From positions 186,001-250,000 of the forward strand of contig NZ_PKQP01000002.1 in NCBI RefSeq assembly GCF_002887735.1: DNA of 64,000 bases, given 5' to 3'. The DNA is from Stenotrophomonas bentonitica. GTDB taxonomy: Bacteria; Pseudomonadota; Gammaproteobacteria; Xanthomonadales; Xanthomonadaceae. A program made the position numbers and the translations under genes. The notes under the pieces are model-generated. The model saw only the letters and a program-made list of their open reading frames with translations, had not been told where the DNA came from and ran no database searches. Positions 1-64,000 of the stretch are shown piece by piece. How positions within the stretch are numbered: the stretch's first letter is position 1; each line of letters opens with the position of its first letter.

Positions 1-2
1 CC

Positions 3-1001
3 CAGCAGGGTGGGCCGTACAAAGTGTTCACGCCATTCTGGCGCAATGCGTTGACGCGCCTGCAGCTGCCGGCGCCCACCCGCGTGCCTGACCGGCTGCC
101 CGCGCACACGGCGGGCGGCGAAACGCTCGATGCCTTCGGCCTGGCACCCTCGATACCGTGGGACCGGCAGTTCTGGGACCACTGGCAACCAGGCGAGGCC
201 GGTGCGCACGAAGCGCTGACGGTGTTCATCGATGGTGCCCTCAACGGCTATCGCGAGCAGCGTGATCTGCCGGACCGGGTGGGCACCTCGCTGCTGTCGC
301 CGCACCTGCATTTCGGCGAGATTGCCCCGTGGCAGATCGTCCGCCGGCTGCAGGGCGAGCGCAGTGCCAGCCGCGATGCCGACATCGACGGCTACATCCG
401 CGAGCTGGGCTGGCGCGAGTTTTCGTATCACCTGCTGCATCACTTCCCGCAGACGCCGGACCACAACCTCAACCCGCGCTTCGATCAGTTCCAATGGGCC
501 AAGCCCGATGCGGACGCGCTGCGTGCATGGCAGCAGGGCCGCACCGGCATTCCGATCGTGGATGCGGGCCTGCGTGAGCTGTGGGCCACCGGCTACATGC
601 ACAACCGCGTGCGCATGATCGTCGCCAGCTACCTGTGCAAGCACATGCGCCAGCATTGGCGTGAAGGTGCGCGCTGGTTCTGGGACACGCTGGTCGATGC
701 AGACCTGGCCAACAACACCATGGGCTGGCAGTGGGTGGCCGGCACGGGGGCCGACGCTGCGCCGTACTTCCGGATCTTCAACCCGGTGACGCAGTCGCAG
801 AAGTTCGATCCGCAGGCGCGTTACATCACGCGCTGGGTGCCGGAACTGGCCGCGCTGCCGCTGAAGGCACGCTTCGCGCCCTGGCAATCGCCGCAGCTGC
901 TGGCCGAGCACGCCCCAGCCTACCCCGCCTTGCCGCTGGTGGATCTGGGCGAAGGCCGCGACGCCGCCTTGGCCGCGTATCGGCACACAGGCTGGGCGTG
1001 A
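3..1001 (+). CDS. phrB: Deoxyribodipyrimidine photolyase, 3' part (cut by the left window edge)
   Basis: DNA photolyase uses FADH- and blue light to split cyclobutane pyrimidine dimers in damaged DNA. The frame is open from the first bases, with QQGGPYKVFTPFW preceding the only possible internal start (a GTG at 24). The gene therefore begins left of the window and the N-terminal antenna-cofactor domain is missing. What remains is the helical FAD-binding domain. It has the class I signatures: a Trp/Arg-rich stretch around REFSYHLLHHFPQ, MHNRVRMIVASYLCKH, and GTGADAAPYFRIFNP, which lines the flavin and lesion pocket. A cryptochrome-like member cannot be excluded without the N terminus, but the active-site block is photolyase-like. 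Confidence 0.93.
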   Translation, partial: QQGGPYKVFTPFWRNALTRLQLPAPTRVPDRLPAHTAGGETLDAFGLAPSIPWDRQFWDHWQPGEAGAHEALTVFIDGALNGYREQRDLPDRVGTSLLSPHLHFGEIAPWQIVRRLQGERSASRDADIDGYIRELGWREFSYHLLHHFPQTPDHNLNPRFDQFQWAKPDADALRAWQQGRTGIPIVDAGLRELWATGYMHNRVRMIVASYLCKHMRQHWREGARWFWDTLVDADLANNTMGWQWVAGTGADAAPYFRIFNPVTQSQKFDPQARYITRWVPELAALPLKARFAPWQSPQLLAEHAPAYPALPLVDLGEGRDAALAAYRHTGWA

Positions 1002-1152
1002 TGGCCATCTCGGATCATCCGGTTCTGGGGTAAGCGTTTACCTGAACAGGGAGCTGCCGAGCGTGCCATTCATCATGCCGGCATCGCGTTGGGCTGTTTA
1101 TGCTCTTCACGGCCCGCAAGCCGGCGCCGTCCGGTAACCAAGGAGAACCCTC

Positions 1153-1848
1153 ATGATTCGACCCGCAACCCGCAACGTGGCCCTGGCCCTGATGACTGCT
1201 GCCGCCCTGACGGCCTGCGCCACCGGTGGCTCTTACGTGCAGAGTGACCAGTACGGCAACCCCGTCGAACAGCAGAACCGCACCGGCCGCAACGCCCTGA
1301 TCGGCACTGCCGTCGGCGTCGCCGCCGGCCTGCTCAGCGGCAACAGCGCCACCGAGCGCCGCCAGCACGCCATGATCGGCGCCGGTATCGGTGCACTCAG
1401 CGGCGCGGCCGTCGGCCAGTACCAGGACCGCCAGGAACGCGCGCTGCGCGAACGTACCGCCAATACCGGTATCGACGTCTCCCGTGATGGTGACAACCTG
1501 ACCCTGAACCTGCCGGACGGCATCACCTTCGATTTCGGCAAGTCCACCCTGAAGCCGCAGTTCTACAGCTCGCTCAATGGCGTGGCCAGCACGCTTGCCG
1601 AGTACAACCAGACGATGATCGAAGTGGTCGGCCATACCGACAGCATCGGCAGCGACGCGGTCAACAACCGCCTGTCCAAGGAACGTGCCGATTCGGTCGC
1701 CGCCTACCTGGCCGGCCAGGGCGTGCAGCGCGCCCGCATCGAAACTCTGGGTGCCGGCAAGGCCTACCCGATTGCCGACAACAACACCGATGCCGGCCGC
1801 GCGCAGAACCGCCGTGTCGAGATCCGTGTGATTCCGTTGCAGCAATAA
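1153..1848 (+). CDS. OmpA-family lipoprotein with glycine-zipper segment
   Basis: 231 residues. The N terminus is a lipoprotein signal with lipobox LTAC (Cys22), so the mature protein is lipid-anchored, probably in the outer membrane. Residues about 48-105 are Gly/Ala-rich with GxxxG spacing (glycine zipper, YMGG-like). Residues about 115-231 are an OmpA C-terminal peptidoglycan-binding domain with GHTDSIGSD near residue 160 and the terminal NRRVEIRV signature. This layout matches YiaD-type lipoproteins that tether the outer membrane to peptidoglycan. A good ribosome site (AAGGAG) precedes the ATG. It is a single-gene unit ending in a hairpin that overlaps the stop codon and a rho-independent terminator. 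The exact role is not determinable from sequence. Confidence 0.9.
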   Translation: MIRPATRNVALALMTAAALTACATGGSYVQSDQYGNPVEQQNRTGRNALIGTAVGVAAGLLSGNSATERRQHAMIGAGIGALSGAAVGQYQDRQERALRERTANTGIDVSRDGDNLTLNLPDGITFDFGKSTLKPQFYSSLNGVASTLAEYNQTMIEVVGHTDSIGSDAVNNRLSKERADSVAAYLAGQGVQRARIETLGAGKAYPIADNNTDAGRAQNRRVEIRVIPLQQ

Positions 1849-1873
1849 CAGCGCGCCAGCGCGCTGTTATTGC
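1842..1873. repeat. Perfect 13-bp inverted repeat overlapping the OmpA-lipoprotein stop codon
   Basis: GCAATAACAGCGC (1842-1854) is mirrored by GCGCTGTTATTGC (1861-1873) with a 6-base loop. The TAA stop lies inside the left arm. A second hairpin follows at 1878-1896 (TGCGAGCC/GGCTCGCA). There is no T-tract, so it may protect the mRNA 3' end rather than terminate. Confidence 0.7.
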
Positions 1874-1902
1874 GTGGTGCGAGCCACAGGCTCGCAACAC
1901 AG

Positions 1903-1931
1903 AAATGCCGCCCTTGCAGGCGGCATTTTTT
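1903..1931 (+). terminator. Rho-independent terminator after the OmpA-family lipoprotein gene
   Basis: Arms AAATGCCGCC and GGCGGCATTT enclose a 6-base loop and are followed by a T-run. It is the third hairpin within about 90 bp after the lipoprotein gene. Confidence 0.85.
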
Positions 1932-1956
1932 GTAGGTACCGGCCGGTGGCCGGTAC
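1932..1956 (+). repeat. SMAG-type REP element (GTAG end on the left)
   Basis: GTAG is followed by arms GTACCGGCC and GGCCGGTAC around a 3-base loop. A GTAG tetranucleotide beside a short GC palindrome is the hallmark of the Stenotrophomonas REP class. Confidence 0.7.
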
Positions 1957-2092
1957 GCCCTGAACAGTTCCGTCCGCGCACGTCCGCAACACCCACGACA
2001 ACGCCGCCAAAACAGTACCGGCCGTTGCCTGGCTGATCATCGCAACCGCGCCACCCGGTGCCGGTCACCGGCCAGCTGAGTGCGGCATCGCC

Positions 2093-2353
2093 CTAAACGG
2101 GCTTGGAACGTTTTCGCGGGCTGATCGCGCCGGCCATCACTCCGTTGTACTTCAACAGTACATCCTCCCCCGCCATTCGGCAGGCCTGGGCCAGGATCGC
2201 CTTATCCGAATCGAACACGGCCTCAAGCTCGACCTTGGTCAACGTCTTGCCAGATTTCGCGCCAATGCCTCCCGACAGGTGGCGCCTGACCTTGGCGACG
2301 TCCACAGGGGATGCGGCTCGCTTGCCCGGCTTCAATTGAGTGGAGCGTTTCAT
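2093..2353 (-). CDS. Small basic protein of unknown function, partner of the GNAT-like gene
   Basis: 86 residues, Lys/Arg-rich at both ends (MKRSTQLKPGKR at the start, SPRKRSKPV at the end). I do not recognise the family. The ATG overlaps the stop of the preceding 222-residue gene by four bases (ATGA), so the two are translationally coupled and probably function together. The central segment (TKVELEAVFDSDKAILAQAC) looks helical. The pair stands alone between a REP-terminator block and the efflux regulator. A nucleic-acid-binding or antitoxin-like role is conceivable from size and charge but is only inference. Confidence 0.7.
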   Translation of the reverse strand: MKRSTQLKPGKRAASPVDVAKVRRHLSGGIGAKSGKTLTKVELEAVFDSDKAILAQACRMAGEDVLLKYNGVMAGAISPRKRSKPV

Positions 2354-3018
2354 TGTTGGCCCCCTGAGCGGGTCGGTTCTGCCGAAAGTCTACTACTGCC
2401 ATCTACGGCGACTGTCAAATCCTGGCCACCCACCGTGATGTCCTGGACAAGTCGCCAGAGCATGCCTTTGCGATGGACATGCCGGGTGAAGCCCAGCCTT
2501 TCGTAGTACGCCACCAACTCCGGTACCGGACGATTCAGTGCGATTTCGCCACACCGCAGCTGGGTGGCAAGTGCAAGCAGATAGGCGGTCGCAATACGAC
2601 CGGCTTCGCCTTGCAGATCGTGTGATGCGGGATTGGACTGAAGATAGTGGATGCTCGCCACCATCCGCCCCTTGCTGACTCGACCGACGGCCAGAGCGCA
2701 CAGCACTTCTGCATCGCGTATCGCAAGATCCACTCTGCATGCGTGATTTCTGAAGCGTCTCCAGAGTTCCTGCCAGTCCCAAGGGACATAAAGGCGCCGG
2801 CGCCTGGTCGCGCAGGGGGCCTCAGCCCAGCGTCGGGCCTGGGCGACCGCATCATTGTCGATGTCGGACAGTTGTAGATGCGGATAAAGAGCCTTCAGTT
2901 CGTTGACGACAACGCGACAGGCTTCGTTCCGGAGCCGGAGGTGTCGCGTTTCCGCGAGCTTGCGAGCAGGTATCTTGTCCAACGTCCGTTTCCATCTGAC
3001 GATGGAACGAGATTGCAA
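2350..3018 (-). CDS. GNAT-like protein of unknown substrate (start uncertain, TTG)
   Basis: 222 residues. The first 70 are highly charged and helical (RKLAETRHLRLRNEACR). The second half resembles an acetyltransferase fold: a beta-strand block LCALAVGRVSKG, a helix after GEAGRIATAYLLALATQLRCG that would fit acetyl-CoA, and the GNAT-like ending ELVAYYERLGF. The pyrophosphate-binding R/QxxGxG/A motif is weak, so assignment to the superfamily is tentative. The frame opens right after a TGA and has no early ATG. A TTG at 3018 follows an AAGGGA-like site, while an ATG four bases upstream lies in another frame, so a 5' frameshift is possible. The gene is coupled to the 86-residue gene and by eye is less GC-rich than its neighbours. 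Confidence 0.65.
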   Translation of the reverse strand: MQSRSIVRWKRTLDKIPARKLAETRHLRLRNEACRVVVNELKALYPHLQLSDIDNDAVAQARRWAEAPCATRRRRLYVPWDWQELWRRFRNHACRVDLAIRDAEVLCALAVGRVSKGRMVASIHYLQSNPASHDLQGEAGRIATAYLLALATQLRCGEIALNRPVPELVAYYERLGFTRHVHRKGMLWRLVQDITVGGQDLTVAVDGSSRLSAEPTRSGGQQ

Positions 3019-3091
3019 TCATCCCTTTTTACTCGACAAGAGCGCTAAGCGACGGCGCGGCGTCGGTAGCCGGCCCGGCGTACCGTCAGAA

Positions 3092-4114
3092 TCACCCCGC
3101 GGTCACCGTCTCCAGAATGCGCTTCCCGGTCGCCTGAAGTTCGGTTTCCACCTGGGTCTGCTGCTGCTTGGCCAGCTTCGCCGCCGGGCACTGGGCCAGC
3201 ATGTAGTTGGCGTCGAAGTTCATCTTCTCCACCAGGAAATCGACGAACGCGCGGACCTTCGGCGACACCAGCCGGCCGCCGGCGAACACCGCGTTGAAGT
3301 CCACTTCCGGCCCGGTCCAGCCGGCCAGTACGCGGCGCACCATGCCCGATTCGACGAACGGCTTGGCCATCACGTCACCGGTCAGCAGCAGGCCTTCGCC
3401 GCATACCAAGGCACCGTTCAAGGCGGACGGGTCGTTGGCCACCAGCAGCGGGTTGACCGGGAAATCCAGCAGTTCGCCGCCGTTCTCGCCCAGCTGCCAG
3501 AAGAACCGGTTGTTGTTGAGGTTGCGCGCCTTGCGCATCGCCAGGATGCGGTGGAACTGCAGCTCATCCGGATGCAGCGGCTCGCCGTAGCGTTCGATGT
3601 ATGCCGGGCTGGCAAACACCTGCGTACGCAGACTGCCAAGCTTGCGCGCCACCAGGTTGGAGTCAGGCAGAGTGCCCACGCGCAGCGCCAGATCCGCCTC
3701 ACCGGCGATCAGATCCAGCTTTTCGTTGCCCAGGTGCATGTCCAGCTGGATTTCCGGGTACTGCGCATGGAACTGACCCAGCAGCGGCGCGATCCAGGTG
3801 ATGCCGATCGAATAGGGCACAGTGAAGCGCAGCCAGCCACGCGGGCCGGACTGCAGCTGGTTGACCGCGCCTTCGGCTTCCTCCAGCTCGCGTGCGATGC
3901 GCTGGCAATGCTCGTGATAGACCGAGCCGGCTTCGGTGAGGCCGAGGCGGCGGGTGGTCCGGTGCAGCAGCCGTGCGCCCAGGCGCGTTTCCAGTTCCTG
4001 CACTTTGCGGCTGACCGTGGTCTTGGGTAGCCCCAGTGCCGTGGCGGCGGCGATGAAACTGCCTTGCTCGACCACTTTGACGAAGATCAGCGTGTCGTTG
4101 AGATCGTGGGCCAT
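3092..4114 (-). CDS. smeRv: LysR-type regulator of the adjacent RND efflux operon (SmeRv)
   Basis: 340 residues from the ATG at 4114; the longer frame to 4153 needs a TTG. The N-terminal winged helix-turn-helix (residues 5-64, with AAATALGLPKTTVSRKVQELE) is followed by a LysR effector-binding domain from about residue 90. The tail of about 40 residues after FVDFLVEKMNF is Gln/Lys-rich and longer than usual. Divergent placement beside SDR-adaptor-pump-SDR-channel genes matches SmeRv, the regulator of the S. maltophilia smeU1VWU2X operon. From memory, quinolone-selected overexpression mutants alter a glycine near position 266; this copy has glycines at 265 and 268 (AGWTG) and looks intact. It should bind the shared intergenic region. 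Confidence 0.9.
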   Translation of the reverse strand: MAHDLNDTLIFVKVVEQGSFIAAATALGLPKTTVSRKVQELETRLGARLLHRTTRRLGLTEAGSVYHEHCQRIARELEEAEGAVNQLQSGPRGWLRFTVPYSIGITWIAPLLGQFHAQYPEIQLDMHLGNEKLDLIAGEADLALRVGTLPDSNLVARKLGSLRTQVFASPAYIERYGEPLHPDELQFHRILAMRKARNLNNNRFFWQLGENGGELLDFPVNPLLVANDPSALNGALVCGEGLLLTGDVMAKPFVESGMVRRVLAGWTGPEVDFNAVFAGGRLVSPKVRAFVDFLVEKMNFDANYMLAQCPAAKLAKQQQTQVETELQATGKRILETVTAG

Positions 4115-4175
4115 GACGGGATCCAAAGTCGGGGGAGGGGAAGAGTGCCGCAAATGATTGTGCCGGGCACGGGAT

Positions 4176-4202
4176 GATTATTCCCCTAAATCCGGACTAA
4201 TC
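4176..4202. promoter_or_regulatory. Candidate LysR-regulator binding site between smeRv and smeU1
   Basis: GATTA (4176-4180) is mirrored by TAATC (4198-4202) with 17 bases between. A second overlapping symmetry is TCCCC (4182-4186) against GGGGA (4206-4210). The octamer GACTAATC occurs at 4195 and again at 4218, 23 bases apart. AT-rich dyads with spaced repeats in a divergent LysR/target gap are what these regulators recognise. Binding is inferred, not shown. Confidence 0.5.
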
Positions 4203-4257
4203 AAGGGGGAGTTTGAAGACTAATCTGGCGCCATTCCAGATATGAAGGACGTCAACC

Positions 4258-4485
4258 ATGTGGTTGCGGAACATTCTTGGCCGCCTGCGTAGCGGCCCCA
4301 GCGCCCCGCTGGACCTCGCGATGACTGTTGAAGCTCGCCCGGGATCCCTCTCCCGCAAGGCTTTCCGCGAATTCACTCCGCCTGCCAACATGCAGCGTGG
4401 CGGCAGCATCCGCCTGGGCGCCCGCGGTGGCGATCGACTGGGCCGAATTGGGATTATCCCGGCGACGGGAGTGAAAGTCCCATGA
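4258..4485 (+). CDS. Possible small leader protein upstream of smeU1
   Basis: A 75-codon frame whose TGA overlaps the smeU1 ATG by four bases (ATGA), with an AAGGAC ribosome site ahead of its ATG. The product is Arg/Gly-rich and resembles no family I know. By hand count, about 73% of third codon positions are G or C, less biased than the neighbouring genes, which weakens the case. If real, its translation would couple to smeU1. If not, the roughly 370-bp gap to smeRv is untranslated leader and control DNA. Confidence 0.35.
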   Translation: MWLRNILGRLRSGPSAPLDLAMTVEARPGSLSRKAFREFTPPANMQRGGSIRLGARGGDRLGRIGIIPATGVKVP

Positions 4486-5255
4486 ATGGGACATTGGCCC
4501 CCGAGGTGCTGGTGCTCGGTGGCACCGGCAGCGTGGGCCAGGGCATCGTGGCGGCCTTGCTGGAGGCCGGCAGCCCCGTGCTGGTGGTCGGCCGCGATCC
4601 CGGCCGGCTGGCGGCGCTGCAGGAGCAGTTCGCCGACGAGCCGGGCCTGGAAGTCCTGCTCGGTTCGCTTGGCGATGATGGCTCGGCGCGCACGGTGGCC
4701 GAGCGCATCGGCGGGCGCCCGCGCGCGCTGGCTGCGGTGGTGGATGCGATGGGCGGCCCGTACAACCGCGGGCGGGTGACCGACCGCAGCGGCGACGCGT
4801 TGCTGCAGGCGCTGCAGGCCGACGTGATGCCGCACGTGCACGCCGGCCGGCATCTGCTGCCGCTGCTGCGCGGCGGCGCGCAGGCGCGGCGCTACGTGCT
4901 GGTGGGCGGCCCGGCCGGCTTCAAGCCGTGGGCCGGGCATGGCGAGTCCTCCATCACCATGTCGGCCACGCGCATGTACGCGCAGGTGCTGCACCAGGAA
5001 GCCCAGGCCCTGGGCGTGCGTGCGCAGATGCTGGAAGTGTGCGATCCGGTGTGTACCCCGGCCAATGCGGCCAAGGCCTGCATCGAGTGGCCGAGCGCGC
5101 TGCTGGTCGGCCGCCGTGTTGTCTCGCTGCTCGACAATTGCACCGACAACCGCGCCATCGTCCGCTGCGATGCGCGCGATGCCGAACTGCCGCGCGGACT
5201 GCTGCACCTCGACCGCCCTCCACCGATGTCGCGCAACACGGCCGGCACGGCTTGA
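4482..5255 (+). CDS. smeU1: SDR-family protein SmeU1 (first gene of the SmeVWX operon)
   Basis: 257 residues with an N-terminal Rossmann motif, VLVLGGTGSVGQGI, typical of short-chain dehydrogenases and NAD(P)-binding relatives. At the expected active site the sequence is TMSATRMYAQ (residues 159-168): Met160 and Arg164 stand where the catalytic Tyr and Lys of YxxxK should be. It may therefore bind the cofactor without being a standard oxidoreductase. It opens the efflux operon, about 80 bp before smeV. The known smeU1VWU2X operon also carries two SDR genes; their role beside a drug pump is poorly understood. Confidence 0.87.
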   Translation: MNGTLAPEVLVLGGTGSVGQGIVAALLEAGSPVLVVGRDPGRLAALQEQFADEPGLEVLLGSLGDDGSARTVAERIGGRPRALAAVVDAMGGPYNRGRVTDRSGDALLQALQADVMPHVHAGRHLLPLLRGGAQARRYVLVGGPAGFKPWAGHGESSITMSATRMYAQVLHQEAQALGVRAQMLEVCDPVCTPANAAKACIEWPSALLVGRRVVSLLDNCTDNRAIVRCDARDAELPRGLLHLDRPPPMSRNTAGTA

Positions 5256-5345
5256 CCTCTACCAAGGTTCAGGTCCCAGGCTACGCCCCCACGTCGCCCC
5301 ACGCTTTCGATTCTGTATCACCACCCCTACGTACGGATGCATGTC

Positions 5346-6557
5346 ATGACTTCCAACTCCTCCCCGCAACGTTTCACCCGACGGCTGGCCATGGCCGGCG
5401 TTTCGATCCTTGCCGCCGCGGTGCTGACCGCCTGCAGTGGCAGCCATGCTGAAGAAGCAGGCATGCCGCCGCCGCCGTCGGTCAGTGCCGCGCCGGTGCT
5501 GGTCAAGCAGGTCAGCCAGTGGGACGACTTCAGTGGCCGCGTCGAAGCGGTCGAAAGCGTTGAGCTGCGTCCGCGCGTCTCCGGCTACATCGACAAGGTC
5601 AACTATGTCGAAGGCCAGGAGGTCAAGAAGGGCGATGTGCTGTTCACCATCGACGCACGCAGCTACCGCGCCGAGCTGGACCGCGCCACCGCCGAGCTCA
5701 ACCGCGCGCGCACCCAGGCCCAGGTGAGCCGCAGCGAAGCCGACCGTGCCCGTCGTCTGTCCGACCAGCAGGCCATCTCCACCGAGACCTGGGAACAGCG
5801 CCGTGCGGTGTCCGAGCAGGCCCTGGCGCAGGTGCAGGCCGCTCAGGCTGCCGTCGATGCGGCGCGCTTGAACATGGAGTTCACCCAGGTGCGCGCGCCG
5901 ATCAACGGCCGCGCCGGTCGCGCGATGGTGACCGCAGGCAACCTCGTCACCGCCGGCGACAGCGCCAGCGTGCTGACCACGCTGGTCTCGCTGGACAAGG
6001 TCCATGTGTACTTCGATGCCGATGAAGGCACCTTCCTGCGTTACGCCCAGATGGCGCGCAAGGGTGAACGCCCGAGCGAACGCGACAGCGAACTGCCGGT
6101 GAAGGTGGGCCTGTCCGGTGAGAATGGTTTCCCGCATGAAGGCAAGGTCGACTTCCTGGACAACCAGGTGACCCGCAGCACCGGCACCATCCGCGTCCGC
6201 GCGCTGCTGGACAACGCCGACCGCGCGTTCACTCCGGGCCTGTTCGCCCGCGTGCAGCTGCTGGGCAGTGGCCAGTTCCAGGCCATGCTGATCGATGACA
6301 AGGCCGTGCTGACCGACCAGGACCGCAAGTTCGTCTACGTGGTCGACAAGGACAACAAGGCACAGCGCCGCGATATCGAACTTGGCCGCAATGCCGACGG
6401 CCTGCGCATCGTCGAGCAGGGCCTGAAGGCCGGTGACCGCGTGATCGTCGATGGCGTGCAGAAAGTCTTCATGCCCGGCATGCCGGTCCAGGCCAAGGCC
6501 GTTGCGATGCAGCCGGTTGCCGCGCCGGTAGCCGCGCCGGCTGTTGCAAAAAATTGA
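5346..6557 (+). CDS. smeV: RND efflux periplasmic adaptor lipoprotein SmeV
   Basis: Membrane-fusion protein linking the inner-membrane RND pump to the outer-membrane channel. From the ATG at 5346 it is 403 residues with signal RRLAMAGVSILAAAVLTAC, so it is lipid-anchored at the lipobox cysteine. The order is typical: a beta-barrel/lipoyl half with VELRPRVSGYIDKVNY and EGQEVKKGDVLFTID, an alpha-helical hairpin (residues about 105-170), the second lipoyl half (FTQVRAPINGRAGRA), then beta-barrel and membrane-proximal domains. An in-frame ATG at 5337 is possible. It is most like MexE-type adaptors. Expression should follow SmeRv control of the operon. Confidence 0.93.
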   Translation: MTSNSSPQRFTRRLAMAGVSILAAAVLTACSGSHAEEAGMPPPPSVSAAPVLVKQVSQWDDFSGRVEAVESVELRPRVSGYIDKVNYVEGQEVKKGDVLFTIDARSYRAELDRATAELNRARTQAQVSRSEADRARRLSDQQAISTETWEQRRAVSEQALAQVQAAQAAVDAARLNMEFTQVRAPINGRAGRAMVTAGNLVTAGDSASVLTTLVSLDKVHVYFDADEGTFLRYAQMARKGERPSERDSELPVKVGLSGENGFPHEGKVDFLDNQVTRSTGTIRVRALLDNADRAFTPGLFARVQLLGSGQFQAMLIDDKAVLTDQDRKFVYVVDKDNKAQRRDIELGRNADGLRIVEQGLKAGDRVIVDGVQKVFMPGMPVQAKAVAMQPVAAPVAAPAVAKN

Positions 6558-6562
6558 AGGGC

Positions 6563-6613
6563 AGCCGACTGACCGTCGGTTCTACATAGCAGCCGACCAA
6601 CGGTCGGCTCTAC
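6563..6613 (-). repeat. Two SMAG-type REP elements in direct orientation (smeV-smeW gap)
   Basis: An imperfect copy at 6563-6585 and a perfect one at 6591-6613 (AGCCGACC, AAC loop, GGTCGGCT) both end in CTAC, that is GTAG on the minus strand. They lie within the operon between smeV and smeW, where a stable hairpin could alter relative mRNA levels of adaptor and pump. A further hairpin (CCGCTGTCGC/GCGACAGCGG) lies at about 6650-6671. Confidence 0.75.
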
Positions 6614-6717
6614 CGTGACTGCCATCGCCCCGTGCAGGGGAACCCGCCACCGCTGTCGCCTGCGACAGCGGCCGGGGTCGTGCACGCCGGCGCTGGTGAA
6701 ACCCCAGGAATCCACCC

Positions 6718-9700
6718 ATGGACTTTTCCCGTTTTTTCATTGACAGGCCGATCTTCGCGGCGGTGCTGTCGATCGTGATCTTCGCCGCTGGCCTGATCGC
6801 GATCCCGATGCTGCCGATCAGCGAGTACCCCGAAGTGGTGCCGCCCTCGGTGGTGGTGCGCACGGTGTACCCGGGCGCCAACCCCAAAGTGATCGCTGAA
6901 ACGGTGGCCACGCCACTGGAAGAAGCGATCAACGGCGTCGAGGACATGATGTACATCAAGTCCGTCGCCGGCTCGGACGGCGTGCTGCAGATGACGGTGA
7001 CCTTCCGCCCGGGTACCGATCCGGACGAAGCCGCGGTCAAGGTGCAGAACCGCGTCGCCCAGGCGCAGGCGCGCCTGCCCGAGGACGTGCGCCGCCAGGG
7101 TGTCTCCACCCAGAAGCAGTCGCCGACCTTCCTGATGGTGGTCCATCTGACCTCGCCGGACGGCAAGTACGACTCGCTGTACCTGCGCAACTACGCCCGC
7201 CTGCACGTCAAGGATGCCCTGGCACGCCTGCAGGGCGTCGGTGATGCGCAGATGTTCGGCGGCGGTGACTACGCCATGCGTGCGTGGCTGGACCCGGACA
7301 AGATCGCCGCGCGCGGCCTGACCGCCAGCGACGTGGTGCGTGCGATGCGCGAGCAGAACGTGCAGGTCTCGGCCGGCCAGCTCGGCGCCGAGCCGATGCC
7401 GAGCAGCGACTTCCTGACCCTGATCAACGCCCAGGGTCGCCTGCGCAGCGAACAGGAATTCCGCGATATCGTGCTCAAGGCCGGTGACGACGGTGAAGTG
7501 GTGCGCCTGTCCGATGTCGCCCGCCTGGAGCTGGGCGCCGGTGACTACACGCTGCGCTCGCAGCTGGACGGCAAGAACGCGGTCGGTATCGGTATCTTCC
7601 AGGCCCCCGGCGCGAACGCGCTGGAAATCCGCGACTCGGTCATCCACACCATGGATGAGCTGACCAAGCAGTTCCCGCCGGGCGTGAAGTACGAAGCGGT
7701 GTATGACACCACCATCTTCGTGCGCGATTCGGTCAAGGCCGTGGTCTCCACGCTGCTCGAGGCGATCGCCCTGGTGGTGCTGGTGGTGATCCTGTTCCTG
7801 CAGACCTGGCGTGCCTCGATCATTCCGCTGATCGCCGTGCCGGTGTCGATCGTGGGTACCTTCGCGGCGCTGTACGTACTCGGCTTCTCGATCAACACCC
7901 TGACCCTGTTCGGGCTGGTGCTGGCGATCGGCATCGTGGTCGATGACGCGATCGTGGTGGTGGAGAACGTCGAACGCAACATCGAAGAAGGCCTGACTCC
8001 GCTGGCCGCCGCCCACCAGGCAATGCGTGAAGTGTCCGGCCCGATCGTGGCGATCGCGCTGGTGCTGTGTGCCGTGTTCGTGCCGATGGCGTTCCTGTCC
8101 GGTGTGACCGGTGCGTTCTACAAGCAGTTCGCCGTCACCATCGCGATTTCGACCGTGATCTCGGCGATCAACTCGTTGACCTTGTCGCCGGCCCTGGCCG
8201 CACGCCTGCTCAAGCCGCACGGCGCGCCGAAGGATGGCCTCACCCGCCTGATCGACCGTCTGTTCGGATGGATCTTCCGTCCGTTCAACCGCTTCTTCAA
8301 GACCAGTTCGGAGAAGTACCACGGTTCGGTTGGCCGCCTGCTGGGCCGTCGTGGCCTGGTGTTCGTGGTCTACGCCGGCCTGCTGCTGGCCACCGGCCTG
8401 ATGTTCAAGGCGGTGCCGGCCGGCTTCATTCCGACCCAGGACAAGCTGTACCTGATTGCCGGCGTGAAGCTGCCGGAAGGCTCCTCGATCGCACGTACCG
8501 ACGCCATGCTGGCCAAGGTCGCCGAGATCGCGCGCAATACCGATGGCGTGGCGCACACGATCCAGTTCCCGGGTCTGAACGCGCTGCAGTTCACCAACAC
8601 GCCCAACACCGGTGTCGCGTTCGTTCCGCTCAAGCCGTTCAGTGAGCGCAAGGGCCGCACCGCCGCGCAGATCAATGCCGAGATCAACGCCAAGATCGCC
8701 GGGCTGCAGGAGGGCTTTGCGTTCTCCATGATGCCGCCGCCGATCCTCGGCCTGGGCAACGGCAACGGCTACCAGATGTTCATCCAGGACCGCGGCAATC
8801 TCGGCTATGGCGCACTGCAGACGGCGGTGAGCACGATGCAGGGTGCCGTCGCGCAGACGCCGGGCATGGCGTTCCCGATCACCAGCTACCAGGCCAACGT
8901 GCCGCAGCTGGATGCCGAAGTAGACCGCGTCAAGGCCAAGGCCCAGGGCGTCGAGCTGACCGAATTGTTCGACACGCTGCAGACCTACCTGGGCTCGGCG
9001 TACGTCAACGACTTCAACCAGTTCGGTCGTACCTGGCAGGTGATCGCCCAAGCCGACGGCCAGTTCCGTGACAGCGTGGAAGACATCGGTCGCCTGCGTA
9101 CCCGCAACAACCGTGGCGAGATGGTGCCGATCGGCTCGATGGTCACCGTGAAGCAGACCTACGGCCCGGACCCGGTGCTGCGCTTCAACGGTTACCCGGC
9201 GGCCGATCTGGCCGGCGAAGCCGACCCGCGCATGCTGTCCTCGGCCGAGGCCATGACCAAGCTGACCGAAATCGCCGGCAAGGTACTCCCGGTCGGCATG
9301 CAGACCGAATGGACCGACCTGAGCTACCAGCAGGCCACCCAGGGCAAGGCCGCCTTCATCGTGTTCCCGGTGGCGATCCTGCTGGCCTTCCTGGTGCTGG
9401 CCGCGCTGTATGAAAGCTGGTCGTTGCCGCTGGCGGTGATCCTGATTGTCCCCATGACCCTGCTGTCCGCGTTGTTCGGCGTATGGATGACCGGTGGCGA
9501 CAACAACGTGTTCGTGCAGGTCGGCCTGGTGGTGCTGATGGGCCTGGCGTGCAAGAACGCGATCCTGATCGTCGAGTTCGCCCGTGAACTGGAAATGGGC
9601 GGCAAGGGCATCGTCGAGGCTGCACTGGAAGCGTGCCGCCTGCGTCTGCGCCCGATCGTGATGACCTCCATCGCGTTCATTGCCGGCACCATCCCGCTGG

Positions 9701-9888
9701 TGATCTCGCATGGCGCCGGTGCGGAAGTCCGCTCGGTGACCGGTATCACGGTGTTCGCCGGCATGCTGGGCGTCACCCTGTTCGGCCTGTTCCTGACCCC
9801 GGTGTTCTACGTGGCCCTGCGCAAGTTCGTCAGCCGTAACGGCGGCGGGCAGCTGGTGACCCACGGCGAACCGACCATCCATCATTGA
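6718..9888 (+). CDS. smeW: RND multidrug efflux pump SmeW (HAE1 family)
   Basis: Proton-driven inner-membrane transporter, 1056 residues, normal for HAE1 pumps. It starts with the family signature FSRFFIDRPIFAAVLSIVI. Twelve membrane segments are implied: one near the N terminus, a block at about 340-560, one near 550, and a second block at about 880-1045, around two large periplasmic porter loops. The proton-relay aspartate pair is present at residues 409-410 (IVVDDAIVVVEN). Gene order and MexF-like character support SmeW, which in S. maltophilia exports chloramphenicol, quinolones and tetracyclines when the operon is derepressed. No frameshift or stop is seen. Confidence 0.95.
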   Translation: MDFSRFFIDRPIFAAVLSIVIFAAGLIAIPMLPISEYPEVVPPSVVVRTVYPGANPKVIAETVATPLEEAINGVEDMMYIKSVAGSDGVLQMTVTFRPGTDPDEAAVKVQNRVAQAQARLPEDVRRQGVSTQKQSPTFLMVVHLTSPDGKYDSLYLRNYARLHVKDALARLQGVGDAQMFGGGDYAMRAWLDPDKIAARGLTASDVVRAMREQNVQVSAGQLGAEPMPSSDFLTLINAQGRLRSEQEFRDIVLKAGDDGEVVRLSDVARLELGAGDYTLRSQLDGKNAVGIGIFQAPGANALEIRDSVIHTMDELTKQFPPGVKYEAVYDTTIFVRDSVKAVVSTLLEAIALVVLVVILFLQTWRASIIPLIAVPVSIVGTFAALYVLGFSINTLTLFGLVLAIGIVVDDAIVVVENVERNIEEGLTPLAAAHQAMREVSGPIVAIALVLCAVFVPMAFLSGVTGAFYKQFAVTIAISTVISAINSLTLSPALAARLLKPHGAPKDGLTRLIDRLFGWIFRPFNRFFKTSSEKYHGSVGRLLGRRGLVFVVYAGLLLATGLMFKAVPAGFIPTQDKLYLIAGVKLPEGSSIARTDAMLAKVAEIARNTDGVAHTIQFPGLNALQFTNTPNTGVAFVPLKPFSERKGRTAAQINAEINAKIAGLQEGFAFSMMPPPILGLGNGNGYQMFIQDRGNLGYGALQTAVSTMQGAVAQTPGMAFPITSYQANVPQLDAEVDRVKAKAQGVELTELFDTLQTYLGSAYVNDFNQFGRTWQVIAQADGQFRDSVEDIGRLRTRNNRGEMVPIGSMVTVKQTYGPDPVLRFNGYPAADLAGEADPRMLSSAEAMTKLTEIAGKVLPVGMQTEWTDLSYQQATQGKAAFIVFPVAILLAFLVLAALYESWSLPLAVILIVPMTLLSALFGVWMTGGDNNVFVQVGLVVLMGLACKNAILIVEFARELEMGGKGIVEAALEACRLRLRPIVMTSIAFIAGTIPLVISHGAGAEVRSVTGITVFAGMLGVTLFGLFLTPVFYVALRKFVSRNGGGQLVTHGEPTIHH

Positions 9889-9913
9889 TTCCTTCCCCCG
9901 CGAGGTTTTTCAC

Positions 9914-10651
9914 ATGAATACCGCTACCCAAAAGATCGCCCTGGTCACCGGTGCCACCCGCGGCATCGGCCTGGAAACCGTCCGCCAGCTGGCCCAGGCC
10001 GGCGTGCACACGCTGCTGGCTGGGCGCAAGCGCGACGTCGCCGTGGCCGAGGCGCTGAAGCTGCAGGCCGAGGGCCTGCCGGTCGAAGCGATCCAGCTCG
10101 ACGTAGGCGATGCCGCCGGCATCGCCGCCGCCGTGCAGACCGTGACCGAGCGTCACGGCCGCCTGGACATCCTGGTCAACAACGCCGGCATCCTGCTCGA
10201 CGACCCAAAGCTGGCGCCGTCGGCGCAGACCCTGCAGACCTGGCGCGATACCTTCGACACCAACGTGTTCGCCGTGATCGCCGTTACCCAAGCCTTCCTG
10301 CCCCTGCTCAACGCCTCGCCGGCTGGCCGCATCGTCAACGTCTCCAGCATCCTGGGCTCGCTGACCCTGCACAGCCAGCCGGGCTCGCCGATCTACGGCT
10401 TCGCGGTGCCCGCCTACAACGCCTCCAAGAGTGCGGTGAATGCGTGGACCGTACAGCTCGCCTACGAGCTGCGCGACAGCACCACCAAGGTCAACACCGT
10501 GCATCCGGGCTACGTCAAAACCGACATGAACGGCGGTGAGGGCGAGATCGACATCAGCGAAGGCGCACGCTCCAGCGTCGGCATGGCGCTGATCGATGCC
10601 GATGGCCCCAACGGCAGCTTCACCTACCTCGGCGAGGTGCTGCCATGGTGA
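9914..10651 (+). CDS. smeU2: Short-chain dehydrogenase SmeU2 within the efflux operon
   Basis: 245 residues, a classical SDR: TGATRGIGLETV nucleotide-binding motif near residue 13, NNAGIL near 89, Ser in VNVSSILGS, and the catalytic YNASK (PAYNASKSAV). Unlike SmeU1 it keeps the complete Ser-Tyr-Lys set and is likely an active NADP(H)-dependent carbonyl reductase. It starts 25 bp after smeW with a GCGAGG site and overlaps the start of smeX by 7 bp, so the three are co-translated. The substrate is unknown; one idea is reduction of toxic carbonyl compounds that the pump also handles. Confidence 0.92.
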   Translation: MNTATQKIALVTGATRGIGLETVRQLAQAGVHTLLAGRKRDVAVAEALKLQAEGLPVEAIQLDVGDAAGIAAAVQTVTERHGRLDILVNNAGILLDDPKLAPSAQTLQTWRDTFDTNVFAVIAVTQAFLPLLNASPAGRIVNVSSILGSLTLHSQPGSPIYGFAVPAYNASKSAVNAWTVQLAYELRDSTTKVNTVHPGYVKTDMNGGEGEIDISEGARSSVGMALIDADGPNGSFTYLGEVLPW

Positions 10652-12075
10652 TCCGCCTGTTGACCGTGGCCGTGACCAGCGCGCTGCTGGCCGGCTGCGT
10701 CAGCGTCGGCCCCAACTACCAGGCGCCACCGGCCGAGCCGGTGACCCTGCAGGGCGCCGCCGCGCCGGTGTTCACCACCACCTCGCCGGTGGCGAGCTGG
10801 TGGGCCCAGTTCGACGATCCGGTGCTGGAGCAGCTGGTGCATGAAGCACTGGGCACCAACCTGGACCTGCGCATCGCGATGTCGCGGGTGCGCGAGGCCC
10901 GCGCGGTGTTCGTCGAGCAGCGCCTGGACCAGTTGCCGCACGTCACCAGCGGCGGCAGCTATGACCGCCGCAAGCAGCCCGATGCCACGGTGGGTGATGA
11001 GCGCGTCTTCAGCGAGACCTACCAGCTCGGCTTCGATGCCGGCTGGGAGCTGGATCTGTTCGGTCGCCAACGCCGTGCCGCCGAAGCGGCGCGCGCGGAC
11101 CTGGGCGCCGAGCAGGACAACCTCGCCGACGCGCAGGTCACCGTCGCCGCCGAAGTAGCCCGTAACTACTTCGAGCTGCGCGGTACCCAGAAGCGCATCG
11201 CGGTGGCCAAGCGCACCCTGGTCAATCTGCGCGACACCCAGAAGCTCACCGAGACCCGCTGGGAACTGGGCGCCGGCAGCGAGCTGGACGTGCAGAGCAG
11301 CCGTGCGCGCCTGAAGGCGATCGAGGCCGACATCCCGCTGCTGGAAGTCGCCGAAGTGCAGTCGCGTCATCGCCTGGCCGTCCTGCTGGGGCAGCGTCCG
11401 GATGCACTGGACAGCCTGCTGCAGCCGCGCGAGATGCGGCCGTACGCCAAGGCGTTGCCGTTGGGTGACACCACCGATCTGCTGCGTCAGCGCGCCGATG
11501 TGCGCGTGGCCGAGCGTCGGCTGGCGGCGGCCACCGCGCGCGTTGGCGTTGCCACCGCGGACCTGTTCCCGCGGATCAGCCTGAGTGGGTTCGTCGGCTT
11601 CCTGTCCGGTGATGCCAGCGGGTTGGTCAACGGCAACAACAAGGCGTGGTCGGTGACCCCGTCGATCAGCTGGGCTGCCTTCGATTTCGGCACGGTCAAA
11701 GCCCGTCTGCGCGCCAGCAAGGCGCAGGCCGACGGTGCCGCCGCCGAGTATGAGAAGGCGGTGCTGCTGGCGCTGGAAGACACCGAGAACGCGCTGACGC
11801 GGTACGCCAAGCAGCAGGCCCGCCTGGCGATCGTCGCCGAGCAGGCCCAGGCGGCGGGTCGCGCGGAGGAACTGGCGCAGATCCGCTTCCGCGAGGGGTC
11901 GGAAGACTTCCTGACCCTGCTCGATGCACAACGCACCCAGCTGGCCGCGGACGATGCACTGGCCGAGGCCGAATCCACGGTCAACGTCAGTGTGGTGGGG
12001 GTGTACAAGGCCTTGGGTGGCTGGGGCCAGCAGCAGGATGCAGCCAACACCCCGGTGGCGGTGACGCAGCGCTGA
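10645..12075 (+). CDS. smeX: Outer-membrane efflux channel lipoprotein SmeX
   Basis: TolC/OprM-type channel, 476 residues. The signal peptide ends in lipobox LAGC (Cys18) followed by VSVGPNYQAPP, standard for the NodT/OprN group. Two homologous halves with long helices (around 60-240 and 270-460) form the periplasmic alpha-barrel and outer-membrane beta-barrel. Motifs include WWAQFDDPVLEQLV, ELDLFGRQRRA and RADVRVAERRL. It is the last gene of the operon and overlaps smeU2. Together with SmeV and SmeW it completes a tripartite pump without relying on an unlinked channel. Confidence 0.93.
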   Translation: MVIRLLTVAVTSALLAGCVSVGPNYQAPPAEPVTLQGAAAPVFTTTSPVASWWAQFDDPVLEQLVHEALGTNLDLRIAMSRVREARAVFVEQRLDQLPHVTSGGSYDRRKQPDATVGDERVFSETYQLGFDAGWELDLFGRQRRAAEAARADLGAEQDNLADAQVTVAAEVARNYFELRGTQKRIAVAKRTLVNLRDTQKLTETRWELGAGSELDVQSSRARLKAIEADIPLLEVAEVQSRHRLAVLLGQRPDALDSLLQPREMRPYAKALPLGDTTDLLRQRADVRVAERRLAAATARVGVATADLFPRISLSGFVGFLSGDASGLVNGNNKAWSVTPSISWAAFDFGTVKARLRASKAQADGAAAEYEKAVLLALEDTENALTRYAKQQARLAIVAEQAQAAGRAEELAQIRFREGSEDFLTLLDAQRTQLAADDALAEAESTVNVSVVGVYKALGGWGQQQDAANTPVAVTQR

Positions 12076-12088
12076 CCGGCCGCAGGTC

Positions 12089-12116
12089 GCAGGGGCGGCG
12101 AAGGCGCCGTCCCTGC
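12089..12116 (+). terminator. Strong hairpin after smeX, possible operon end
   Basis: GCAGGGGCGGCG (12089-12100) pairs with CGCCGTCCCTGC (12105-12116), with one G-T pair and a 4-base loop. No clear T-tract follows, so it may be a 3' stabiliser or a weak terminator. Confidence 0.5.
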
Positions 12117-12232
12117 AAGAATGGCAACAGCCGTCACATCCGCTGCGCAGGGCGTCGCGGTTGACGGCTTTGCCTCTGCACGGTGCCAATGCACGATGCT
12201 ACAAGCGTGGGTTGTTCTCTGGAGTGGCCCGC

Positions 12233-12505
12233 ATGCAACCCAATCAGTGGCGTCCTGTCCGTCCGCGTGTGCAGGAGCCGGGCATGGGATCCGGCGCGGG
12301 GCTTTCGCGCGGTGTCATCGCGCTGCTGGTCGCCGCGATCATCGTGGTCGCCATCGGATTCGCCCGCTTGACCGAAGGCCTGTTCGAGATCGGCCTGATC
12401 GCCACCGGTGTGTTCATCGCCATCGGCGCGCGGATCTGCCAGGCACGCGAGCAGCATCAGGCGCTTTACCAGCTGCTGCAGCAGATCGATGAGCGGCAGC
12501 CGTGA
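12233..12505 (+). CDS. Small membrane protein of unknown function
   Basis: 90 residues from the ATG at 12233, which has a GGAG site about 9 bases ahead; a longer in-frame TTG start is unsupported. One or two hydrophobic segments (VIALLVAAIIVVAIGFARL and FEIGLIATGVFIAIGARI, residues about 27-65) form a likely helical hairpin in the inner membrane, with a charged Gln-rich tail (HQALYQLLQQIDERQP). I do not recognise the family. It stands alone between the sme operon and a convergent phosphatase-family gene. Confidence 0.65.
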   Translation: MQPNQWRPVRPRVQEPGMGSGAGLSRGVIALLVAAIIVVAIGFARLTEGLFEIGLIATGVFIAIGARICQAREQHQALYQLLQQIDERQP

Positions 12506-12587
12506 TCGGCGGCGGGAAAGCGCAGGGCCGCAGGGCGGCCATGCGCAAGCCGATGGACGGTGCTATGACCGCCCATCGCGCATCTGC

Positions 12588-13460
12588 TTACCGGACCGTC
12601 GGCGTCGATGCGGGGAACCGCAGCTCGGCCTGGACCGGGTAGTGGTCCGAAGGCAGCACGCCACCGGGTTTCTGGTCCAGCGTGCTGAAACGGTCCACGC
12701 TGAAACCGCGTACCAGGATCCAGTCCAGTTCCACCGTCGGTTTGCCGGTGAAATCGTGGAAGGTCAGGCGCGGGCCTTCGACCTTGCCGGCGAGTTCGCG
12801 GGCATCGCCCAACGCGGCAGTGAAGGCCTTGTAGGTGTCGCTGCCGGGTTCACTGTTGAAATCGCCGGTGACCACGACCGGGATGTCCTTGGGCAGCGTC
12901 GCCAGCCGCGAGACGATCAGCTTCGCACCGAGCTCGCGGCGCGGCTCATCTTCCTCGCGGTAGGGCAGGTGGGTGTTGAACAGGTAGAAGCGTTGGCCGT
13001 CGGCCTGACGCTGGAACAGCGCCCAGGTCACCATGCGCGGGAACAGGTTGCCCCAGGTGATGCTGCCCGGCACATCCGGCGTATCGGAGAGCCAGAAGTC
13101 GCCCGATTCGAGCACCTTCAAGCGCGCGCTGTCGTACAGCACGCCCATGTGTTCGTCGGCGTTGCCGCCGCGGCGGTCCCTGCCGAACAGGGTGTAGCCG
13201 GGCAGGTGCGCGACCAGGTACTCGCCCTGTTTCCGCACCAGCTCCTGGGTGCCGATTACCTCGGGTTTCTGTTCGCGGATCAGCGTGACCATCGCATCGC
13301 GGCGGTCTTCCCAGCGCTTGCCGGGGTCAGTATCGGCCGGCGTGCGCACGTTGAACGACATGACTTTCAACGCGTCCGGTGCCTGCGCCCAGGCGCTGCC
13401 CAGCGGGGCGGCAAACATCATCAGGGCCAGCAGCGCGGGCCGGTGGAAACGAAACAGCAT
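12588..13460 (-). CDS. Secreted endonuclease/exonuclease/phosphatase-family protein
   Basis: 290 residues from the ATG at 13460, preceded by a GGAGGG site; an ATG five codons earlier lacks one. An N-terminal signal peptide (LLALMMFAAPLGSAWAQA) sends it to the periplasm or outside. The metal-dependent EEP fold is shown by MSFNVRTP (Asn), GTQEL (Glu), FNTHLPY, VTGDFNSEPGS (Asp/Asn) and the terminal SDHYPV (Asp-His). Family members hydrolyse phosphodiester bonds in nucleic acids, sphingomyelin or inositol phosphates; the substrate here is open. The gene is monocistronic. Confidence 0.88.
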   Translation of the reverse strand: MLFRFHRPALLALMMFAAPLGSAWAQAPDALKVMSFNVRTPADTDPGKRWEDRRDAMVTLIREQKPEVIGTQELVRKQGEYLVAHLPGYTLFGRDRRGGNADEHMGVLYDSARLKVLESGDFWLSDTPDVPGSITWGNLFPRMVTWALFQRQADGQRFYLFNTHLPYREEDEPRRELGAKLIVSRLATLPKDIPVVVTGDFNSEPGSDTYKAFTAALGDARELAGKVEGPRLTFHDFTGKPTVELDWILVRGFSVDRFSTLDQKPGGVLPSDHYPVQAELRFPASTPTVR

Positions 13461-13560
13461 GTGGAATCCCTCCATTCCATGAAAACGTTCCCAAAGGGTC
13501 GCATGGAAGGGCGGGGAAAGGATATGCGCGACATGGCGGTTGGGCGGGGCGCCGGTCGGA

Positions 13561-14229
13561 TCAATTCGACAGCAGGATCACCCCGATCGTGAGGTTGATG
13601 AGCGATCCCAGCACCAGCACCCATACCGTGGAGAGGATCGTGTTCAACCAGGAGCGTTGAAGCGCGACCTTCAGCCACCCGGCCTGGACCACCGCATACC
13701 ACAGCGCGGCGATCACCCCCACCGCAGTGCCGAGCACGGTCGACAGCTCGCCGGGCAGCCGTACGAACACCATGCTGGTGGACAATGTCACCGCGAACGG
13801 GGCGGTCAGGTAGCACTGCATGAAAAACGGTCGGCGCAGCGACTCCCGGGTCATCGACACATGCTTGCGCCGCAGCAGGTGCGTGGTGGTCACCAGCGGC
13901 CAGATGGCGAAGGTGATCGAGCGGTACAGCAGCAGGCTTTCCTCATTGCCGAAAATCGAACGCGACAGTGCACCGGTGCCGACCACCTGCTGGTGCAGCA
14001 TCAGCTCCACCCCGTGAGCGACCAGCACCGACAGCATCAGGAACATCGGCGGGCTGATCGCATCGTCGAACTGGCGGTCCAGCTTTTCCTTCAGCTCGGT
14101 ATCCACGTACTGGGCCATCCGCCGCGGATGCACCACCACGCGGTACAGCGTGCGCGGGAAGAACAGAAACCAGGTGCACAGCTCGTAGAGAAACTCTTCC
14201 AGCGACCGCAGCAGTTTGAGGAAGTCCAT
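13561..14229 (-). CDS. Polytopic membrane protein of unknown function
   Basis: 222 residues. A cytoplasmic N-terminal segment (LRSLEEFLYELCTWFLFFPRTLYRVVVHP) is followed by about four to five membrane helices: PPMFLMLSVLVAHGVELML, YRSITFAIWPLVTTTHLL, PFFMQCYLTAPFAVTLSTSM, TAVGVIAALWYAVVQAGWL and STVWVLVLGSLINLTIGVI. The layout resembles permease-like or Yip1-like small membrane proteins, but I do not recognise a named family. It follows the secreted PPC-like gene with about 55 bp between and may be cotranscribed with it. Confidence 0.8.
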   Translation of the reverse strand: MDFLKLLRSLEEFLYELCTWFLFFPRTLYRVVVHPRRMAQYVDTELKEKLDRQFDDAISPPMFLMLSVLVAHGVELMLHQQVVGTGALSRSIFGNEESLLLYRSITFAIWPLVTTTHLLRRKHVSMTRESLRRPFFMQCYLTAPFAVTLSTSMVFVRLPGELSTVLGTAVGVIAALWYAVVQAGWLKVALQRSWLNTILSTVWVLVLGSLINLTIGVILLSN

Positions 14230-14284
14230 CCCGGGCCCCTTGCGTGGACGAAACCGACACCCCCGAGGATACCCGGGGCTGGCC

Positions 14285-14695
14285 TCAGCGGATGGCGACG
14301 GTCAGGCTGTGCGGTGCCTTCTCACCCCGGCGCGCCTGCGCACGCATCTGGTAGACCTGCACCACATAGGTGCCCGTGGACGGCAGGGTGCCGCTCCACC
14401 GCCGGGTCTCGTCGTTGCTGCCCAGGGCCTCGCCGTGGCCGGGCGTTACGCCGGGCGCGAATACATTGAAATTGGCATTGGGGCTGCCGTCGACCGTGAC
14501 CGCCATGGTCTGGCCGGCACGCGCGGCGATCGTGTAGCGGACGGTGTCATAGCCGGACAACGTCCCACGCAGAGTGGCGCTGCTGGCGCCCTTGGTGAAG
14601 TGCACGGGGGTGGTGGTGACCTTGTCCGCCGCGGTGGCCAGCATCGGCGTCAGGGCGAGCAGGGCGGTCAACAGCAGCGAGCGGAGCGGCGTCAT
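14285..14695 (-). CDS. Secreted beta-sandwich protein, PPC-like (lysozyme-inhibitor-like family)
   Basis: 136 residues from the ATG at 14695, with a GAGGA site 8 bases upstream. The cleavable signal is LLLTALLALTPMLATAA. The remainder (about 110 residues) looks like a small beta-sandwich of the pre-peptidase C-terminal type: HFTKGASSATLRGTLSGYD, VRYTIAARAGQTMAVTV, then YVVQVYQMRAQARRGE. Similar single-domain proteins are often labelled PliG-like lysozyme inhibitors or DNA breaking-rejoining proteins; neither activity can be confirmed here. Periplasmic location is likely. Confidence 0.75.
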   Translation of the reverse strand: MTPLRSLLLTALLALTPMLATAADKVTTTPVHFTKGASSATLRGTLSGYDTVRYTIAARAGQTMAVTVDGSPNANFNVFAPGVTPGHGEALGSNDETRRWSGTLPSTGTYVVQVYQMRAQARRGEKAPHSLTVAIR

Positions 14696-14967
14696 GGCAC
14701 ATCCTCGGTGGGGGCCCGGCAAGGGCCTTTCGTCGCGAGCATGAGCGCGCGCCCATCAAGGGACTGTCGATGCGCTGCAGATCAGCGCTACCGGGCAGTG
14801 AACGCACTGTGCTCTCTCGGTGTCGTTTTCCAGTGCGTTCTGAATTGTTTACGCAGGTGCCCGGCGCGTGCAGGGCGCGCCGCCCGCCACGCACACATGG
14901 GTAACGCGGGCAGGCCTAGCGTGGTTTCACCGGCACCACTTCGATGCCGAACACCGGAGATACGGCA

Positions 14968-15138
14968 ATGGCCAACACCCCGAACCCGCAGCAGGGTCAG
15001 AACGATCCGCAGCGCAACACCCCGCAGCAGGGCCAGCAGGATCAGCAGGATCAGCGCGACCGTGACGCCCAGAAGCAGCAGCAACAGCAGGATCAGCAGG
15101 GCCAGCGGTCGGGCCAGCAGAGCGACCAGGAAGAATAA
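14968..15138 (+). CDS. Short Gln/Asp-rich disordered protein
   Basis: 56 residues from ATG 14968 with a GGAGA site; an in-frame ATG at 14944 is less well placed. After MANTPNP the chain is almost entirely Gln, Asp, Arg, Ser and Gly with runs such as QQQQQ, has no hydrophobic core and no cysteines, and is surely unstructured. A strong two-part hairpin follows immediately, supporting a real transcription unit. The function is unknown; hydrophilin-like or stress-related roles are typical guesses for such proteins, not evidence. Confidence 0.6.
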   Translation: MANTPNPQQGQNDPQRNTPQQGQQDQQDQRDRDAQKQQQQQDQQGQRSGQQSDQEE

Positions 15139-15145
15139 GGCCAGG

Positions 15146-15195
15146 CATGACGCACCGAGGGCCCGGCCGATCTGGCCGGGCCTTTGTGCGTCATG
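15146..15195. terminator. Two-part stem terminator after the Gln-rich gene
   Basis: Outer arms CATGACGCAC (15146-15155) and GTGCGTCATG (15186-15195) enclose inner arms GGCCCGGCC (15160-15168) and GGCCGGGCC (15174-15182), a long cruciform-capable stem. A CTTT run follows the inner stem. Confidence 0.75.
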
Positions 15196-15267
15196 GGCAA
15201 TCACAACGCTTCAGCCATCGCCAGTCGCCGTCGGGCACCGCAGCGGCTTACCGGCTACCATGCCCGC

Positions 15268-15603
15268 ATGAGCATTCCTCTTCCCGACAGCAGCGTGCCA
15301 CGCCTGCTGGGATTCGACGTCCCGACCCTGCAGACCATCGTCGACCATGGTGCGGACGAGGCGATCGTGGCGATGTTGGATGTCTCCCCCGATGCCCACT
15401 GGTTGAAGCTGTTCGACGAACGCGTCGCCGCGCTCAAGGGCGAGCTCGGCCTGGCCGGGGTCGAACTGGACGGCACCTCGATCCTGTTCTTCGGCTCCAT
15501 CGCCGACAGCCGCCGCCTGGCGACGGCCGTGTCGGCCCTGATCAATGCGATCAACATGGAAGTGGCCGGGCGCAACGCGCCTTTCCAGCCGACCGCACCG
15601 TAA
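15268..15603 (+). CDS. Conserved-looking hypothetical cytosolic protein
   Basis: 111 residues from ATG 15268; upstream in-frame starts fall inside the terminator stem. It is soluble with alternating helices and strands (LLGFDVPTLQTIVDHGADEAIVAML, GTSILFFGSIADSRRLATAVSALINAINMEV). There is no signal, membrane segment or recognisable motif. The ribosome site is weak. It stands alone, with a convergent small gene downstream. I do not recognise the family. Confidence 0.65.
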   Translation: MSIPLPDSSVPRLLGFDVPTLQTIVDHGADEAIVAMLDVSPDAHWLKLFDERVAALKGELGLAGVELDGTSILFFGSIADSRRLATAVSALINAINMEVAGRNAPFQPTAP

Positions 15604-15620
15604 CCCAGCCGGCACGGCGC

Positions 15621-15890
15621 TCAGGAATCGATCCGGGAGGCACGCAGCCGGAGGACCTCGCTCCGTCCCGGCTCGGCAACGCCATGGGGCGACGGGCAGC
15701 TGCCGCGTATTTCGGTAACCCACATCACCATCATGCCGACGATGCGGGTGGCATCGCCCGGCCACTGCGCTACCAGCCGGTCGTGGATACCGTCGTACAC
15801 CGCCCATCGCTCGGCCGCCGACCGGCCGCGCGTCCAGCACTGCTCCAACTCGGCGTGTGCCTGCCGAAATGCCTCTTTCTGTCCGTCCAT
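15621..15890 (-). CDS. Small hypothetical protein
   Basis: 89 residues from the ATG at 15890. The open frame extends further upstream without a good start. The N-terminal half is helical and charged (MDGQKEAFRQAHAELEQCW, RSAAERWAVYDGIHDRLVAQ); the middle, RIVGMMVMWVTEIRG, could be a strand pair. No family is recognised. The gene converges with the preceding hypothetical gene and is divergent from the MFS exporter gene. Confidence 0.5.
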   Translation of the reverse strand: MDGQKEAFRQAHAELEQCWTRGRSAAERWAVYDGIHDRLVAQWPGDATRIVGMMVMWVTEIRGSCPSPHGVAEPGRSEVLRLRASRIDS

Positions 15891-16053
15891 AGTGATCCCC
15901 GACACCGTGCATACCGGGCAGGCGTACCTGCGCGGGTGAGCCCCCCTGCCATGTGACCAACGCCAGTCGCCACGCAGACCGGCCACGCCCGCGGTTGCGC
16001 ACGGCAGTGCCTGCCGCAGGCTGAACCCACCGGGGGTGCGTCGTCATAACCAA

Positions 16054-16072
16054 ACAGGACGTCCTGTATAGT
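16054..16072 (+). promoter_or_regulatory. Palindromic operator over the MFS-tetR promoter
   Basis: ACAGGACGTCCTGT (16054-16067) is a perfect 14-bp palindrome. It runs directly into TATAGT (16067-16072), a good -10 element about 30 bp before the MFS start codon; the -35 region is weak. A dyad covering the promoter of an exporter-TetR operon is the expected TetR operator, giving repression relieved by an exported drug. Confidence 0.7.
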
Positions 16073-16100
16073 TACTGCCCGCCCGAAACGTTCGCTCCCC

Positions 16101-17606
16101 ATGACCCCCACCAAGACCCAGCGCTGGAGCCTGTTGCTCACCGTGGCCGCCGGCCTGCTGCTGATCACGCTCGACAACTCGGTGCTGTACACCGCCTTGC
16201 CCACCCTGACCGCCGAACTCGGCGCCACGTCGCTGCAGGGGCTGTGGATCATCAACGCCTATCCGCTGGTCATGGCCGGCCTGCTGCTCGGCGCAGGCAC
16301 CCTCGGCGACCGGCTGGGGCACCGCCGTATGTTCCTGATCGGCCTGGTGATCTTCGGCATCGCCTCGCTGCTGGCTGCGTTCGCGCCGGACGCCAACCTG
16401 CTCATCGGCGCCCGCGCGCTGCTCGCGGTGGGTGCCGCGGCGATGATGCCGGCCACCCTGGCGCTGATCAGCCTGACCTTCGCGGATGAGCGCGAGCGCA
16501 ATCTGGCGATCGCGGTCTGGGGCTGCATTTCCATCATTGGCAGCGCGATCGGCCCGATCGTCGGCGGCGTGCTGCTGGCCCATTTCTGGTGGGGTTCGGT
16601 GTTCCTGATCAACGTGCCGATCGTGCTGCTGGCGATGGTTGGCGCCGTGCTGTTCGCGCCGCACGGCACGCCCGATGCGAGCAAGCCGTGGGACCTGATT
16701 TCCTCGCTGTTGAGTCTGGTCGCGTTGTCCGGCCTGGTGGTGGCGATCAAGGAAATCGCGCATGCGCCGCCGAACGGGCCACTGGCCGCGGGCGCGGCGC
16801 TGGTCTTCGTCGTGGGTCTGGTGCTGTTCCTGCGTCGCCAGCGTCGCCTGCCGTATCCCATGCTTGACGTGGCGATCTTCCGCAATGCGCCGTTCCTGGC
16901 CGGTGTGCTCTCGGCGGCCTTCGCGATGTTCGCCATCGCCGGCCTGCAGCTGCTGACCACCCAGCGCTTCCAGCTGGTCGCCGATTACACACCGCTGCAG
17001 GCCGGTCTGCTGGTGTCGGTGGTCGCGCTCGGCTGCCTGCCCAGCGCGATCTTCGGCGGCGCGTTCCTGCACCGCGTCGGGCTGTTGCCGCTGATCACCG
17101 GTGGGCTCGGCGTGGGTACCGCCGGCGTGCTGCTGGTCGCGGTGACCTTCGGTAGCGACCTGGGCTGGACCATTACCGGGTTGCTGCTCACCGGGCTCGG
17201 CATGGGCGCGACCATTTCGGTCGCTTCCACGGCCATCATCGGCAACGTGCCGCCGCACCGCGCCGGCATGGCGTCCTCGGTGGAGGAGGTGTCCTACGAG
17301 TTCGGCAGCCTGTTCGCGGTCTCGCTGCTGGGCAGCCTGATTGCCGCGCTGTACTCGGCAACCGTGTCGCTTCCGGACGGCGTGGACGCCGCTGCGGGTG
17401 AGAGCATCCAGCAGGCGTTCGCTCTGGCCGCGCAGCCCGGTGCCGATGCAGGGTGGCTCGGTGCTGCCGCCAGCGCCTACGACGCCAGCTATGTTTGGGT
17501 ACTGTATGTGATCGCCGCCGTGCTCCTGGTCGGCACCGTCGTCACCGGCATTCTGCTGCGCCGTCACGGCTCCGGCAGCGCCACCACTGTCTCCCACGCC
17601 CACTGA
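16101..17606 (+). CDS. MFS drug exporter, 14-helix DHA2 family (EmrB/QacA type)
   Basis: 501 residues, normal for the family. It has fourteen hydrophobic segments, motif A in the first cytoplasmic loop (GTLGDRLGHRRMFLIG) and the antiporter motif C region (CISIIGSAIGPIVGG). Membrane-embedded acidic residues include Asp in LLITLDNSVLYTALP, as in QacA/SmvA-type proteins that export cationic dyes and biocides by proton antiport. The tetR gene follows four bases after its stop, and a palindromic operator lies over its promoter, so expression is probably substrate-inducible. The likely substrates are quaternary ammonium-type compounds, by family analogy only. Confidence 0.92.
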   Translation: MTPTKTQRWSLLLTVAAGLLLITLDNSVLYTALPTLTAELGATSLQGLWIINAYPLVMAGLLLGAGTLGDRLGHRRMFLIGLVIFGIASLLAAFAPDANLLIGARALLAVGAAAMMPATLALISLTFADERERNLAIAVWGCISIIGSAIGPIVGGVLLAHFWWGSVFLINVPIVLLAMVGAVLFAPHGTPDASKPWDLISSLLSLVALSGLVVAIKEIAHAPPNGPLAAGAALVFVVGLVLFLRRQRRLPYPMLDVAIFRNAPFLAGVLSAAFAMFAIAGLQLLTTQRFQLVADYTPLQAGLLVSVVALGCLPSAIFGGAFLHRVGLLPLITGGLGVGTAGVLLVAVTFGSDLGWTITGLLLTGLGMGATISVASTAIIGNVPPHRAGMASSVEEVSYEFGSLFAVSLLGSLIAALYSATVSLPDGVDAAAGESIQQAFALAAQPGADAGWLGAAASAYDASYVWVLYVIAAVLLVGTVVTGILLRRHGSGSATTVSHAH

Positions 17607-17610
17607 CTCC

Positions 17611-18162
17611 ATGCGCCCGAGCAACCGAACCAACATCCTTGATGCCGCCGTCCGCGTGATCGAACGCGACGGCATCACCGCGCTCACCTTCGAGGCGGTC
17701 GCCACCGAATCCGGCATCGCCAGGGGAGGGCTGCTGTACCACTTCCCCTCGCGCGACGCGCTGCTCCAGGGCATCCATCAGCACCTGGCCGGCGTGTGGG
17801 AGGCGAGCTTGATCGAGGTGGCCGGCAAGCCGGCCGAGGCCGCCGATGCCACCGAGCGCTACCAGGCCTACGCACTGACCTGTGCGCAGACCGCTACGCG
17901 CGCCGAACTCCAGCTGATGTTCGACGCGGCGGCGACGGACGAGAACGTGCAGCCCTGGGCGACCGTGGCCGAGCGCTGGTCGCCGCCGACCCCGCAGGAC
18001 CTGAGCGACCCGGCCGCGCTGGACCTGTTCATCGCCAAGCTCGCCGCCGACGGCATGTGGGTGTTCGAAGCGCTGTCGCGCTCGCGCCTGCCGCCGGAGG
18101 TGGGGCAGGCCATCGCCGACCGGCTGGCGCAGATGATTGCCGCCGCTTCAAACACAGCGTGA
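17611..18162 (+). CDS. TetR-family repressor of the MFS exporter
   Basis: 183 residues. The N-terminal helix-turn-helix spans residues about 8-52 (ILDAAVRVIERDGITALTFEAVATE... SGIARGGLLYHFPSRDALL). The C-terminal helical region would form the dimer and ligand pocket. It begins four bases after the exporter and is cotranscribed with it, so it should autoregulate through the ACAGGACGTCCTGT operator upstream. The family normally binds DNA as a dimer and releases it on ligand binding. Confidence 0.9.
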   Translation: MRPSNRTNILDAAVRVIERDGITALTFEAVATESGIARGGLLYHFPSRDALLQGIHQHLAGVWEASLIEVAGKPAEAADATERYQAYALTCAQTATRAELQLMFDAAATDENVQPWATVAERWSPPTPQDLSDPAALDLFIAKLAADGMWVFEALSRSRLPPEVGQAIADRLAQMIAAASNTA

Positions 18163-18217
18163 TTTCCGTCATGCGGGTAACCTTGGCGGTTCACTTCTTG
18201 AATGACGGGGCCGCCTG

Positions 18218-18529
18218 ATGGATTACCAGCTTGTGATCAAGTTCTGGCGCAAGTCGCTGGACGATGAGGCATTCCTGGCGACGCTGGAGGCCGAGCTGAC
18301 CGCCGCGCTCGGCAAGGCCGCGACGCTGGACGGCTATGACGTCAGCGCGAAAGAGATCAACCTTTTCATGTTCACTGCGGATCCGCGGCCGACGTTCCGG
18401 AAGACCAAGGATGTGCTGGAGGCGATGGGCGTGCTGCACAGTGTTTCGGCAGCATACCGGCTGGTGGGTGGCGCGCAGTTCACGTCGGTCTGGCCACTGC
18501 GGATGGCGCGGAAATTTACCTTGCCGTGA
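18218..18529 (+). CDS. Hypothetical protein of about 100 residues
   Basis: 103 residues from an ATG just after the tetR gene (55 bp gap). An alpha/beta sequence: MDYQLVIKFWRKSLDDEAFLATLEAELTAAL style helix, then KEINLFMFTADPRPTFRKTKDVLEAM and an exposed Tyr/Val strand. No signal or membrane segment. Short, soluble proteins of this shape occur as orphan or immunity-type genes, but I see no partner toxin and do not recognise the family. About 260 bp of apparently non-coding DNA follow it. Confidence 0.65.
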   Translation: MDYQLVIKFWRKSLDDEAFLATLEAELTAALGKAATLDGYDVSAKEINLFMFTADPRPTFRKTKDVLEAMGVLHSVSAAYRLVGGAQFTSVWPLRMARKFTLP

Positions 18530-18790
18530 GGCACAAAAAGGTGGGGACCTTCGATGTCTGCACTCGCTGGCCAGCAGCATTGCCGTCGCGTCATCCCGCT
18601 CGGCAGCCAGCCACGCCCTGAATCAGAGAAGTCCCGCGCCGCTTCAAAGGTCATGACAAACCCAACTGCGGACGCGTACGCGGTCACGTTGGCGAGGTCA
18701 CGGCAGGATCAGCAACCCAGCCACATGCTTCACGGTGCTAGGATCAAATCGCCGAGCAAAAATCGGCAATTTCTCAATAAAGGATCTATT

Positions 18791-19093
18791 GTGAAGCTCT
18801 TCAGTGCGATGCTTGCATTAACGGCTGCGGCGGTTGCAACGCCTGCTTTTGCGGCTCAGCCGGTGCACTGCCCCACCTGCGTGACCGATGAGGACTTCCG
18901 CCAGCGCGCAATCCTCGAAGAAGCGGTAACGAAGGCTGGCGGGACATATTGGGTCTATAACCTGCCCGCGGGCACGGTCCAGAAATGGTACATCCCGCCC
19001 TCCGAGGGCGAAGAGGAGGCGGCGGTACGCCGCGATCCGTCTGGAACAGCGCGGCAACTGCCGCAGCGCCACGAGGCCAGCAGCAGCCCGTAG
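18791..19093 (+). CDS. Small secreted protein, GTG start, C terminus doubtful
   Basis: 100 residues from a GTG at 18791, with AAAGGA eight bases ahead. The clear signal peptide is LFSAMLALTAAAVATPAFAA. The mature part has a CPTC pair near residue 27 and YWVYNLPAGTVQKWYIPPSEG. From about residue 77 the composition turns Arg/Ser/Pro-rich (AVRRDPSGTARQLPQRHEASSSP) and looks out of frame, while the +1 frame continues with QPVEAHAQAEVQKGQVPPPT. A frameshift around 19010-19030 would explain this. Function unknown; the CxxC could bind metal or form a disulfide. Confidence 0.5.
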   Translation: MKLFSAMLALTAAAVATPAFAAQPVHCPTCVTDEDFRQRAILEEAVTKAGGTYWVYNLPAGTVQKWYIPPSEGEEEAAVRRDPSGTARQLPQRHEASSSP

Positions 19094-19306
19094 AGGCTCA
19101 TGCGCAGGCCGAGGTCCAGAAGGGTCAGGTGCCACCACCGACCATCAACAGGATGAGATCTCCAGGTAGAGACCGCCGCGGTCGAACAGGTTCGGGGTCT
19201 TCTCGGCCGGGTTGGCGCGCCGCAAGGCAAGATGGGTGAGCGGGGGCATCGCCCCCACGGTCTCACGAGCTGCAACGCACGGGGCCTGACGATGCCGGAA
19301 ATAAAA

Positions 19307-19345
19307 AAGCCCGGGAACCCCCGTTGTATAAGGGTTCCCGGGCTT
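19307..19345 (-). terminator. Terminator of ssrA
   Basis: AAGCCCGGGAACCC (19307-19320) and GGGTTCCCGGGCTT (19332-19345) form a 14-bp perfect stem; read on the minus strand it is followed by a T6 run. It sits about 25 bp past the mature tmRNA 3' end. Confidence 0.9.
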
Positions 19346-19370
19346 CTTGGGATTCTTTCGAACCCCTCAT

Positions 19371-19773
19371 TGGTGGAGGTGGGCGGAATTGAACCGCCGT
19401 CCGAAGGCACTCCATCCCCGGTACTACATGCTTAGCTCACCGTTGGATCTCATCCTGTGGCAGCACGGTGTGCAAAGCGCACCCCAGGACCAGCCTGCTT
19501 TAGTTAAGTCGTGACTGACAGGCAGCCATCACAACCGGTTCCGTGATAATGACCCTACATCTACGAGCACGGGCACAAGTAGGTTCGGGGGTTCGCCTAA
19601 GGCGGCTGTAGAACTAAACGCTAAAGCTGTTTTTAGGCAGCGATTGCGAAGTCGTTCGAACCGTAGTTGTCGTCGTTGGCAACTAAAAGTTTGCTGCTGG
19701 ATTAACGAGGAAAGCTGCCCCCTCGGCATGCACCAAGTAACTTCACAACCCCCGTCGAAACCAATGCACCCCC
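19371..19773 (-). ncRNA. ssrA: tmRNA (transfer-messenger RNA)
   Basis: Rescues ribosomes stalled on broken mRNA with SmpB and tags the nascent chain for proteolysis. Read on the minus strand, the 5' end GGGGGTG (complement of 19767-19773) pairs with CACCTCC just before ACCA at 19371, forming the tRNA-like acceptor stem. The T-arm GGTTCAATTCC precedes it and CCA is encoded. The tag frame lies at 19680-19633: A N D D N Y G S N D F A I A A stop, a Xanthomonadaceae-type tag with the usual AxAA ending. Length is 403 nt by these ends, somewhat long for the family. smpB lies 1 kb away on the same strand, so the two partners are neighbours. Confidence 0.96.
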
Positions 19774-19880
19774 GGTTTCTTCAAGAACCGCACTTCATCC
19801 GGAAAACAGCGCCGGACGTCTACTTGACGGAATGGATGCTACTCCAATCCGGCTGAACAGTCACCTTGCCGGTCTGCCGC

Positions 19881-20234
19881 TTACTTCTGCAGCTGGCGGC
19901 GGCTGTCGGCCTTGTGGCGGGCCTTTTCCTTCTTCAGGCGGTTGTGCTCGTTGCGCACGGCCATCGCCTGCTTCTTGGCCTGCGGCTCGACCCGGGCCAT
20001 CAGCGATTCCACCTGGGCGACCAGCCGGCGGTGCTCCAGGGTGTCGTAGCTCTGCGTTTCCGAGGCAACGCGCTTGGCGTTGCGGATCAGGTAGGTCAGC
20101 ACCTTGAGCAGCGCGGCCGGGTCCATCGCGCGGGCGAGTTCGTCAAAGATGAACTCCAGCGCGGCCACGTCGGCGCGCAGGGTGGTCAGTTCGTCCGCCG
20201 CCAGTGCGGGTGCCGGGGTAGTTTCAAGTGTCAC
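19881..20234 (-). CDS. Hypothetical helical protein
   Basis: 117 residues starting at GTG 20234, with AAAGGA at good spacing. Predicted all-helical: an acidic/aliphatic first half (ADELTTLRADVAALEFIFDELARAM) and a strongly basic C terminus (KKQAMAVRNEHNRLKKEKARHKADSRRQLQK) of coiled-coil character. There is no signal or membrane segment. It lies between ssrA and smpB on the same strand, but separate spacing suggests its own promoter. The basic tail might contact RNA or DNA; this is inference only. Confidence 0.7.
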   Translation of the reverse strand: MTLETTPAPALAADELTTLRADVAALEFIFDELARAMDPAALLKVLTYLIRNAKRVASETQSYDTLEHRRLVAQVESLMARVEPQAKKQAMAVRNEHNRLKKEKARHKADSRRQLQK

Positions 20235-20371
20235 GCGCGGATCCTTTCCGTATCAATGCGGGGATTCTGACAGCTGCGCGGGCCTGGCGGGGAAAGATCG
20301 CTGTCCTGCCGGGGCCGCAGGGTCAGGCCGGCCTTGGCGATACGCGGCGCTGGCAGCGCCCGGGCAGGGCG

Positions 20372-20800
20372 TTAGAGCCGCTTGCGCAGGTACAGGCGAT
20401 GGTGCCCGGGCGGGAAGTCCTGCAGCCGGCCGAACACCTCATAGCCCTGCTTGAGGTAGAAGCCCTCGGCCTGCCAGGAGAAGGTGTCCAGCGTCACCGC
20501 GTGTGCGCCGAGCGTGCGGGCCTGCTGCTCGGCATCGGCCAGCAGCGCCTGGCCCAACCCTTGGCCACGCTGGCTGGCGTCCACCCACAGCGCATGCACC
20601 ATCAGCCAGCCACCGCAGACGTCGGCGGCGATCCCGGCCACCACCCGGCCGGTAGCATCGTGGATCACCCGGTTGACCGGCTGATCGTCCAACGCATCGC
20701 CACTGGCGGCCTGGTTGAAAGCCAACAGGCCGGCGAGCACCGCGCGGGTGTCCTCGGTGCTGGCCGGCTGGATCCCCGGTGCGGCCACCCTGCGCGTCAT
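20372..20800 (-). CDS. GNAT-family N-acetyltransferase
   Basis: 142 residues. The ATG at 20800 overlaps the smpB stop by one base (TGATG), so it is translated after smpB; an in-frame GTG at 20803 is an alternative. The acetyl-CoA-binding motif is clear: LWVDASQRGQGLGQALLADAEQQARTLG, followed by the GNAT closing FYLKQGYEVFGRL. The ending PPGHHRLYLRKRL is seen in small-molecule acetyltransferases of this type. The substrate is unknown. It is probably a cytosolic enzyme cotranscribed with smpB by position rather than by function. Confidence 0.88.
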   Translation of the reverse strand: MTRRVAAPGIQPASTEDTRAVLAGLLAFNQAASGDALDDQPVNRVIHDATGRVVAGIAADVCGGWLMVHALWVDASQRGQGLGQALLADAEQQARTLGAHAVTLDTFSWQAEGFYLKQGYEVFGRLQDFPPGHHRLYLRKRL

Positions 20801-21303
20801 CACGCGTCGCGGTTGTGCCGACGCATGGTGCGCGACTTCTCGCGCGCCCAGTCGCGGTCCTTCTCGGCATCGCGCTTGTCGTGCGTCTGCTTGCCCTTGG
20901 CCAGCGCGATCTCGAGCTTGATCTTGTTCTTGCTCCAGTACATCGCGGTGGGCACGATCGTGTAGCCGTCGCGCTGCACCTTGCCGATCAGCTTGTCGAT
21001 CTCGTTGCGATGCAGGAGCAGCTTGCGGTCCCGGCGGTCGTTGGCCACCACGTGGGTGGAGGCCTGGATCAACGGGGTGATCTGCGCACCGATCAGATAG
21101 ATCTCGCCATCACGCACGTAGGCGTAAGCATCGATGATGTTGCCGCGCCCGGCGCGGATCGACTTGACCTCCCAGCCCTGCAGGGCCAGGCCGGCTTCGA
21201 AGCGATCTTCGATGTGGTACTCGTGCCGGGCACCCTTGTTGAGTGCGATGGTTTTGTTGGCCGTCGCGCCCTTTGCTTTATCCTTGCCGCTGTTCTTGCT
21301 CAT
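20800..21303 (-). CDS. smpB: SsrA-binding protein SmpB
   Basis: 167 residues from ATG 21303; a longer in-frame extension upstream has no support and would overlap ratA antisense. SmpB binds the tRNA-like part of tmRNA and places it in the empty A site. Visible signatures are [53 protein letters not shown], and the basic C-terminal tail ([20 protein letters not shown]) that reaches into the mRNA channel. It is divergent from ratA-ratB, an arrangement common in proteobacteria, and lies 1 kb from ssrA. Confidence 0.97.
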
Positions 21304-21360
21304 TTCCCTATTGTCTCCGATTCGGGCACGCCCGGTCGATTCATCAGACATCTGTATCGC

Positions 21361-21789
21361 ATGCCAACTATCCGCCGTAGTGCCCTGGTCGAACATTCGG
21401 CTGCCCGCATGTTCGACCTGGTCAATGATATTGACGCCTATCCGCGCCGCTTCCGCTGGTGCTCGGCCTCGCAGATCCTGGAGTCCGGCCCGGACCGCCT
21501 GGTCGCGCGCCTGGATCTGGGCTTCGGTTCGTTCTCCACCTGGTTCATGACCGAGAACACGCTGCAACGCCCGCACAGCATCGATATGCAGCTCAAGGAC
21601 GGGCCGTTCAAGCGCCTGCACGGTCGCTGGGAATTCCACGCGCTGGCCGAAGATGCCTGCAAGGTCACGCTGACGCTGGAGTTCGAGCCGACCTCACGTC
21701 TGCTCGGTCCGGCTCTCGCGCTGGGCTTCCAGGGCCTGGCCGACCGGATGGTCAATGATTTCGTCCGCGTCGCCGACGCCCAGGACTGA
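21361..21789 (+). CDS. ratA: RatA-like START-domain protein
   Basis: 142 residues from ATG 21361. Polyketide-cyclase/START fold (SRPBCC): [28 protein letters not shown] at the N terminus, the RWCSASQIL strand, and the long C-terminal helix [19 protein letters not shown]. coli RatA was described as binding the 50S subunit and blocking subunit association, while mitochondrial relatives (Coq10) bind ubiquinone intermediates; either role is possible. It is divergent from smpB and 3 bp before ratB, the classic smpB-ratA-ratB set. Confidence 0.9.
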
Positions 21790-21792
21790 GCC

Positions 21793-22053
21793 GTGATCAC
21801 GGTCGAGGTGGTGCTGGCTTGGCCCGATCGGGCCGCCTCGAAGGTGCTGACCCTCGCCGAGGGCACCACCGTCACCGAGGCCATCGCGCTGGCCGGCATC
21901 GAGGGCAGCGACCAGTGCCCGGCCGTGGCCGTGCATGGCCTGCTGGCCAAGCCGGATCAGGTGCTGCGCGAGGGCGACCGGGTCGAGCTGCTGCGTCCGC
22001 TGCTGGCCGACCCGAAAGACAACCGCCGCCGACGCGCCCGCGCCGGCAGCTGA
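21793..22053 (+). CDS. ratB: RnfH/RatB-family ubiquitin-like protein
   Basis: 86 residues with a GTG start three bases after the ratA stop. A beta-grasp protein of the RnfH family: VEVVLAWPDRAASKVLTLAEGTTVTEAIALAG, then VAVHGLLAKPDQVLREGDRVELLRPLLADPKD and an Arg-rich tail. Its partner ratA precedes it in nearly all genomes that carry it. Despite the name it is usually not part of an rnf cluster; no molecular function is established here. Confidence 0.9.
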   Translation: MITVEVVLAWPDRAASKVLTLAEGTTVTEAIALAGIEGSDQCPAVAVHGLLAKPDQVLREGDRVELLRPLLADPKDNRRRRARAGS

Positions 22054-22069
22054 GTGAAGAACGCGGGCC

Positions 22070-22462
22070 TCAGCGGCCGCGCTTCTTCTTGTCCTTGGGC
22101 AGGTTGCGGCCGAACTGGCGCAGCGTGCTGCGGGCCAGCTGGGCGTCGTCGCTGGCGAAGTACTCGCCGTCCCAGCGGGTGACCGCGTCGTTTTCGAAGT
22201 AGACGGTGAAGTTCTTCACTTCGGTCTTGCCGACCCGGTTCACGCGCTGGCTGGCGGTGTAATCCCAGCGCTGGGCATGGAACGGGTCCGGGATGGAGGG
22301 CGTGCCAAGCAGGGCGTTGACCTGCTGCTTGCTCTGGCCCACCTGCAGCTGACCGACGGCCTGCTCCCGGATCAGGTTGCCCTGATAGATGGGTTGCTTG
22401 TAAATGATGCCGCAGCCCGTGGTGGACAGGGCAACGGCGGCGACCAGCAGGAGATTGCGCAT
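22070..22462 (-). CDS. bamE: Outer-membrane assembly lipoprotein BamE (SmpA/OmlA)
   Basis: 130 residues from the ATG at 22462; the frame continues upstream but the lipoprotein signal MRNLLLVAAVALSTTGC fixes the start. It is lipid-anchored to the inner face of the outer membrane and part of the BAM complex that inserts beta-barrel proteins. Family marks: IYQGNLIREQAVGQLQVGQ, QVNALLGTPSIPDPFHAQRWDY, and a Lys/Arg tail. It converges with ratB and is divergent from fur across a 104-bp shared promoter region, the same bamE-fur arrangement seen in Xanthomonas and Pseudomonas. Confidence 0.95.
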   Translation of the reverse strand: MRNLLLVAAVALSTTGCGIIYKQPIYQGNLIREQAVGQLQVGQSKQQVNALLGTPSIPDPFHAQRWDYTASQRVNRVGKTEVKNFTVYFENDAVTRWDGEYFASDDAQLARSTLRQFGRNLPKDKKKRGR

Positions 22463-22566
22463 CGGGGAATGGCGTTTGGGGAAATCGAGTCGATGATACA
22501 CTCCCGACGTGTCGCCGCGACCCAATCCGAGGCAGCTGGCGCTAAATCGCCAATGAACGGAGAACT

Positions 22567-22974
22567 ATGGAAACCCACGACCTGCGCAAAGTCGGCCTCA
22601 AGGTGACCCACCCGCGTATGCGGATCCTGGCGCTGCTCGAGCAGCGCAATGCCAGCCACCACATGACCGCCGAAGACATCTACCGCCAGCTGCTGGAGCA
22701 CGGTGATGAGATCGGCCTGGCCACGGTGTACCGGGTGCTGACCCAGTTCGAGGCCGCCGGCCTGGTGCTGAAGCACAATTTCGAAGGCGGCCAAGCCGTC
22801 TACGAGCTGGATCGCGGTGGTCACCACGACCACATGGTCGATGTGGACAGCGGCAAGATCATCGAATTTGAAAGCCACGAGATCGAAGAGCTGCAGCGCA
22901 AGATCGCGGCCGACCATGGCTACGAGCTGGAAGAGCACTCGCTGGTGCTCTACGTGCGCAAGAAGCGCCGGTAA
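22567..22974 (+). CDS. fur: Ferric uptake regulator Fur (cysteine-free)
   Basis: 135 residues. Iron-dependent repressor: a winged-helix DNA-binding domain (residues 1-80, with TAEDIYRQLLEHGDEIGLATVYRVLTQFEAAG style signature) and a metal-binding dimerisation domain with HHDHMVDVDSGKIIEF. The CxxC pair that binds structural zinc in E. coli Fur reads VDVDSG here, and the whole protein has no cysteine. Other metal ligands (His of HHDH, Glu, C-terminal His) remain. The ribosome site CGGAGA precedes the ATG. The bamE gene is divergent, so both may share control elements. Confidence 0.96.
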   Translation: METHDLRKVGLKVTHPRMRILALLEQRNASHHMTAEDIYRQLLEHGDEIGLATVYRVLTQFEAAGLVLKHNFEGGQAVYELDRGGHHDHMVDVDSGKIIEFESHEIEELQRKIAADHGYELEEHSLVLYVRKKRR

Positions 22975-23002
22975 CGGGCCGCTGGCGGCCCGGATGCGAT
23001 CA

Positions 23003-23030
23003 AAAAACCCCGGGCATGCCCGGGGTTTTT
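23003..23030. terminator. Bidirectional terminator between fur and recN
   Basis: AAAAACCCCGGGC (23003-23015) and GCCCGGGGTTTTT (23018-23030) form a near-complete palindrome with T-runs on both strands. It can end transcription of both convergent genes. Confidence 0.92.
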
Positions 23031-23061
23031 GCTTTCAGCGCCAGGCGCCGGATCCGGCGGG

Positions 23062-23086
23062 GAGCCGGCCAGCGGCCGGCACTACC
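23062..23086 (-). repeat. SMAG-type REP element
   Basis: AGCCGGCC and GGCCGGC arms around AGC end in CTAC, that is GTAG read on the minus strand. It lies between the fur terminator and the recN stop. Confidence 0.75.
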
Positions 23087-23099
23087 CATCACGTGGCCC

Positions 23100-24761
23100 T
23101 CAGACCTGCAGCAGCTTGCGCGCCGCAGCCCGGGCTTCCTTGCTGACTTCCACGCCGCCCAGCATCCTGGCCAGCTCTTCCTCGCGGGCCTTGGTATCCA
23201 GCTTCTCGACCGCACTCTGGGTCATGCCGTCCACCGGGGCCTTGCTGACCCGGTAGTGGGCGTGGCCCTTGGAGGCGACCTGGGGCAGGTGGGTGACGCA
23301 CAGCACCTGACGCTTCTCGCCCAAGGCGCGCAGCTTCTGCCCGACGATGTCGGCCACGGCGCCGCCGATGCCTGAATCGACTTCGTCGAAGACCATGGTC
23401 GGCACGGCATCCAGGCCCAAGGCGGCGACTTCGATCGCCAGCGAGATGCGGGACAGTTCACCGCCCGAGGCCACCTTGCGCAGGGCGCGCGGCGGCTGGC
23501 CGGCGTTGGCGGCAACGAGAAACTCGACCCGCTCGGCCCCGTTCGGGTCCGGCTTGACCACGCTCTGCGGCTCGATATCGATCAGGAACTGACCGCCGCC
23601 CATGCCCAGCTCGCCGATCAGGGTGGTGGTGGTGTCCGACAGGGCCTTGGCAGCCTTCCGGCGGCTGGCGCTGAGCACCTCGGCCACGGTCTTCCACTGG
23701 CCGGCGGCACGGTCGATCTCGCCGGCCAGGGTCTGCAGGCGCTCGTCGGCACCGCGCAGCTGCTCGACTTCGGCCTCCATGGCATCGCGGTGCTCGCCCA
23801 GCGCTTCCATCGGCACGCGGTGCTTGCGGGCGAGGTCGTGCAGGCGGCCCAGGCGTCGCTCGATGTCCTCGAACTGCTCGGGGTCGGCATCCAGGTCGTC
23901 GTGGACGCGATCAAGCAGGGACAGCGCTTCGTCCAGCTGGATGGCGGCGCTGTCGAGCAGGGCATCGACCTCGCCGAGCCGGCTGTCGTGCTCAGCCACG
24001 CGGGCCAGATCATGCCGGGTCTGCTGCAGCAGCTGCAGCACCGAGACCTCGTCATCGCCGTTGAGGCGGCTGACGGCCACGTCGCAGGCGCCGATCAGCG
24101 CGCTGGCATGGGCCTGGCGGCGGTGGCTGCTGCCCAGGGTGGCGATCGAGGCCGGGTCCAGATCCTCACGCTTGAGTTCGCTCAGCTGGTGCTCCAGGTA
24201 ACCGATCCGATCGCTGACATCGCCCTGGCGCGACAGCGCCTCGGCTTCGTCCACCAGCGCCTGCCAGCGTGCCGCGGTCTGGCGGACCTGGGCGCGCTCG
24301 GCGTCGTTGCGGGCGAAGGCGTCCAGCAGCGAGAGCTGCGAGGGGCGCGAGAGCAGGGCCTGCTGTTCGTGCTGGCCGTGGATCTCCACCAGCATGCCGG
24401 CCAGCTCGGTCAGCTGGGTCAGCGTCACCGGGCGGCCGTTGATGAAGGCGCGCGAACCGCCATCGGCGCGGATCACCCGTCGCAGTTGGCACTGTTCTTC
24501 GTCGTCCAGCTCGTTGTCGCGCAGCCACTGGCGGGCCGGCGCATCGGCCGGCGGCGCGAATTCGGCCGAGAGCTCGGCGCGGGCGGCGCCGTGGCGGACC
24601 ACGCCGCTGTCGGCGCGCAGCCCGGACAGGAAGCCCAGCGCGTCCACCATCAGCGACTTGCCCGCGCCGGTTTCACCCGAGACCACGGTCATGCCGGCGC
24701 CGAATTCCAGCTCGGTGGCGCGGACGACCGCGAAATCCTTGATCGATAGATGTCTAAGCAT
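23100..24761 (-). CDS. recN: DNA repair protein RecN
   Basis: SMC-like ATPase acting in double-strand break repair and DNA-end handling; 553 residues, full length. Walker A SGETGAGKSLMVDAL lies near residue 30, followed by RAFINGRP and IHGQHEQQALLSR typical of RecN. The two coiled-coil arms span residues about 160-380. The C-terminal half has the ABC signature region KVASGGELSRISLAIEV, Walker B (PTMVFDEVDSGIGG) and the distal VLCVTHLPQVAS. It is divergent from hrcA. RecN is SOS-induced in many bacteria, but I see no clear LexA box in the upstream 100 bp. Confidence 0.97.
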   Translation of the reverse strand: MLRHLSIKDFAVVRATELEFGAGMTVVSGETGAGKSLMVDALGFLSGLRADSGVVRHGAARAELSAEFAPPADAPARQWLRDNELDDEEQCQLRRVIRADGGSRAFINGRPVTLTQLTELAGMLVEIHGQHEQQALLSRPSQLSLLDAFARNDAERAQVRQTAARWQALVDEAEALSRQGDVSDRIGYLEHQLSELKREDLDPASIATLGSSHRRQAHASALIGACDVAVSRLNGDDEVSVLQLLQQTRHDLARVAEHDSRLGEVDALLDSAAIQLDEALSLLDRVHDDLDADPEQFEDIERRLGRLHDLARKHRVPMEALGEHRDAMEAEVEQLRGADERLQTLAGEIDRAAGQWKTVAEVLSASRRKAAKALSDTTTTLIGELGMGGGQFLIDIEPQSVVKPDPNGAERVEFLVAANAGQPPRALRKVASGGELSRISLAIEVAALGLDAVPTMVFDEVDSGIGGAVADIVGQKLRALGEKRQVLCVTHLPQVASKGHAHYRVSKAPVDGMTQSAVEKLDTKAREEELARMLGGVEVSKEARAAARKLLQV

Positions 24762-24780
24762 GGTCTACGTTGTACACGAG

Positions 24781-24873
24781 GGGCGTCTCCAAGCCGCGCA
24801 AGCTAGCATGGGCGGGGGGCGTCTCCAATGACTTGCCAACGCCCCGTGCAGCCATTATCTAAGTGGGCGTCTC
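24781..24873 (+). repeat. Three direct copies of GGGCGTCTC between recN and hrcA
   Basis: The 9-mer GGGCGTCTC occurs at 24781, 24817 and 24865, all on the plus strand, the first two extended to CAA. Together they bracket the hrcA promoter. A regulator binding site is the simple reading; no known consensus matches. Confidence 0.6.
24832..24860 (+). promoter_or_regulatory. Sigma-32-like heat-shock promoter of hrcA-grpE-dnaK-dnaJ
   Basis: CTTGCC (24832-24837) and CCATTATCT (24852-24860) are separated by 14 bases, close to the sigma-32 pattern CTTGAA-N11-16-CCCCATNT. They lie 27 bp before the hrcA ATG, ahead of a heat-shock operon. Confidence 0.55.
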
Positions 24874-24886
24874 ACAGGCTGATTCC

Positions 24887-25954
24887 ATGCACCCTTCCGC
24901 GTCCCATCTCGCCCCGCGTGCCCGCCATCTGCTGCGGACGCTGATCGCGCGCCACATCCAGGATGGCGAGCCGGTCGGCTCGCAGACGCTTGCCCGGCAT
25001 GCCGGCCTGGATGTCAGCCCGGCCACCATCCGCAACATCCTGGGCGACCTGGAAGACCTCGGCCTGCTCAGCTCGCCGCATACCTCGGCCGGCCGCGTGC
25101 CGACCGCGCACGGTTACCGGGTGTTCGTGGACAGCCTGGTCAAGATGCAGCCGCCGGGGGAGGGTGAGCTCAGCCGCCTGCGCACCGAGCTGGCCACCGG
25201 CACCGGCACCCAGGCCCTGCTCGGCAGTGCCTCGGAGCTGCTCTCGGCGATGAGCCATTTCGTCGGGGTGGTCAGCGCCCCGCGCCGGGAACAGTTCGCG
25301 TTCCGGCACATCGACTTCGTGGCGCTGGACGCGCGTCGGGTGCTGGCGATCCTGGTGTTTGCCGACAACGAAGTGCAGAACCGGGTGATCGAGCCGCGCC
25401 GCAGCTTCGATCCGGGCGAGCTGGAGCAGGTCGCCAACTACCTCAACGCCAACTGCGCCGGGCGGCCGCTGGCCGAGATCCGGGCCCGGCTGCTGCTGGA
25501 GCTGCGCGATGCGCAGTCGGAGATGGAGCAGCTGCTGGCGCACAGCATCGAGCTGGCCGAGCAGGCGATGGTGCCGCCGGCCGATGACATGGTGCTGGCC
25601 GGGCAGACCCGGCTGATGGGTGTGCAGGACCTGTCCGACCTGGAGCGCCTGCGCGAGCTGTTCGATGTGTTCGCCAGCAAGCGCGAGATCCTCCAGCTGC
25701 TCGAACGCACCATCCAGGCCCCGGGAGTGCGCATCTTCATTGGCGAGGAGACCGGGGTGATGCCGCTGGAAAGCGTCTCGCTGGTCACCGCCCCGTATTC
25801 GGCCGATGGCCAGGTGCTGGGCGTGCTGGGGGTGATCGGCCCCAAGCGGATGGCCTACGACCGGATGATTCCGCTGGTGGAAGCCACCGCCCAGGTGCTG
25901 GGCGCTGCGCTGGGCTCGCCCGGTGGCGGCGGATTGTCCCGCGATCGCGCATAA
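24887..25954 (+). CDS. hrcA: Heat-inducible transcription repressor HrcA
   Basis: 355 residues from ATG 24887; an in-frame GTG at 24863 falls in the third GGGCGTCTC repeat and is unlikely. HrcA binds CIRCE inverted repeats (usually before groESL) and is kept active by GroEL. The winged helix at the N terminus (LLRTLIARHIQDGEPVGSQ, DVSPATIRNILGDLEDLGLL) is followed by a GAF-like domain and inserted dimerisation arm (HFVGVVSAPRREQFAFRHIDF; GVIGPKRMAYDRMIPLVE). It is the first gene of the hrcA-grpE-dnaK-dnaJ operon. I see no CIRCE element upstream, so sigma-32 control is more likely here. Confidence 0.97.
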   Translation: MHPSASHLAPRARHLLRTLIARHIQDGEPVGSQTLARHAGLDVSPATIRNILGDLEDLGLLSSPHTSAGRVPTAHGYRVFVDSLVKMQPPGEGELSRLRTELATGTGTQALLGSASELLSAMSHFVGVVSAPRREQFAFRHIDFVALDARRVLAILVFADNEVQNRVIEPRRSFDPGELEQVANYLNANCAGRPLAEIRARLLLELRDAQSEMEQLLAHSIELAEQAMVPPADDMVLAGQTRLMGVQDLSDLERLRELFDVFASKREILQLLERTIQAPGVRIFIGEETGVMPLESVSLVTAPYSADGQVLGVLGVIGPKRMAYDRMIPLVEATAQVLGAALGSPGGGGLSRDRA

Positions 25955-26036
25955 AGCGGCCTTGGACTCTTGAATCCCGTAGCCGCGCCCACATAGGGGT
26001 GGGTGGAGGCGGAGAGTCACCGCCAAGGATCCGGAA

Positions 26037-26552
26037 ATGAACCAAGATCAGTCAGATATCGCATCCCAGAATCCCGCCGGCGAGCCGGCCGCGGAGCCGT
26101 CCCTGCAGCAGCAGCTGGACAGCCTGCACAACGAGTTGGCGCTGCTGCGCTCGGAGTCGCTGCGCGAGCGCGCCGACCTGGACAACCAGCGCAAGCGCGT
26201 GGCCCGCGACGTCGAGCAGGCGCGCCGCTTCGCCAACGAAAAGCTGCTCGGCGAGCTGCTGCCGGTCTTCGACAGCCTCGATGCCGGCCTCAATGCCGCC
26301 GGCAGTGACCCGAGCCCGCTGCGCGAAGGTCTCGAACTGACCTACAAGCAGCTGCTCAAGGTCGCCGCCGACAACGGCCTGACCCTGCTCGACCCGACCG
26401 GGCAGACCTTTAACCCGGACCACCACCAGGCCATCAGCCAGGTCGACGCGCCCGGCGCGGCGCCGGGCAGCGTGGTCCAGGTGTTCCAGAAGGGCTACCT
26501 GCTCAACGACCGCCTGCTGCGTCCGGCGCTGGTCGTGGTGGCCCGCGACTGA
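26037..26552 (+). CDS. grpE: Nucleotide exchange factor GrpE
   Basis: 171 residues. The cochaperone that drives ADP release from DnaK. It has an acidic, Gln-rich flexible start, a long dimerising coiled coil ([24 protein letters not shown], residues about 22-80) and a C-terminal beta domain with [11 protein letters not shown], the signature NPDxHxA, and [16 protein letters not shown]. It starts 82 bp after hrcA and is followed by 175 bp containing a second candidate heat-shock promoter before dnaK. Confidence 0.97.
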
Positions 26553-26642
26553 TCCGCAGGCCGGTGAGCCGGGCGTTGCCCGGCTGCTCGACCGGACGCT
26601 GAACGCGTTGGGTCGCCATCGAACACTGTGTTTGATGGACGG

Positions 26643-26671
26643 CTTGAAAGTGTCTCCAGCGTCCCACACAT
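26643..26671 (+). promoter_or_regulatory. Candidate internal sigma-32 promoter before dnaK
   Basis: A perfect CTTGAA (26643-26648) is followed 14 bases later by CCCACACAT (26663-26671), near the sigma-32 -10 consensus. It would allow extra DnaK/DnaJ over HrcA/GrpE after heat shock. The site is 57 bp before the dnaK ATG. Confidence 0.6.
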
Positions 26672-26727
26672 CCCATTCATAACCCGGCAACTGCCGGATG
26701 TACCCAGAACTTTCAGGAGTCTCCCTC

Positions 26728-28656
26728 ATGGGCAAGATCATTGGTATCGACCTCGGCACCACCAACTCGTGTGTGGCGATCATGGACGGCGGCAAGGCCC
26801 GCGTCATCGAAAACGCGGAAGGCGATCGCACCACGCCTTCCATCGTCGCCTACACCAAGGACGGCGAAGTCCTGGTCGGCGCCTCGGCCAAGCGCCAGGC
26901 CGTGACCAACCCCAAGAACACCTTCTACGCTGTCAAGCGCCTGATCGGCCGCAAGTTCACCGACGCTGAAGTCCAGAAGGACATCGCGCACGTGCCCTAC
27001 GGCATCCTGGCCCATGACAACGGCGACGCCTGGGTGCAGACCAGCGACGGCAAGAAGATGGCCCCGCAGGAAATCTCCGCCCGCGTGCTGGAGAAGATGA
27101 AGAAGACCGCCGAAGCGTTCCTGGGTGAGACCGTCACCGAGGCCGTGATCACCGTGCCGGCCTACTTCAACGACAGCCAGCGCCAGGCCACCAAGGACGC
27201 AGGCCGCATCGCCGGTCTGGAAGTCAAGCGCATCATCAACGAGCCGACCGCTGCTGCCTTGGCCTATGGCCTGGACAAGGGTGACGGCCGTGACCGCAAG
27301 ATCGTTGTGTACGATCTGGGCGGCGGCACCTTCGACGTGTCGATCATCGAGATCGCCAACGTGGACGGTGAGAAGCAGTTCGAAGTGCTGGCCACCAACG
27401 GTGACACTTTCCTGGGCGGCGAAGATTTCGACAACCGCGTCATCGAGTACCTCGTCGACGAGTTCAACAAGGACCAGGGCATCGACCTGCGCAAGGATCC
27501 GCTTGCCCTGCAGCGGCTGAAGGACGCCGCCGAGCGCGCCAAGATCGAGCTGTCCACCAGCCAGCAGACCGAAGTGAACCTGCCGTACGTCACCGCTGAC
27601 GCGTCGGGCCCGAAGCACCTGAACATCAAGCTGACCCGCGCCAAGCTGGAAGCGCTGGTGGAAGACCTGATCAAGAAGTCGATCGAGCCGTGCCGCATCG
27701 CGCTGAACGATGCCGGCCTGCGTTCGAGCGACATCGGTGAAGTGATCCTGGTCGGCGGTCAGACCCGCATGCCGAAGGTGCAGCAGGCCGTGACCGAGTT
27801 CTTCGGCAAGGAACCGCGCAAGGACGTCAACCCGGATGAGGCCGTGGCACTGGGTGCTGCGATCCAGGGCGGCGTGCTGGGCGGCGACGTCAAGGACGTG
27901 CTGCTGCTGGACGTGACCCCGCTGTCGCTGGGCATCGAAACCCTGGGTGGCGTGTTCACCAAGATCATCGAGAAGAACACCACCATCCCGACCAAGGCCT
28001 CGCAGGTGTTCTCCACCGCCGAGGACAACCAGTCGGCCGTGACCGTGCACGTGCTGCAGGGTGAGCGCGAGCAGGCCCGCTTCAACAAGTCGCTGGCCAA
28101 GTTCGACCTCTCCGGCATCGAGCCGTCGCCGCGCGGCCTGCCGCAGGTGGAAGTGTCCTTCGACATCGACGCCAACGGCATCCTGCACGTGTCGGCCAAG
28201 GACAAGAAGACCAACAAGGAACAGAAGGTCGAGATCAAGGCCGGTTCGGGCCTGTCCGAGGACGAGATCGCACGCATGGTCGCCGACGCGGAAGCCAACC
28301 GCGAAGAAGACAAGAAGTTCCACGAGCTGGTCCAGGCTCGCAACCAGGCTGACGCGCTGATCCACGGTACCCGTACCGCGATCACCGAGCACGGCAGCAA
28401 GGTCGGCGGCGATGTGATCGGCAAGGTGGAGTCGGCCCTGGCCGATCTGGAAACCGCGATGAAGAGCGACGACAAGGCCCAGATCGAAGCCAAGTCGAAG
28501 GTGCTGGAAGAAGCCGGCCAGGCGCTGTTTGCTGCCTCCGCAGCGGCAGAGCAGGGCGGCGCGGCGCCGGGCCCGGATGCGGGTGCCAACAACGGCGCGC
28601 ACGACGATGTGGTCGACGCCGAGTTCACTGAAGTCAAGGACGACAAGAAGTCCTGA
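26728..28656 (+). CDS. dnaK: Chaperone DnaK (Hsp70)
   Basis: ATP-dependent Hsp70 chaperone of 642 residues from ATG 26728, with CAGGAG ahead; the frame extends 10 codons upstream without need. N-terminal ATPase with [18 protein letters not shown], the phosphate-2 motif [17 protein letters not shown] and the adenosine motif [15 protein letters not shown]. The substrate-binding domain starts after [17 protein letters not shown], and the lid is helical up to a disordered tail ending [15 protein letters not shown], as in proteobacterial DnaKs. It works with GrpE upstream and DnaJ downstream. Confidence 0.99.
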
Positions 28657-28820
28657 TCCGGACTCGACACGGGACGTTGCGCAGGCAGCGTCCCGTTGTC
28701 ATATCCCCCTTCTGGTCCTGACAGCCGTTTCCCGGCCTGTCGGGGCGCCCGGCGAAAGAGCGGACCTGGTGCCGCTCTTCCGCTTTGACGAATCCCGACT
28801 TCCGGAACCCGATTCAAGTT

Positions 28821-29954
28821 ATGAGCAAGCGCGATTACTACGAAGTGCTGAGCGTGTCCCGCACCGCCAGCGACGAAGAACTGAAGAAGGCCTATCGCCG
28901 TTGCGCGATGAAATACCATCCGGACCGCAATCCGGGTGACAGCGAGGCCGAAGCATCCTTCAAGGAATGCAAGGAAGCCTACGAAACCCTGTCCGACAGC
29001 AACAAGCGCCGCATGTACGACGCCCACGGCCACGCCGCGTTCGAGCACGGCATGGGCGGCGGTGGCGGCCCGGGTGGCCCGGACATGGGCGATATCTTCG
29101 GGGACATCTTCGGCAACATCTTCGGCGGTGGCGCCGGCGGTGGTGGTCCGCGCCAGGCCCGCCGCGGTGCCGACATCGGTTACGTGATGGAGCTGGACCT
29201 GGAAGAGGCGGTGATGGGCGTGGAGCGCCGCATCGAGATTCCGAGTCTGGTCGAATGCGATGACTGCAATGCCAGCGGTTCGGAAGATGGCAAGGTCGAG
29301 ACCTGCTCGGTCTGCCGTGGCCAGGGCCAGGTGCGCATCCAGCGCGGCATCTTCGCGATGCAGCAGGCCTGCCACCACTGCAACGGCCGTGGCCGGATCA
29401 TCCAGAACCCCTGCAAGACCTGTCACGGCAATGGCCGTGTCGAGGAAGACAAGGTGTTGTCGGTCAAGGTGCCTGCGGGCGTCGATACCGGCGACCGCAT
29501 CCGTCTGTCCGGTGAAGGCGAGGCCGGTCCGGCTGGCACCCCGGCGGGCGATCTGTACGTGGAAGTGCGGGTGCGCGAGCACGCGATCTTCCAGCGCGAC
29601 GGCGACGACCTGCACTGCGAAGTGCCGATCCGCATCTCGCAGGCCGCGCTGGGCGATACCGTACGCGTGGCGACCCTCGGCGGCTATGCGGAAATCCGCA
29701 TTCCGGCCGAAACCCAGACCGGCAAGCTGTTCCGCATGCGTGGCAAGGGCGTGCGTTCGGTGCGCAGCCGCAGCGAAGGCGACCTGTACTGCCGCGTGGT
29801 GGTGGAGACCCCGGTCAACCTCACCCCGGAGCAGCGCAAGCTGCTGGAGCAGTTCGAGACCACCTTCACCGGCGAGGAAGCGCGCAAGCATTCGCCCAAG
29901 TCGGCGACATTCATCGATGGCGTGAAGGGCTTCTGGGATCGCATGACGTCGTAA
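28821..29954 (+). CDS. dnaJ: Chaperone DnaJ (Hsp40)
   Basis: 377 residues from ATG 28821; an upstream TTG in frame is not needed. The J domain (residues 1-70) has the HPD tripeptide ([11 protein letters not shown]) that triggers DnaK ATPase. A Gly/Phe-rich linker ([20 protein letters not shown]) follows, then four zinc-binding CxxCxGxG-type repeats (residues about 150-225: CDDC, CSVC, CHHC, CKTC) and the C-terminal substrate domain. It is 164 bp after dnaK and closes the heat-shock operon, ahead of a strong terminator. Confidence 0.98.
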
Positions 29955-29984
29955 GCGTCACAGGTTCCTGTGAACTACCGAAGA

Positions 29985-30009
29985 CCCCCTGGAAGCAGGG
30001 GGCTTTTTT
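29985..30009 (+). terminator. Terminator of the hrcA-dnaJ operon
   Basis: CCCCCTG (29985-29991) pairs with CAGGGGG (29996-30002) across GAAG, followed by C and a T6 run. Confidence 0.9.
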
Positions 30010-30026
30010 GTGCGCGCAGACCGGGG

Positions 30027-30130
30027 GTAGAGCCACCCCATGGGTGGCTGCACGCGGTGCCGGGTGGATCGACAGCCACCCATGGGGTGGCTCTACGGTG
30101 GATCGACAGCCACCCATGGGGTGGCTCTAC
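30027..30130. repeat. Three SMAG-type REPs, two within an exact 34-bp tandem duplication
   Basis: Copy A at 30027-30050 has GTAG on the left. Copies B (30073-30096) and C (30107-30130) have CTAC on the right, all with stem AGCCACCC/GGGTGGCT. B and C lie in a 34-bp unit (30063-30096) repeated exactly at 30097-30130, so the outermost copies face outward as in a REP doublet with one side duplicated. Confidence 0.85.
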
Positions 30131-30158
30131 CGGGCGGCGCCGGGCGTAAAATGTCGGC

Positions 30159-31067
30159 ATGAACGAATCCCTCGAAAGCCACCTGGTCCACGGCCGCCGC
30201 CAGCGCCCGGACGGTCCGTCGCCGGTCGACGTCATCTCGGTCCAGTCGCAGCTGGTCTACGGCTATGCCGGCAACAGCGCTGCCGTGCCGCCGCTGCGCG
30301 CGCTGGGCGTGCGCGTGGCCGAAATCCCCACCACGCTGCTCAGCAACGCGCCGTTCTACGAGACCACGCGTGGCCGCGTGCTGCCCTCGGACTGGTTCGC
30401 CGACCTGCTCCTGGGTGCGGGCGAGCGCGGCCTGCCGCAACGCGCGCGGATGCTGGTTTCCGGTTACTTCGGCAGCGTCGGCAACGGTGCGGCCTTCGCC
30501 GATTGGCTCGATGCGGTGTTGCCGTCCTCGCCACAGCTGCGCTACTGCCTGGACCCGGTCATCGGCGACACCCATACGGGCCCTTACGTAGAGCCGGGCC
30601 TGGAAAAAGTGTTCGCCGAGCGTCTGCTTCCGCACGCCTGGCTGGTCACGCCCAATGCCTTCGAACTCGGCCGCCTCACGGGGATGCCGAGCCTGGCCCA
30701 GGACGATGCGATCGCCGCCTCGCAGGCCCTGCTCGCACGCGGTCCGGAATGGGTGCTGGCGCACAGCGTCGGCGGTGATCCGGGCCAGCTGGTCACGCTG
30801 GCGGTCAGCCGTGATGCCATCTGGCGCTGGTCCTCGCCGCATCTGCCGGTGGACGTGGCCGGGACGGGCGACGTGCTGATGTCGCTGCTGGTCGCCTTCC
30901 TGCTGCGTGGCGAAACCTTCGAACAGGCGATCTCGCGCGCCATCGCCGGCGTGCATGTCGCGCTGGAAACCACGCTGGCCAACGGCCACGAAGAGTTCGA
31001 TGTGCTGGCCGCGGCGCCGGCGGCGCTGGCGCTGCCCGATCGTTTCGTTCCCGAGCGTCTGGCGTGA
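30159..31067 (+). CDS. pdxY: Pyridoxal kinase
   Basis: 302 residues, ribokinase superfamily. It phosphorylates pyridoxal in the B6 salvage route to PLP. Family marks are VDVISVQSQLVYGYAGNSAAVPPL at the N terminus, GYFGSV (ADP-side loop), LDPVIGDTHTG (substrate lid), VTPNAFELGRLTG and the catalytic DVAGTGDVLMSLLVAFLL with the anionic-hole GTGD aspartate. PdxY and PdxK are hard to separate by eye; the short lid and lack of an N-terminal insertion favour PdxY. Its stop overlaps the GTG start of tyrA. Confidence 0.93.
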   Translation: MNESLESHLVHGRRQRPDGPSPVDVISVQSQLVYGYAGNSAAVPPLRALGVRVAEIPTTLLSNAPFYETTRGRVLPSDWFADLLLGAGERGLPQRARMLVSGYFGSVGNGAAFADWLDAVLPSSPQLRYCLDPVIGDTHTGPYVEPGLEKVFAERLLPHAWLVTPNAFELGRLTGMPSLAQDDAIAASQALLARGPEWVLAHSVGGDPGQLVTLAVSRDAIWRWSSPHLPVDVAGTGDVLMSLLVAFLLRGETFEQAISRAIAGVHVALETTLANGHEEFDVLAAAPAALALPDRFVPERLA

Positions 31068-32176
31068 GTCTGACACCGGTGGTGGGCATCGTCGGCAGCG
31101 ACGGTGCCTACGGGCGCTGGCTGCGCCGCTTCCTGGAACAACGTCTTGGGCTGGAGGTCATCGGGCATGACCCGGCCGATGCCGCATCGGACAGCCCGGA
31201 GACGCTGCTGGACCGCGCGGAGGTGTTGATCTTCTCCGCACCGATCCGGCACACGCCGGCGCTGATCGCCGACTATGCGGCGCGCTCTGCCGGTCGCGAA
31301 GCCGGTCGGTTGTGGCTGGATGTCACCTCGGTCAAATCCGCACCGGTGGAGGCGATGCTCGCCTCGCAGGCGGAGGTGGTGGGCCTGCACCCGATGACCG
31401 CACCGCCCAAGGCACCCACGCTCAAGGGCCGGGTGATGGTGGTCTGCGAGGCGCGCCTGTCGCAGTGGCAGCCGTTCGTGCAGCAGCTGTGCGACGCGCT
31501 GGAAGCCGAGTGCGTGCGCGCCACGCCGGATCACCACGACCAGGTCATGGCGCTGGTGCAGGCAATGGTGCATGCCACCCATCTGGCGCAGGCCGGCGTA
31601 CTGCGCGAGTACGCGCCGATCCTGGGCGCCTTGCCGGCGTTGATGCCGTACCGTTCGGCCTCGTTCGAACTGGATACCGCGATCATCGCGCGCATCCTGT
31701 CGCTCAATCCGGCGATCTACGAAGACATCCAGTTCGGCAATCCGCACGTCGCACCGATGCTGGACCGCTTGCTGGCCCAGTTGCAGCAGCTTCGCGCGCA
31801 GCTGGAGCAGGGCGATGACGCGGCAAGGGCAGCGTTCCGACAGCAGCTGGTGCTGGATAATCGTGACAGCCTGGGAACCGGGGTGCTGGCCGATGGCAAC
31901 TACACCTTCGAGCGGGTCGGGTACCTGCTCGCGGATCTGACCGAGCGCAATGCGATCAGCGTGCATCTGCCGGAAGACCGGCCGGGTTCCCTGCGCGAGC
32001 TGCTCCACGTGTTCGAGCGGCACCGGGTCAGCCTGGCGTCGATCCATTCCTCGCGCACGCCCGCCGGTGAGGTGCACTTCCGGGTGGGGTTCGTGGCGGG
32101 CAGCGACGCGTTGGCACTGCAGGCGGCCGCCATCGAGATCGATGCGTCCGGGATCGGCCGCGTGCTGGTGCGCTGA
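31064..32176 (+). CDS. tyrA: Prephenate dehydrogenase with C-terminal ACT domain
   Basis: 370 residues with a GTG start overlapping the pdxY stop. It converts prephenate to 4-hydroxyphenylpyruvate in tyrosine synthesis. The N-terminal Rossmann part is GIVGSDGAYGRWLRRFL with DVTSVKSAP and GLHPMTAPP around the nicotinamide. The helical dimer domain carries HHDQVMALVQAMVHATHL. The C-terminal ACT-like domain (residues about 295-370, HLPEDRPGSLRELLHVFERH) suggests feedback inhibition by an aromatic amino acid, probably tyrosine. It is unfused to chorismate mutase. The aromatic pathway link to pdxY is not obvious; PLP is needed by the final transaminase. Confidence 0.92.
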   Translation: MSLTPVVGIVGSDGAYGRWLRRFLEQRLGLEVIGHDPADAASDSPETLLDRAEVLIFSAPIRHTPALIADYAARSAGREAGRLWLDVTSVKSAPVEAMLASQAEVVGLHPMTAPPKAPTLKGRVMVVCEARLSQWQPFVQQLCDALEAECVRATPDHHDQVMALVQAMVHATHLAQAGVLREYAPILGALPALMPYRSASFELDTAIIARILSLNPAIYEDIQFGNPHVAPMLDRLLAQLQQLRAQLEQGDDAARAAFRQQLVLDNRDSLGTGVLADGNYTFERVGYLLADLTERNAISVHLPEDRPGSLRELLHVFERHRVSLASIHSSRTPAGEVHFRVGFVAGSDALALQAAAIEIDASGIGRVLVR

Positions 32177-32194
32177 CACGGTGCAGTGCAACAT

Positions 32195-32240
32195 TCATCC
32201 ACAGGGGGTGTGGATGATCTGCGCACAAACGTGTGGATAA
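32195..32240. promoter_or_regulatory. Cluster of three DnaA-box-like sites
   Basis: TCATCCACA (32195-32203) and TGTGGATGA (32209-32217) form a perfect 9-bp inverted repeat around GGGGG; each is one base from the DnaA box. A consensus box TGTGGATAA lies at 32232-32240. No dnaA, dnaN or gyrB is nearby, so this is not oriC; it could titrate or regulate DnaA. Confidence 0.45.
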
Positions 32241-32278
32241 GTGCGTTCGCGCCTTGCGCCAAAAGGCTGTCAAGATAC

Positions 32279-32297
32279 TTGGTCAAAAAATGACCAA
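32279..32297. repeat. Hairpin after tyrA and after the 64-residue gene
   Basis: TTGGTCA and TGACCAA around an A5 loop. On the minus strand it follows the 64-residue gene and reads T-rich in the loop, so it may act in that gene's 3' end. Confidence 0.4.
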
Positions 32298-32323
32298 CAT
32301 CCGTGCAACTTTTTTGCCGGGCG

Positions 32324-32518
32324 TCAGGTGGTGAGGGTGAGCTCACCACCGGCGGTCCGGAACTGGCGACCGTCGCGGATCAGATGGCGGCCGTCGGCCA
32401 ACTCATAGCGCGCCCCCTGGCTGTTGCCGGCGGGCGCATCGACCTGCTCGTCCTTGAACTCGATGATGACGTAGTCGTCGCCGTTGGCATCGGTGGCGGG
32501 AAACTGTCGGAACGACAT
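32324..32518 (-). CDS. Small hypothetical protein with a strong ribosome site
   Basis: 64 residues. The ATG at 32518 is preceded by AGGAGGTG, a near-perfect Shine-Dalgarno, which makes this short frame credible. Sequence FPATDANGDDYVIIEFKDEQVD, then YELADGRHLIRDGRQFRTAGGEL suggests a small beta-rich fold. No signal or cysteines. The family is not recognised by name. It is monocistronic between tyrA and the ABC exporter. Confidence 0.7.
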   Translation of the reverse strand: MSFRQFPATDANGDDYVIIEFKDEQVDAPAGNSQGARYELADGRHLIRDGRQFRTAGGELTLTT

Positions 32519-32585
32519 GAAACACCTCCTGCAGCGCATCCAGTGAGGGCTGCAGGATGCGACGTCCGGTGTTACCGGCCCGTCA

Positions 32586-34352
32586 TCAATCGATGAACTG
32601 CAGGCGCGCCAGTTCGGCGTAGAGACCGCCTTCGGCCAGCAGTTCGGCATGCGTGCCCTGGGCCACGATGCGACCGTGGTCCATCACCACGATGCGGTCG
32701 GCCTTGAGCACGGTGGCCAGGCGGTGCGCGATCACCAGCGTGGTGCGCCCGGCCATCAGGCGCTCCAGCGCCTGCTGCACGGCGCGCTCGCTCTGTGCAT
32801 CCAGCGCGCTGGTGGCTTCGTCGAGCAACAGGATCGGCGCGTTCTTGAGCAGGGCGCGCGCGATCGCGATGCGCTGCTGCTGGCCGCCGGACAGGCGCGC
32901 ACCGCGCTCGCCAAGCTCGCTGGCATACCCCTCGGGCAGTGCGCGCAGGAACTCATCGGCCTCGGCCGCTTCGGCCGCGCGCTGTACCTCTTCATCGGTC
33001 GCATCCAGGCGCCCGTAGCGGATGTTCTCGAACGCGCTGCTGGCAAACAGCGTCGGCTGCTGCGGCACCAGTGCCAGCTGCTCGCGCAGCTGCGCGGGGT
33101 CGACCTGGCGCAGGTCCACGCCGTCCACGAGGATGCGGCCGGCAGCCGGATCGTGGAAGCGCAGCAGCATCGACAGGATGGTGCTCTTGCCGGCGCCGGA
33201 GGGGCCGACCAGCGCGACCGTTTCACCCGGTCGCACGTGCAGGTCCACATGATCCAGGGCGGCCGTATCCGGGCGCTGCGGGTAATGGAACACCACCTCC
33301 TCGAACCGGATCTCGCCGCGCAGTGGCTGCGGCAACCCGGTTGGATTGGCGGGGGCGGTGATCTCGACCTCTTCCTGCAGCAGCTCGGCAATCCGGCCCA
33401 TGCCACCGGAGGCACGCTGCAGTTCGTTCCAGACTTCGGCCAGTGCGCCGACCGAGCCGCCGCCGATCAGCGCATACAGCACGAACTGGCCCAGGGTGCC
33501 GGCACTCATGTTGCCGTCGATCACCTCGTGCGCGCCCAACCACAGCACGCCGACGATCGCGCCGAACACCAGCACGATGGCGCTGGCGGTGACGATCGAT
33601 TGTGCGCGGATGCGCCGGCGTGCGGCACCGATGGCATCGCTGAGGGCGGCGTTGAAGCGGCCACGTTCATAGGGCTCGCGCGCGTGCGCCTGCACGGTGC
33701 GTACCGCACCCAGGGTCTCCGAGGCCAGGCTGTTGGCATCGGCGATGCGGTCCTGGCTGGCGCGCGCGATGCTGCGCAGGCGGCGGGCGCCGATGATGAT
33801 CGGCAGCACCGCCAGCGGAATGCCGACCAGCGACCAAGCCGCCAGGTGCGGGCTGGTCACGAACAGCATCACCAGGCTGCCGATCACGGTGACGCTGCTG
33901 CGCAGGGCCACCGACATGGTCGAGCCGATCACGCTGCGCAGCAGTTCGCTGTCGGCGGTCAGGCGCGAGACCAGCTCGCCGCTGCGGCTGCGGTCATGGA
34001 AGCCGGCGCCCAGGGTGATCAGGTGCGCGTACAGGCGGCTGCGCAGATCGGCGACCACCTTTTCCCCCAGCAGGGAGACGAAGAAAAAGCGAGCGGCCGT
34101 GGCCAGCGCCAGCACCACCGCGACCAGGAACAGCAGGGCAAAGGCCTTGTTGATCTGGCCCCCACTGTTGAAGCCGTGGTCGATCATCTGGCGGACCGCG
34201 ACCGGCAGGCTCAGCGTAGCCACCGACGAGACGGCCAGGGCCACCAGCCAGGCGCTGAATAGCCCGACATGCCGGCGCACGAATGGCCACAGCGTGTTCA
34301 AGCTGCCCAATCGGCGCATCGGCGTGTCTTGCGGAGCGGGTGCGTCAGTCAT
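32586..34352 (-). CDS. ABC exporter, fused membrane and ATPase domains
   Basis: 588 residues from the ATG at 34352, which overlaps the yigZ stop by 8 bp; a longer GTG start at 34397 is less likely. A half-transporter working as a homodimer: six membrane helices in residues about 25-320 (LFSAWLVALAVSSVATLSLP onward), then the ATPase with Walker A GPSGAGKS, Q-loop, signature LSGGQQQRIAIARALL and Walker B ILLLDEATSALD, and H-loop IAHRLATV. Similar to MsbA-like and multidrug or lipid exporters. The substrate is not predictable from context; YigZ upstream is unrelated in function. Confidence 0.9.
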   Translation of the reverse strand: MTDAPAPQDTPMRRLGSLNTLWPFVRRHVGLFSAWLVALAVSSVATLSLPVAVRQMIDHGFNSGGQINKAFALLFLVAVVLALATAARFFFVSLLGEKVVADLRSRLYAHLITLGAGFHDRSRSGELVSRLTADSELLRSVIGSTMSVALRSSVTVIGSLVMLFVTSPHLAAWSLVGIPLAVLPIIIGARRLRSIARASQDRIADANSLASETLGAVRTVQAHAREPYERGRFNAALSDAIGAARRRIRAQSIVTASAIVLVFGAIVGVLWLGAHEVIDGNMSAGTLGQFVLYALIGGGSVGALAEVWNELQRASGGMGRIAELLQEEVEITAPANPTGLPQPLRGEIRFEEVVFHYPQRPDTAALDHVDLHVRPGETVALVGPSGAGKSTILSMLLRFHDPAAGRILVDGVDLRQVDPAQLREQLALVPQQPTLFASSAFENIRYGRLDATDEEVQRAAEAAEADEFLRALPEGYASELGERGARLSGGQQQRIAIARALLKNAPILLLDEATSALDAQSERAVQQALERLMAGRTTLVIAHRLATVLKADRIVVMDHGRIVAQGTHAELLAEGGLYAELARLQFID

Positions 34353-34953
34353 TCGATGGGCCTGGTTCGATGCGGGATTCAATACGGACACGATCACGAG
34401 TGGCGTCGCGGAGGCGGTTTTTCAACAGCTCGACCTGATCGGCCGGCAAGCGCAGGTGCAGGTTCACGCCGTCGGCGGTGAAGGCTTCGCCCACTTTTTC
34501 GGCCAGATGCGCGCCCAGCGCGGCATGCAGCGGGCCCAGATCTTCGAAGCCGGCGTGCACATCCAGTTCGGCCATGGCGATCAGAGGCAGCCGTGGCGCG
34601 ACCCGCAGGCACTCGGCGGCGGTACCGCCGTAGGCGCGCACCAGGCCGCCCGCGCCGAGCTTGATGCCGCCGTACCAGCGTGTGACCACGACCATCACCC
34701 GGTCGAAGCCCTGGCCATCGATCGCCGCCAGGATCGGGCGGCCGGCCGTGCCGGCGGGCTCGCCGTCGTCGCTGGAGCGGTAGTCGTTGCCGTAGCGATA
34801 GGCCCAGCAGTTGTGGGTGGCATCCACGACGGCAACCTGCTGCAGGAATTCCAGCGCGGCGGCCACGTGTGGAATCGGCGCGGCATGGGCGATGAAGCGG
34901 CTGTGCTTGATGTCCAGGCTGTGGCTGACGGTGGTGGCGAGCGTATCGGGCAT
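34345..34953 (-). CDS. yigZ: YigZ/IMPACT-family protein
   Basis: 202 residues from ATG 34953. The two-domain UPF0029 layout is visible: the N-terminal IMPACT domain (IKHSRFIAHAAPI, THNCWAYRYGND, SDDGEPAGTAGRPILAAI, VVVTRWYGGIKLGAGGLVRAYGG) and a C-terminal ferredoxin-like part. The strictly conserved DDGEP and WYGG blocks are intact. Family members are proposed to bind nucleic acid or regulate translation; the biochemical role is uncertain. It is followed by the ABC exporter with overlap. Confidence 0.93.
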   Translation of the reverse strand: MPDTLATTVSHSLDIKHSRFIAHAAPIPHVAAALEFLQQVAVVDATHNCWAYRYGNDYRSSDDGEPAGTAGRPILAAIDGQGFDRVMVVVTRWYGGIKLGAGGLVRAYGGTAAECLRVAPRLPLIAMAELDVHAGFEDLGPLHAALGAHLAEKVGEAFTADGVNLHLRLPADQVELLKNRLRDATRDRVRIESRIEPGPSND

Positions 34954-34997
34954 TCCCACCATTCTAGTGGGGATGCCCGTTCACCGTGCGCGCAGCG

Positions 34998-35987
34998 TCA
35001 GTTCTCGAGCAGCTGGCGCAGATCGCGCGGGATGCGCACTTCCGGGTATTGCTGGAGGTAGCGTTCCAGACTGGCACGCGCGGTATCCACGTCACCGGCA
35101 TCGCGACGCTCGCGGATGCGCTTGAGCCACTGTTTGCGCGGCAGGCCGGCGTCGGCCGCGACGGCCTGATGCAGGGCGCGCACGGCGTCGTCTGCCGAGG
35201 CGGGTACCGCCATCGGCGCGGCCGCACGACGCATCACGCCAGGCGCGCTGGGCGCGCTGGGCGCGGGCTTGGCCGGTGCGGCGCTCGTGGAGGCGGCGCG
35301 CGGCGCTTGGCGCTCGAGGGTGGAGCCGGTCACCACGACACGGTCCAGCGCCGGTTCTGCCGCCTCCATCGCATAGGAGGTGGCCGCTTCGGGCGCCGGG
35401 GCCGACATCATCGGTGCCGGCGCCTGCACCGGGGCCGGGGCGGGCGGTACAGGCGCGGCGATGGCTTCCGGGCGCGGCGCTGCGACGCGCCGTGCGCGTT
35501 CGGGTGCCGGCGGCGCGGCGGCTGGAGCAGGTGTGGGGTGTGCCTTGGCCTGTGCCTGGGGCTTGGCCGCGCGCTGCTGCTGCACCACCGGCGGTGCCGC
35601 GTCAGGCGGTGGCGGAGACGGCGCGGCATCCATCGCCGGTGCAGCGTCGGTGACTGCGGCGCTCGAGGCCGGGGCAGCGACCGGCTCGGCCAGAGGGGGC
35701 GCGGGCGGGTCGTCGGGCTTGAGCTGCCACGCGATGCCCACCGCGAAGATCACCGAGGCGGCCAGCCCGAACGCCGCCGGAAGCCGCGAGCGCGGGCGCC
35801 GCGAACGGCGGGGCGCATCGGGCGGGAGCTTCCAGGTGGCCGCATCGGCCGCCGGTGCTTCCACGGCGGTGCGCGCGGCCGCCAGCACGGCCTCGTCGAT
35901 CGCCGGCGCGGGCCCGGTGGCACTGGGCCGGCCCAGCAGCCGGGCCAGTTCGCGTTCTTCAGGGGTCAGCGGATCCGGGCGGTTCAT
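34998..35987 (-). CDS. Pro/Ala-rich single-pass membrane protein, probable anti-sigma partner
   Basis: 329 residues. Its ATG overlaps the sigma-factor stop by four bases, the usual arrangement of sigma and anti-sigma. Cytoplasmic N terminus (LTPEERELARLLGRPSA...), a basic stop-transfer patch, one membrane helix at about residues 70-89 (LPAAFGLAASVIFAVGIAW), then a roughly 150-residue Pro/Ala linker able to span the periplasm. At 215-222 it has DRVVVTGS, resembling the plug-domain start of xanthomonad TonB-dependent receptors. The last 70 residues are charged helices. No zinc anti-sigma (HxxxCxxC) motif is present. Anti-sigma function is inferred from position and topology. Confidence 0.75.
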   Translation of the reverse strand: MNRPDPLTPEERELARLLGRPSATGPAPAIDEAVLAAARTAVEAPAADAATWKLPPDAPRRSRRPRSRLPAAFGLAASVIFAVGIAWQLKPDDPPAPPLAEPVAAPASSAAVTDAAPAMDAAPSPPPPDAAPPVVQQQRAAKPQAQAKAHPTPAPAAAPPAPERARRVAAPRPEAIAAPVPPAPAPVQAPAPMMSAPAPEAATSYAMEAAEPALDRVVVTGSTLERQAPRAASTSAAPAKPAPSAPSAPGVMRRAAAPMAVPASADDAVRALHQAVAADAGLPRKQWLKRIRERRDAGDVDTARASLERYLQQYPEVRIPRDLRQLLEN

Positions 35988-36610
35988 ACGGTCAACCCCA
36001 CACGGAGTTTATCCATGGCATAGCGCAGCCGCGATTTGACGGTCTCGCGGCCGACCCCGGTGATCTCGGCAATCTCTTCCAGGCTCAGTTCCTGTTCCAG
36101 GCGCAACTGCAGGACCTCGCGCTGCTCGGGCGGCAACTGCTCCATCGCCAGCTGCAGTTGGCGGCGCTGTTCGAATTCGGACAGCTGGGATTCGGGGGTG
36201 CGCGCATCGGTGATCGCCGCGACCCGCTCATCGGCGTCGATCGGGGCCGACGGCCGGTGCCTGGCCGCACGCCAGTGGTCATTGAGGCGGTTGTGGGCGA
36301 TCCGGAATAGCCAGGTGGTAAAGGCGGCCTCGGGCTGCCAGCCGGCCCGCGCGGCGATCACCCGCTGCCAGACATCCTGGAACATCTCATCGGCCAACGC
36401 GCCATCGCGCAGCTGGCGCAGCAGGAAGCTGTACAGACGGCTGCGATGACGGCCATACAGCGCCTCGAACGCACGCAGGTCGCCGCCGGCCCAGGCCAGC
36501 ATCAGCGCTTCATCAGTCGGCAGGGCAAGGGCGTCCACGGCCGACAGAGTAAGCGCTGCGGGGGTGTTCGCATAGTCGATGGGGCGCCGGGCGGCGGAAC
36601 GGGTTGGCAT
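35984..36610 (-). CDS. ECF-type RNA polymerase sigma factor
   Basis: 208 residues from ATG 36610; an in-frame ATG at 36676 would add 22 residues and has a GGGGGC-like site, so the start is open. Region 2 is clear (DEALMLAWAGGDLRAFEALYGRHRS-type helix, DEMFQDVWQRVI, FTTWLFRIAHNRLNDHWR), and so is region 4 (LPPEQREVLQLRLEQELSLEEIAEIT, then GVGRETVKSRLRYAMDKL). Regions 1 and 3 are absent, as in group 4 sigmas. The adjacent membrane protein overlaps it. The gene is divergent from the GGDEF-EAL gene across a short gap, which could be a target promoter; I could not identify a target motif. Confidence 0.9.
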   Translation of the reverse strand: MPTRSAARRPIDYANTPAALTLSAVDALALPTDEALMLAWAGGDLRAFEALYGRHRSRLYSFLLRQLRDGALADEMFQDVWQRVIAARAGWQPEAAFTTWLFRIAHNRLNDHWRAARHRPSAPIDADERVAAITDARTPESQLSEFEQRRQLQLAMEQLPPEQREVLQLRLEQELSLEEIAEITGVGRETVKSRLRYAMDKLRVGLTV

Positions 36611-36741
36611 GGCGATGACCTGGGGCACAGGATCAAGAACGTCCAGCAACGCCGGACGGGGTTGAGACGCTTCCATTGCCCCCCGGTCCGCGCGTTATGC
36701 TCGCAGGACAGGGGAGGTGCCGGGCAGCCGGCGCCCGAGAG

Positions 36742-39624
36742 ATGAGCGACGTGTCCAGCCAGATGGTGACCTCTTCAGTGCAACGCGACGGTGATGCGGT
36801 GATTCCTGCCGCGGTCGCCACGGCGTTGTGCGCCCAGTTGCCGGCGGGCGCAGCGGTCGCCCTGGCCTGGTCGGACCCGGTGCTGGGCGAGGGCCGCCAC
36901 GGCCACCCGGAAGGCGGCGCCGCAGGGCCCGGTCCCACCGCTCCGCGGCAGCAGGCGGCATCGGCGCGGCTGGCCCTGCAGCAATGCTGGCACCATGGCG
37001 GCTCGGAACTGACCCTGGACGTGTCACTGGCCGGCGATACGCCGCCACCGGACAGCTGGTGGACGGCCGCGCGCTGCCTGTTCCAGAGCACCGTGCTGCT
37101 GGCCCGGCAGCGGCGCGAGATCGCCTCGCTGGAAGACTCCAAGCGCCTGCAGCAGGCACTGTATGAAATCGCCGATCTGGCCGGTGCCGATCTGGAAATG
37201 GCCGAGATGCTGCGCCACTTCCACCGCGTGCTCAATTCCCTGATGTATGCGCAGAACTGCTTCATCGTTGAGTACGACGACGTTCGCCACCGGGTCCGCT
37301 TCCTGTACTTCGCCGATCAGAAAGATGATTTCGTCGCCGACCCGGACCGCAGCTACGAAGAACACGAAATGCCGCGCAGCCTAACCTTCGCGCTATTGCG
37401 GCATGGCGAGCCATTGAGTGGGCCCTCGCGCGAGCTGCTGGCCATCCTCGATGACGAACACGACCCCGAGCGTGGGCCCGAGAGCCTGGACTGGCTGGGC
37501 GTGCCGATGCTGCGCGACGGGCGCGTATGCGGTGCGATCGTGGTGCAGAGCTACGAGCATCGCGCGCGCTATGGCGAGGCCGACCGCACGCTGCTGGGCT
37601 ATGTCGCCCAGCACATCCTGACCGCGATGGACCGGCGCCAGGCGCAGGTACAGCTGGAGCGGCAGGTGGAGCGCCGCACGGTCGAGCTGCAGCGCGCCAA
37701 CCGCAACCTGCAGGAGGAGGTGGTCGAACGCCGCCGCGCTGAGAAACTGCAGATGGCGCTGTTCAACATCGCCGAGCTGGCGATGAGCGCCGAGTCGCTG
37801 TCGCAGTACTACGGCCAGGTGCATGGCGTCGTCGGCACGCTGCTGGATGCGCGCAATTTCTATATCGCCCTGGTCAACGAAAAAGGTGACGGGCTGGAGT
37901 TCGTCTACTCGGTGGACGAGTACAACCCGTCGCGAGCACCGCGGCCCTTCAGTGATGGCTTGACCGAATTCATCGTGCGCAACCGCCAGCCGCTGCTGGC
38001 CACCCGCGAGCGCATCGATGCGCTGCGCGAGAGTGGGGTGGTGCGCGAGTTCGGCGCGCGTTCGAACTGCTGGCTGGGCGTGCCGTTGCTGAGCGATGAC
38101 GATGTGGTCGGCGTGATCGTGGTGCAGAGTTATTCGCCGGAGGTGGTGTTCACCGTGCACGATCAGCGGCTGCTGACCTTCGTGGCGCAGAACATCGGCA
38201 ACGGGCTGGCGCGCCAGCGCGACCAGGAGCGGTTGCGCAATGCGCATGCTGATCTGGAAAGGCGCGTGGACGAGCGCACCCGCGAGCTGGCCGACGTCAA
38301 CGACAAGCTGCTGGGCCAGATCGGCGAGCGCCTGCGCGCTGAGCAGCGCCTCACCCATCAGGCCATGCATGATGCGCTGACCGGACTGCCCAATCGCCTG
38401 CATCTGCTGGACCGGCTGGAAGATGCGATCGCACGTGCGCGCGCCAGCGAGGGACAGGGCTTTGCGGTGCTGTTCCTGGATCTGGACCGCTTCAAGCTGG
38501 TCAATGACAGCATCGGCCATGCCGCGGGTGATCAGATGCTGGTCGAGGTGGCCAAGCGCATCGTCTCGATGATCTCCGCACAGGATGTGGTCGCCCGGCT
38601 GGGCGGGGATGAGTTCGCGATCCTGCTCCAGTGCGGCGATGGCCTGGCCTCGGCGCTGGAGTTCTCACAGCGCATGCTGGTGGCGCTGGAAGAATCGATG
38701 TGGGTGAAGGGGCGCGAACTGTTCCCCTCCGGCAGCCTCGGCATCGCCATGTGGAACCCCCGCTACCGCAACGGCGAAGAGCTGGTGCGCGATGCGGATG
38801 CGGCGATGTACCGCGCCAAGGCGCAGGGCAATGATCGCTGTGCGGTGTTCGATGAGGCGATGCGCGAGCAGGCCCTGCGCAGCTTGGACCTGGAGGCGGA
38901 CCTGCGCCGGGCCATCATCAACCGCGATTTCATGCCGTTCTATCAGCCGATCGTGCGGCTCAGCGATGGTGAGCTGGTCGGCCACGAAGCGCTGTTGCGC
39001 TGGCAGCACGAGCGCCGCGGGTTGCTGCTGCCCAGCGCCTTCCTGGACCTGGGGGAAGAAAGTGGCCTGATCGAACAGGTGGACTGGCTGCTGTACGAGC
39101 AGGTGATCACCCAGCTTGCGCGTGGCGGCCGTGGGTATCTGTCCGTCAATGTGTCCCCGCGGCACTTCCGCTCGGCCGATTTCAGCACGCGCCTGTTCGG
39201 CCTGATCGAAGCGGCCGGCGCCGATCCGCACCGGCTGCGGCTGGAGATCACCGAGGTGGCGCTGCTGGATGACGGCCCGCGCACGCTGCGCATCCTGCAG
39301 ACCCTGCGCGAGCGCGGCGTGCTGGTGCAGCTGGATGATTTCGGCACCGGCTTCTCGGCGCTGTCCTACCTGCATCGCTTCCCGATCTCGACGCTGAAGA
39401 TCGATCAATCGTTCATCGCCGGCCTGCACGGGCAGGACATGCAGAGCACGCACGCGCTGGTGCAGGGCGTGCTGTCGCTGGCACGCACGCTGGGCATCGA
39501 AACGGTGGGCGAGGGGATCGAGACCCAGGCCCAGCACGACACGTTGCTGCAGCTGGGCTGCGATTACGGCCAGGGCTATCTGCTGGGCCGGCCGGCCCCG
39601 ATGGCGACCACCGCGACGGCCTGA
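36742..39624 (+). CDS. GAF-GAF-GGDEF-EAL cyclic di-GMP enzyme
   Basis: 960 residues from ATG 36742. Two GAF-type sensor domains (about 145-310 and 350-510, each ending in a GVP-L.. DD.VVGVIVVQSY-like block), separated by a coiled coil (QVQLERQVERRTVELQRA), then a second coiled coil, GGDEF and EAL. The GGDEF motif is intact at 621-625 (RLGGDEFAILL). The I-site RxxD five residues earlier is not present. The EAL motif is intact at 749-751 (GHEALLRW), with DDFGTGFSALSYL. Both diguanylate cyclase and phosphodiesterase chemistry are possible; one may dominate. No membrane segments, so it is cytosolic. It is divergent from the sigma-factor gene. Confidence 0.92.
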   Translation: MSDVSSQMVTSSVQRDGDAVIPAAVATALCAQLPAGAAVALAWSDPVLGEGRHGHPEGGAAGPGPTAPRQQAASARLALQQCWHHGGSELTLDVSLAGDTPPPDSWWTAARCLFQSTVLLARQRREIASLEDSKRLQQALYEIADLAGADLEMAEMLRHFHRVLNSLMYAQNCFIVEYDDVRHRVRFLYFADQKDDFVADPDRSYEEHEMPRSLTFALLRHGEPLSGPSRELLAILDDEHDPERGPESLDWLGVPMLRDGRVCGAIVVQSYEHRARYGEADRTLLGYVAQHILTAMDRRQAQVQLERQVERRTVELQRANRNLQEEVVERRRAEKLQMALFNIAELAMSAESLSQYYGQVHGVVGTLLDARNFYIALVNEKGDGLEFVYSVDEYNPSRAPRPFSDGLTEFIVRNRQPLLATRERIDALRESGVVREFGARSNCWLGVPLLSDDDVVGVIVVQSYSPEVVFTVHDQRLLTFVAQNIGNGLARQRDQERLRNAHADLERRVDERTRELADVNDKLLGQIGERLRAEQRLTHQAMHDALTGLPNRLHLLDRLEDAIARARASEGQGFAVLFLDLDRFKLVNDSIGHAAGDQMLVEVAKRIVSMISAQDVVARLGGDEFAILLQCGDGLASALEFSQRMLVALEESMWVKGRELFPSGSLGIAMWNPRYRNGEELVRDADAAMYRAKAQGNDRCAVFDEAMREQALRSLDLEADLRRAIINRDFMPFYQPIVRLSDGELVGHEALLRWQHERRGLLLPSAFLDLGEESGLIEQVDWLLYEQVITQLARGGRGYLSVNVSPRHFRSADFSTRLFGLIEAAGADPHRLRLEITEVALLDDGPRTLRILQTLRERGVLVQLDDFGTGFSALSYLHRFPISTLKIDQSFIAGLHGQDMQSTHALVQGVLSLARTLGIETVGEGIETQAQHDTLLQLGCDYGQGYLLGRPAPMATTATA

Positions 39625-39645
39625 ACCGTCGCGGCAGCACGGGGA

Positions 39646-40239
39646 TCAACGCAGCGCGTTGGCCCGCTTCTCGTCGATCCACTTGGAGGCCTGCGCCGGC
39701 TCGTAGGCGCGCATCCAGGCCAGCATCTCGTCGATGTCCGAGCCGTACCACAGGTCCGCGCGCTGGGCCGGGTGCAGGAAGCGCTCTTCGACCATGCGGT
39801 CGATCATGCCGATCAGCGGGGCGTAGAAGCCATCCACATCCAGGAACGCGCAGGGCTTGTTGCCGATGCCCAGCTGACGCCAGGTCAGCATTTCGAAGAT
39901 TTCTTCCATCGTGCCGAAGCCACCGGGCAGGGCCACGAACGCATCGGACAGATCGAACATGCGCGACTTGCGCTCGTGCATCGAACCGACGATTTCCAGT
40001 TCGGTCAGGCCGCGGTGGGCCACTTCCCAATCCGCCAGCTGCTGCGGGATCACGCCGGTGACTTCGCCGCCACCTGCAAGCACGGCATTGGCCACGGTAC
40101 CCATCAGGCCGACGTTGCCGCCGCCGTATACCAGGCGCAGGCCATCCCGGGCGATCCGGTCACCCAGCGCGATGGCGCGCTCGGTGTAGACCGGCTTGCT
40201 GCCGGGGTTGGAACCACAGTAAACGCAAATCGACTTCAT
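39646..40239 (-). CDS. LOG-family protein (TIGR00730, cytokinin-riboside phosphoribohydrolase type)
   Basis: 197 residues. Rossmann-like nucleoside-monophosphate phosphoribohydrolase: CVYCGSNPGSKPVY at the start, VYGGGNVGLMG, MHERKSRMFDLSD and the PGGFGTMEE signature, all intact. Family members remove the ribose phosphate from AMP or N6-substituted AMP, releasing free bases. In plant-associated relatives this can yield cytokinins; here it may be simple nucleotide maintenance. It is transcribed on its own, with a GC-rich stem and T-run (about 40283-40315) upstream possibly ending the aminotransferase gene. Confidence 0.92.
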   Translation of the reverse strand: MKSICVYCGSNPGSKPVYTERAIALGDRIARDGLRLVYGGGNVGLMGTVANAVLAGGGEVTGVIPQQLADWEVAHRGLTELEIVGSMHERKSRMFDLSDAFVALPGGFGTMEEIFEMLTWRQLGIGNKPCAFLDVDGFYAPLIGMIDRMVEERFLHPAQRADLWYGSDIDEMLAWMRAYEPAQASKWIDEKRANALR

Positions 40240-40428
40240 TGGATCTTCCTGTGTTCAGAAACTGACGCGGCGGAAACGAAAAAGCCCCGCCGATGACCAG
40301 TGTTCCGGTCTCGTGACGGGGTGTCGTTCCGCGGATGCGGGCGGTGATTATCGCGCGTTATGGGCGGGGAGGCCAATCGGGGCCGGGGGATGGTGGCTGG
40401 GTAATGGTCGCTCTGCCGGATTTGTGGG

Positions 40429-40447
40429 AGCCGACCAACGGTCGGCT
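40429..40447. repeat. REP-type palindrome without GTAG end
   Basis: AGCCGACC, AAC, GGTCGGCT. The stem is identical to the SMAG copies at 6591 and 58577, but the flank reads GCC instead of CTAC, so it is a degenerate copy between the aminotransferase and LOG genes. Confidence 0.7.
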
Positions 40448-40469
40448 GCCGTTGTCCGTACCGCCGGCC

Positions 40470-41966
40470 TCAGGCCGCCTGCGACTGCTCGCGGCGCGGG
40501 CCTTCCTTCAGCGCCCGGCCCACCAGCCCGACCAGCAGGTCCAGCTCTTCGCCGTCCATGCCGAAATGCGGGGTGAACCGCAGCGAGTTCTCGCCGCCGT
40601 GGATCACGTTGATGCCGTGGTTGCGCAGCCATTCCTCGGTGGAGCCGGCGCCGTAGCACTTGAACTGCGGTGCCAGCTCGCAGGAGAACAGCAGGCCGGT
40701 GCCCTGGACCTTGGTGATCAGCCCGCCCAGCTCGGTCTTGAGCTGTTCCAGCTTGCGCACCGCTTCCTCGCCACGCACGCGGATGTTCTCGCGCACCTGC
40801 GGGGTCAGCAGCGACAGCGTGGCGCAGGCCACGTCCAGTGCCCGCGGGTTGGAGGTCATGGTGTTGCCGTAGATGCCCTTGCGGTACAGCTGCGCGGCGT
40901 GTTCGGTCACGGCCAGCACCGAGAGCGGGAACTGGGCTGCATTGAGCGCCTTGGAATAGGTCTCCATGTCCGGCACGTCCAGGCCTTCGAAGCCCGGGTA
41001 ATCCACGATCGAGAGCACGCCGTGCGCGCGCAGGCCGGCCTGGATCGAGTCGAGCAGCAGCAGGCTGCCGTGCTGGCGGGTCAGCTCACGGGCCAGCGCA
41101 TAGAACGACGGCGGCACCGAACGGCCCGGGTCGCCTTCGCCCATCACCGGCTCCAGGAAGATCGCCTCGATGAACCAATGGTTCTGCTCGGCCTCGGCAA
41201 ACACGCGCTTGAGTGCGTCTTCGTCGTACGGCGCGATCGCGATCACGCTGTCTTCGCCCCGGTAGCTGGCCAGGTGCTGCATGTAGGTCTTGCGGCTGGA
41301 ATCGGAATACAGGCCCGGGCGGTCGGTGCGGCCGTGGAAGCTGCCCTTCACCACCACGCGCTTGATCCTGGCGCCAGCGTGGCGGGCCCCCGGATCGGTC
41401 TGCAGCTTGGCGTTGACGTCGGCGATGCGGGCGGCCAGGCCGACCGCTTCGGAGCCGGAATTGAGGCACATGAAGTGGCTGTACGGGCACCCACCGCGGC
41501 GGTGGCCGATCTCCTTGCGCAGGGCCTGGATGAAGCGCTGCTGGGACAGGCTGGGGGTCATCACATTGGCCATCACCTGCGGGGCCGCCATGGCGTCCAT
41601 CACCGCTTCGGGGGTGTGGCCAAAGCCCAGCATGCCGTAGCCGCCGGCGTCGTACAGCACCGCGCCCTTCAGCGTGACCACCCATGCGCCACGGGCGGCC
41701 AGGGCGACGTACGGGGTGACCGCATCGTCGGCATAGAAGTTGACGAAGCCGTCCTGCATCGCATCGATCTGGGCGCGCTCGTCCAGGGCCAGCAGGTCGC
41801 CCAGATCGGCGCGCACGCGCTCGAACCCAGTGGCGGCGGCGTCGATGGCGGCGACCAGCGCGGGGTGGCCGGCGGCGAGGCGTTCGAGGGTGGCGTCATC
41901 CAGGCCGGTGGTGAGGCGGGTGCCCGGCTGGGCGCGGAGTGGGGCAAGACGTTCGATGAAGCTCAT
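40470..41966 (-). CDS. Class III PLP-dependent aminotransferase
   Basis: 498 residues from ATG 41966, with AGGAGA at good spacing. Fold-type I aminotransferase: cofactor-ring residues in FMCLNSGSEAVGLAARIAD, the Asp in LLLLDSIQAGL that bonds the PLP ring nitrogen (family usually DEVQTG, so DSIQAG is unusual), and the Schiff-base Lys in YSKALNAAQFP. The C-terminal part has GTGLLFSCEL and LRFTPHFGM. About 50-60 residues longer than ornithine aminotransferases. No biosynthetic neighbours name the substrate. It is a putative omega- or lysine/ornithine-type enzyme. Confidence 0.85.
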   Translation of the reverse strand: MSFIERLAPLRAQPGTRLTTGLDDATLERLAAGHPALVAAIDAAATGFERVRADLGDLLALDERAQIDAMQDGFVNFYADDAVTPYVALAARGAWVVTLKGAVLYDAGGYGMLGFGHTPEAVMDAMAAPQVMANVMTPSLSQQRFIQALRKEIGHRRGGCPYSHFMCLNSGSEAVGLAARIADVNAKLQTDPGARHAGARIKRVVVKGSFHGRTDRPGLYSDSSRKTYMQHLASYRGEDSVIAIAPYDEDALKRVFAEAEQNHWFIEAIFLEPVMGEGDPGRSVPPSFYALARELTRQHGSLLLLDSIQAGLRAHGVLSIVDYPGFEGLDVPDMETYSKALNAAQFPLSVLAVTEHAAQLYRKGIYGNTMTSNPRALDVACATLSLLTPQVRENIRVRGEEAVRKLEQLKTELGGLITKVQGTGLLFSCELAPQFKCYGAGSTEEWLRNHGINVIHGGENSLRFTPHFGMDGEELDLLVGLVGRALKEGPRREQSQAA

Positions 41967-42177
41967 TGCAGATCTCCTGAAACGATGGCGGCACGGCGGA
42001 AAAGCAAAACGCGCGTCTATTCGCGCGCGCTTCGGGCATTCCTGCTCGTGCATCAGACTTCCGGCTCGATGCTAGCACGCGGTTTTTCGCGCGATAACCC
42101 CGCCAAAAACTGTTGCAGAGCAGCATTTTGCGCGACGTTCGCGCAAGGCTGGGTTGCTACCGGGAGCCAGTCGTACA

Positions 42178-43245
42178 ATGGCCGACATTGCCTACACGTT
42201 GCCGTGCGCTCCCTTGAAGAAGTCCGATTTCAACTACGACCTGCCGCCTGAACTGATTGCCCAGGCTCCGCTCGCCGAGCGTTCGGCCAGCCGCCTGATG
42301 GTGGTGCCGCCGGCCCCGGCCGCCTTCGATCACCGCCAGGTGCGCGACCTGCCCGAGCTGCTGCGGGAAGGCGACCTGATGGTGTTCAACGATACCCGGG
42401 TGATCCCGGCGCGCCTGTTCGGCCAGAAGGCCAGCGGGGGCCGTGTCGAAATCCTGATCGAGCGCCTGCTCGGTGGCCAGCAGGCGCGGGCCCAGGTCGG
42501 CGCCAGCAAGTCGCCCAAGACGGGCAGCCGCATTGCCCTGGATGCCGGTGGCGAGGCCGAAGTGCTGGGGCGCGACGGCGAGTTCTACGTGCTGCAGTTC
42601 CACGTGCCCGAGGCGCTGGAGCAGTGGCTGCTGCACGCCGGCCGGCTGCCGTTGCCGCCTTACATCCAGCGCGAGCCGGGCGTGGGCGACCGCGAGCGTT
42701 ACCAGACGGTCTTTGCCCGCGAGATCGGCGCGGTGGCGGCCCCGACCGCCGGCCTGCACTTCGATGAGGCCCTGCTGGCCACGTTGAAGGAAAAGGGCGT
42801 GGAGTTCGGCCATGTGACCCTGCACGTGGGCGCGGGCACCTTCCAGCCGGTCCGCGTGGACGATCTGACCGACCACGTGATGCACCGCGAATGGCTGAAC
42901 GTCGGCGCCGGACTGGTGCAGCAGGTGCGCCGCACCCGGGCCGCGGGTGGCCGGGTGATCGGCGTCGGCACCACGGTGGTGCGGGCCCTGGAAAGCGCCA
43001 TGCGCGACGGCGAGCTGCTGCCGTACGCTGGTGAAACCCAGATCTTCATCACCCCCGGCTACCGGATCCGCAGCGTGGACGCGATGGTGACCAACTTCCA
43101 TCTGCCGGAAAGCACGCTGCTGATGATGATTTCCGCCTTTGCCGGCAAGGACCGCGTATTCGAGGCCTATCAGGCGGCGATCGCGGAGAAGTACCGCTTC
43201 TTCAGCTATGGCGATGCGATGCTGCTGCTCCCGCAGGGCGAATAA
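42178..43245 (+). CDS. queA: S-adenosylmethionine:tRNA ribosyltransferase-isomerase QueA
   Basis: 355 residues from ATG 42178; the conserved core starts at KKSDFNYDLPPELIAQAP, so a TTG at 42214 is another option. QueA transfers the ribosyl part of SAM to preQ1 in tRNA to give epoxyqueuosine. Family blocks are FNDTRVIPARLFGQK, YIQREPGVGDRERYQTVFA, GAVAAPTAGLHFDEALL, VTLHVGAGTFQPVR and TNFHLPESTLLMMISAF. tgt, which inserts preQ1, follows 66 bp later, so the two consecutive steps of queuosine synthesis are co-located. Confidence 0.97.
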   Translation: MADIAYTLPCAPLKKSDFNYDLPPELIAQAPLAERSASRLMVVPPAPAAFDHRQVRDLPELLREGDLMVFNDTRVIPARLFGQKASGGRVEILIERLLGGQQARAQVGASKSPKTGSRIALDAGGEAEVLGRDGEFYVLQFHVPEALEQWLLHAGRLPLPPYIQREPGVGDRERYQTVFAREIGAVAAPTAGLHFDEALLATLKEKGVEFGHVTLHVGAGTFQPVRVDDLTDHVMHREWLNVGAGLVQQVRRTRAAGGRVIGVGTTVVRALESAMRDGELLPYAGETQIFITPGYRIRSVDAMVTNFHLPESTLLMMISAFAGKDRVFEAYQAAIAEKYRFFSYGDAMLLLPQGE

Positions 43246-44442
<1,197 letters not shown>

Positions 44443-44597
44443 AGTGACCCCCGCCGGCCGATCCAGCGCGCGGACCCTGCCAAACGGCCCAAGGACGAAC
44501 TCCCGGGGCCATGGCATACTTCGAGGCTGACCCCCGTTTCGCGGCGACACCCTGACCCTCAAAGGGGGCGGGGCGCCTCCCAACCCAAGGACACACT

Positions 44598-44942
44598 ATG
44601 AACCTGCTCGCCTTCCTGATTCCCACCGCCAACGCCCAGGCCGCCGGTGGCCAGCCGCAGGGCATGGGTCTGACCACCCTGCTGTTCCCGATCATCCTGA
44701 TCGCGATCATGTACTTCCTGATGATCCGCCCGCAGATGAAGCGCCAGAAGGAACACAAGGCCATGCTGGAGAAGGTCAAGCGCGGTGACGAAGTGCTGAC
44801 CAACGGCGGCATCGCCGGCGTGGTCACCGACATCGGCGACAACTTCATCACCATCGAAGTGGCCGAAAACGTGCGCATCCGCGTGCAGAAGGGCGCCGTG
44901 GGCAATGTGCTGCCGACCGGCACGCTGAAGTCGGCCAACTGA
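44598..44942 (+). CDS. yajC: Preprotein translocase subunit YajC
   Basis: 114 residues. One N-terminal membrane helix (LTTLLFPIILIAIMYFLMIRPQ, residues about 30-50) and a cytoplasmic beta domain (LEKVKRGDEVLTNGGIAGVVTDIGDNF). The RPQMKRQKEHKAM signature is canonical. It forms the SecDF-YajC accessory complex that helps SecYEG export. It is 155 bp after tgt and 58 bp before secD, and is likely cotranscribed with both. Confidence 0.97.
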   Translation: MNLLAFLIPTANAQAAGGQPQGMGLTTLLFPIILIAIMYFLMIRPQMKRQKEHKAMLEKVKRGDEVLTNGGIAGVVTDIGDNFITIEVAENVRIRVQKGAVGNVLPTGTLKSAN

Positions 44943-45000
44943 TCCACCTCCTTTCCGTTCAACCGCGGTGCCGGGACGGGCACCGCGCGGGACCCAAGCA

Positions 45001-46854
45001 ATGCTCGAATTTCCACGCTGGAAGTATTTCCTCATCCTGATCGTGCTGGCGGTCAGTGCGTTGTACGCGCTGCCCAACATCTACCAGAAGGACCCTGCCG
45101 TGCAGATCACCGCCAACCGTGGCGGGCAGATCGACGACGCCCTGCGCGACCGCGTACTGGGTGACCTCAAGCAGGCCGGCGTGGAGCCGCTGTCGGTGGC
45201 CAAGGAAGGCGACAGCCTGATCGTGCGCTTGCCGACGCTGCAGGCGCAGACCGCCGCCAACGACGCCCTGCGCGACGAGATGGGCGAGGACTACGTGGTT
45301 GCCCTGAACCTGGCTTCCACCGTGCCGGACTGGCTGAGCGACCTGGGCGCCAAGCCGATGGTGCTGGGCCTGGATCTGCAGGGCGGCGTCCACTTCGTGC
45401 TGCAGGTCGACCAGAAGGCGGCACTGGACAAGCGTCTGGACGCCTACGCCGAAGACGTGCGCACCAGCCTGCGCGATGCCCGCATCGCATACCAGTCGGT
45501 CGAGCGCCGTGGCGACAACACCATCGTGGCCACCATCAGCCCGTCCGCCGGTGCCGATGCGGCCGCGCGTGCCCGCGAGGTCATGGTCAAGGCGCAGCCG
45601 ACGCTGGGCTATGAGGTGGCGGGCAACCGCATCACCGTGAGCATGCCGGAGACGGAACTGACCGCGATCGCCAATGGCGCCATCGAGCAGAACGTCAACA
45701 CGCTGCGCAACCGCGTCAACCAGTTGGGCGTGGCCGAGCCGATCATCCAGCGCCAGGGTGCCGACCGCGTGGTCGTGCAGCTGCCCGGCGTGCAGGACAC
45801 CGCCGAAGCCAAGCGCATGATCGGTGCCACCGCGACGCTGGAATACCGCGCCGTGGTTGAAGGCAACGCCCAGGACGCGATCGCCAGCGGCCGCATCCCG
45901 CCGGAGGCCAAGGTCTACCAGCAGCGCGACAACCGCGGCCCGATCCTGCTCAACAAGCGCGTGATCGTGACCGGTGACCAGATGGTCGCCGCGCAGGCCA
46001 CCACCGACCAGAACGGTTCGGCAGCAGTGAGCGTGACGCTGAACAACGTCGGCGGCCAGCGCATGTTCGACTTCACCAGCGCCAACGTGAACAAGCCGAT
46101 GGCGGTGGTCTACACCGAGCGCATCCCGACCGTGAACGTGGTCGACGGCAAGGAAGTGCGCAGCTTCCGCGTCAAGGAAGAGGTGATCTCGGTCGCCAAC
46201 ATCAACGGCGTGTTCGGCAAGAACTTCCAGACCACCGGCCTGGACAAGCTCGAGGCGGACAACCTGGCCAAGCTGCTGAAATCCGGCTCGCTGGCCGCGC
46301 CGATGGACTTTGTTGAAGAACGCATCGTCGGCCCGAGCCTGGGTGCGGAGAACGTCGAGCGCGGCGTGACCGCGGTCGGCTTCGCGTTCCTGTTCACCTT
46401 GGTCTTCTTCACCGTGTACTACCGGATGTTCGGCGTGATCACCTCGGTGGCGATGCTGTTCAACCTGCTGATCGTGGTGGCGGTGATGTCGCTGTTCGGA
46501 GCGACGATGACGCTGCCCGGCTTCGCCGGCCTGGCGCTGTCGATCGGCCTGTCGGTCGACGCCAACGTGCTGATCAACGAACGTATCCGTGAAGAGCTGC
46601 GGGCCGGCATGCCGCCCAAGGCGGCCATCGTGGCCGGTTACGAGAAGGCTTCCGGGACCATCCTGGACGCCAACCTCACCGGCATCCTGGCGGGTGTGGC
46701 GTTGTATGCGTTCGGTACCGGCCCGCTGAAGGGCTTCGCCGTGACCATGATCGTCGGCATCCTGGCCTCCATGTTCACTGCAATCACCGTCTCGCGTGCC
46801 CTTGCCGTGCTGCTTTACAGCCGCCGCAAGAAGCTCAAGACCCTGGCCATCTGA
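45001..46854 (+). CDS. secD: Protein translocase subunit SecD
   Basis: 617 residues from ATG 45001, the first methionine inside the family alignment; the frame begins earlier at 44968. Proton-driven RND-like subunit: one helix (FLILIVLAVSALYALPNIYQ), a large periplasmic P1 domain with GLDLQGGVHFVLQVD (residue about 120), and five C-terminal helices (residues about 450-610) with VDANVLINERIREELRAG and the glycine-rich GILASMFTAITVSR. It works with SecF, encoded 19 bp downstream. Confidence 0.98.
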   Translation: MLEFPRWKYFLILIVLAVSALYALPNIYQKDPAVQITANRGGQIDDALRDRVLGDLKQAGVEPLSVAKEGDSLIVRLPTLQAQTAANDALRDEMGEDYVVALNLASTVPDWLSDLGAKPMVLGLDLQGGVHFVLQVDQKAALDKRLDAYAEDVRTSLRDARIAYQSVERRGDNTIVATISPSAGADAAARAREVMVKAQPTLGYEVAGNRITVSMPETELTAIANGAIEQNVNTLRNRVNQLGVAEPIIQRQGADRVVVQLPGVQDTAEAKRMIGATATLEYRAVVEGNAQDAIASGRIPPEAKVYQQRDNRGPILLNKRVIVTGDQMVAAQATTDQNGSAAVSVTLNNVGGQRMFDFTSANVNKPMAVVYTERIPTVNVVDGKEVRSFRVKEEVISVANINGVFGKNFQTTGLDKLEADNLAKLLKSGSLAAPMDFVEERIVGPSLGAENVERGVTAVGFAFLFTLVFFTVYYRMFGVITSVAMLFNLLIVVAVMSLFGATMTLPGFAGLALSIGLSVDANVLINERIREELRAGMPPKAAIVAGYEKASGTILDANLTGILAGVALYAFGTGPLKGFAVTMIVGILASMFTAITVSRALAVLLYSRRKKLKTLAI

Positions 46855-46873
46855 CGGGAAGCGAATAGAAACC

Positions 46874-47848
46874 ATGAAACTTTTCCCGTTGCATTTGATC
46901 CCGAACGACACCAAGTTCGACTTCATGCGCACCCGTTGGGTGGCTGTCTCGCTGGCCGCGCTGGTGTTCATTGCCGCCATCGGCTGCATTGCCTTCAAGG
47001 GCTTCAACTACGCGCTGGACTTCACCGGCGGTACCGTGGTCGAAGTGCGCTTCGACAAGCCGGCTGACGTCGATGCCGTGCGTGAGCATCTGGAAGGCGC
47101 CGGCTATGCCGGTGCCCAGGTGCAGAGCTTCGGCAGCGGCAGCAACCTGCTGATCCGCCTGCAGCCGCAGGAAATGGCCGAAGGCGAGAACGCCGGTGAA
47201 GCCAACAACCGCACCGCCGAAGCCGTGCAGAAGGCGATCTCGATGGAGGGCAACCAGGCCGCCATCGTGGGCGCCGAGTTCGTCGGCCCGCAGGTGGGTA
47301 AAGAGCTGGCCCTGAACGGCCTGTACGCGGCGCTGTTCGTGTTGATCGGCTTCCTGATCTACATCGGTTTCCGCTTTGAGTGGAAGTTCGCGATGGTGGC
47401 GATCATCACCACGCTGTTCGACGTGCTGGTGGTGGCGGGTTACTTCTCGCTGAGTGGCCGTGAGTTCGATCTGACCGTGCTGGCCGGCCTGCTGTCGGTG
47501 ATGGGCTTCTCGATCAACGACACCATCGTGGTGTTCGACCGTGTGCGTGAGAACTTCCGCAGCCTGCGTGTGGAACCGCTGGAAGTGATGAACCGTTCGA
47601 TCAACCAGACGCTGTCGCGCACGATCATCACCTCGCTGGTGTTCTTCCTGTCGGTGCTGGCGCTGTACCTGTACGGCGGTGGTTCGCTGGAAGGGCTGGC
47701 GCTGAGCCAGATGATCGGTGCGGTGATCGGTACGCTGTCGTCGATCTTCATCGCCTGCCCGCTGCTGACGATGGGCGCGCTGGCGGTGACCAAGCAGGAT
47801 CTGCTGCCGAAGGCCAAGGACGTGGAAGCGCTGGAGCGTCGTCCGTAA
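46874..47848 (+). CDS. secF: Protein translocase subunit SecF
   Basis: 324 residues from ATG 46874. Six membrane helices around a short periplasmic loop: FIAAIGCIAFKGFNYALDFTGG at the start, then the C-terminal block with GLLSVMGFSINDTIVVFDRVREN, ALYLYGGGSLEGLALSQM and GVIGTLSSIFIACPLL. The conserved D/G-rich dyad (DFTGGT) and NDTIVVFDR, which contain the proton-path residues, are intact. The yajC-secD-secF operon ends in the hairpin immediately downstream. Confidence 0.98.
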   Translation: MKLFPLHLIPNDTKFDFMRTRWVAVSLAALVFIAAIGCIAFKGFNYALDFTGGTVVEVRFDKPADVDAVREHLEGAGYAGAQVQSFGSGSNLLIRLQPQEMAEGENAGEANNRTAEAVQKAISMEGNQAAIVGAEFVGPQVGKELALNGLYAALFVLIGFLIYIGFRFEWKFAMVAIITTLFDVLVVAGYFSLSGREFDLTVLAGLLSVMGFSINDTIVVFDRVRENFRSLRVEPLEVMNRSINQTLSRTIITSLVFFLSVLALYLYGGGSLEGLALSQMIGAVIGTLSSIFIACPLLTMGALAVTKQDLLPKAKDVEALERRP

Positions 47849-47874
47849 GTTCTCTGGTGGTCTGCAACATCCGG

Positions 47875-47903
47875 AAGGCCGCGCATTGCGCGGCCTTTCT
47901 TTT
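47875..47903 (+). terminator. Terminator after secF
   Basis: AAGGCCGCGC (47875-47884) pairs with GCGCGGCCTT (47888-47897) across ATT, followed by TCTTTT. Confidence 0.9.
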
Positions 47904-48079
47904 GGAACTGCCCGGAGAGCGCGCCAGGGCGGGACCGTCACCTCCCATACACCCCCGTCGGTTGTACTCAGCGGCGCTGCGCACTACGATCCCTTGCGTT
48001 CCGCGCAGCCGCTCCGGTGGCGCGCGACCTCCCTTTTCATCGCGCCGGTCCGCCCTGCGCCAGTCCCCTCGAGGTTTAC

Positions 48080-49339
48080 ATGGTCATCAAACCGCGTGTG
48101 CGCGGCTTCATCTGCGTCACCACCCATCCCGTCGGCTGCGATGCGGCCGTCAAGCAGCAGATCGAGTACATCCAGTCCAAGCCGAAGATCACCAACGGCC
48201 CGAAGAAGGTGCTGGTGCTCGGTGCCTCCACCGGCTACGGCCTGGCTGCGCGCATCACGGCAGCGTTCGGCAGTGATGCTGCCACGCTGGGCGTGTTCTT
48301 CGAGCGTCCGGGTACCGAGACCAAGCCCGGCACCGCCGGCTGGTACAACACCGCCGCGTTCCACAAGTATGCCGAGCAGGCCGGTCTGTACGCCAAGAGC
48401 GTCAACGGCGATGCCTTCTCCGACGAGGTCAAGGCCAAGGTCATCGAGCTGATCAAGCAGGATCTCGGCCAGGTCGACCAGGTGGTGTACAGCCTGGCCG
48501 CGCCGCGCCGCAAGCATCCCAGGACCGGTGAAGTGATCAGCTCCACGCTCAAGCCGATCGGCGCACCGATCACGCTGCGCGGCCTGGATACCGACAAGGA
48601 AGTGATCACCGAAACCACGATCGAGCCGGCCACGCCGGAAGAGATCGCCGGTACCGTCGCCGTCATGGGCGGCGAAGACTGGCAGATGTGGATCGATGCG
48701 CTGCTCGAGGCCGGTGTGCTGGCCGAAGGCGCGACCACCACGGCCTTCACCTACGTCGGTGAGGAAATTACCCAGGCGATCTACTGGAACGGCTCCATCG
48801 GCGCGGCCAAGAAGGATCTGGACGAGAAGGTCGTCGGCCTGCGTCAGAAGCTGGCGCCGATCGGCGGCGATGCGCGCGTATCGGTGCTCAAGGCCGTGGT
48901 CACCCAGGCCAGCTCGGCGATCCCGACCATGCCGCTGTACCTGTCGCTGCTGTTCAAGGTGATGAAGGCCAAGGGCACCCACGAGGGCTGCATCGAACAG
49001 CTCGATACCCTGTACGACATCCTCTACGGCGGCAAGGACGCGGGTACCGCGACCGAGCGCCTGCGCCACGACCTGGTCACCGATGGCGGCCGCAAGGTCG
49101 AGTTGATCGATGACGCCGGCCGTCTGCGCGCGGACTACAAGGAAATGGCGCCGGAGGTGCAGGGCGAAGTGGTCGCGCTGTGGCCGCAGGTGACCAACGA
49201 GAACCTCTACGAGATCAGCGATCTGGCCGGCTACAAGGCCGATTTCCTGCGTCTGTTCGGGTTCGGTGTGGAAGGCGTGGATTACGACGCCGATGTCGCC
49301 ACCGACGTGAAGATCCCGAACCTGGTCGAGATGGCCTGA
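48080..49339 (+). CDS. fabV: Enoyl-ACP reductase FabV
   Basis: 419 residues from ATG 48080, with a GAGG site. Catalyses the last step of fatty-acid elongation with NADH, and family members are naturally tolerant of triclosan. N-terminal Rossmann part [11 protein letters not shown], then [18 protein letters not shown], and the active-site Y-x8-K: Tyr235 in [11 protein letters not shown]. The length (about 400-420) matches FabV rather than FabI (about 260). The gene is monocistronic. No fabI copy is seen in the window. Confidence 0.96.
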
Positions 49340-49350
49340 CCGGAAGGATG

Positions 49351-49376
49351 GATGCCGACCAACGGTCGGCATCTAC
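49351..49376 (-). repeat. SMAG-type REP, CTAC end toward the tandem repeat
   Basis: GATGCCGACC, AA, CGGTCGGCATC arms end in CTAC (GTAG on the minus strand). It sits between the fabV stop and a 23-bp tandem repeat. Confidence 0.75.
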
Positions 49377-49384
49377 CCGTGCGG

Positions 49385-49466
49385 CCATCGATGCACGCGC
49401 GGTGACCCCATCGATGCGCGTGCGGTGCGCCCAATGATGCACGCGCGCTGCGCCCATTGATGCGCG
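49385..49466. repeat. 23-bp tandem repeat, three copies plus a partial fourth
   Basis: Units start at 49385, 49408, 49431 and 49454 (CCATCGATGC, CCATCGATGC, CCAATGATGC, CCATTGATGC) with a constant 23-bp period and two to four changes per copy; the fourth is cut after about 12 bases. It is flanked by two REPs whose GTAG ends face inward. There are no spacers, so this is not a CRISPR array. Confidence 0.8.
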
Positions 49467-49473
49467 GAAGAGG

Positions 49474-49498
49474 GTAGGTCACGACCGTTGGTCGTGAC
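49474..49498 (+). repeat. SMAG-type REP, GTAG end toward the tandem repeat
   Basis: GTAG (49474-49477) then GTCACGACC (49478-49486), GTT, GGTCGTGAC (49490-49498). It is close to the fimX-like stop codon and opposed to the REP at 49351. Confidence 0.75.
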
Positions 49499-49506
49499 GC
49501 TCCCAA

Positions 49507-51576
49507 TCAGCTGAAATCGAAATCCATCACCGGGCCGGCCGGGCCGACGAAGTCGCCCTGCACGTAGTCCACCCCGGCACTGAAAAGCAGGCTCATCGAG
49601 TTGGCATCGGCGACGAACTCGGCGATGGTGCGGATGTTGGCGGCCTGCGCCCGCGCGGTGATCTCGCTGATCTTCCCGCTGTGTTCGCGGGTGCTGGCGA
49701 GGTCGCAGGTGAAGTCGCGGTCCAGCTTGAGGAACTGCGGCTGGAAATGGGCCAGCAGCTGGAACGAGTCCAGCCCCGAGCCGAACTGCTCCAGGCCGAT
49801 CCGGCAGCCGAGCGGCGCGATCGCCGCCAGGAACTGCTGCGCATTGCGCAGGTGGGTGAATACCTTTGCCTCCGGGGCATGCAGCCACAGCTGTTCGCCC
49901 GGCACGCCCTGGGCCTGCAGCTCGCGGCGCAGGGTGACGATCATCTGCGGGTCGTTGAACGACTCCGGGGTGATCTTGACCATCAGGTGGGTGACGTGGC
50001 CCTCGCGCCTGCGTGCGGCGAGCATGCCGATCGCGTGGGTGACCACCCAGCGGTTGATGTCGGCCAGCAGGCCGTGTTCCTCGGCGATGCCCAGGAACGC
50101 GGTCGGGCTGAGCAGCTCGCCGTTGTGCTCCAGGCGCAGGTAGGCCTCGTACAACTCCAGCGCTTCGCCCTGCAGGTTGAGCACCGGCTGGTAATGCAGC
50201 TGGAAGCCATCGCCGTCCAGCGCCTGGCGGATGCGTGCGACCCAGTGCTGGATGCGCTCTTCTTCCACGCGGTCCACTGCCGCCGGGTCGAACACCCGGG
50301 TGGTGTTGCCCAGTTCCAGGGCTGCCTGCGTGCACTCGGTGGCGCGGGCCAGCACCTGGCCGATGCTGGCGATCTTTTCGCCGACCTGCACGCCGCCGAC
50401 GCTGACGGTGACCGTGGCCGAGCGCTCGCCGATGCTGAACACCTGCGCGGCGAAGGCGGCCCGGATCTGGTCGGCCAAGGCGACGGTCTGCGCGTAGGGT
50501 GCTTCGGTCAGCACGGCGAAGCTGTGTTCACCGAAGCGGGCCACCTGGGCAGCGTCGCCAACGGATTGGGCCAGCACGCGGGCGAGGGCGCCGATCAGCG
50601 CGTCGGCCGAGTCCAGCCCGATCTCCGGCAGCAGGCGCGCATAGTGGTCGGGCTCGACCAGCAGCAGGCCGAACCGGCCCTCGCTGCGGCCGGCCTGGGC
50701 CACGGCATTTTCGACATGCAGCATGAAGGTCGGTCGGTTGAGCAGGCCGGTGACCTGGTCGCGCTGGCGCAGGTCCTCGACCTCGCGCGCCAGCTCCGGG
50801 TCGAACTCCATGCGGCGGCGGAACACCACCTGCAGGCAGGATTCGCCTTCGTAGCTGGCCTGGGTGAACTCCATCGTGGCCGGGAACACCGCCCCGTCCT
50901 GGTTGCGTGCGTCCACCTGGTACTGCGGCGGCGGTGCATCGCCCTTGCTCATCGACTTGAGCAGCTGCTTGAAGCCGTCCACGTGCTGCGGGGCGACCAT
51001 GTCCAGCAGCGAGATGCCCTCCACATCCTCGAAGGTCTCGTAGCCGAACATCTCCAGGTAGGCCTCGTTGGCGCGGATGTGCATGCCTTCATGGACATAG
51101 GCGATCGGGTCGCGCGAGGAGGAGATCAGCGCGTCGCAGCGGCGCTCGGTCTCGCGCATCTGGGCCTCGATCCGGCGCAGCCCGCGGCGCGCGTGCAGAT
51201 CGGTCCATTCATTGCGCACCACCGCCAGCAGGTGCTCGGGGCGGTGGCGCAGGGCGATGGCGCGGATGCCGTTGGCACCGGCCTCGACCCACTCGTTTTC
51301 ATTGATCGACTCGGCCAGCAGGATCATGGGGATGTCCTTGCCACTGGCCGCGATCTGCTGGGTGACCTGCAGCAGCGGGATGCTCTGGGCGGCAGCGACC
51401 AGTACCAGGTCGATCGGCTGGGTGCCCAGGACGTGGGCCAGTTCCTCGCTGTGCTGCGGGCGCGTCGGGCGCACCGCGATGCCGCTGTTGCGCAGCGTGC
51501 TGACGATGGTCTCGGCGTTCTCGCCGCTGTCGTCCACGATCAGCAGGCGGACCGTCATGTCATTCGCGTTCTGCAT
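49507..51576 (-). CDS. fimX: FimX-like REC-PAS-degenerate GGDEF-degenerate EAL protein
   Basis: 689 residues; ATG 51576 has GGGGAG ahead, so the first methionine fits. Domain order response-regulator, PAS, GGDEF, EAL matches FimX, the high-affinity c-di-GMP sensor that controls type IV pilus twitching through PilZ and PilB. The receiver domain lacks a phospho-acceptor Asp (LVLVAAAQS). GGDEF is RFGEHSF, and EAL is YEAYLRL with EQFGSG for DDFGTG, so neither cyclase nor phosphodiesterase activity is expected, while the EAL pocket may still bind c-di-GMP. The pil genes are not in this window. It is followed by the REP block and fabV. Confidence 0.85.
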   Translation of the reverse strand: MQNANDMTVRLLIVDDSGENAETIVSTLRNSGIAVRPTRPQHSEELAHVLGTQPIDLVLVAAAQSIPLLQVTQQIAASGKDIPMILLAESINENEWVEAGANGIRAIALRHRPEHLLAVVRNEWTDLHARRGLRRIEAQMRETERRCDALISSSRDPIAYVHEGMHIRANEAYLEMFGYETFEDVEGISLLDMVAPQHVDGFKQLLKSMSKGDAPPPQYQVDARNQDGAVFPATMEFTQASYEGESCLQVVFRRRMEFDPELAREVEDLRQRDQVTGLLNRPTFMLHVENAVAQAGRSEGRFGLLLVEPDHYARLLPEIGLDSADALIGALARVLAQSVGDAAQVARFGEHSFAVLTEAPYAQTVALADQIRAAFAAQVFSIGERSATVTVSVGGVQVGEKIASIGQVLARATECTQAALELGNTTRVFDPAAVDRVEEERIQHWVARIRQALDGDGFQLHYQPVLNLQGEALELYEAYLRLEHNGELLSPTAFLGIAEEHGLLADINRWVVTHAIGMLAARRREGHVTHLMVKITPESFNDPQMIVTLRRELQAQGVPGEQLWLHAPEAKVFTHLRNAQQFLAAIAPLGCRIGLEQFGSGLDSFQLLAHFQPQFLKLDRDFTCDLASTREHSGKISEITARAQAANIRTIAEFVADANSMSLLFSAGVDYVQGDFVGPAGPVMDFDFS

Positions 51577-51668
51577 TCAGTACTCCCCGGACTGCAAACT
51601 TGATACACGATGCGTGTGACTACGTCCATGCGGCAAACCGTAGCCGATCACGGAACGCGGGTCCCGGC

Positions 51669-52853
51669 TCAGGCCACGCTGCCCGCGGCATGGCCACAGG
51701 CCCAGGCCCACTGGAAGTTGTAGCCCCCCAGCCAGCCGGTCACGTCCAGCACCTCCCCGATGAAGTGCAGGCCGGGAACCAGTTGCGATTCAAAGGTACT
51801 GGAGGACACCTTGCGGGTGTCGACCCCGCCCAGCGTCACCTCGGCGGTACGGTAGCCCTCGGTGCCACTGGCCACCAGCGGGAAATTCTGGAGCAGATCG
51901 GCTGCCTCGCGCAGCTGCGGCTCGTCGATCTGGCGCACCAGCCGGTCCGGCAGCCAGTGCTCGCACAGGCGCAGCGCGAGCCGCCGCGGCAGCACCTCGG
52001 ACAGCACCGTGCGCAGCTCGGCAGCGCCGCGCTCGGCCTTCATCCGGCGCAGCCAGCCCAGCGCGTCCTGGCCCGGCAGCAGGTCCAGCCGCAGCTCATC
52101 GCCGGGCTGCCAGTACGAAGAGATCTGCAGGATCGCCGGGCCGCTGATGCCGCGGTGGGTGATCAGCATGGAATTGCGGAACTCGACCCCGTTGCAGCGT
52201 GCCTCGATCGGCAGGGCGACGCCGCTGAGCTCGTTGAAGCGCTCCTGGTGCTTTCCGCTCAAGGTCAGCGGCACCAGCCCGGCCCGGGTCGGCAGGACCT
52301 CGTGGCCAAACTGGCGGGCCAGCTCATAGCCGAAGCCGGTGGCGCCCATGCTCGGGATCGACAAGCCACCGGTGGCGACCACCAGCGAGGCGGCGTGGAA
52401 GTGACCCTGCGCGGTGTGTACGTGGAAACCGTCCGCGCCGCGCTCGACCTTCTGCACCCCGCAGTCGGTGCGGATCTGCACCCCGGCGGCCTGGCATTCG
52501 TCCACCAGCATCTTCACGATCTGCTTGGAGGAGATGTCGCAGAACAGCTGGCCCAGTTCTTTTTCGTGATACGCGATGCCGTGCCGCTCCACCATCTCGA
52601 TGAAGTGCCAGGGGGTGTAACGGGCCAGCGCGGATTTGCAGAAGTGCGGATTGGCCGAGAGGAAGTTGGCGGCGGTGGTGCCGGTGTTGGTGAAGTTGCA
52701 GCGCCCGCCGCCGGACATCAGGATCTTCTTGCCGACCTTGTTGGCATGGTCGATCACCTGCACCATGCGCCCGCGTCTGCCAGCGGTCATCGCACACATC
52801 AGCCCGGCCGCGCCGGCGCCGATCACCAGTACATCGCATCGGATCACGGACAT
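51669..52853 (-). CDS. yhiN: HI0933-family flavoprotein (YhiN type)
   Basis: 394 residues. FAD-dependent oxidoreductase of unknown substrate: the N-terminal dinucleotide motif CDVLVIGAGAAGLMCAMTA, the family-specific KVGKKILMSGGGRCNFTN, FCDISSKQIVKMLVDE, VVATGGLSIPSMGATGFGYELA and the C-terminal FIGEVLDVTGWLGGYNFQWAWACG. All key blocks are intact. yaeQ precedes it 10 bp away on the same strand, so the two are probably cotranscribed. Confidence 0.94.
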   Translation of the reverse strand: MSVIRCDVLVIGAGAAGLMCAMTAGRRGRMVQVIDHANKVGKKILMSGGGRCNFTNTGTTAANFLSANPHFCKSALARYTPWHFIEMVERHGIAYHEKELGQLFCDISSKQIVKMLVDECQAAGVQIRTDCGVQKVERGADGFHVHTAQGHFHAASLVVATGGLSIPSMGATGFGYELARQFGHEVLPTRAGLVPLTLSGKHQERFNELSGVALPIEARCNGVEFRNSMLITHRGISGPAILQISSYWQPGDELRLDLLPGQDALGWLRRMKAERGAAELRTVLSEVLPRRLALRLCEHWLPDRLVRQIDEPQLREAADLLQNFPLVASGTEGYRTAEVTLGGVDTRKVSSSTFESQLVPGLHFIGEVLDVTGWLGGYNFQWAWACGHAAGSVA

Positions 52854-52863
52854 CTCAGCGCGC

Positions 52864-53415
52864 TCAGGCCTGCGGCTTCTGCTTGCGCCAGGTGGGGATG
52901 ACGCTGAGCTGGGCCTTGTCGGAGGTCAACTGCACTTCGCCGTCCTGGATCTGCACGTCCCACTGCATCGTGCGTTCGATCTGCGCGCCCCATTCGGTGA
53001 CGAACTCGCCCGGCAGGTCCATCACCTCCAGCGTGGCGAGCTTCTTCAGCGCGGAAGCGTTGCGCTCCCACCAGATGTCGGCGGCGCGGCCGCCGTAGGT
53101 CACCAGCTGCACCGCGCGCGCGCGGCCGGCGGCCTTGCGCAGGCGCGACTCGTCCGGCTGGCCCAGTTCGATCCACAGTTCGATGTCGCCGGTGTAATCG
53201 CGGCGCCACAGGTCCGGTTCGTCATCCACGCTCAGGCCGCGGCCGAATTCCAGCCGGTCGTCGGCGTTCAGCGCGAAGGTGAGCAGGCGCACCATCAGGC
53301 GGTCGTCGGTTTCGGACGGATGCTGGGCCAGCGTCAGCGTATGGCTGGCGTAGTAGCCGCGGTCCATGTCGCTGATCTGCAGTTCGGCCTTGCGGATGGT
53401 GGCGGTGAGGGCCAT
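52864..53415 (-). CDS. yaeQ: YaeQ family protein
   Basis: 183 residues from ATG 53415; nine further residues upstream are possible but unneeded. PD-(D/E)XK-like fold of unknown role: TATIRKAELQISDMDRGYY, LTLAQHPSETDDRLMVRLLTFAL, GDIELWIELGQPDESRLRKA, then a terminal block with VTYGGRAADIWWERN. E. coli YaeQ was once linked to RfaH-like suppression, but the function is open. It is divergent from the pseudouridine synthase gene and upstream of yhiN. Confidence 0.94.
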   Translation of the reverse strand: MALTATIRKAELQISDMDRGYYASHTLTLAQHPSETDDRLMVRLLTFALNADDRLEFGRGLSVDDEPDLWRRDYTGDIELWIELGQPDESRLRKAAGRARAVQLVTYGGRAADIWWERNASALKKLATLEVMDLPGEFVTEWGAQIERTMQWDVQIQDGEVQLTSDKAQLSVIPTWRKQKPQA

Positions 53416-53456
53416 GGGGATACCTGAAACAAAGAGCGCCATGATAATGGTTCGCC

Positions 53457-54341
53457 ATGAGTCCGTCCGATCCGATCCTTGCCACCCCCGCGCCCAGTCG
53501 CCTGCAGTTGCCCCCCGGCGACTGGCCGAGCCTGCTGGACGGGCTGTGTGCGCGCTTCCCGCGCATCGACCGCGCGCAGTGGGTGGGCCGCTTCGCCCGT
53601 GGGCGCGTGCAGGATGCGCAGGGCAGGGCGCTCGCTCCGGATCATCCCTGGCAGGTCGGGCTGGAGATCGTGTACTTCCGTGAAGTTGCGGATGAGCCGG
53701 TGATTCACTTCGCCGAGGCCATCGTCCATCAGGACGCGGAGCTGCTGGTGGCCGACAAGCCGCATTTCCTGCCGGTCACCCCGGCGGGCGGCTACGTGCG
53801 CGAGACCCTGCTGGCGCGGCTGGTGGCGCGCACCGGCAACCCCGACCTGGTGCCGCTGCACCGCCTGGACCGGTTGACCGCCGGGCTGGTGCTGTTCTCG
53901 ACCCGGCCGGCGAGCCGCGATGCCTACCAGCGCCTGTTCCGCGAGCGGCGCATCGAGAAGGTCTACGAAGCCTTGGCGCCGGCCCTGCCGCAGGTGGCGT
54001 TCCCGCTTGAGCGCCAGACCCGGCTGGTCCCGGGCGAGCCGTTTTTCCGCATGGCCGAGGTGACCGGCGAGCCCAATGCCCGGACCCGCATCGAGGTGAT
54101 CGAGCGCACCGGGCCGGTCTGGCGTTACCGGCTGCACCCGGTGAGTGGCCGCAAGCACCAGTTGCGCGTGCACATGGCGGGGCTGGGCGCGCCGATCCTG
54201 GGGGACGATCTGTACCCGGAGCTGCGCGCGGATGCGCCGGCGGGGGTGCCGCTGCAGCTGCTGGCCAACGAATTGGCGTTCGATGACCCGTTCACCGGAG
54301 AGCGGCGCACGTTCTCCAGCGGGCTGTCGCTCCACCTGTAG
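53457..54341 (+). CDS. RluA-family RNA pseudouridine synthase
   Basis: 294 residues. It isomerises specific uridines in rRNA or tRNA. The catalytic motif is HRLDRLTAGLVLF (Asp in motif II), with LLVADKPHFLPVTP before and YRLHPVSGRKHQLRVHMAGLGAPILGD after (motif III). The N-terminal 90 residues replace the S4-like domain with a RWVGRFARGRVQ-type segment, so it is an atypical RluA member and the exact uridine is unknown. The TAG stop is supplied by the GTAG end of the REP at 54338. Confidence 0.9.
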   Translation: MSPSDPILATPAPSRLQLPPGDWPSLLDGLCARFPRIDRAQWVGRFARGRVQDAQGRALAPDHPWQVGLEIVYFREVADEPVIHFAEAIVHQDAELLVADKPHFLPVTPAGGYVRETLLARLVARTGNPDLVPLHRLDRLTAGLVLFSTRPASRDAYQRLFRERRIEKVYEALAPALPQVAFPLERQTRLVPGEPFFRMAEVTGEPNARTRIEVIERTGPVWRYRLHPVSGRKHQLRVHMAGLGAPILGDDLYPELRADAPAGVPLQLLANELAFDDPFTGERRTFSSGLSLHL

Positions 54342-54429
54342 GGCCGGCCGCTGGCCGGCTGCGGGGGGCCATGGGTAGATCCTGTCGTCAGCAGGTGTTG
54401 AGGAGGAGCCGGCCAGCGGCCGGCACTAC
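54338..54429. repeat. Inverted pair of SMAG-type REPs (first provides the rlu stop codon)
   Basis: The first copy (54338-54361) begins GTAG, whose TAG is the stop of the pseudouridine synthase gene. The second (54407-54429) ends in CTAC. Both have the stem GGCCGGCC.../CTGGCCGGC type and GTAG ends facing outward, a REP doublet. Confidence 0.85.
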
Positions 54430-54477
54430 CGATACCGGTCCTGGGCCACGCCGGACCTTCATCCAGCTGGCGGTTCA

Positions 54478-54951
54478 TCACACTGAACGCTTGGCCAGCC
54501 AACGATCCAGCTGTGCGGCGAAGGCCTGTTTGTCGCGCGCGTGCAGGGGCGCCGGCCCGCCGGTCTGGATGCCCGAGCCGCGCAGTTCCTCCATGAAATT
54601 GCGCATGGACAGGCGCTCGGCCATGTTGTCGGGCGTGTACAGCTCGCCACGCGGGTTGAGCGCGACGGACTTTTTATCCAAGACGAGGGCGGCCAAGGGG
54701 ATGTCCTGCGTGACGACCAGGTCGCCCGGCTGGACCCGCTCGACGATCACGCTGTCAGCCACATCCAGGCCTGGCGGCACCTGTACCGATCGGATGAAAC
54801 GGGACGGGGGAGTGCGCAGCCAGTGGTTCGCGACCAGGGTCATCTCGATCCCGGCCCGCTCGGCGGCGCGGAACAGGATCTCCTTGATGACGGCCGGGCA
54901 GGCATCGGCGTCCACCCAGATATGAACTTTAGGGGTCGGGGCATCGGTCAT
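54478..54951 (-). CDS. YaiI/YqxD (DUF188) family protein
   Basis: 157 residues. PIN-like fold proteins of unknown function: [20 protein letters not shown] near the N terminus (metal-binding DADACP), [34 protein letters not shown] with an Asp pair and RNFMEELR. The acidic positions expected for metal are present. No gene partner is apparent. It is divergent from the cold-shock gene across about 300 bp. Confidence 0.92.
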
Positions 54952-55252
54952 TTGGCTGATCTTAAGGTAGGAAAAATCTGAATAGGGGCTCCGGTTTCGT
55001 GTAGGATCGCCCGACCCCTTGTCCTGTCAGGCGGGAGGGGGAGGATGGCTGAATAAACCAGCTATCGCTTTTTCGGTAAAACACGAGTATCGTCACCCAC
55101 ACTGTGTTTGCTAGGGTCACCGTGAATCGTGGCCTGGTGCAGTTGATCTCACGATCTGCTCATCGATCCGCTTTACCAACGCCTGCAACTCAGTCTCGGC
55201 TCCGATACGCGGCGGCCGCGATTATTTCAACTATTGTTTCAGGAGTTAGTAC
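54952..55252 (+). other. Non-coding leader and promoter region of the cold-shock gene
   Basis: About 300 bp without a supported gene. It should contain the divergent promoters of the DUF188 gene and the cold-shock gene. Cold-shock mRNAs usually have a long 5' leader, and this fits; I can support only the AGGAG site at about 55241-55245. I could not assign a promoter or a thermo-responsive fold with confidence. Confidence 0.4.
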
Positions 55253-55462
55253 ATGTCTGATCGTCAGCAGGGCACCGTGAAGTGGTTCAACGACGCCAAG
55301 GGCTTCGGCTTCATCACCCCGGAAAGCGGCCCGGACCTCTTCGTGCATTTCCGCGCGATCCAGGGCACCGGCTTCAAGTCGCTGCAGGAAGGCCAGAAGG
55401 TGACCTTCGTCGCCGTGCAGGGCCAGAAGGGTATGCAGGCTGACCAGGTGCAGGCGGTCTAA
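55253..55462 (+). CDS. CspA-family cold-shock protein
   Basis: 69 residues. Single OB-fold binding single-stranded RNA/DNA. RNP1 is KGFGFI and RNP2 is LFVHF, both intact; the following residue is Arg (HFRAIQG) where many CspA proteins have Ser. The C-terminal half has [24 protein letters not shown]. Which paralogue it is, and whether it is cold-induced, cannot be told here. The preceding 300 bp leader suits an mRNA stabilised at low temperature. A strong terminator follows. Confidence 0.95.
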
Positions 55463-55492
55463 TCGACCCCCCGCAACCGTAAGGTCGCCTTG

Positions 55493-55524
55493 AACGCCGG
55501 AAGCGAAAGCTTCCGGCGTTTTTT
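55493..55524 (+). terminator. Terminator of the cold-shock gene
   Basis: AACGCCGGAAGC and GCTTCCGGCGTT form a 12-bp stem with GAAA loop, followed by T-run. A GNRA-type loop makes it very stable. Confidence 0.92.
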
Positions 55525-55623
55525 ATTGGGCGATGCCTGGCCCTGGTCGACGCGGCGCAGGTTGAAGACGTCACCGTGTCAGCCACCCGGTTACGATGCC
55601 GCTTTGCCCCTGCGGAACCGTCG

Positions 55624-56316
55624 ATGATCAAGGTGCACCATCTGGACCACTCGCGCTCGCTGCGCGTGCTGTGGATGCTTGAAGAGCTGGGCCTGCCGTA
55701 TCAGGTGGTCAACTACCAGCGCGATCCCAAGACCTGGCTGGCACCGCAGGCGCTGCGTGACGTGCATCCGCTGGGCAAGTCCCCGGTGCTGCAGGACGAT
55801 GCACTGGTATTGGCTGAATCCGGCGCGATCCTGGAATACCTGGCCGACCGCTATGACAGCGGCCGCCAGCTCTCGCCCGAGCCGATGCCGGCCCAGGCGC
55901 CCGAACGCGTGCGTTATCGCTACTGGCTGCACTACGCCGAAGGCTCGGCGATGCCGCCGCTGGTGATGACGCTGGTGTTTTCGCGGCTGCGCAATGCGCC
56001 GATGCCGTTCTTCGCCAAGCCGATCGCACGCTCCATCGCCGACAAGGCGCTGAAGGGGTTCGTGGGGCCGCAGGTGAAGCTGCACATGGACTGGATGGAG
56101 CGCGAGCTGGGCCAGTCGCCGTGGTTTGCCGGTGAGCGCTTCACCGCAGCGGACATCCAGATGAGTTTCCCGATCCAGGCCGCCGCCGCGAGAGGGGGCG
56201 ATATGGCCGCCTATCCGCGGCTGCAGTCCTACCTGACCCGGATCGAACAGCGCCCGGCCTACCAGCGTGCAGTGGAGCGGGGCGGTCCGTTGAACCTCGG
56301 CGGCGGTTCACGCTGA
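55624..56316 (+). CDS. Glutathione S-transferase family protein
   Basis: 230 residues from ATG 55624; the frame is open upstream but lacks a start with support. Thioredoxin-like N-terminal domain with [47 protein letters not shown] (the conserved Glu-Ser of the glutathione site), then an all-helical C-terminal domain ending in [17 protein letters not shown]. The residue after HLDHSRS is probably the Ser nucleophile-activator. The substrate is unknown. It is 31 bp before selO, with a hairpin at 56323-56341 between. Confidence 0.9.
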
Positions 56317-56347
56317 GCTTGCGGGGCAGCCCGGCTGCCCCCATTTC

Positions 56348-57919
56348 ATGCGGATGAGCACCCAGCCCCTGCGTTTCGATAACCGCTTCATCCGTGACCT
56401 GCCCGGCGATCCGGAAACCGGCCCGCGCGTGCGCGAGGTGCGCCAGGCCGCGTGGTCCTCGGTGATGCCGACCCCGATCGCCGCCCCACAACTGCTGGCG
56501 TACTCGCCGGACGTGGCCGCGCTGCTGGGCATGGGCGAGGACCTGATCCAGAGCGAGGACTTCGCACGGGTGTTCGGCGGCAATGCGCTATATGCCGGGA
56601 TGGCGCCGTGGGCGGCCAACTACGGTGGGCATCAGTTCGGCCACTGGGCGGGGCAGCTCGGCGATGGCCGTGCGATCTCGCTGGGCGAACTGCTCACCCC
56701 GGAAGGGGCGCACTGGGAACTGCAGTTGAAGGGCGCCGGGCGCACGCCTTACTCGCGCGGTGCCGATGGGCGTGCGGTGCTGCGCTCGTCGATCCGCGAG
56801 TTCCTGTGCAGCGAGGCGATGCATCACCTCGGCGTGCCGACCACGCGCGCGTTAAGCCTGGTCGGCACCGGCGATGCGGTCGTGCGTGACATGTTCTATG
56901 ACGGTCATCCGCAGGCCGAACCCGGCGCGATCGTCTGCCGCGTCGCGCCGTCCTTCATCCGTTTCGGCACGTTCGAACTGCCGGCCTCGCGCGGCGACAC
57001 CCCGTTGTTGCGGCAACTGGCCGATGTCTGCATCGCGCGTGATTTCCCTGCGCTGGCCGACGCCGGCCAGGCGCGCCATGCACGCTGGTTCGCCGAGATC
57101 TGCGAACGCACCGCCGTCCTGGTCGCGCACTGGATGCGCGTAGGGTTCGTGCACGGCGTGATGAACACCGACAACCTGTCGATTCTGGGTCTCACCATCG
57201 ATTACGGCCCGTATGGCTGGGTAGAGGACTACGATCCGGAGTGGACCCCCAACACCACCGATGCGCAGGGCCGGCGGTATCGCTTCGGCACGCAGCCGCA
57301 GGTGGCGTACTGGAATCTCACCCGGCTCGCGCAGGCATTGGCACCGCTGTTCGAGGATGTCACCCCGCTGCATGACGGGCTGGCGCGTTTCCAGCAGGTG
57401 CACGCCGAATGCGAGCGCGCCGACATCGCCGCGAAGCTGGGCCTGGACACCTGCCGCGATGACGATGTGGCGCTGATGGGCGCGTGGCTGGAGATCCTGC
57501 ACGAGGGGGAGATGGACATGACCATCGCCTTCCGTGGCCTGATGGATCTCGATCCCGCCGCGCCGTCGGTGGCGGTGCTGGAAGACGCGTTCTACAGCCC
57601 GGCACGCCGGGAAGCGGTGCTGCCGTCATTGCAGGCGTGGCTGCAGCAGTACGCGGCGCGGCTGCGCGCCGATGGGCTGAGCACGCAGGCGCGGGAGCAG
57701 CAGATGGGCCGCGCCAACCCGGTGTACGTGCTGCGCAACTGGCTGGCCCAGGAAGCGATCGAGCAGGCCGAGCAGGGCGATCCGAGCGGTGTGCACACGC
57801 TGCTGGAGGTGTTGCGACGCCCGTATGAGGTACAGCCCGGGCGCGAGCACTTCGCGGCCAAGCGACCCGAGTGGGCGCGTGTGAAGGCCGGCTGCTCGAT
57901 GCTGTCCTGCAGCTCGTAG
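56348..57919 (+). CDS. selO: Protein adenylyltransferase SelO (YdiU)
   Basis: 523 residues; an ATG at 56354 is an alternative start. A pseudokinase that AMPylates proteins to control redox homeostasis. Kinase-like motifs: [51 protein letters not shown] (catalytic-loop equivalent with Asn/Asp metal ligands). The chain ends CSMLSCSS; the last Cys aligns with the selenocysteine of vertebrate SelO, and the terminal cysteine pair can form the regulatory disulfide. It is full length and follows the GST gene. Confidence 0.95.
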
Positions 57920-57961
57920 GGCGCTCGGTTACCCTATGCCACCCTTTGTGCTGTGCCGATC

Positions 57962-58498
57962 ATGACCGAGTCTTCCGCCACGCCCGCCTGGGCCGGCCGC
58001 CTGCGCGACATCGCCGATTTCCCCAAGCCGGGCATCCTGTTCAAGGACATCATGCCGCTGCTCGCCGACGGCCCGGATTTCGCGGCCGCCATCGATGCGA
58101 TGGTCGCGCCCTGGCGCGATGCCAACCTGCAGGCGGTGATGGGGATCGAGTCGCGCGGCTTCATCCTCGGCGCGGCCATGGCGCGGGTGCTGGGCGTGGG
58201 CTTCGTGCCGGTGCGCAAGCCGGGCAAGCTGCCGGGCAAGGTGCTGCGCCAGGATTACACCCTGGAATACCGGACCGACAGCATTGAAGTGCACGCCGAT
58301 GCCTTGCCGGCCGGCGCCCGCGTGCTGGTGGTCGATGATGTGCTGGCCACGGGCGGCACGCTGCTGGCGGCGTTGTCGCTGGCCCGCCAGCTGCAGGTCG
58401 AGGTGGTCGGTGCGGCCGTGCTCGTGGAACTGGCCGGGCTTGGCGGCCGCGAGCGCTGGACGAGTGACGTCCCGCTGCTGGCCAACCTGGTCTATTGA
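57962..58498 (+). CDS. apt: Adenine phosphoribosyltransferase
   Basis: 178 residues from ATG 57962; an in-frame GTG at 57953 is not needed. Salvages adenine to AMP with PRPP. Family marks are the N-terminal [11 protein letters not shown] (KDI), [12 protein letters not shown], and the PRPP-binding loop [17 protein letters not shown] with the metal-binding Asp pair. C-terminal [15 protein letters not shown]. Cytosolic homodimer by family. It lies between selO and an outward-facing REP doublet. Confidence 0.96.
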
Positions 58499-58529
58499 GC
58501 CGGAAATCCGCGCGGGCGCGCCGGCACTG

Positions 58530-58599
58530 GTAGTGCCGGCCGCTGGCCGGCACCTCAAACGCCCCAACGCAAGTGCAGCCGACCAACGGTCGGCTCTAC
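58530..58599. repeat. Outward-facing SMAG-type REP doublet after apt
   Basis: The first REP (58530-58553) is GTAGTGCCGGCC... with GTAG on the left. The second (58577-58599) is AGCCGACC, AAC, GGTCGGCTCTAC with CTAC on the right. The two stems differ, so this is a composite doublet. It lies between the convergent apt and dbpA stops. Confidence 0.85.
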
Positions 58600-58602
58600 C
58601 GC

Positions 58603-59985
58603 TCAGACATCCATCTTGCGTACGCGGAACCGGCGGCCCTTGATCTTGCCGGCCTCCAGCTGGGCGATCGCCCGGCCGGCCTGCTCGCGCGCAATGGCGA
58701 CATACGAGCGCGTGGCGTAGATATCGATCTTGCCGATGTACTTGGCGGCCAGCCCGGCATCGCCGGTCAGCGCCCCCAGGATGTCGCCCGGGCGCAGTTT
58801 GTCGGTCTTGCCACCATCGATGCGCAGCGTGGTCATTGCCGCCTGCGGCAGCACCGGCGGGCGGGCCGTGGCCAGCGGCGTCTTCTGCCAGTCCAGCGGC
58901 TTGCCCTGTGCGGTTTCGAGCGCATCGGCGCGGTTGCGCTCGCGATGCGTCACCAGGCTGATCGCCAAGCCGGTCGCACCGGCGCGACCGGTACGGCCCA
59001 CGCGATGCTCATAGGTTTCGATGTCGGTCGGCAGCTCGTAATTGATCACCGCCGCCAGGTCCTGCACATCCAGCCCGCGCGCGGCCACGTCGCTGGCGAC
59101 CAGCACGTTGCAGCTGCGGTTGGCGAAGCGCACCAGCACTTCGTCGCGGTCGCGCTGTTCCATCTCGCCGTGGAGCGGCAGCGCGGAGAAGCCGAACTGC
59201 TGCAGCGAAATGGCGACATCGTCGACATCGCGGCGGGTGTTGCAGAACACCACGGCCGATTCGGGCGTGTACTTGAGCAGCAGGCCGGCCAGCGCCTTCT
59301 GCTTCAGTGCAAGCTCGGTCTCGCAGAACAGATGGCGGATCGCCGGCGCATGGTCGGCGCCTTCCACGGTCACTTCCACCGGGTCGCGCAGCAGCACGCG
59401 GGCGATCTCGCGGATCTCATCGGGGAAGGTGGCCGAGAACAACAGCGTCTGGCGGTCCTTGCTGGTGCGCCCGGCGATCTCGCGGATCGGCTCCTCAAAG
59501 CCCATGTCGAGCATGCGGTCGGCTTCGTCCATCACCAGGGTGGTCACGCCGCCCAGGTGCAGCACGCGCTTGCGGCCCAGTTCCTGGATGCGCCCGGGCG
59601 TACCGACCACGACCTGCGGATCGTGCGCTTCCAGCGAGGCCAGCTGCGGGCCCAGCGGCATGCCGCCGGTCAGCACCAGCAGTTTGAGGTTCGGAATGCC
59701 GGTCGCCAGCTTGCGGATCTGCTTGCCGACCTGATCGGCCAGTTCGCGGGTCGGGCACAGCACCAGCGCCTGGGCGCGGGTCACCGACGGGTCCAGCGCC
59801 TGCAGCAGGCCCAGCCCGAAGGCCGCGGTCTTGCCGCTGCCGGTCGGGGCCTGTGCGATGACATCGCGGCGCTCGAGGATGGCCGGCAGGCTCTGGGCCT
59901 GCACGGGGGTGAGCGAGGTATAGCCCATGGCATCGATGCCGGGCAGCAGCGCTGGTTTCAGCGGCAGGGAGGAGAATTCAGACAT
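58603..59985 (-). CDS. dbpA: ATP-dependent RNA helicase DbpA
   Basis: 460 residues. DEAD-box helicase that acts on 23S rRNA domain V during large-subunit assembly. Q motif GYTSLTPVQAQSLP, motif I QAPTGSGKT, Ib VGTPGRIQ, motif II MDEADRMLDMGF, motif III LLFSATFP, motif VI YEHRVGRTGRAG. The C-terminal 75 residues (IDGGKTDKLRPGDILGALTG... IYATRSYVAI) form the DbpA RNA-binding domain that recognises hairpin 92, which distinguishes it from RhlE. The gene is followed by the yeiH gene 33 bp away on the same strand. Confidence 0.95.
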   Translation of the reverse strand: MSEFSSLPLKPALLPGIDAMGYTSLTPVQAQSLPAILERRDVIAQAPTGSGKTAAFGLGLLQALDPSVTRAQALVLCPTRELADQVGKQIRKLATGIPNLKLLVLTGGMPLGPQLASLEAHDPQVVVGTPGRIQELGRKRVLHLGGVTTLVMDEADRMLDMGFEEPIREIAGRTSKDRQTLLFSATFPDEIREIARVLLRDPVEVTVEGADHAPAIRHLFCETELALKQKALAGLLLKYTPESAVVFCNTRRDVDDVAISLQQFGFSALPLHGEMEQRDRDEVLVRFANRSCNVLVASDVAARGLDVQDLAAVINYELPTDIETYEHRVGRTGRAGATGLAISLVTHRERNRADALETAQGKPLDWQKTPLATARPPVLPQAAMTTLRIDGGKTDKLRPGDILGALTGDAGLAAKYIGKIDIYATRSYVAIAREQAGRAIAQLEAGKIKGRRFRVRKMDV

Positions 59986-60018
59986 GCGATAGTGTCGCAG
60001 AAGTCCGCCCGGCGTGCC

Positions 60019-61095
60019 TCAGCCCAGCAGTGCGCGCACGCCCAGGTTGATCCCCAGCCCGCCCGCCAGCAGCCAACCAAACAGCAGCAGCGCCAGCAGC
60101 AGCGGCTTCATACCGGCCTTGCGCAGGGCCGACACATGCGTGGTCAGGCCAAGCGCGGCCATGGCCATGGCCAGCATCACGGTGTCCAGATCGATCGCCG
60201 CGCTGACGATGGCGGCCGGCAGCACCTGCAGCGAGTTGAGCCCGGCCACCGCGACGAAGCCGAACGCGAACCACGGCACCACGATCTTCGTGCGCTGGCC
60301 GCACGCACCCGGCATGCCACCGCGTGCGAGCAGCATCGACAGCCCGATCAGGAACGGGGCCAGCATCATCACCCGCACCATCTTGGCGATCACGGCGGTG
60401 TCGGCAGCCCCCTCGCTGACCGCGCGGCCGGCGGCGACCACCTGGGCGACTTCGTGCACGGTCGAGCCGGTGAACACGCCGTAGGCCTGGGTGTCCATCG
60501 GGATCCACCCGTGGGCAAGGTTGAGCTGGTACAGCGCCGGGTACAGGAACATCGCCAGCGTGCCGAACACCACCACGGTGGAGACCGCCACGGTCACCTG
60601 GTCCGCGCGCCCGCGCACCACCGGCTCGGCCGCCATCACCGCGGCCGCACCGCAGATCGAGCTGCCGGCACCGATCAGCAGGGCGCTCTCCCTGTCGAGG
60701 CGGAACCAGCGCGTGCCGGCCCACCACGCCAGCGCGAAGGTACTGGTCAGCACCAGCGCATCGGTCAGCACCCCGCCGACACCGACCTGGCCGATATCCT
60801 GGAAGGTCAGGCGCAGGCCGTACAGCACGATGCCCGCACGCAGCAGCCAGTGCTTGGAGAAGCCAACGCCGGCACCGGCCGAAGCCGCCAGCCGTGGGTA
60901 AAGCGTGTTGCCCAGCGCGATGCCGAGCACGATGGCCAGGGTCAGCGCGCTGATGCCGTGCCTCTGCAGCCACGGCAGCGGCGCCAGTCCCATGGCCGCT
61001 GCAGCCACGGCGCCGGTCAGCAGAAGCCCGGGAAGGCGGCCGCGCCAGCGCTGGGCGGTAGTGGGTGAGGGCAGGGCGGCTGCAGGGGTGTTCAC
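60019..61095 (-). CDS. yeiH: YeiH-family putative exporter (UPF0324)
   Basis: 358 residues with about ten membrane segments. The family signature is spread through LGIALGNTLYPRLAASAGAGVGFSKHWLLRAGIVLYGLRLTFQDIGQVG, GAGSSICGAAAVMA and GVFTGSTVHEVAQVVAAG. Some members are annotated sulfate exporters, but transport has not been firmly shown; the AbgT-like or sulfur link is inference. It is divergent from a LysR gene across 95 bp, the same arrangement as E. coli yeiH-yeiE, suggesting direct control. Confidence 0.9.
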   Translation of the reverse strand: MNTPAAALPSPTTAQRWRGRLPGLLLTGAVAAAAMGLAPLPWLQRHGISALTLAIVLGIALGNTLYPRLAASAGAGVGFSKHWLLRAGIVLYGLRLTFQDIGQVGVGGVLTDALVLTSTFALAWWAGTRWFRLDRESALLIGAGSSICGAAAVMAAEPVVRGRADQVTVAVSTVVVFGTLAMFLYPALYQLNLAHGWIPMDTQAYGVFTGSTVHEVAQVVAAGRAVSEGAADTAVIAKMVRVMMLAPFLIGLSMLLARGGMPGACGQRTKIVVPWFAFGFVAVAGLNSLQVLPAAIVSAAIDLDTVMLAMAMAALGLTTHVSALRKAGMKPLLLALLLFGWLLAGGLGINLGVRALLG

Positions 61096-61190
61096 GGGGA
61101 GCTCCAGTCAGATCACAGCGATAGCCTGCGCCCCGCGCATAAACCTGTAAAACGCATTGTTTCTGTTATTTCGACCTGTTTGGTGCGTTA
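61096..61190. promoter_or_regulatory. Shared promoter region of yeiH and the divergent LysR gene
   Basis: 95 bp with ACCTGT repeated at 61143 and 61174 (31 bp, three helical turns) and AACGCA (61151-61156) mirrored by TGCGTT (61184-61189). These are reasonable LysR half-sites; no -10/-35 pair is clear. Confidence 0.45.
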
Positions 61191-62096
61191 ATGGCCGTCA
61201 TGCACCTCACCCTCCGCCAATGGCAGGTGTTCGTGGCGATCGCCGACGCCGGCACCACGGCTGCGGCAGGGGCGCAGCTGGCCTTGTCGCAATCGGCCAC
61301 GAGCGCAGCGCTCAATGAACTGGAAAGCCAGCTGGCCAGCCCGCTGTTCGACCGCATCGGGCGCCGGCTGATCCTCAACCCGCAGGGTCGGGCGCTGCTG
61401 GATCCCGCCCGCGCGCTGCTGGTGGCCGCGGCCGATCTGGAGCGGCTGGCCGGGGTCGGGCAGGTCGCGTCCGGTGCGCGGCGCCTGCTGCTGCGGCTCG
61501 GGGCAAGCACCACGATCGGCAACTACCTGCTGCCGTCCCGCGTCGCCACGCTGCTGGCCGACAACCCCCAGGCCCAGGTGGACCTGCGGATCGGCAACAG
61601 CGCCGACGTCGTCGCGGCGGTCCAGCGCCTGGAGGTGGATCTGGGCCTGATTGAAGGGCCCTGCCACGAAAGTGGCCTGCAGGTGCTGCCGTGGCAACGC
61701 GACGACCTGGTCATCGTGGCGGCGCGCGGGACCACCCCGGCGCGCATGGAAATCGCAGCGTTGGCGCAGGCCCGCTGGCTCCTGCGCGAGCTGGGCTCGG
61801 GCACCCGCGAGGCGGTCGAGCAGGCGCTGCTGCCACACCTGCATCACTTTGCCCGCGCCATGCAGCTGGGCAGCACCGAAGCAATCAAACAGGCGGCGGC
61901 CGCCGGGCTCGGCCTGGCATGCCTGTCGCGGCACGCTGTAGCCGATCTGATCGCGCTGGGTACGCTGGTCATCGTCGATACCCCGCTGCCGCCGATGTCG
62001 CGCCAGCTCTGGGTGGTCCGCCATCCGGGCAAGCGGGTGCCCCCGGCGCTGTGGGCGCTGCTGGGGCTGCCTGCGGGCGTGTTCGGTCAGGAGTAA
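61191..62096 (+). CDS. LysR-family regulator divergent from yeiH (YeiE-like)
   Basis: 301 residues; a methionine at 61200 is also possible. N-terminal helix-turn-helix (LTLRQWQVFVAIADAGTTAAAGAQLALSQ-like, residues 4-60) and a LysR effector domain with GNYLLPSRVATLLADNPQAQVDLRIGNS. Being divergent from yeiH as E. coli yeiE is to yeiH, it likely activates that gene; in E. coli YeiE responds to sulfite. A ligand for this copy is not known. It is 36 bp before the uup gene on the same strand, with a short gap. Confidence 0.88.
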   Translation: MAVMHLTLRQWQVFVAIADAGTTAAAGAQLALSQSATSAALNELESQLASPLFDRIGRRLILNPQGRALLDPARALLVAAADLERLAGVGQVASGARRLLLRLGASTTIGNYLLPSRVATLLADNPQAQVDLRIGNSADVVAAVQRLEVDLGLIEGPCHESGLQVLPWQRDDLVIVAARGTTPARMEIAALAQARWLLRELGSGTREAVEQALLPHLHHFARAMQLGSTEAIKQAAAAGLGLACLSRHAVADLIALGTLVIVDTPLPPMSRQLWVVRHPGKRVPPALWALLGLPAGVFGQE

Positions 62097-62132
62097 GCGA
62101 CGCTACGCACCGCCAGCCCGTACAATGGTCGG

Positions 62133-64000
62133 ATGCCTCTGATTACTCTGCAAAACGTCGACTTCAGCGTCGGCGGCCCCCTGTTGCTGGAAAAAGCCGA
62201 ACTGTCGATCGAGCCGGGCGAGCGTATCGCCCTGATCGGCCGCAACGGCGCCGGCAAATCGACCCTGCTCAAACTGCTGTCCGGCGATCACAAGCCCGAT
62301 GACGGCGAAGTCCGCGTGCAGCAGGGGGTGCGCATCACCCGCCTGGAACAGGAGGTCCCGCACGGTGCCGCCGGCAGCGTGTTCGATGTGGTTGCCGATG
62401 GCCTGGGCGAGCTGGGCCAGTGGCTGGCCGAGTTCCATCACCTGAGCATGGCCGAGGATTTCGACGGCGATGCGCTCTCGGCCGTGCAGGCCAAGATCGA
62501 TGCCGCCAACGGCTGGGGCCTGGACCAGCGCGTCAGCGAAACCCTGACCAAGCTCGACCTGGACGGCGATGCCGAATTCGCGCGCCTGTCCGGCGGCATG
62601 AAGCGCCGCGTGCTGCTGGGCCGCGCGCTGGTGTCCTCGCCGGACCTGCTGCTGCTCGACGAACCGACCAACCACCTGGACATCGAAGCCATCGACTGGC
62701 TCGAAATGTTCCTCAAGAACTGGAACGGCAGCGTGGTGTTCGTCACCCATGACCGTCGCTTCCTGCGTGCACTGGCCACCCGCATCGTCGAGATCGACCG
62801 CGGCCAGGTCACCAGCTGGCCGGGCGACTGGGCCAACTACGAGCGCCGCCGCGAAGAGCGCATGAACGCGCAGGCGCAGGAAAACGCGCGCTTCGACAAA
62901 CTGCTGGCCCAGGAAGAAATCTGGATCCGCCAGGGCATCAAGGCCCGCCGCACCCGCGACGAAGGCCGTGTGCGCCGCCTCAAGGCGATGCGCAACGATC
63001 GCTCGCAGCGCCGCGAACTGGGCGGCAACGTGCGCATGGAAGCGGCGCAGGCGGAGAACTCCGGCAAGAAGGTCATCGACGTCAAGGACATCTCGTTCGC
63101 CTTCGGCGAGCGTGTGATGGTCAAGGACTTCAGCACCGTGATCCTGCGCGGCGACCGCATCGGCCTGATCGGGCCGAACGGCAGCGGCAAGACCACGCTG
63201 CTCAAGCTGCTGCTGGGGGACCTGCAGCCGCAGAGCGGCGAAGTGCGCGCCGGCACCAACCTGCAGATCGCGTATTTCGACCAGTACCGTGCCGTGCTGC
63301 GCGAAGACTGGACCGCGATCGAGAACGTGGCCGAAGGCCGCGATTTCATCGAGTTCAACGGTAAGCGCAAGCATGTGCACGCCTACCTGCAGGACTTCCT
63401 GTTCTCGCCCGAGCGCGCCCGCGCGCCGATCACCCGTTTGTCCGGTGGCGAGCGCAACCGCCTGCTGCTGGCCAAGCTGTTCGCGCAGCCGTCCAACCTG
63501 CTGGTGATGGATGAACCGACCAACGACCTGGACGTGGAAACGCTTGAGCTGCTGGAAGAGCTGCTGAGCGATTACACCGGCACGTTGCTGCTGGTCAGCC
63601 ATGACCGTGACTTCCTGGACAACGTGGTCACTTCCACGATGGTGATGGAAGGGGACGGCGTGGTCGGCGAGTACGTGGGCGGCTATACCGATTGGCAGCG
63701 CCACGCTGCACGCGTGGCCGCCGCGGCCGCCGCTGCGCCCGTGGTGGCGGCCAAGCCGGTTGCTGCGGCGGCTGCCGCTGCCGCGCCGGCCGAGGCCAAG
63801 CGCAAGCTGAGCTACAAGGACGCGCGCGAGCTGGAACAGCTGCCGCTGAAGATCGAAACGCTGGAGAAGGACGTCGAAGGCCTCACCGCCGCGATGAACG
63901 ACCCGGCGTTCTATCAGCGCAGCGCCGCGGACATGGCCGCGCACAACGCGAAGCTTGCCAAGGTCCAGGCTGAGCTGGACGCCGCGTACGCGCGCTGGGA
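62133..64000 (+). CDS. uup: ABC-F ATPase Uup (cut by the right window edge)
   Basis: The frame is open from ATG 62133 to the window end (over 620 codons), so the C terminus is missing. ABC-F proteins have two soluble ATPase domains and act on the ribosome or on DNA structures. ABC1: Walker A GRNGAGKST, signature LSGGMKRRVLLGRAL, Walker B LLLLDEPTNHLD. The linker (RREERMNAQAQENARFDKLL, coiled coil) is followed by ABC2: GPNGSGKTT, LSGGERNRLLLAK, LLVMDEPTNDLD. After it comes an Ala-rich stretch and a coiled-coil tail (KRKLSYKDARELEQL), the Uup-specific DNA-binding region. Confidence 0.94.
   Translation, partial: MPLITLQNVDFSVGGPLLLEKAELSIEPGERIALIGRNGAGKSTLLKLLSGDHKPDDGEVRVQQGVRITRLEQEVPHGAAGSVFDVVADGLGELGQWLAEFHHLSMAEDFDGDALSAVQAKIDAANGWGLDQRVSETLTKLDLDGDAEFARLSGGMKRRVLLGRALVSSPDLLLLDEPTNHLDIEAIDWLEMFLKNWNGSVVFVTHDRRFLRALATRIVEIDRGQVTSWPGDWANYERRREERMNAQAQENARFDKLLAQEEIWIRQGIKARRTRDEGRVRRLKAMRNDRSQRRELGGNVRMEAAQAENSGKKVIDVKDISFAFGERVMVKDFSTVILRGDRIGLIGPNGSGKTTLLKLLLGDLQPQSGEVRAGTNLQIAYFDQYRAVLREDWTAIENVAEGRDFIEFNGKRKHVHAYLQDFLFSPERARAPITRLSGGERNRLLLAKLFAQPSNLLVMDEPTNDLDVETLELLEELLSDYTGTLLLVSHDRDFLDNVVTSTMVMEGDGVVGEYVGGYTDWQRHAARVAAAAAAAPVVAAKPVAAAAAAAAPAEAKRKLSYKDARELEQLPLKIETLEKDVEGLTAAMNDPAFYQRSAADMAAHNAKLAKVQAELDAAYARW

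Follow-up and report, generated by a model that had tools for sequence, protein, structure and literature searches.

A tail–tail REP pair with a drifting 23-bp tandem array as its spacer between fabV and a fimX relative of Stenotrophomonas bentonitica

The fabV–fimX gap and its repeats

Where two genes of Stenotrophomonas bentonitica converge, the gap between their 3′ ends holds a pair of REPs and, between the REPs, a short array of 23-bp units. Such an arrangement could be a binding site, the trace of a rearrangement or a by-product of the REPs, and we asked which of these the locus resembles. The analysis is based on a contiguous stretch of 64,000 nucleotides (the window), whose positions are used throughout unless a locus is named. 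On the left of the gap, fabV (48080..49339, plus strand, with the start set by eye at the methionine of MVIK) encodes an enoyl-ACP reductase and is transcribed into the gap; it scores above the cut-offs of NCBIfam NF043048, an equivalog model, and NF010177, and contains the Pfam domains PF12241, PF12242, and PF07055. On the right, the gene at 49507..51576 on the minus strand encodes a PAS-GGDEF-EAL protein (Pfam EAL, GGDEF, and PAS_9) matching the FimX chains 7lkq, 4foj, and 4j40 in PDB (E 2.3e-195 for 7lkq, "FimX(GGDEF-EAL)"). Every NCBIfam equivalog match of this protein lies below its cut-off, and we call it a fimX relative. The flanks named by the earlier, sequence-only reading are thus confirmed, FabV by NCBIfam and the FimX relative by PDB and Pfam. 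Our literature search found no paper treating fabV and fimX together.

The two REPs each consist of a GTAG tail followed by a palindrome with a perfect 9-bp stem and a 3-base loop, the pattern of GTAG REPs (SMAG type). REP 1 occupies 49352..49376 on the minus strand (GTAGATGCCGACCGTTGGTCGGCAT, GTAG at 49376-49373) and REP 2 49474..49498 on the plus strand (GTAGGTCACGACCGTTGGTCGTGAC, GTAG at 49474-49477), so that both tails point toward the array, as had been read from the sequence. Inverted GTAG REPs with the tails inside are known as TT (tail–tail) dimers (PMC3733652), and the pair, with its spacer of 97 bp, is one of them. According to the same source, as far as its text was available, spacers of REP dimers are mostly 20-100 bp long, HH spacers tend as a rule of thumb to be conserved and TT spacers to be variable, and REPs of REP-rich genomes are found chiefly between unidirectional and convergent ORFs.

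The family defined by GTAGNNNNCGACCNNNGGTCG has 74 copies in the genome, 39 and 35 on the two strands, against none for the reversed control; intergenic placement was checked for REP 1 and REP 2. Among 126 strict GTAG REPs in 65 REP regions and the window, neighbors at most 150 bp apart form 13 TT, 20 HH, and 16 HT pairs, though a few of the hairpins counted may have arisen by chance. The inward orientation is therefore ordinary. It had been contrasted with outward doublets elsewhere, and three of the window's five other close pairs are indeed HH (outward), the remaining two being one TT (29958-30049) and one HT (tandem), but the 13 TT pairs across the genome remove the exception.

Elsewhere in the window, the REP cluster at 30027-30130 (GTAGAGCCACCC) contains an exact 34-bp tandem duplication that includes a REP (TRF score 136). 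Similar REPs surround the ends of a RAYT-like gene at L103:1417-2043, the single Y1_Tnp gene detected in the genome; on the strand of this gene, GTAG hairpins occur at 1420 and 1982. As the hairpin at 1982 lies inside the listed ORF, the true start of the gene is probably further in. These two REPs are of another class, and none of the class of REP 1 and REP 2 stands beside the Y1_Tnp gene in L103.

The spacer itself is filled by head-to-tail units. TRF reports an array at 49379-49463 with a period of 23 and 3.7 copies, in agreement with the three and a half copies noticed earlier; its score of 107 rises to 127 when the array is read as a 46-mer, and shuffling the window 60 times with dinucleotide counts preserved gave at most 70. 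The units, to which no strand is assigned, lie at 49379..49401, 49402..49424, 49425..49447, and 49448..49470, the starts being spaced by exactly 23, 23, and 23 bp, and the last is partly diverged, its final four bases being off the consensus. A search of the genome with the 92-bp array, scoring 40 of 43 candidates, found a single site, the next match having E 0.05 over 20 bases. No plasmid sequence matched, and one weak match over 42 bases to Mycobacterium phage Beckerton (E 0.006) was taken as chance.

Distribution and history of the spacer

To place the arrangement within the genus, we compared the gap across genomes. Of 44 named loci, 33 gave a fabV–fimX gap, the other 11 having no fabV within the stretch; all 91 genus genomes gave a match, and the 30 loci returned from them provided 24 full gaps, making 44 distinct gap sequences from the two sources. 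For 57 of the 61 remaining genomes, the gap was taken by coordinates, and some of these stretches stop at a contig end or may cover the gap in part. The comparison thus covers 87 genomes; the other four (G015, G020, G051, and G075) had no listed place.

REP 1 and REP 2 are both present in the gap of 7 of the 87 genomes, representing six species including S. bentonitica. The carriers are the window's genome (G000), the conspecific G007, strain 13146 (L032), USBA GBX 843 (L043), BIGb0145 (L031), SAM-B 004 (L029), and the metagenome-assembled genome (MAG) UBA11113, for which the contig-end loci L030 and L079 were taken as one because their overlapping gap text agrees. One GTAG tail is altered in each of L031, L032, and L043. 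All carriers form a single seven-row clade in the fimX tree (support 100/100), a tree computed without six distant loci and weakly supported in its deep branches. In the gap stretches of the 57 further genomes, neither the REP pair nor the 23-bp array was found, the nearest case being a single palindrome in L208 that is 5 bases from REP 1 and 6 from REP 2. Loose TT flags in L185, L193, and L195 proved to be pairs of other classes; in two of these, one partner is a terminator-like hairpin. Gaps of the S. maltophilia group mostly contain a T-run hairpin and REPs of other classes. A record titled Bacillus subtilis SK7B5 (L036) carries a Stenotrophomonas fimX region at zero branch length to G072, and is a mislabelled or contaminated assembly.

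In five sister lineages, fabV and fimX are separated by about 3.2 kb of TetR and transporter genes, referred to below as the block (L037:5155-7125 and relatives). In four of the five, a REP 2-like REP stands alone adjoining fimX; REP 1 is absent within 320-330 bases past fabV in all five. Since the REP 2-like REP adjoins fimX in lineages that lack REP 1, REP 2 is, judged by distribution, the older of the two. The array had been proposed to be older than the REPs. The comparison does not support this: both REPs are present in every relative in which units were found, and the fimX-side REP occurs outside the array clade.

Within the clade, the number of 23-bp units differs between lineages: there are four in the window and in G007, where the arrays are of equal length, three in USBA GBX 843, and two each in 13146 and BIGb0145. 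The spacer of the MAG has a 21-bp unit in 2.6 copies, and the MAG was left outside the 23-bp unit counts, the REP divergence, and the terminator counts below; that of SAM-B has no clear unit by eye. With a copy number variable between lineages, the array is a minisatellite. The repeat is thus present in near relatives, in two to four copies and between REPs that both face inward. Its absence there, together with no other occurrence of the unit, had been named as the sign of a neutral local expansion; of these, only the latter holds in the window's genome.

Similarities among the units give some indication of their order of origin. The last unit of 13146 matches the window's last unit at 21 of 23 positions, and those of USBA GBX 843 or BIGb0145 at 19 of 23; the window's last unit matches its own sibling units at no more than 17 of 23. 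The first units of the window and 13146 agree at 20 of 23. Last and first units thus match across species, and at least two units predate these species. Within the window, units 1 and 3 are alike at 20 of 23 positions and units 2 and 4 at only 16 of 23. Given the likeness of units 1 and 3 and the better TRF score at 46 bp, the window's lineage probably gained two units in a single 46-bp event that preceded the separation of G000 and G007.

Drift of the units and a probable role for the REPs

The differences between copies had been taken to suggest that the array is older than the REPs or under selection. G000 and G007 have 4 differences in the 91 bases of the array (49377-49467) and 16 in 545 four-fold degenerate sites from parts of fabV and fimX (Fisher's exact test, P = 0.51); their REPs differ at 0 of 50. 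In the four other species compared, the REPs show 1, 2, 2, and 2 differences from those of the window in 51 bases, where four-fold sites have diverged by 17–19%, a deficit with P values of 0.001-0.004 in species that are not independent of one another. The array thus changes at about the four-fold rate and the REPs below it, so that neither age nor selection follows from the drift. On these sequence comparisons, the REPs are kept constant, by selection or homogenization, while the units drift. A counterpoint to neutrality is the exact 23-bp period in five genomes despite differing unit sequences. The preservation of the last unit (21 of 23 positions shared with 13146) could also reflect constraint, but a stretch of 23 bases would be expected to show few changes anyway.

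The exact spacing and the last unit common to several species are what one would expect if the units were an iteron-like array occupied in register by a DNA-binding protein. The remaining evidence makes such binding highly improbable. A period of 23 bp, described earlier as near two helical turns, is about 2.2 turns and not a whole number; copy number ranges from 2 to 4, with a 21-bp unit in the MAG and no clear unit in SAM-B; and no further copy of the unit exists in the genome, where the next match of the array is the one over 20 bases. Iterons and operators are recognized by a unit that recurs elsewhere in a fixed register, and the array does not show this. The array is located between the 3′ ends of converging genes. 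A scan for the sigma-70 consensus, the one promoter type it covers, gave 0 promoter-like sites in 47900-51700, and the units diverge between conspecific genomes at about the four-fold rate. An RNA element, with alternating units pairing into a structured 3′ UTR or a small RNA, may seem to be suggested by the folding of the whole gap at z −4.0 on both strands. With the REPs removed, however, the array folds no better than shuffled sequences (z −0.15 and +0.47), so that the structure of the gap belongs to the REPs, and no Rfam family matched 49200-49650 up to E 1. We regard this explanation as extremely improbable.

The spacer could also be the scar of a REP-mediated rearrangement, such as the loss of the TetR and transporter block of the sister lineages. 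That block lies at the same place, four of the five sisters have the REP 2-like REP by fimX, and REP 1 occurs only in the block-free clade. Against this, the fimX-proximal end of the block has no likeness to the spacer by eye, and more distant relatives have fabV and fimX adjacent without the block. TetR homologues of 75–77% are present elsewhere in the TT-clade genomes G025, G046, G058, and G067. For the window's genome, G007, G039, and G026, no close homologue turned up; the homologue search, the one test made of this explanation, gave it no support. A rearrangement scar, also put forward in the sequence-only reading, is very unlikely on this evidence, though the weakly supported deep branches of the tree leave room for a loss of the block. 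Of that reading as a whole, the geometry stands; the inference from drift and the greater age of the array find no support, and binding in register is disfavored.

REP hairpins may serve in transcription termination, and the gaps of the TT clade differ from others in a way that bears on such a role. Under a strict rule (at least five T in eight), terminator-like hairpins were found in 0 of 6 TT-clade gaps. They are present in 27 of the 38 other gaps, in 18 of these on both strands; because 20 of the 38 come from a single part of the tree, the S. maltophilia group, the gaps share descent and are not independent observations. When four T in eight were accepted, matches also appeared in two TT-clade gaps, on both strands in L031 and on one in L074. 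A terminator scan of 47900-51700 in the window found one site against a shuffle mean of 1.6, which is no excess. In the place of REP 1, directly after fabV, a hairpin with a short T run can be seen by eye in five sister genomes. The contrast in terminators and the sister hairpins fit the REPs as 3′ ends of both transcripts, without amounting to proof, and it is probable that these hairpins terminate or protect the fabV and fimX mRNAs. In PMC3733652, as far as seen, roles of REPs in termination and mRNA stabilization are given as hypotheses.

The account that we consider the best by far, and likely to be correct, is that of a TT REP dimer at converging genes, whose spacer is a neutral, drifting 23-bp minisatellite and whose REP hairpins are the working part. 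Units would be gained and lost through replication slippage or unequal exchange, perhaps aided by the neighboring palindromes, and would afterwards have drifted without function. The functional part would be one REP hairpin per transcript, acting as its 3′ end via Rho-assisted termination or shielding from 3′ exonucleases, and the REPs would then stand where relatives often carry an intrinsic terminator. An array resembling a binding site can, on this account, be a drifting by-product beside REPs.

REP spacers elsewhere and comparison with known systems

A survey of 185,181 bp of the genome, consisting of the window, 27 loci, and 65 REP stretches with some overlap, gave 13 distinct arrays with TRF scores of at least 72. 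Twelve of these are at a REP: 11 share sequence with a strict REP, and the fabV–fimX array is 3 bp off. The thirteenth is in a locus without a REP. Positions no more than 100 bp from a REP make up 12% of the total, most stretches having been picked for their REPs. In the window, the unbiased part of the survey, both arrays scoring above 60 (30063-30130 and the fabV–fimX array) are located at REPs; the REPs, counted together with 100 bp to either side, account for 3.4% of the window (14 hairpins, one perhaps not a REP). Two further arrays are confined to spacers, one of 18-bp units in a TT spacer (L127:175-223) and one of 17-18-bp units in an HT spacer (L128:165-258). Arrays were also found in 3 of the 57 other gap stretches after fabV: 7 bp × 5 in L196:35-69, where the one REP is >200 bases away, 8 bp × 22 at a contig end in L201:35-213, and 74 bp × 2.4 in L223:130-303, the scan naming no REP in either of the latter. 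As these arrays have a distant REP or none, a REP is not required for an array in the gap.

A broader proposal would be that REP pairs breed minisatellites, the palindromes making the spacer slip, and that REP spacers of the genus are duplication hot spots, some of them spacer-only. We think this unlikely, if worth keeping in mind; were it true, REP spacers would offer rapid typing loci for the clade as well as a natural system in which to test palindrome-driven slippage.

Among known systems, the SM13 REP class GTAGAGCCGACCGTTGGTCGGCT shares the core CGACCGTTGGTCG with the REPs here, and differs in the bases adjacent to GTAG, which are ATGC and GTCA here (PMC3686654); in the part of that source available, its RAYT is given as n.a. 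The closest match for the locus as a whole is the TT dimer of Stenotrophomonas GTAG REPs (SMAG), described in the accessible text of PMC3733652 and PMC2613905 with the same GTAG tail, stem, and short loop, and likewise with tails inside, a variable spacer of 20-100 bp, and a position between convergent genes. The difference is that here the spacer itself is the tandem array. Tandem amplification, as published in the same two papers, takes in the REP together with flanking DNA; the parts of them that we could consult do not describe an array confined to the spacer, and among the matches listed by our literature search, no paper was evidently on spacer-only minisatellites between REPs. The minisatellites used for MLVA at S. 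maltophilia SMAG loci (PMC2613905, as far as available) also have a locus-specific unit and a copy number variable between lineages, and also occur at REPs. Their unit contains the SMAG, whereas the unit here is without it, and here the two conspecific genomes have arrays of equal length.
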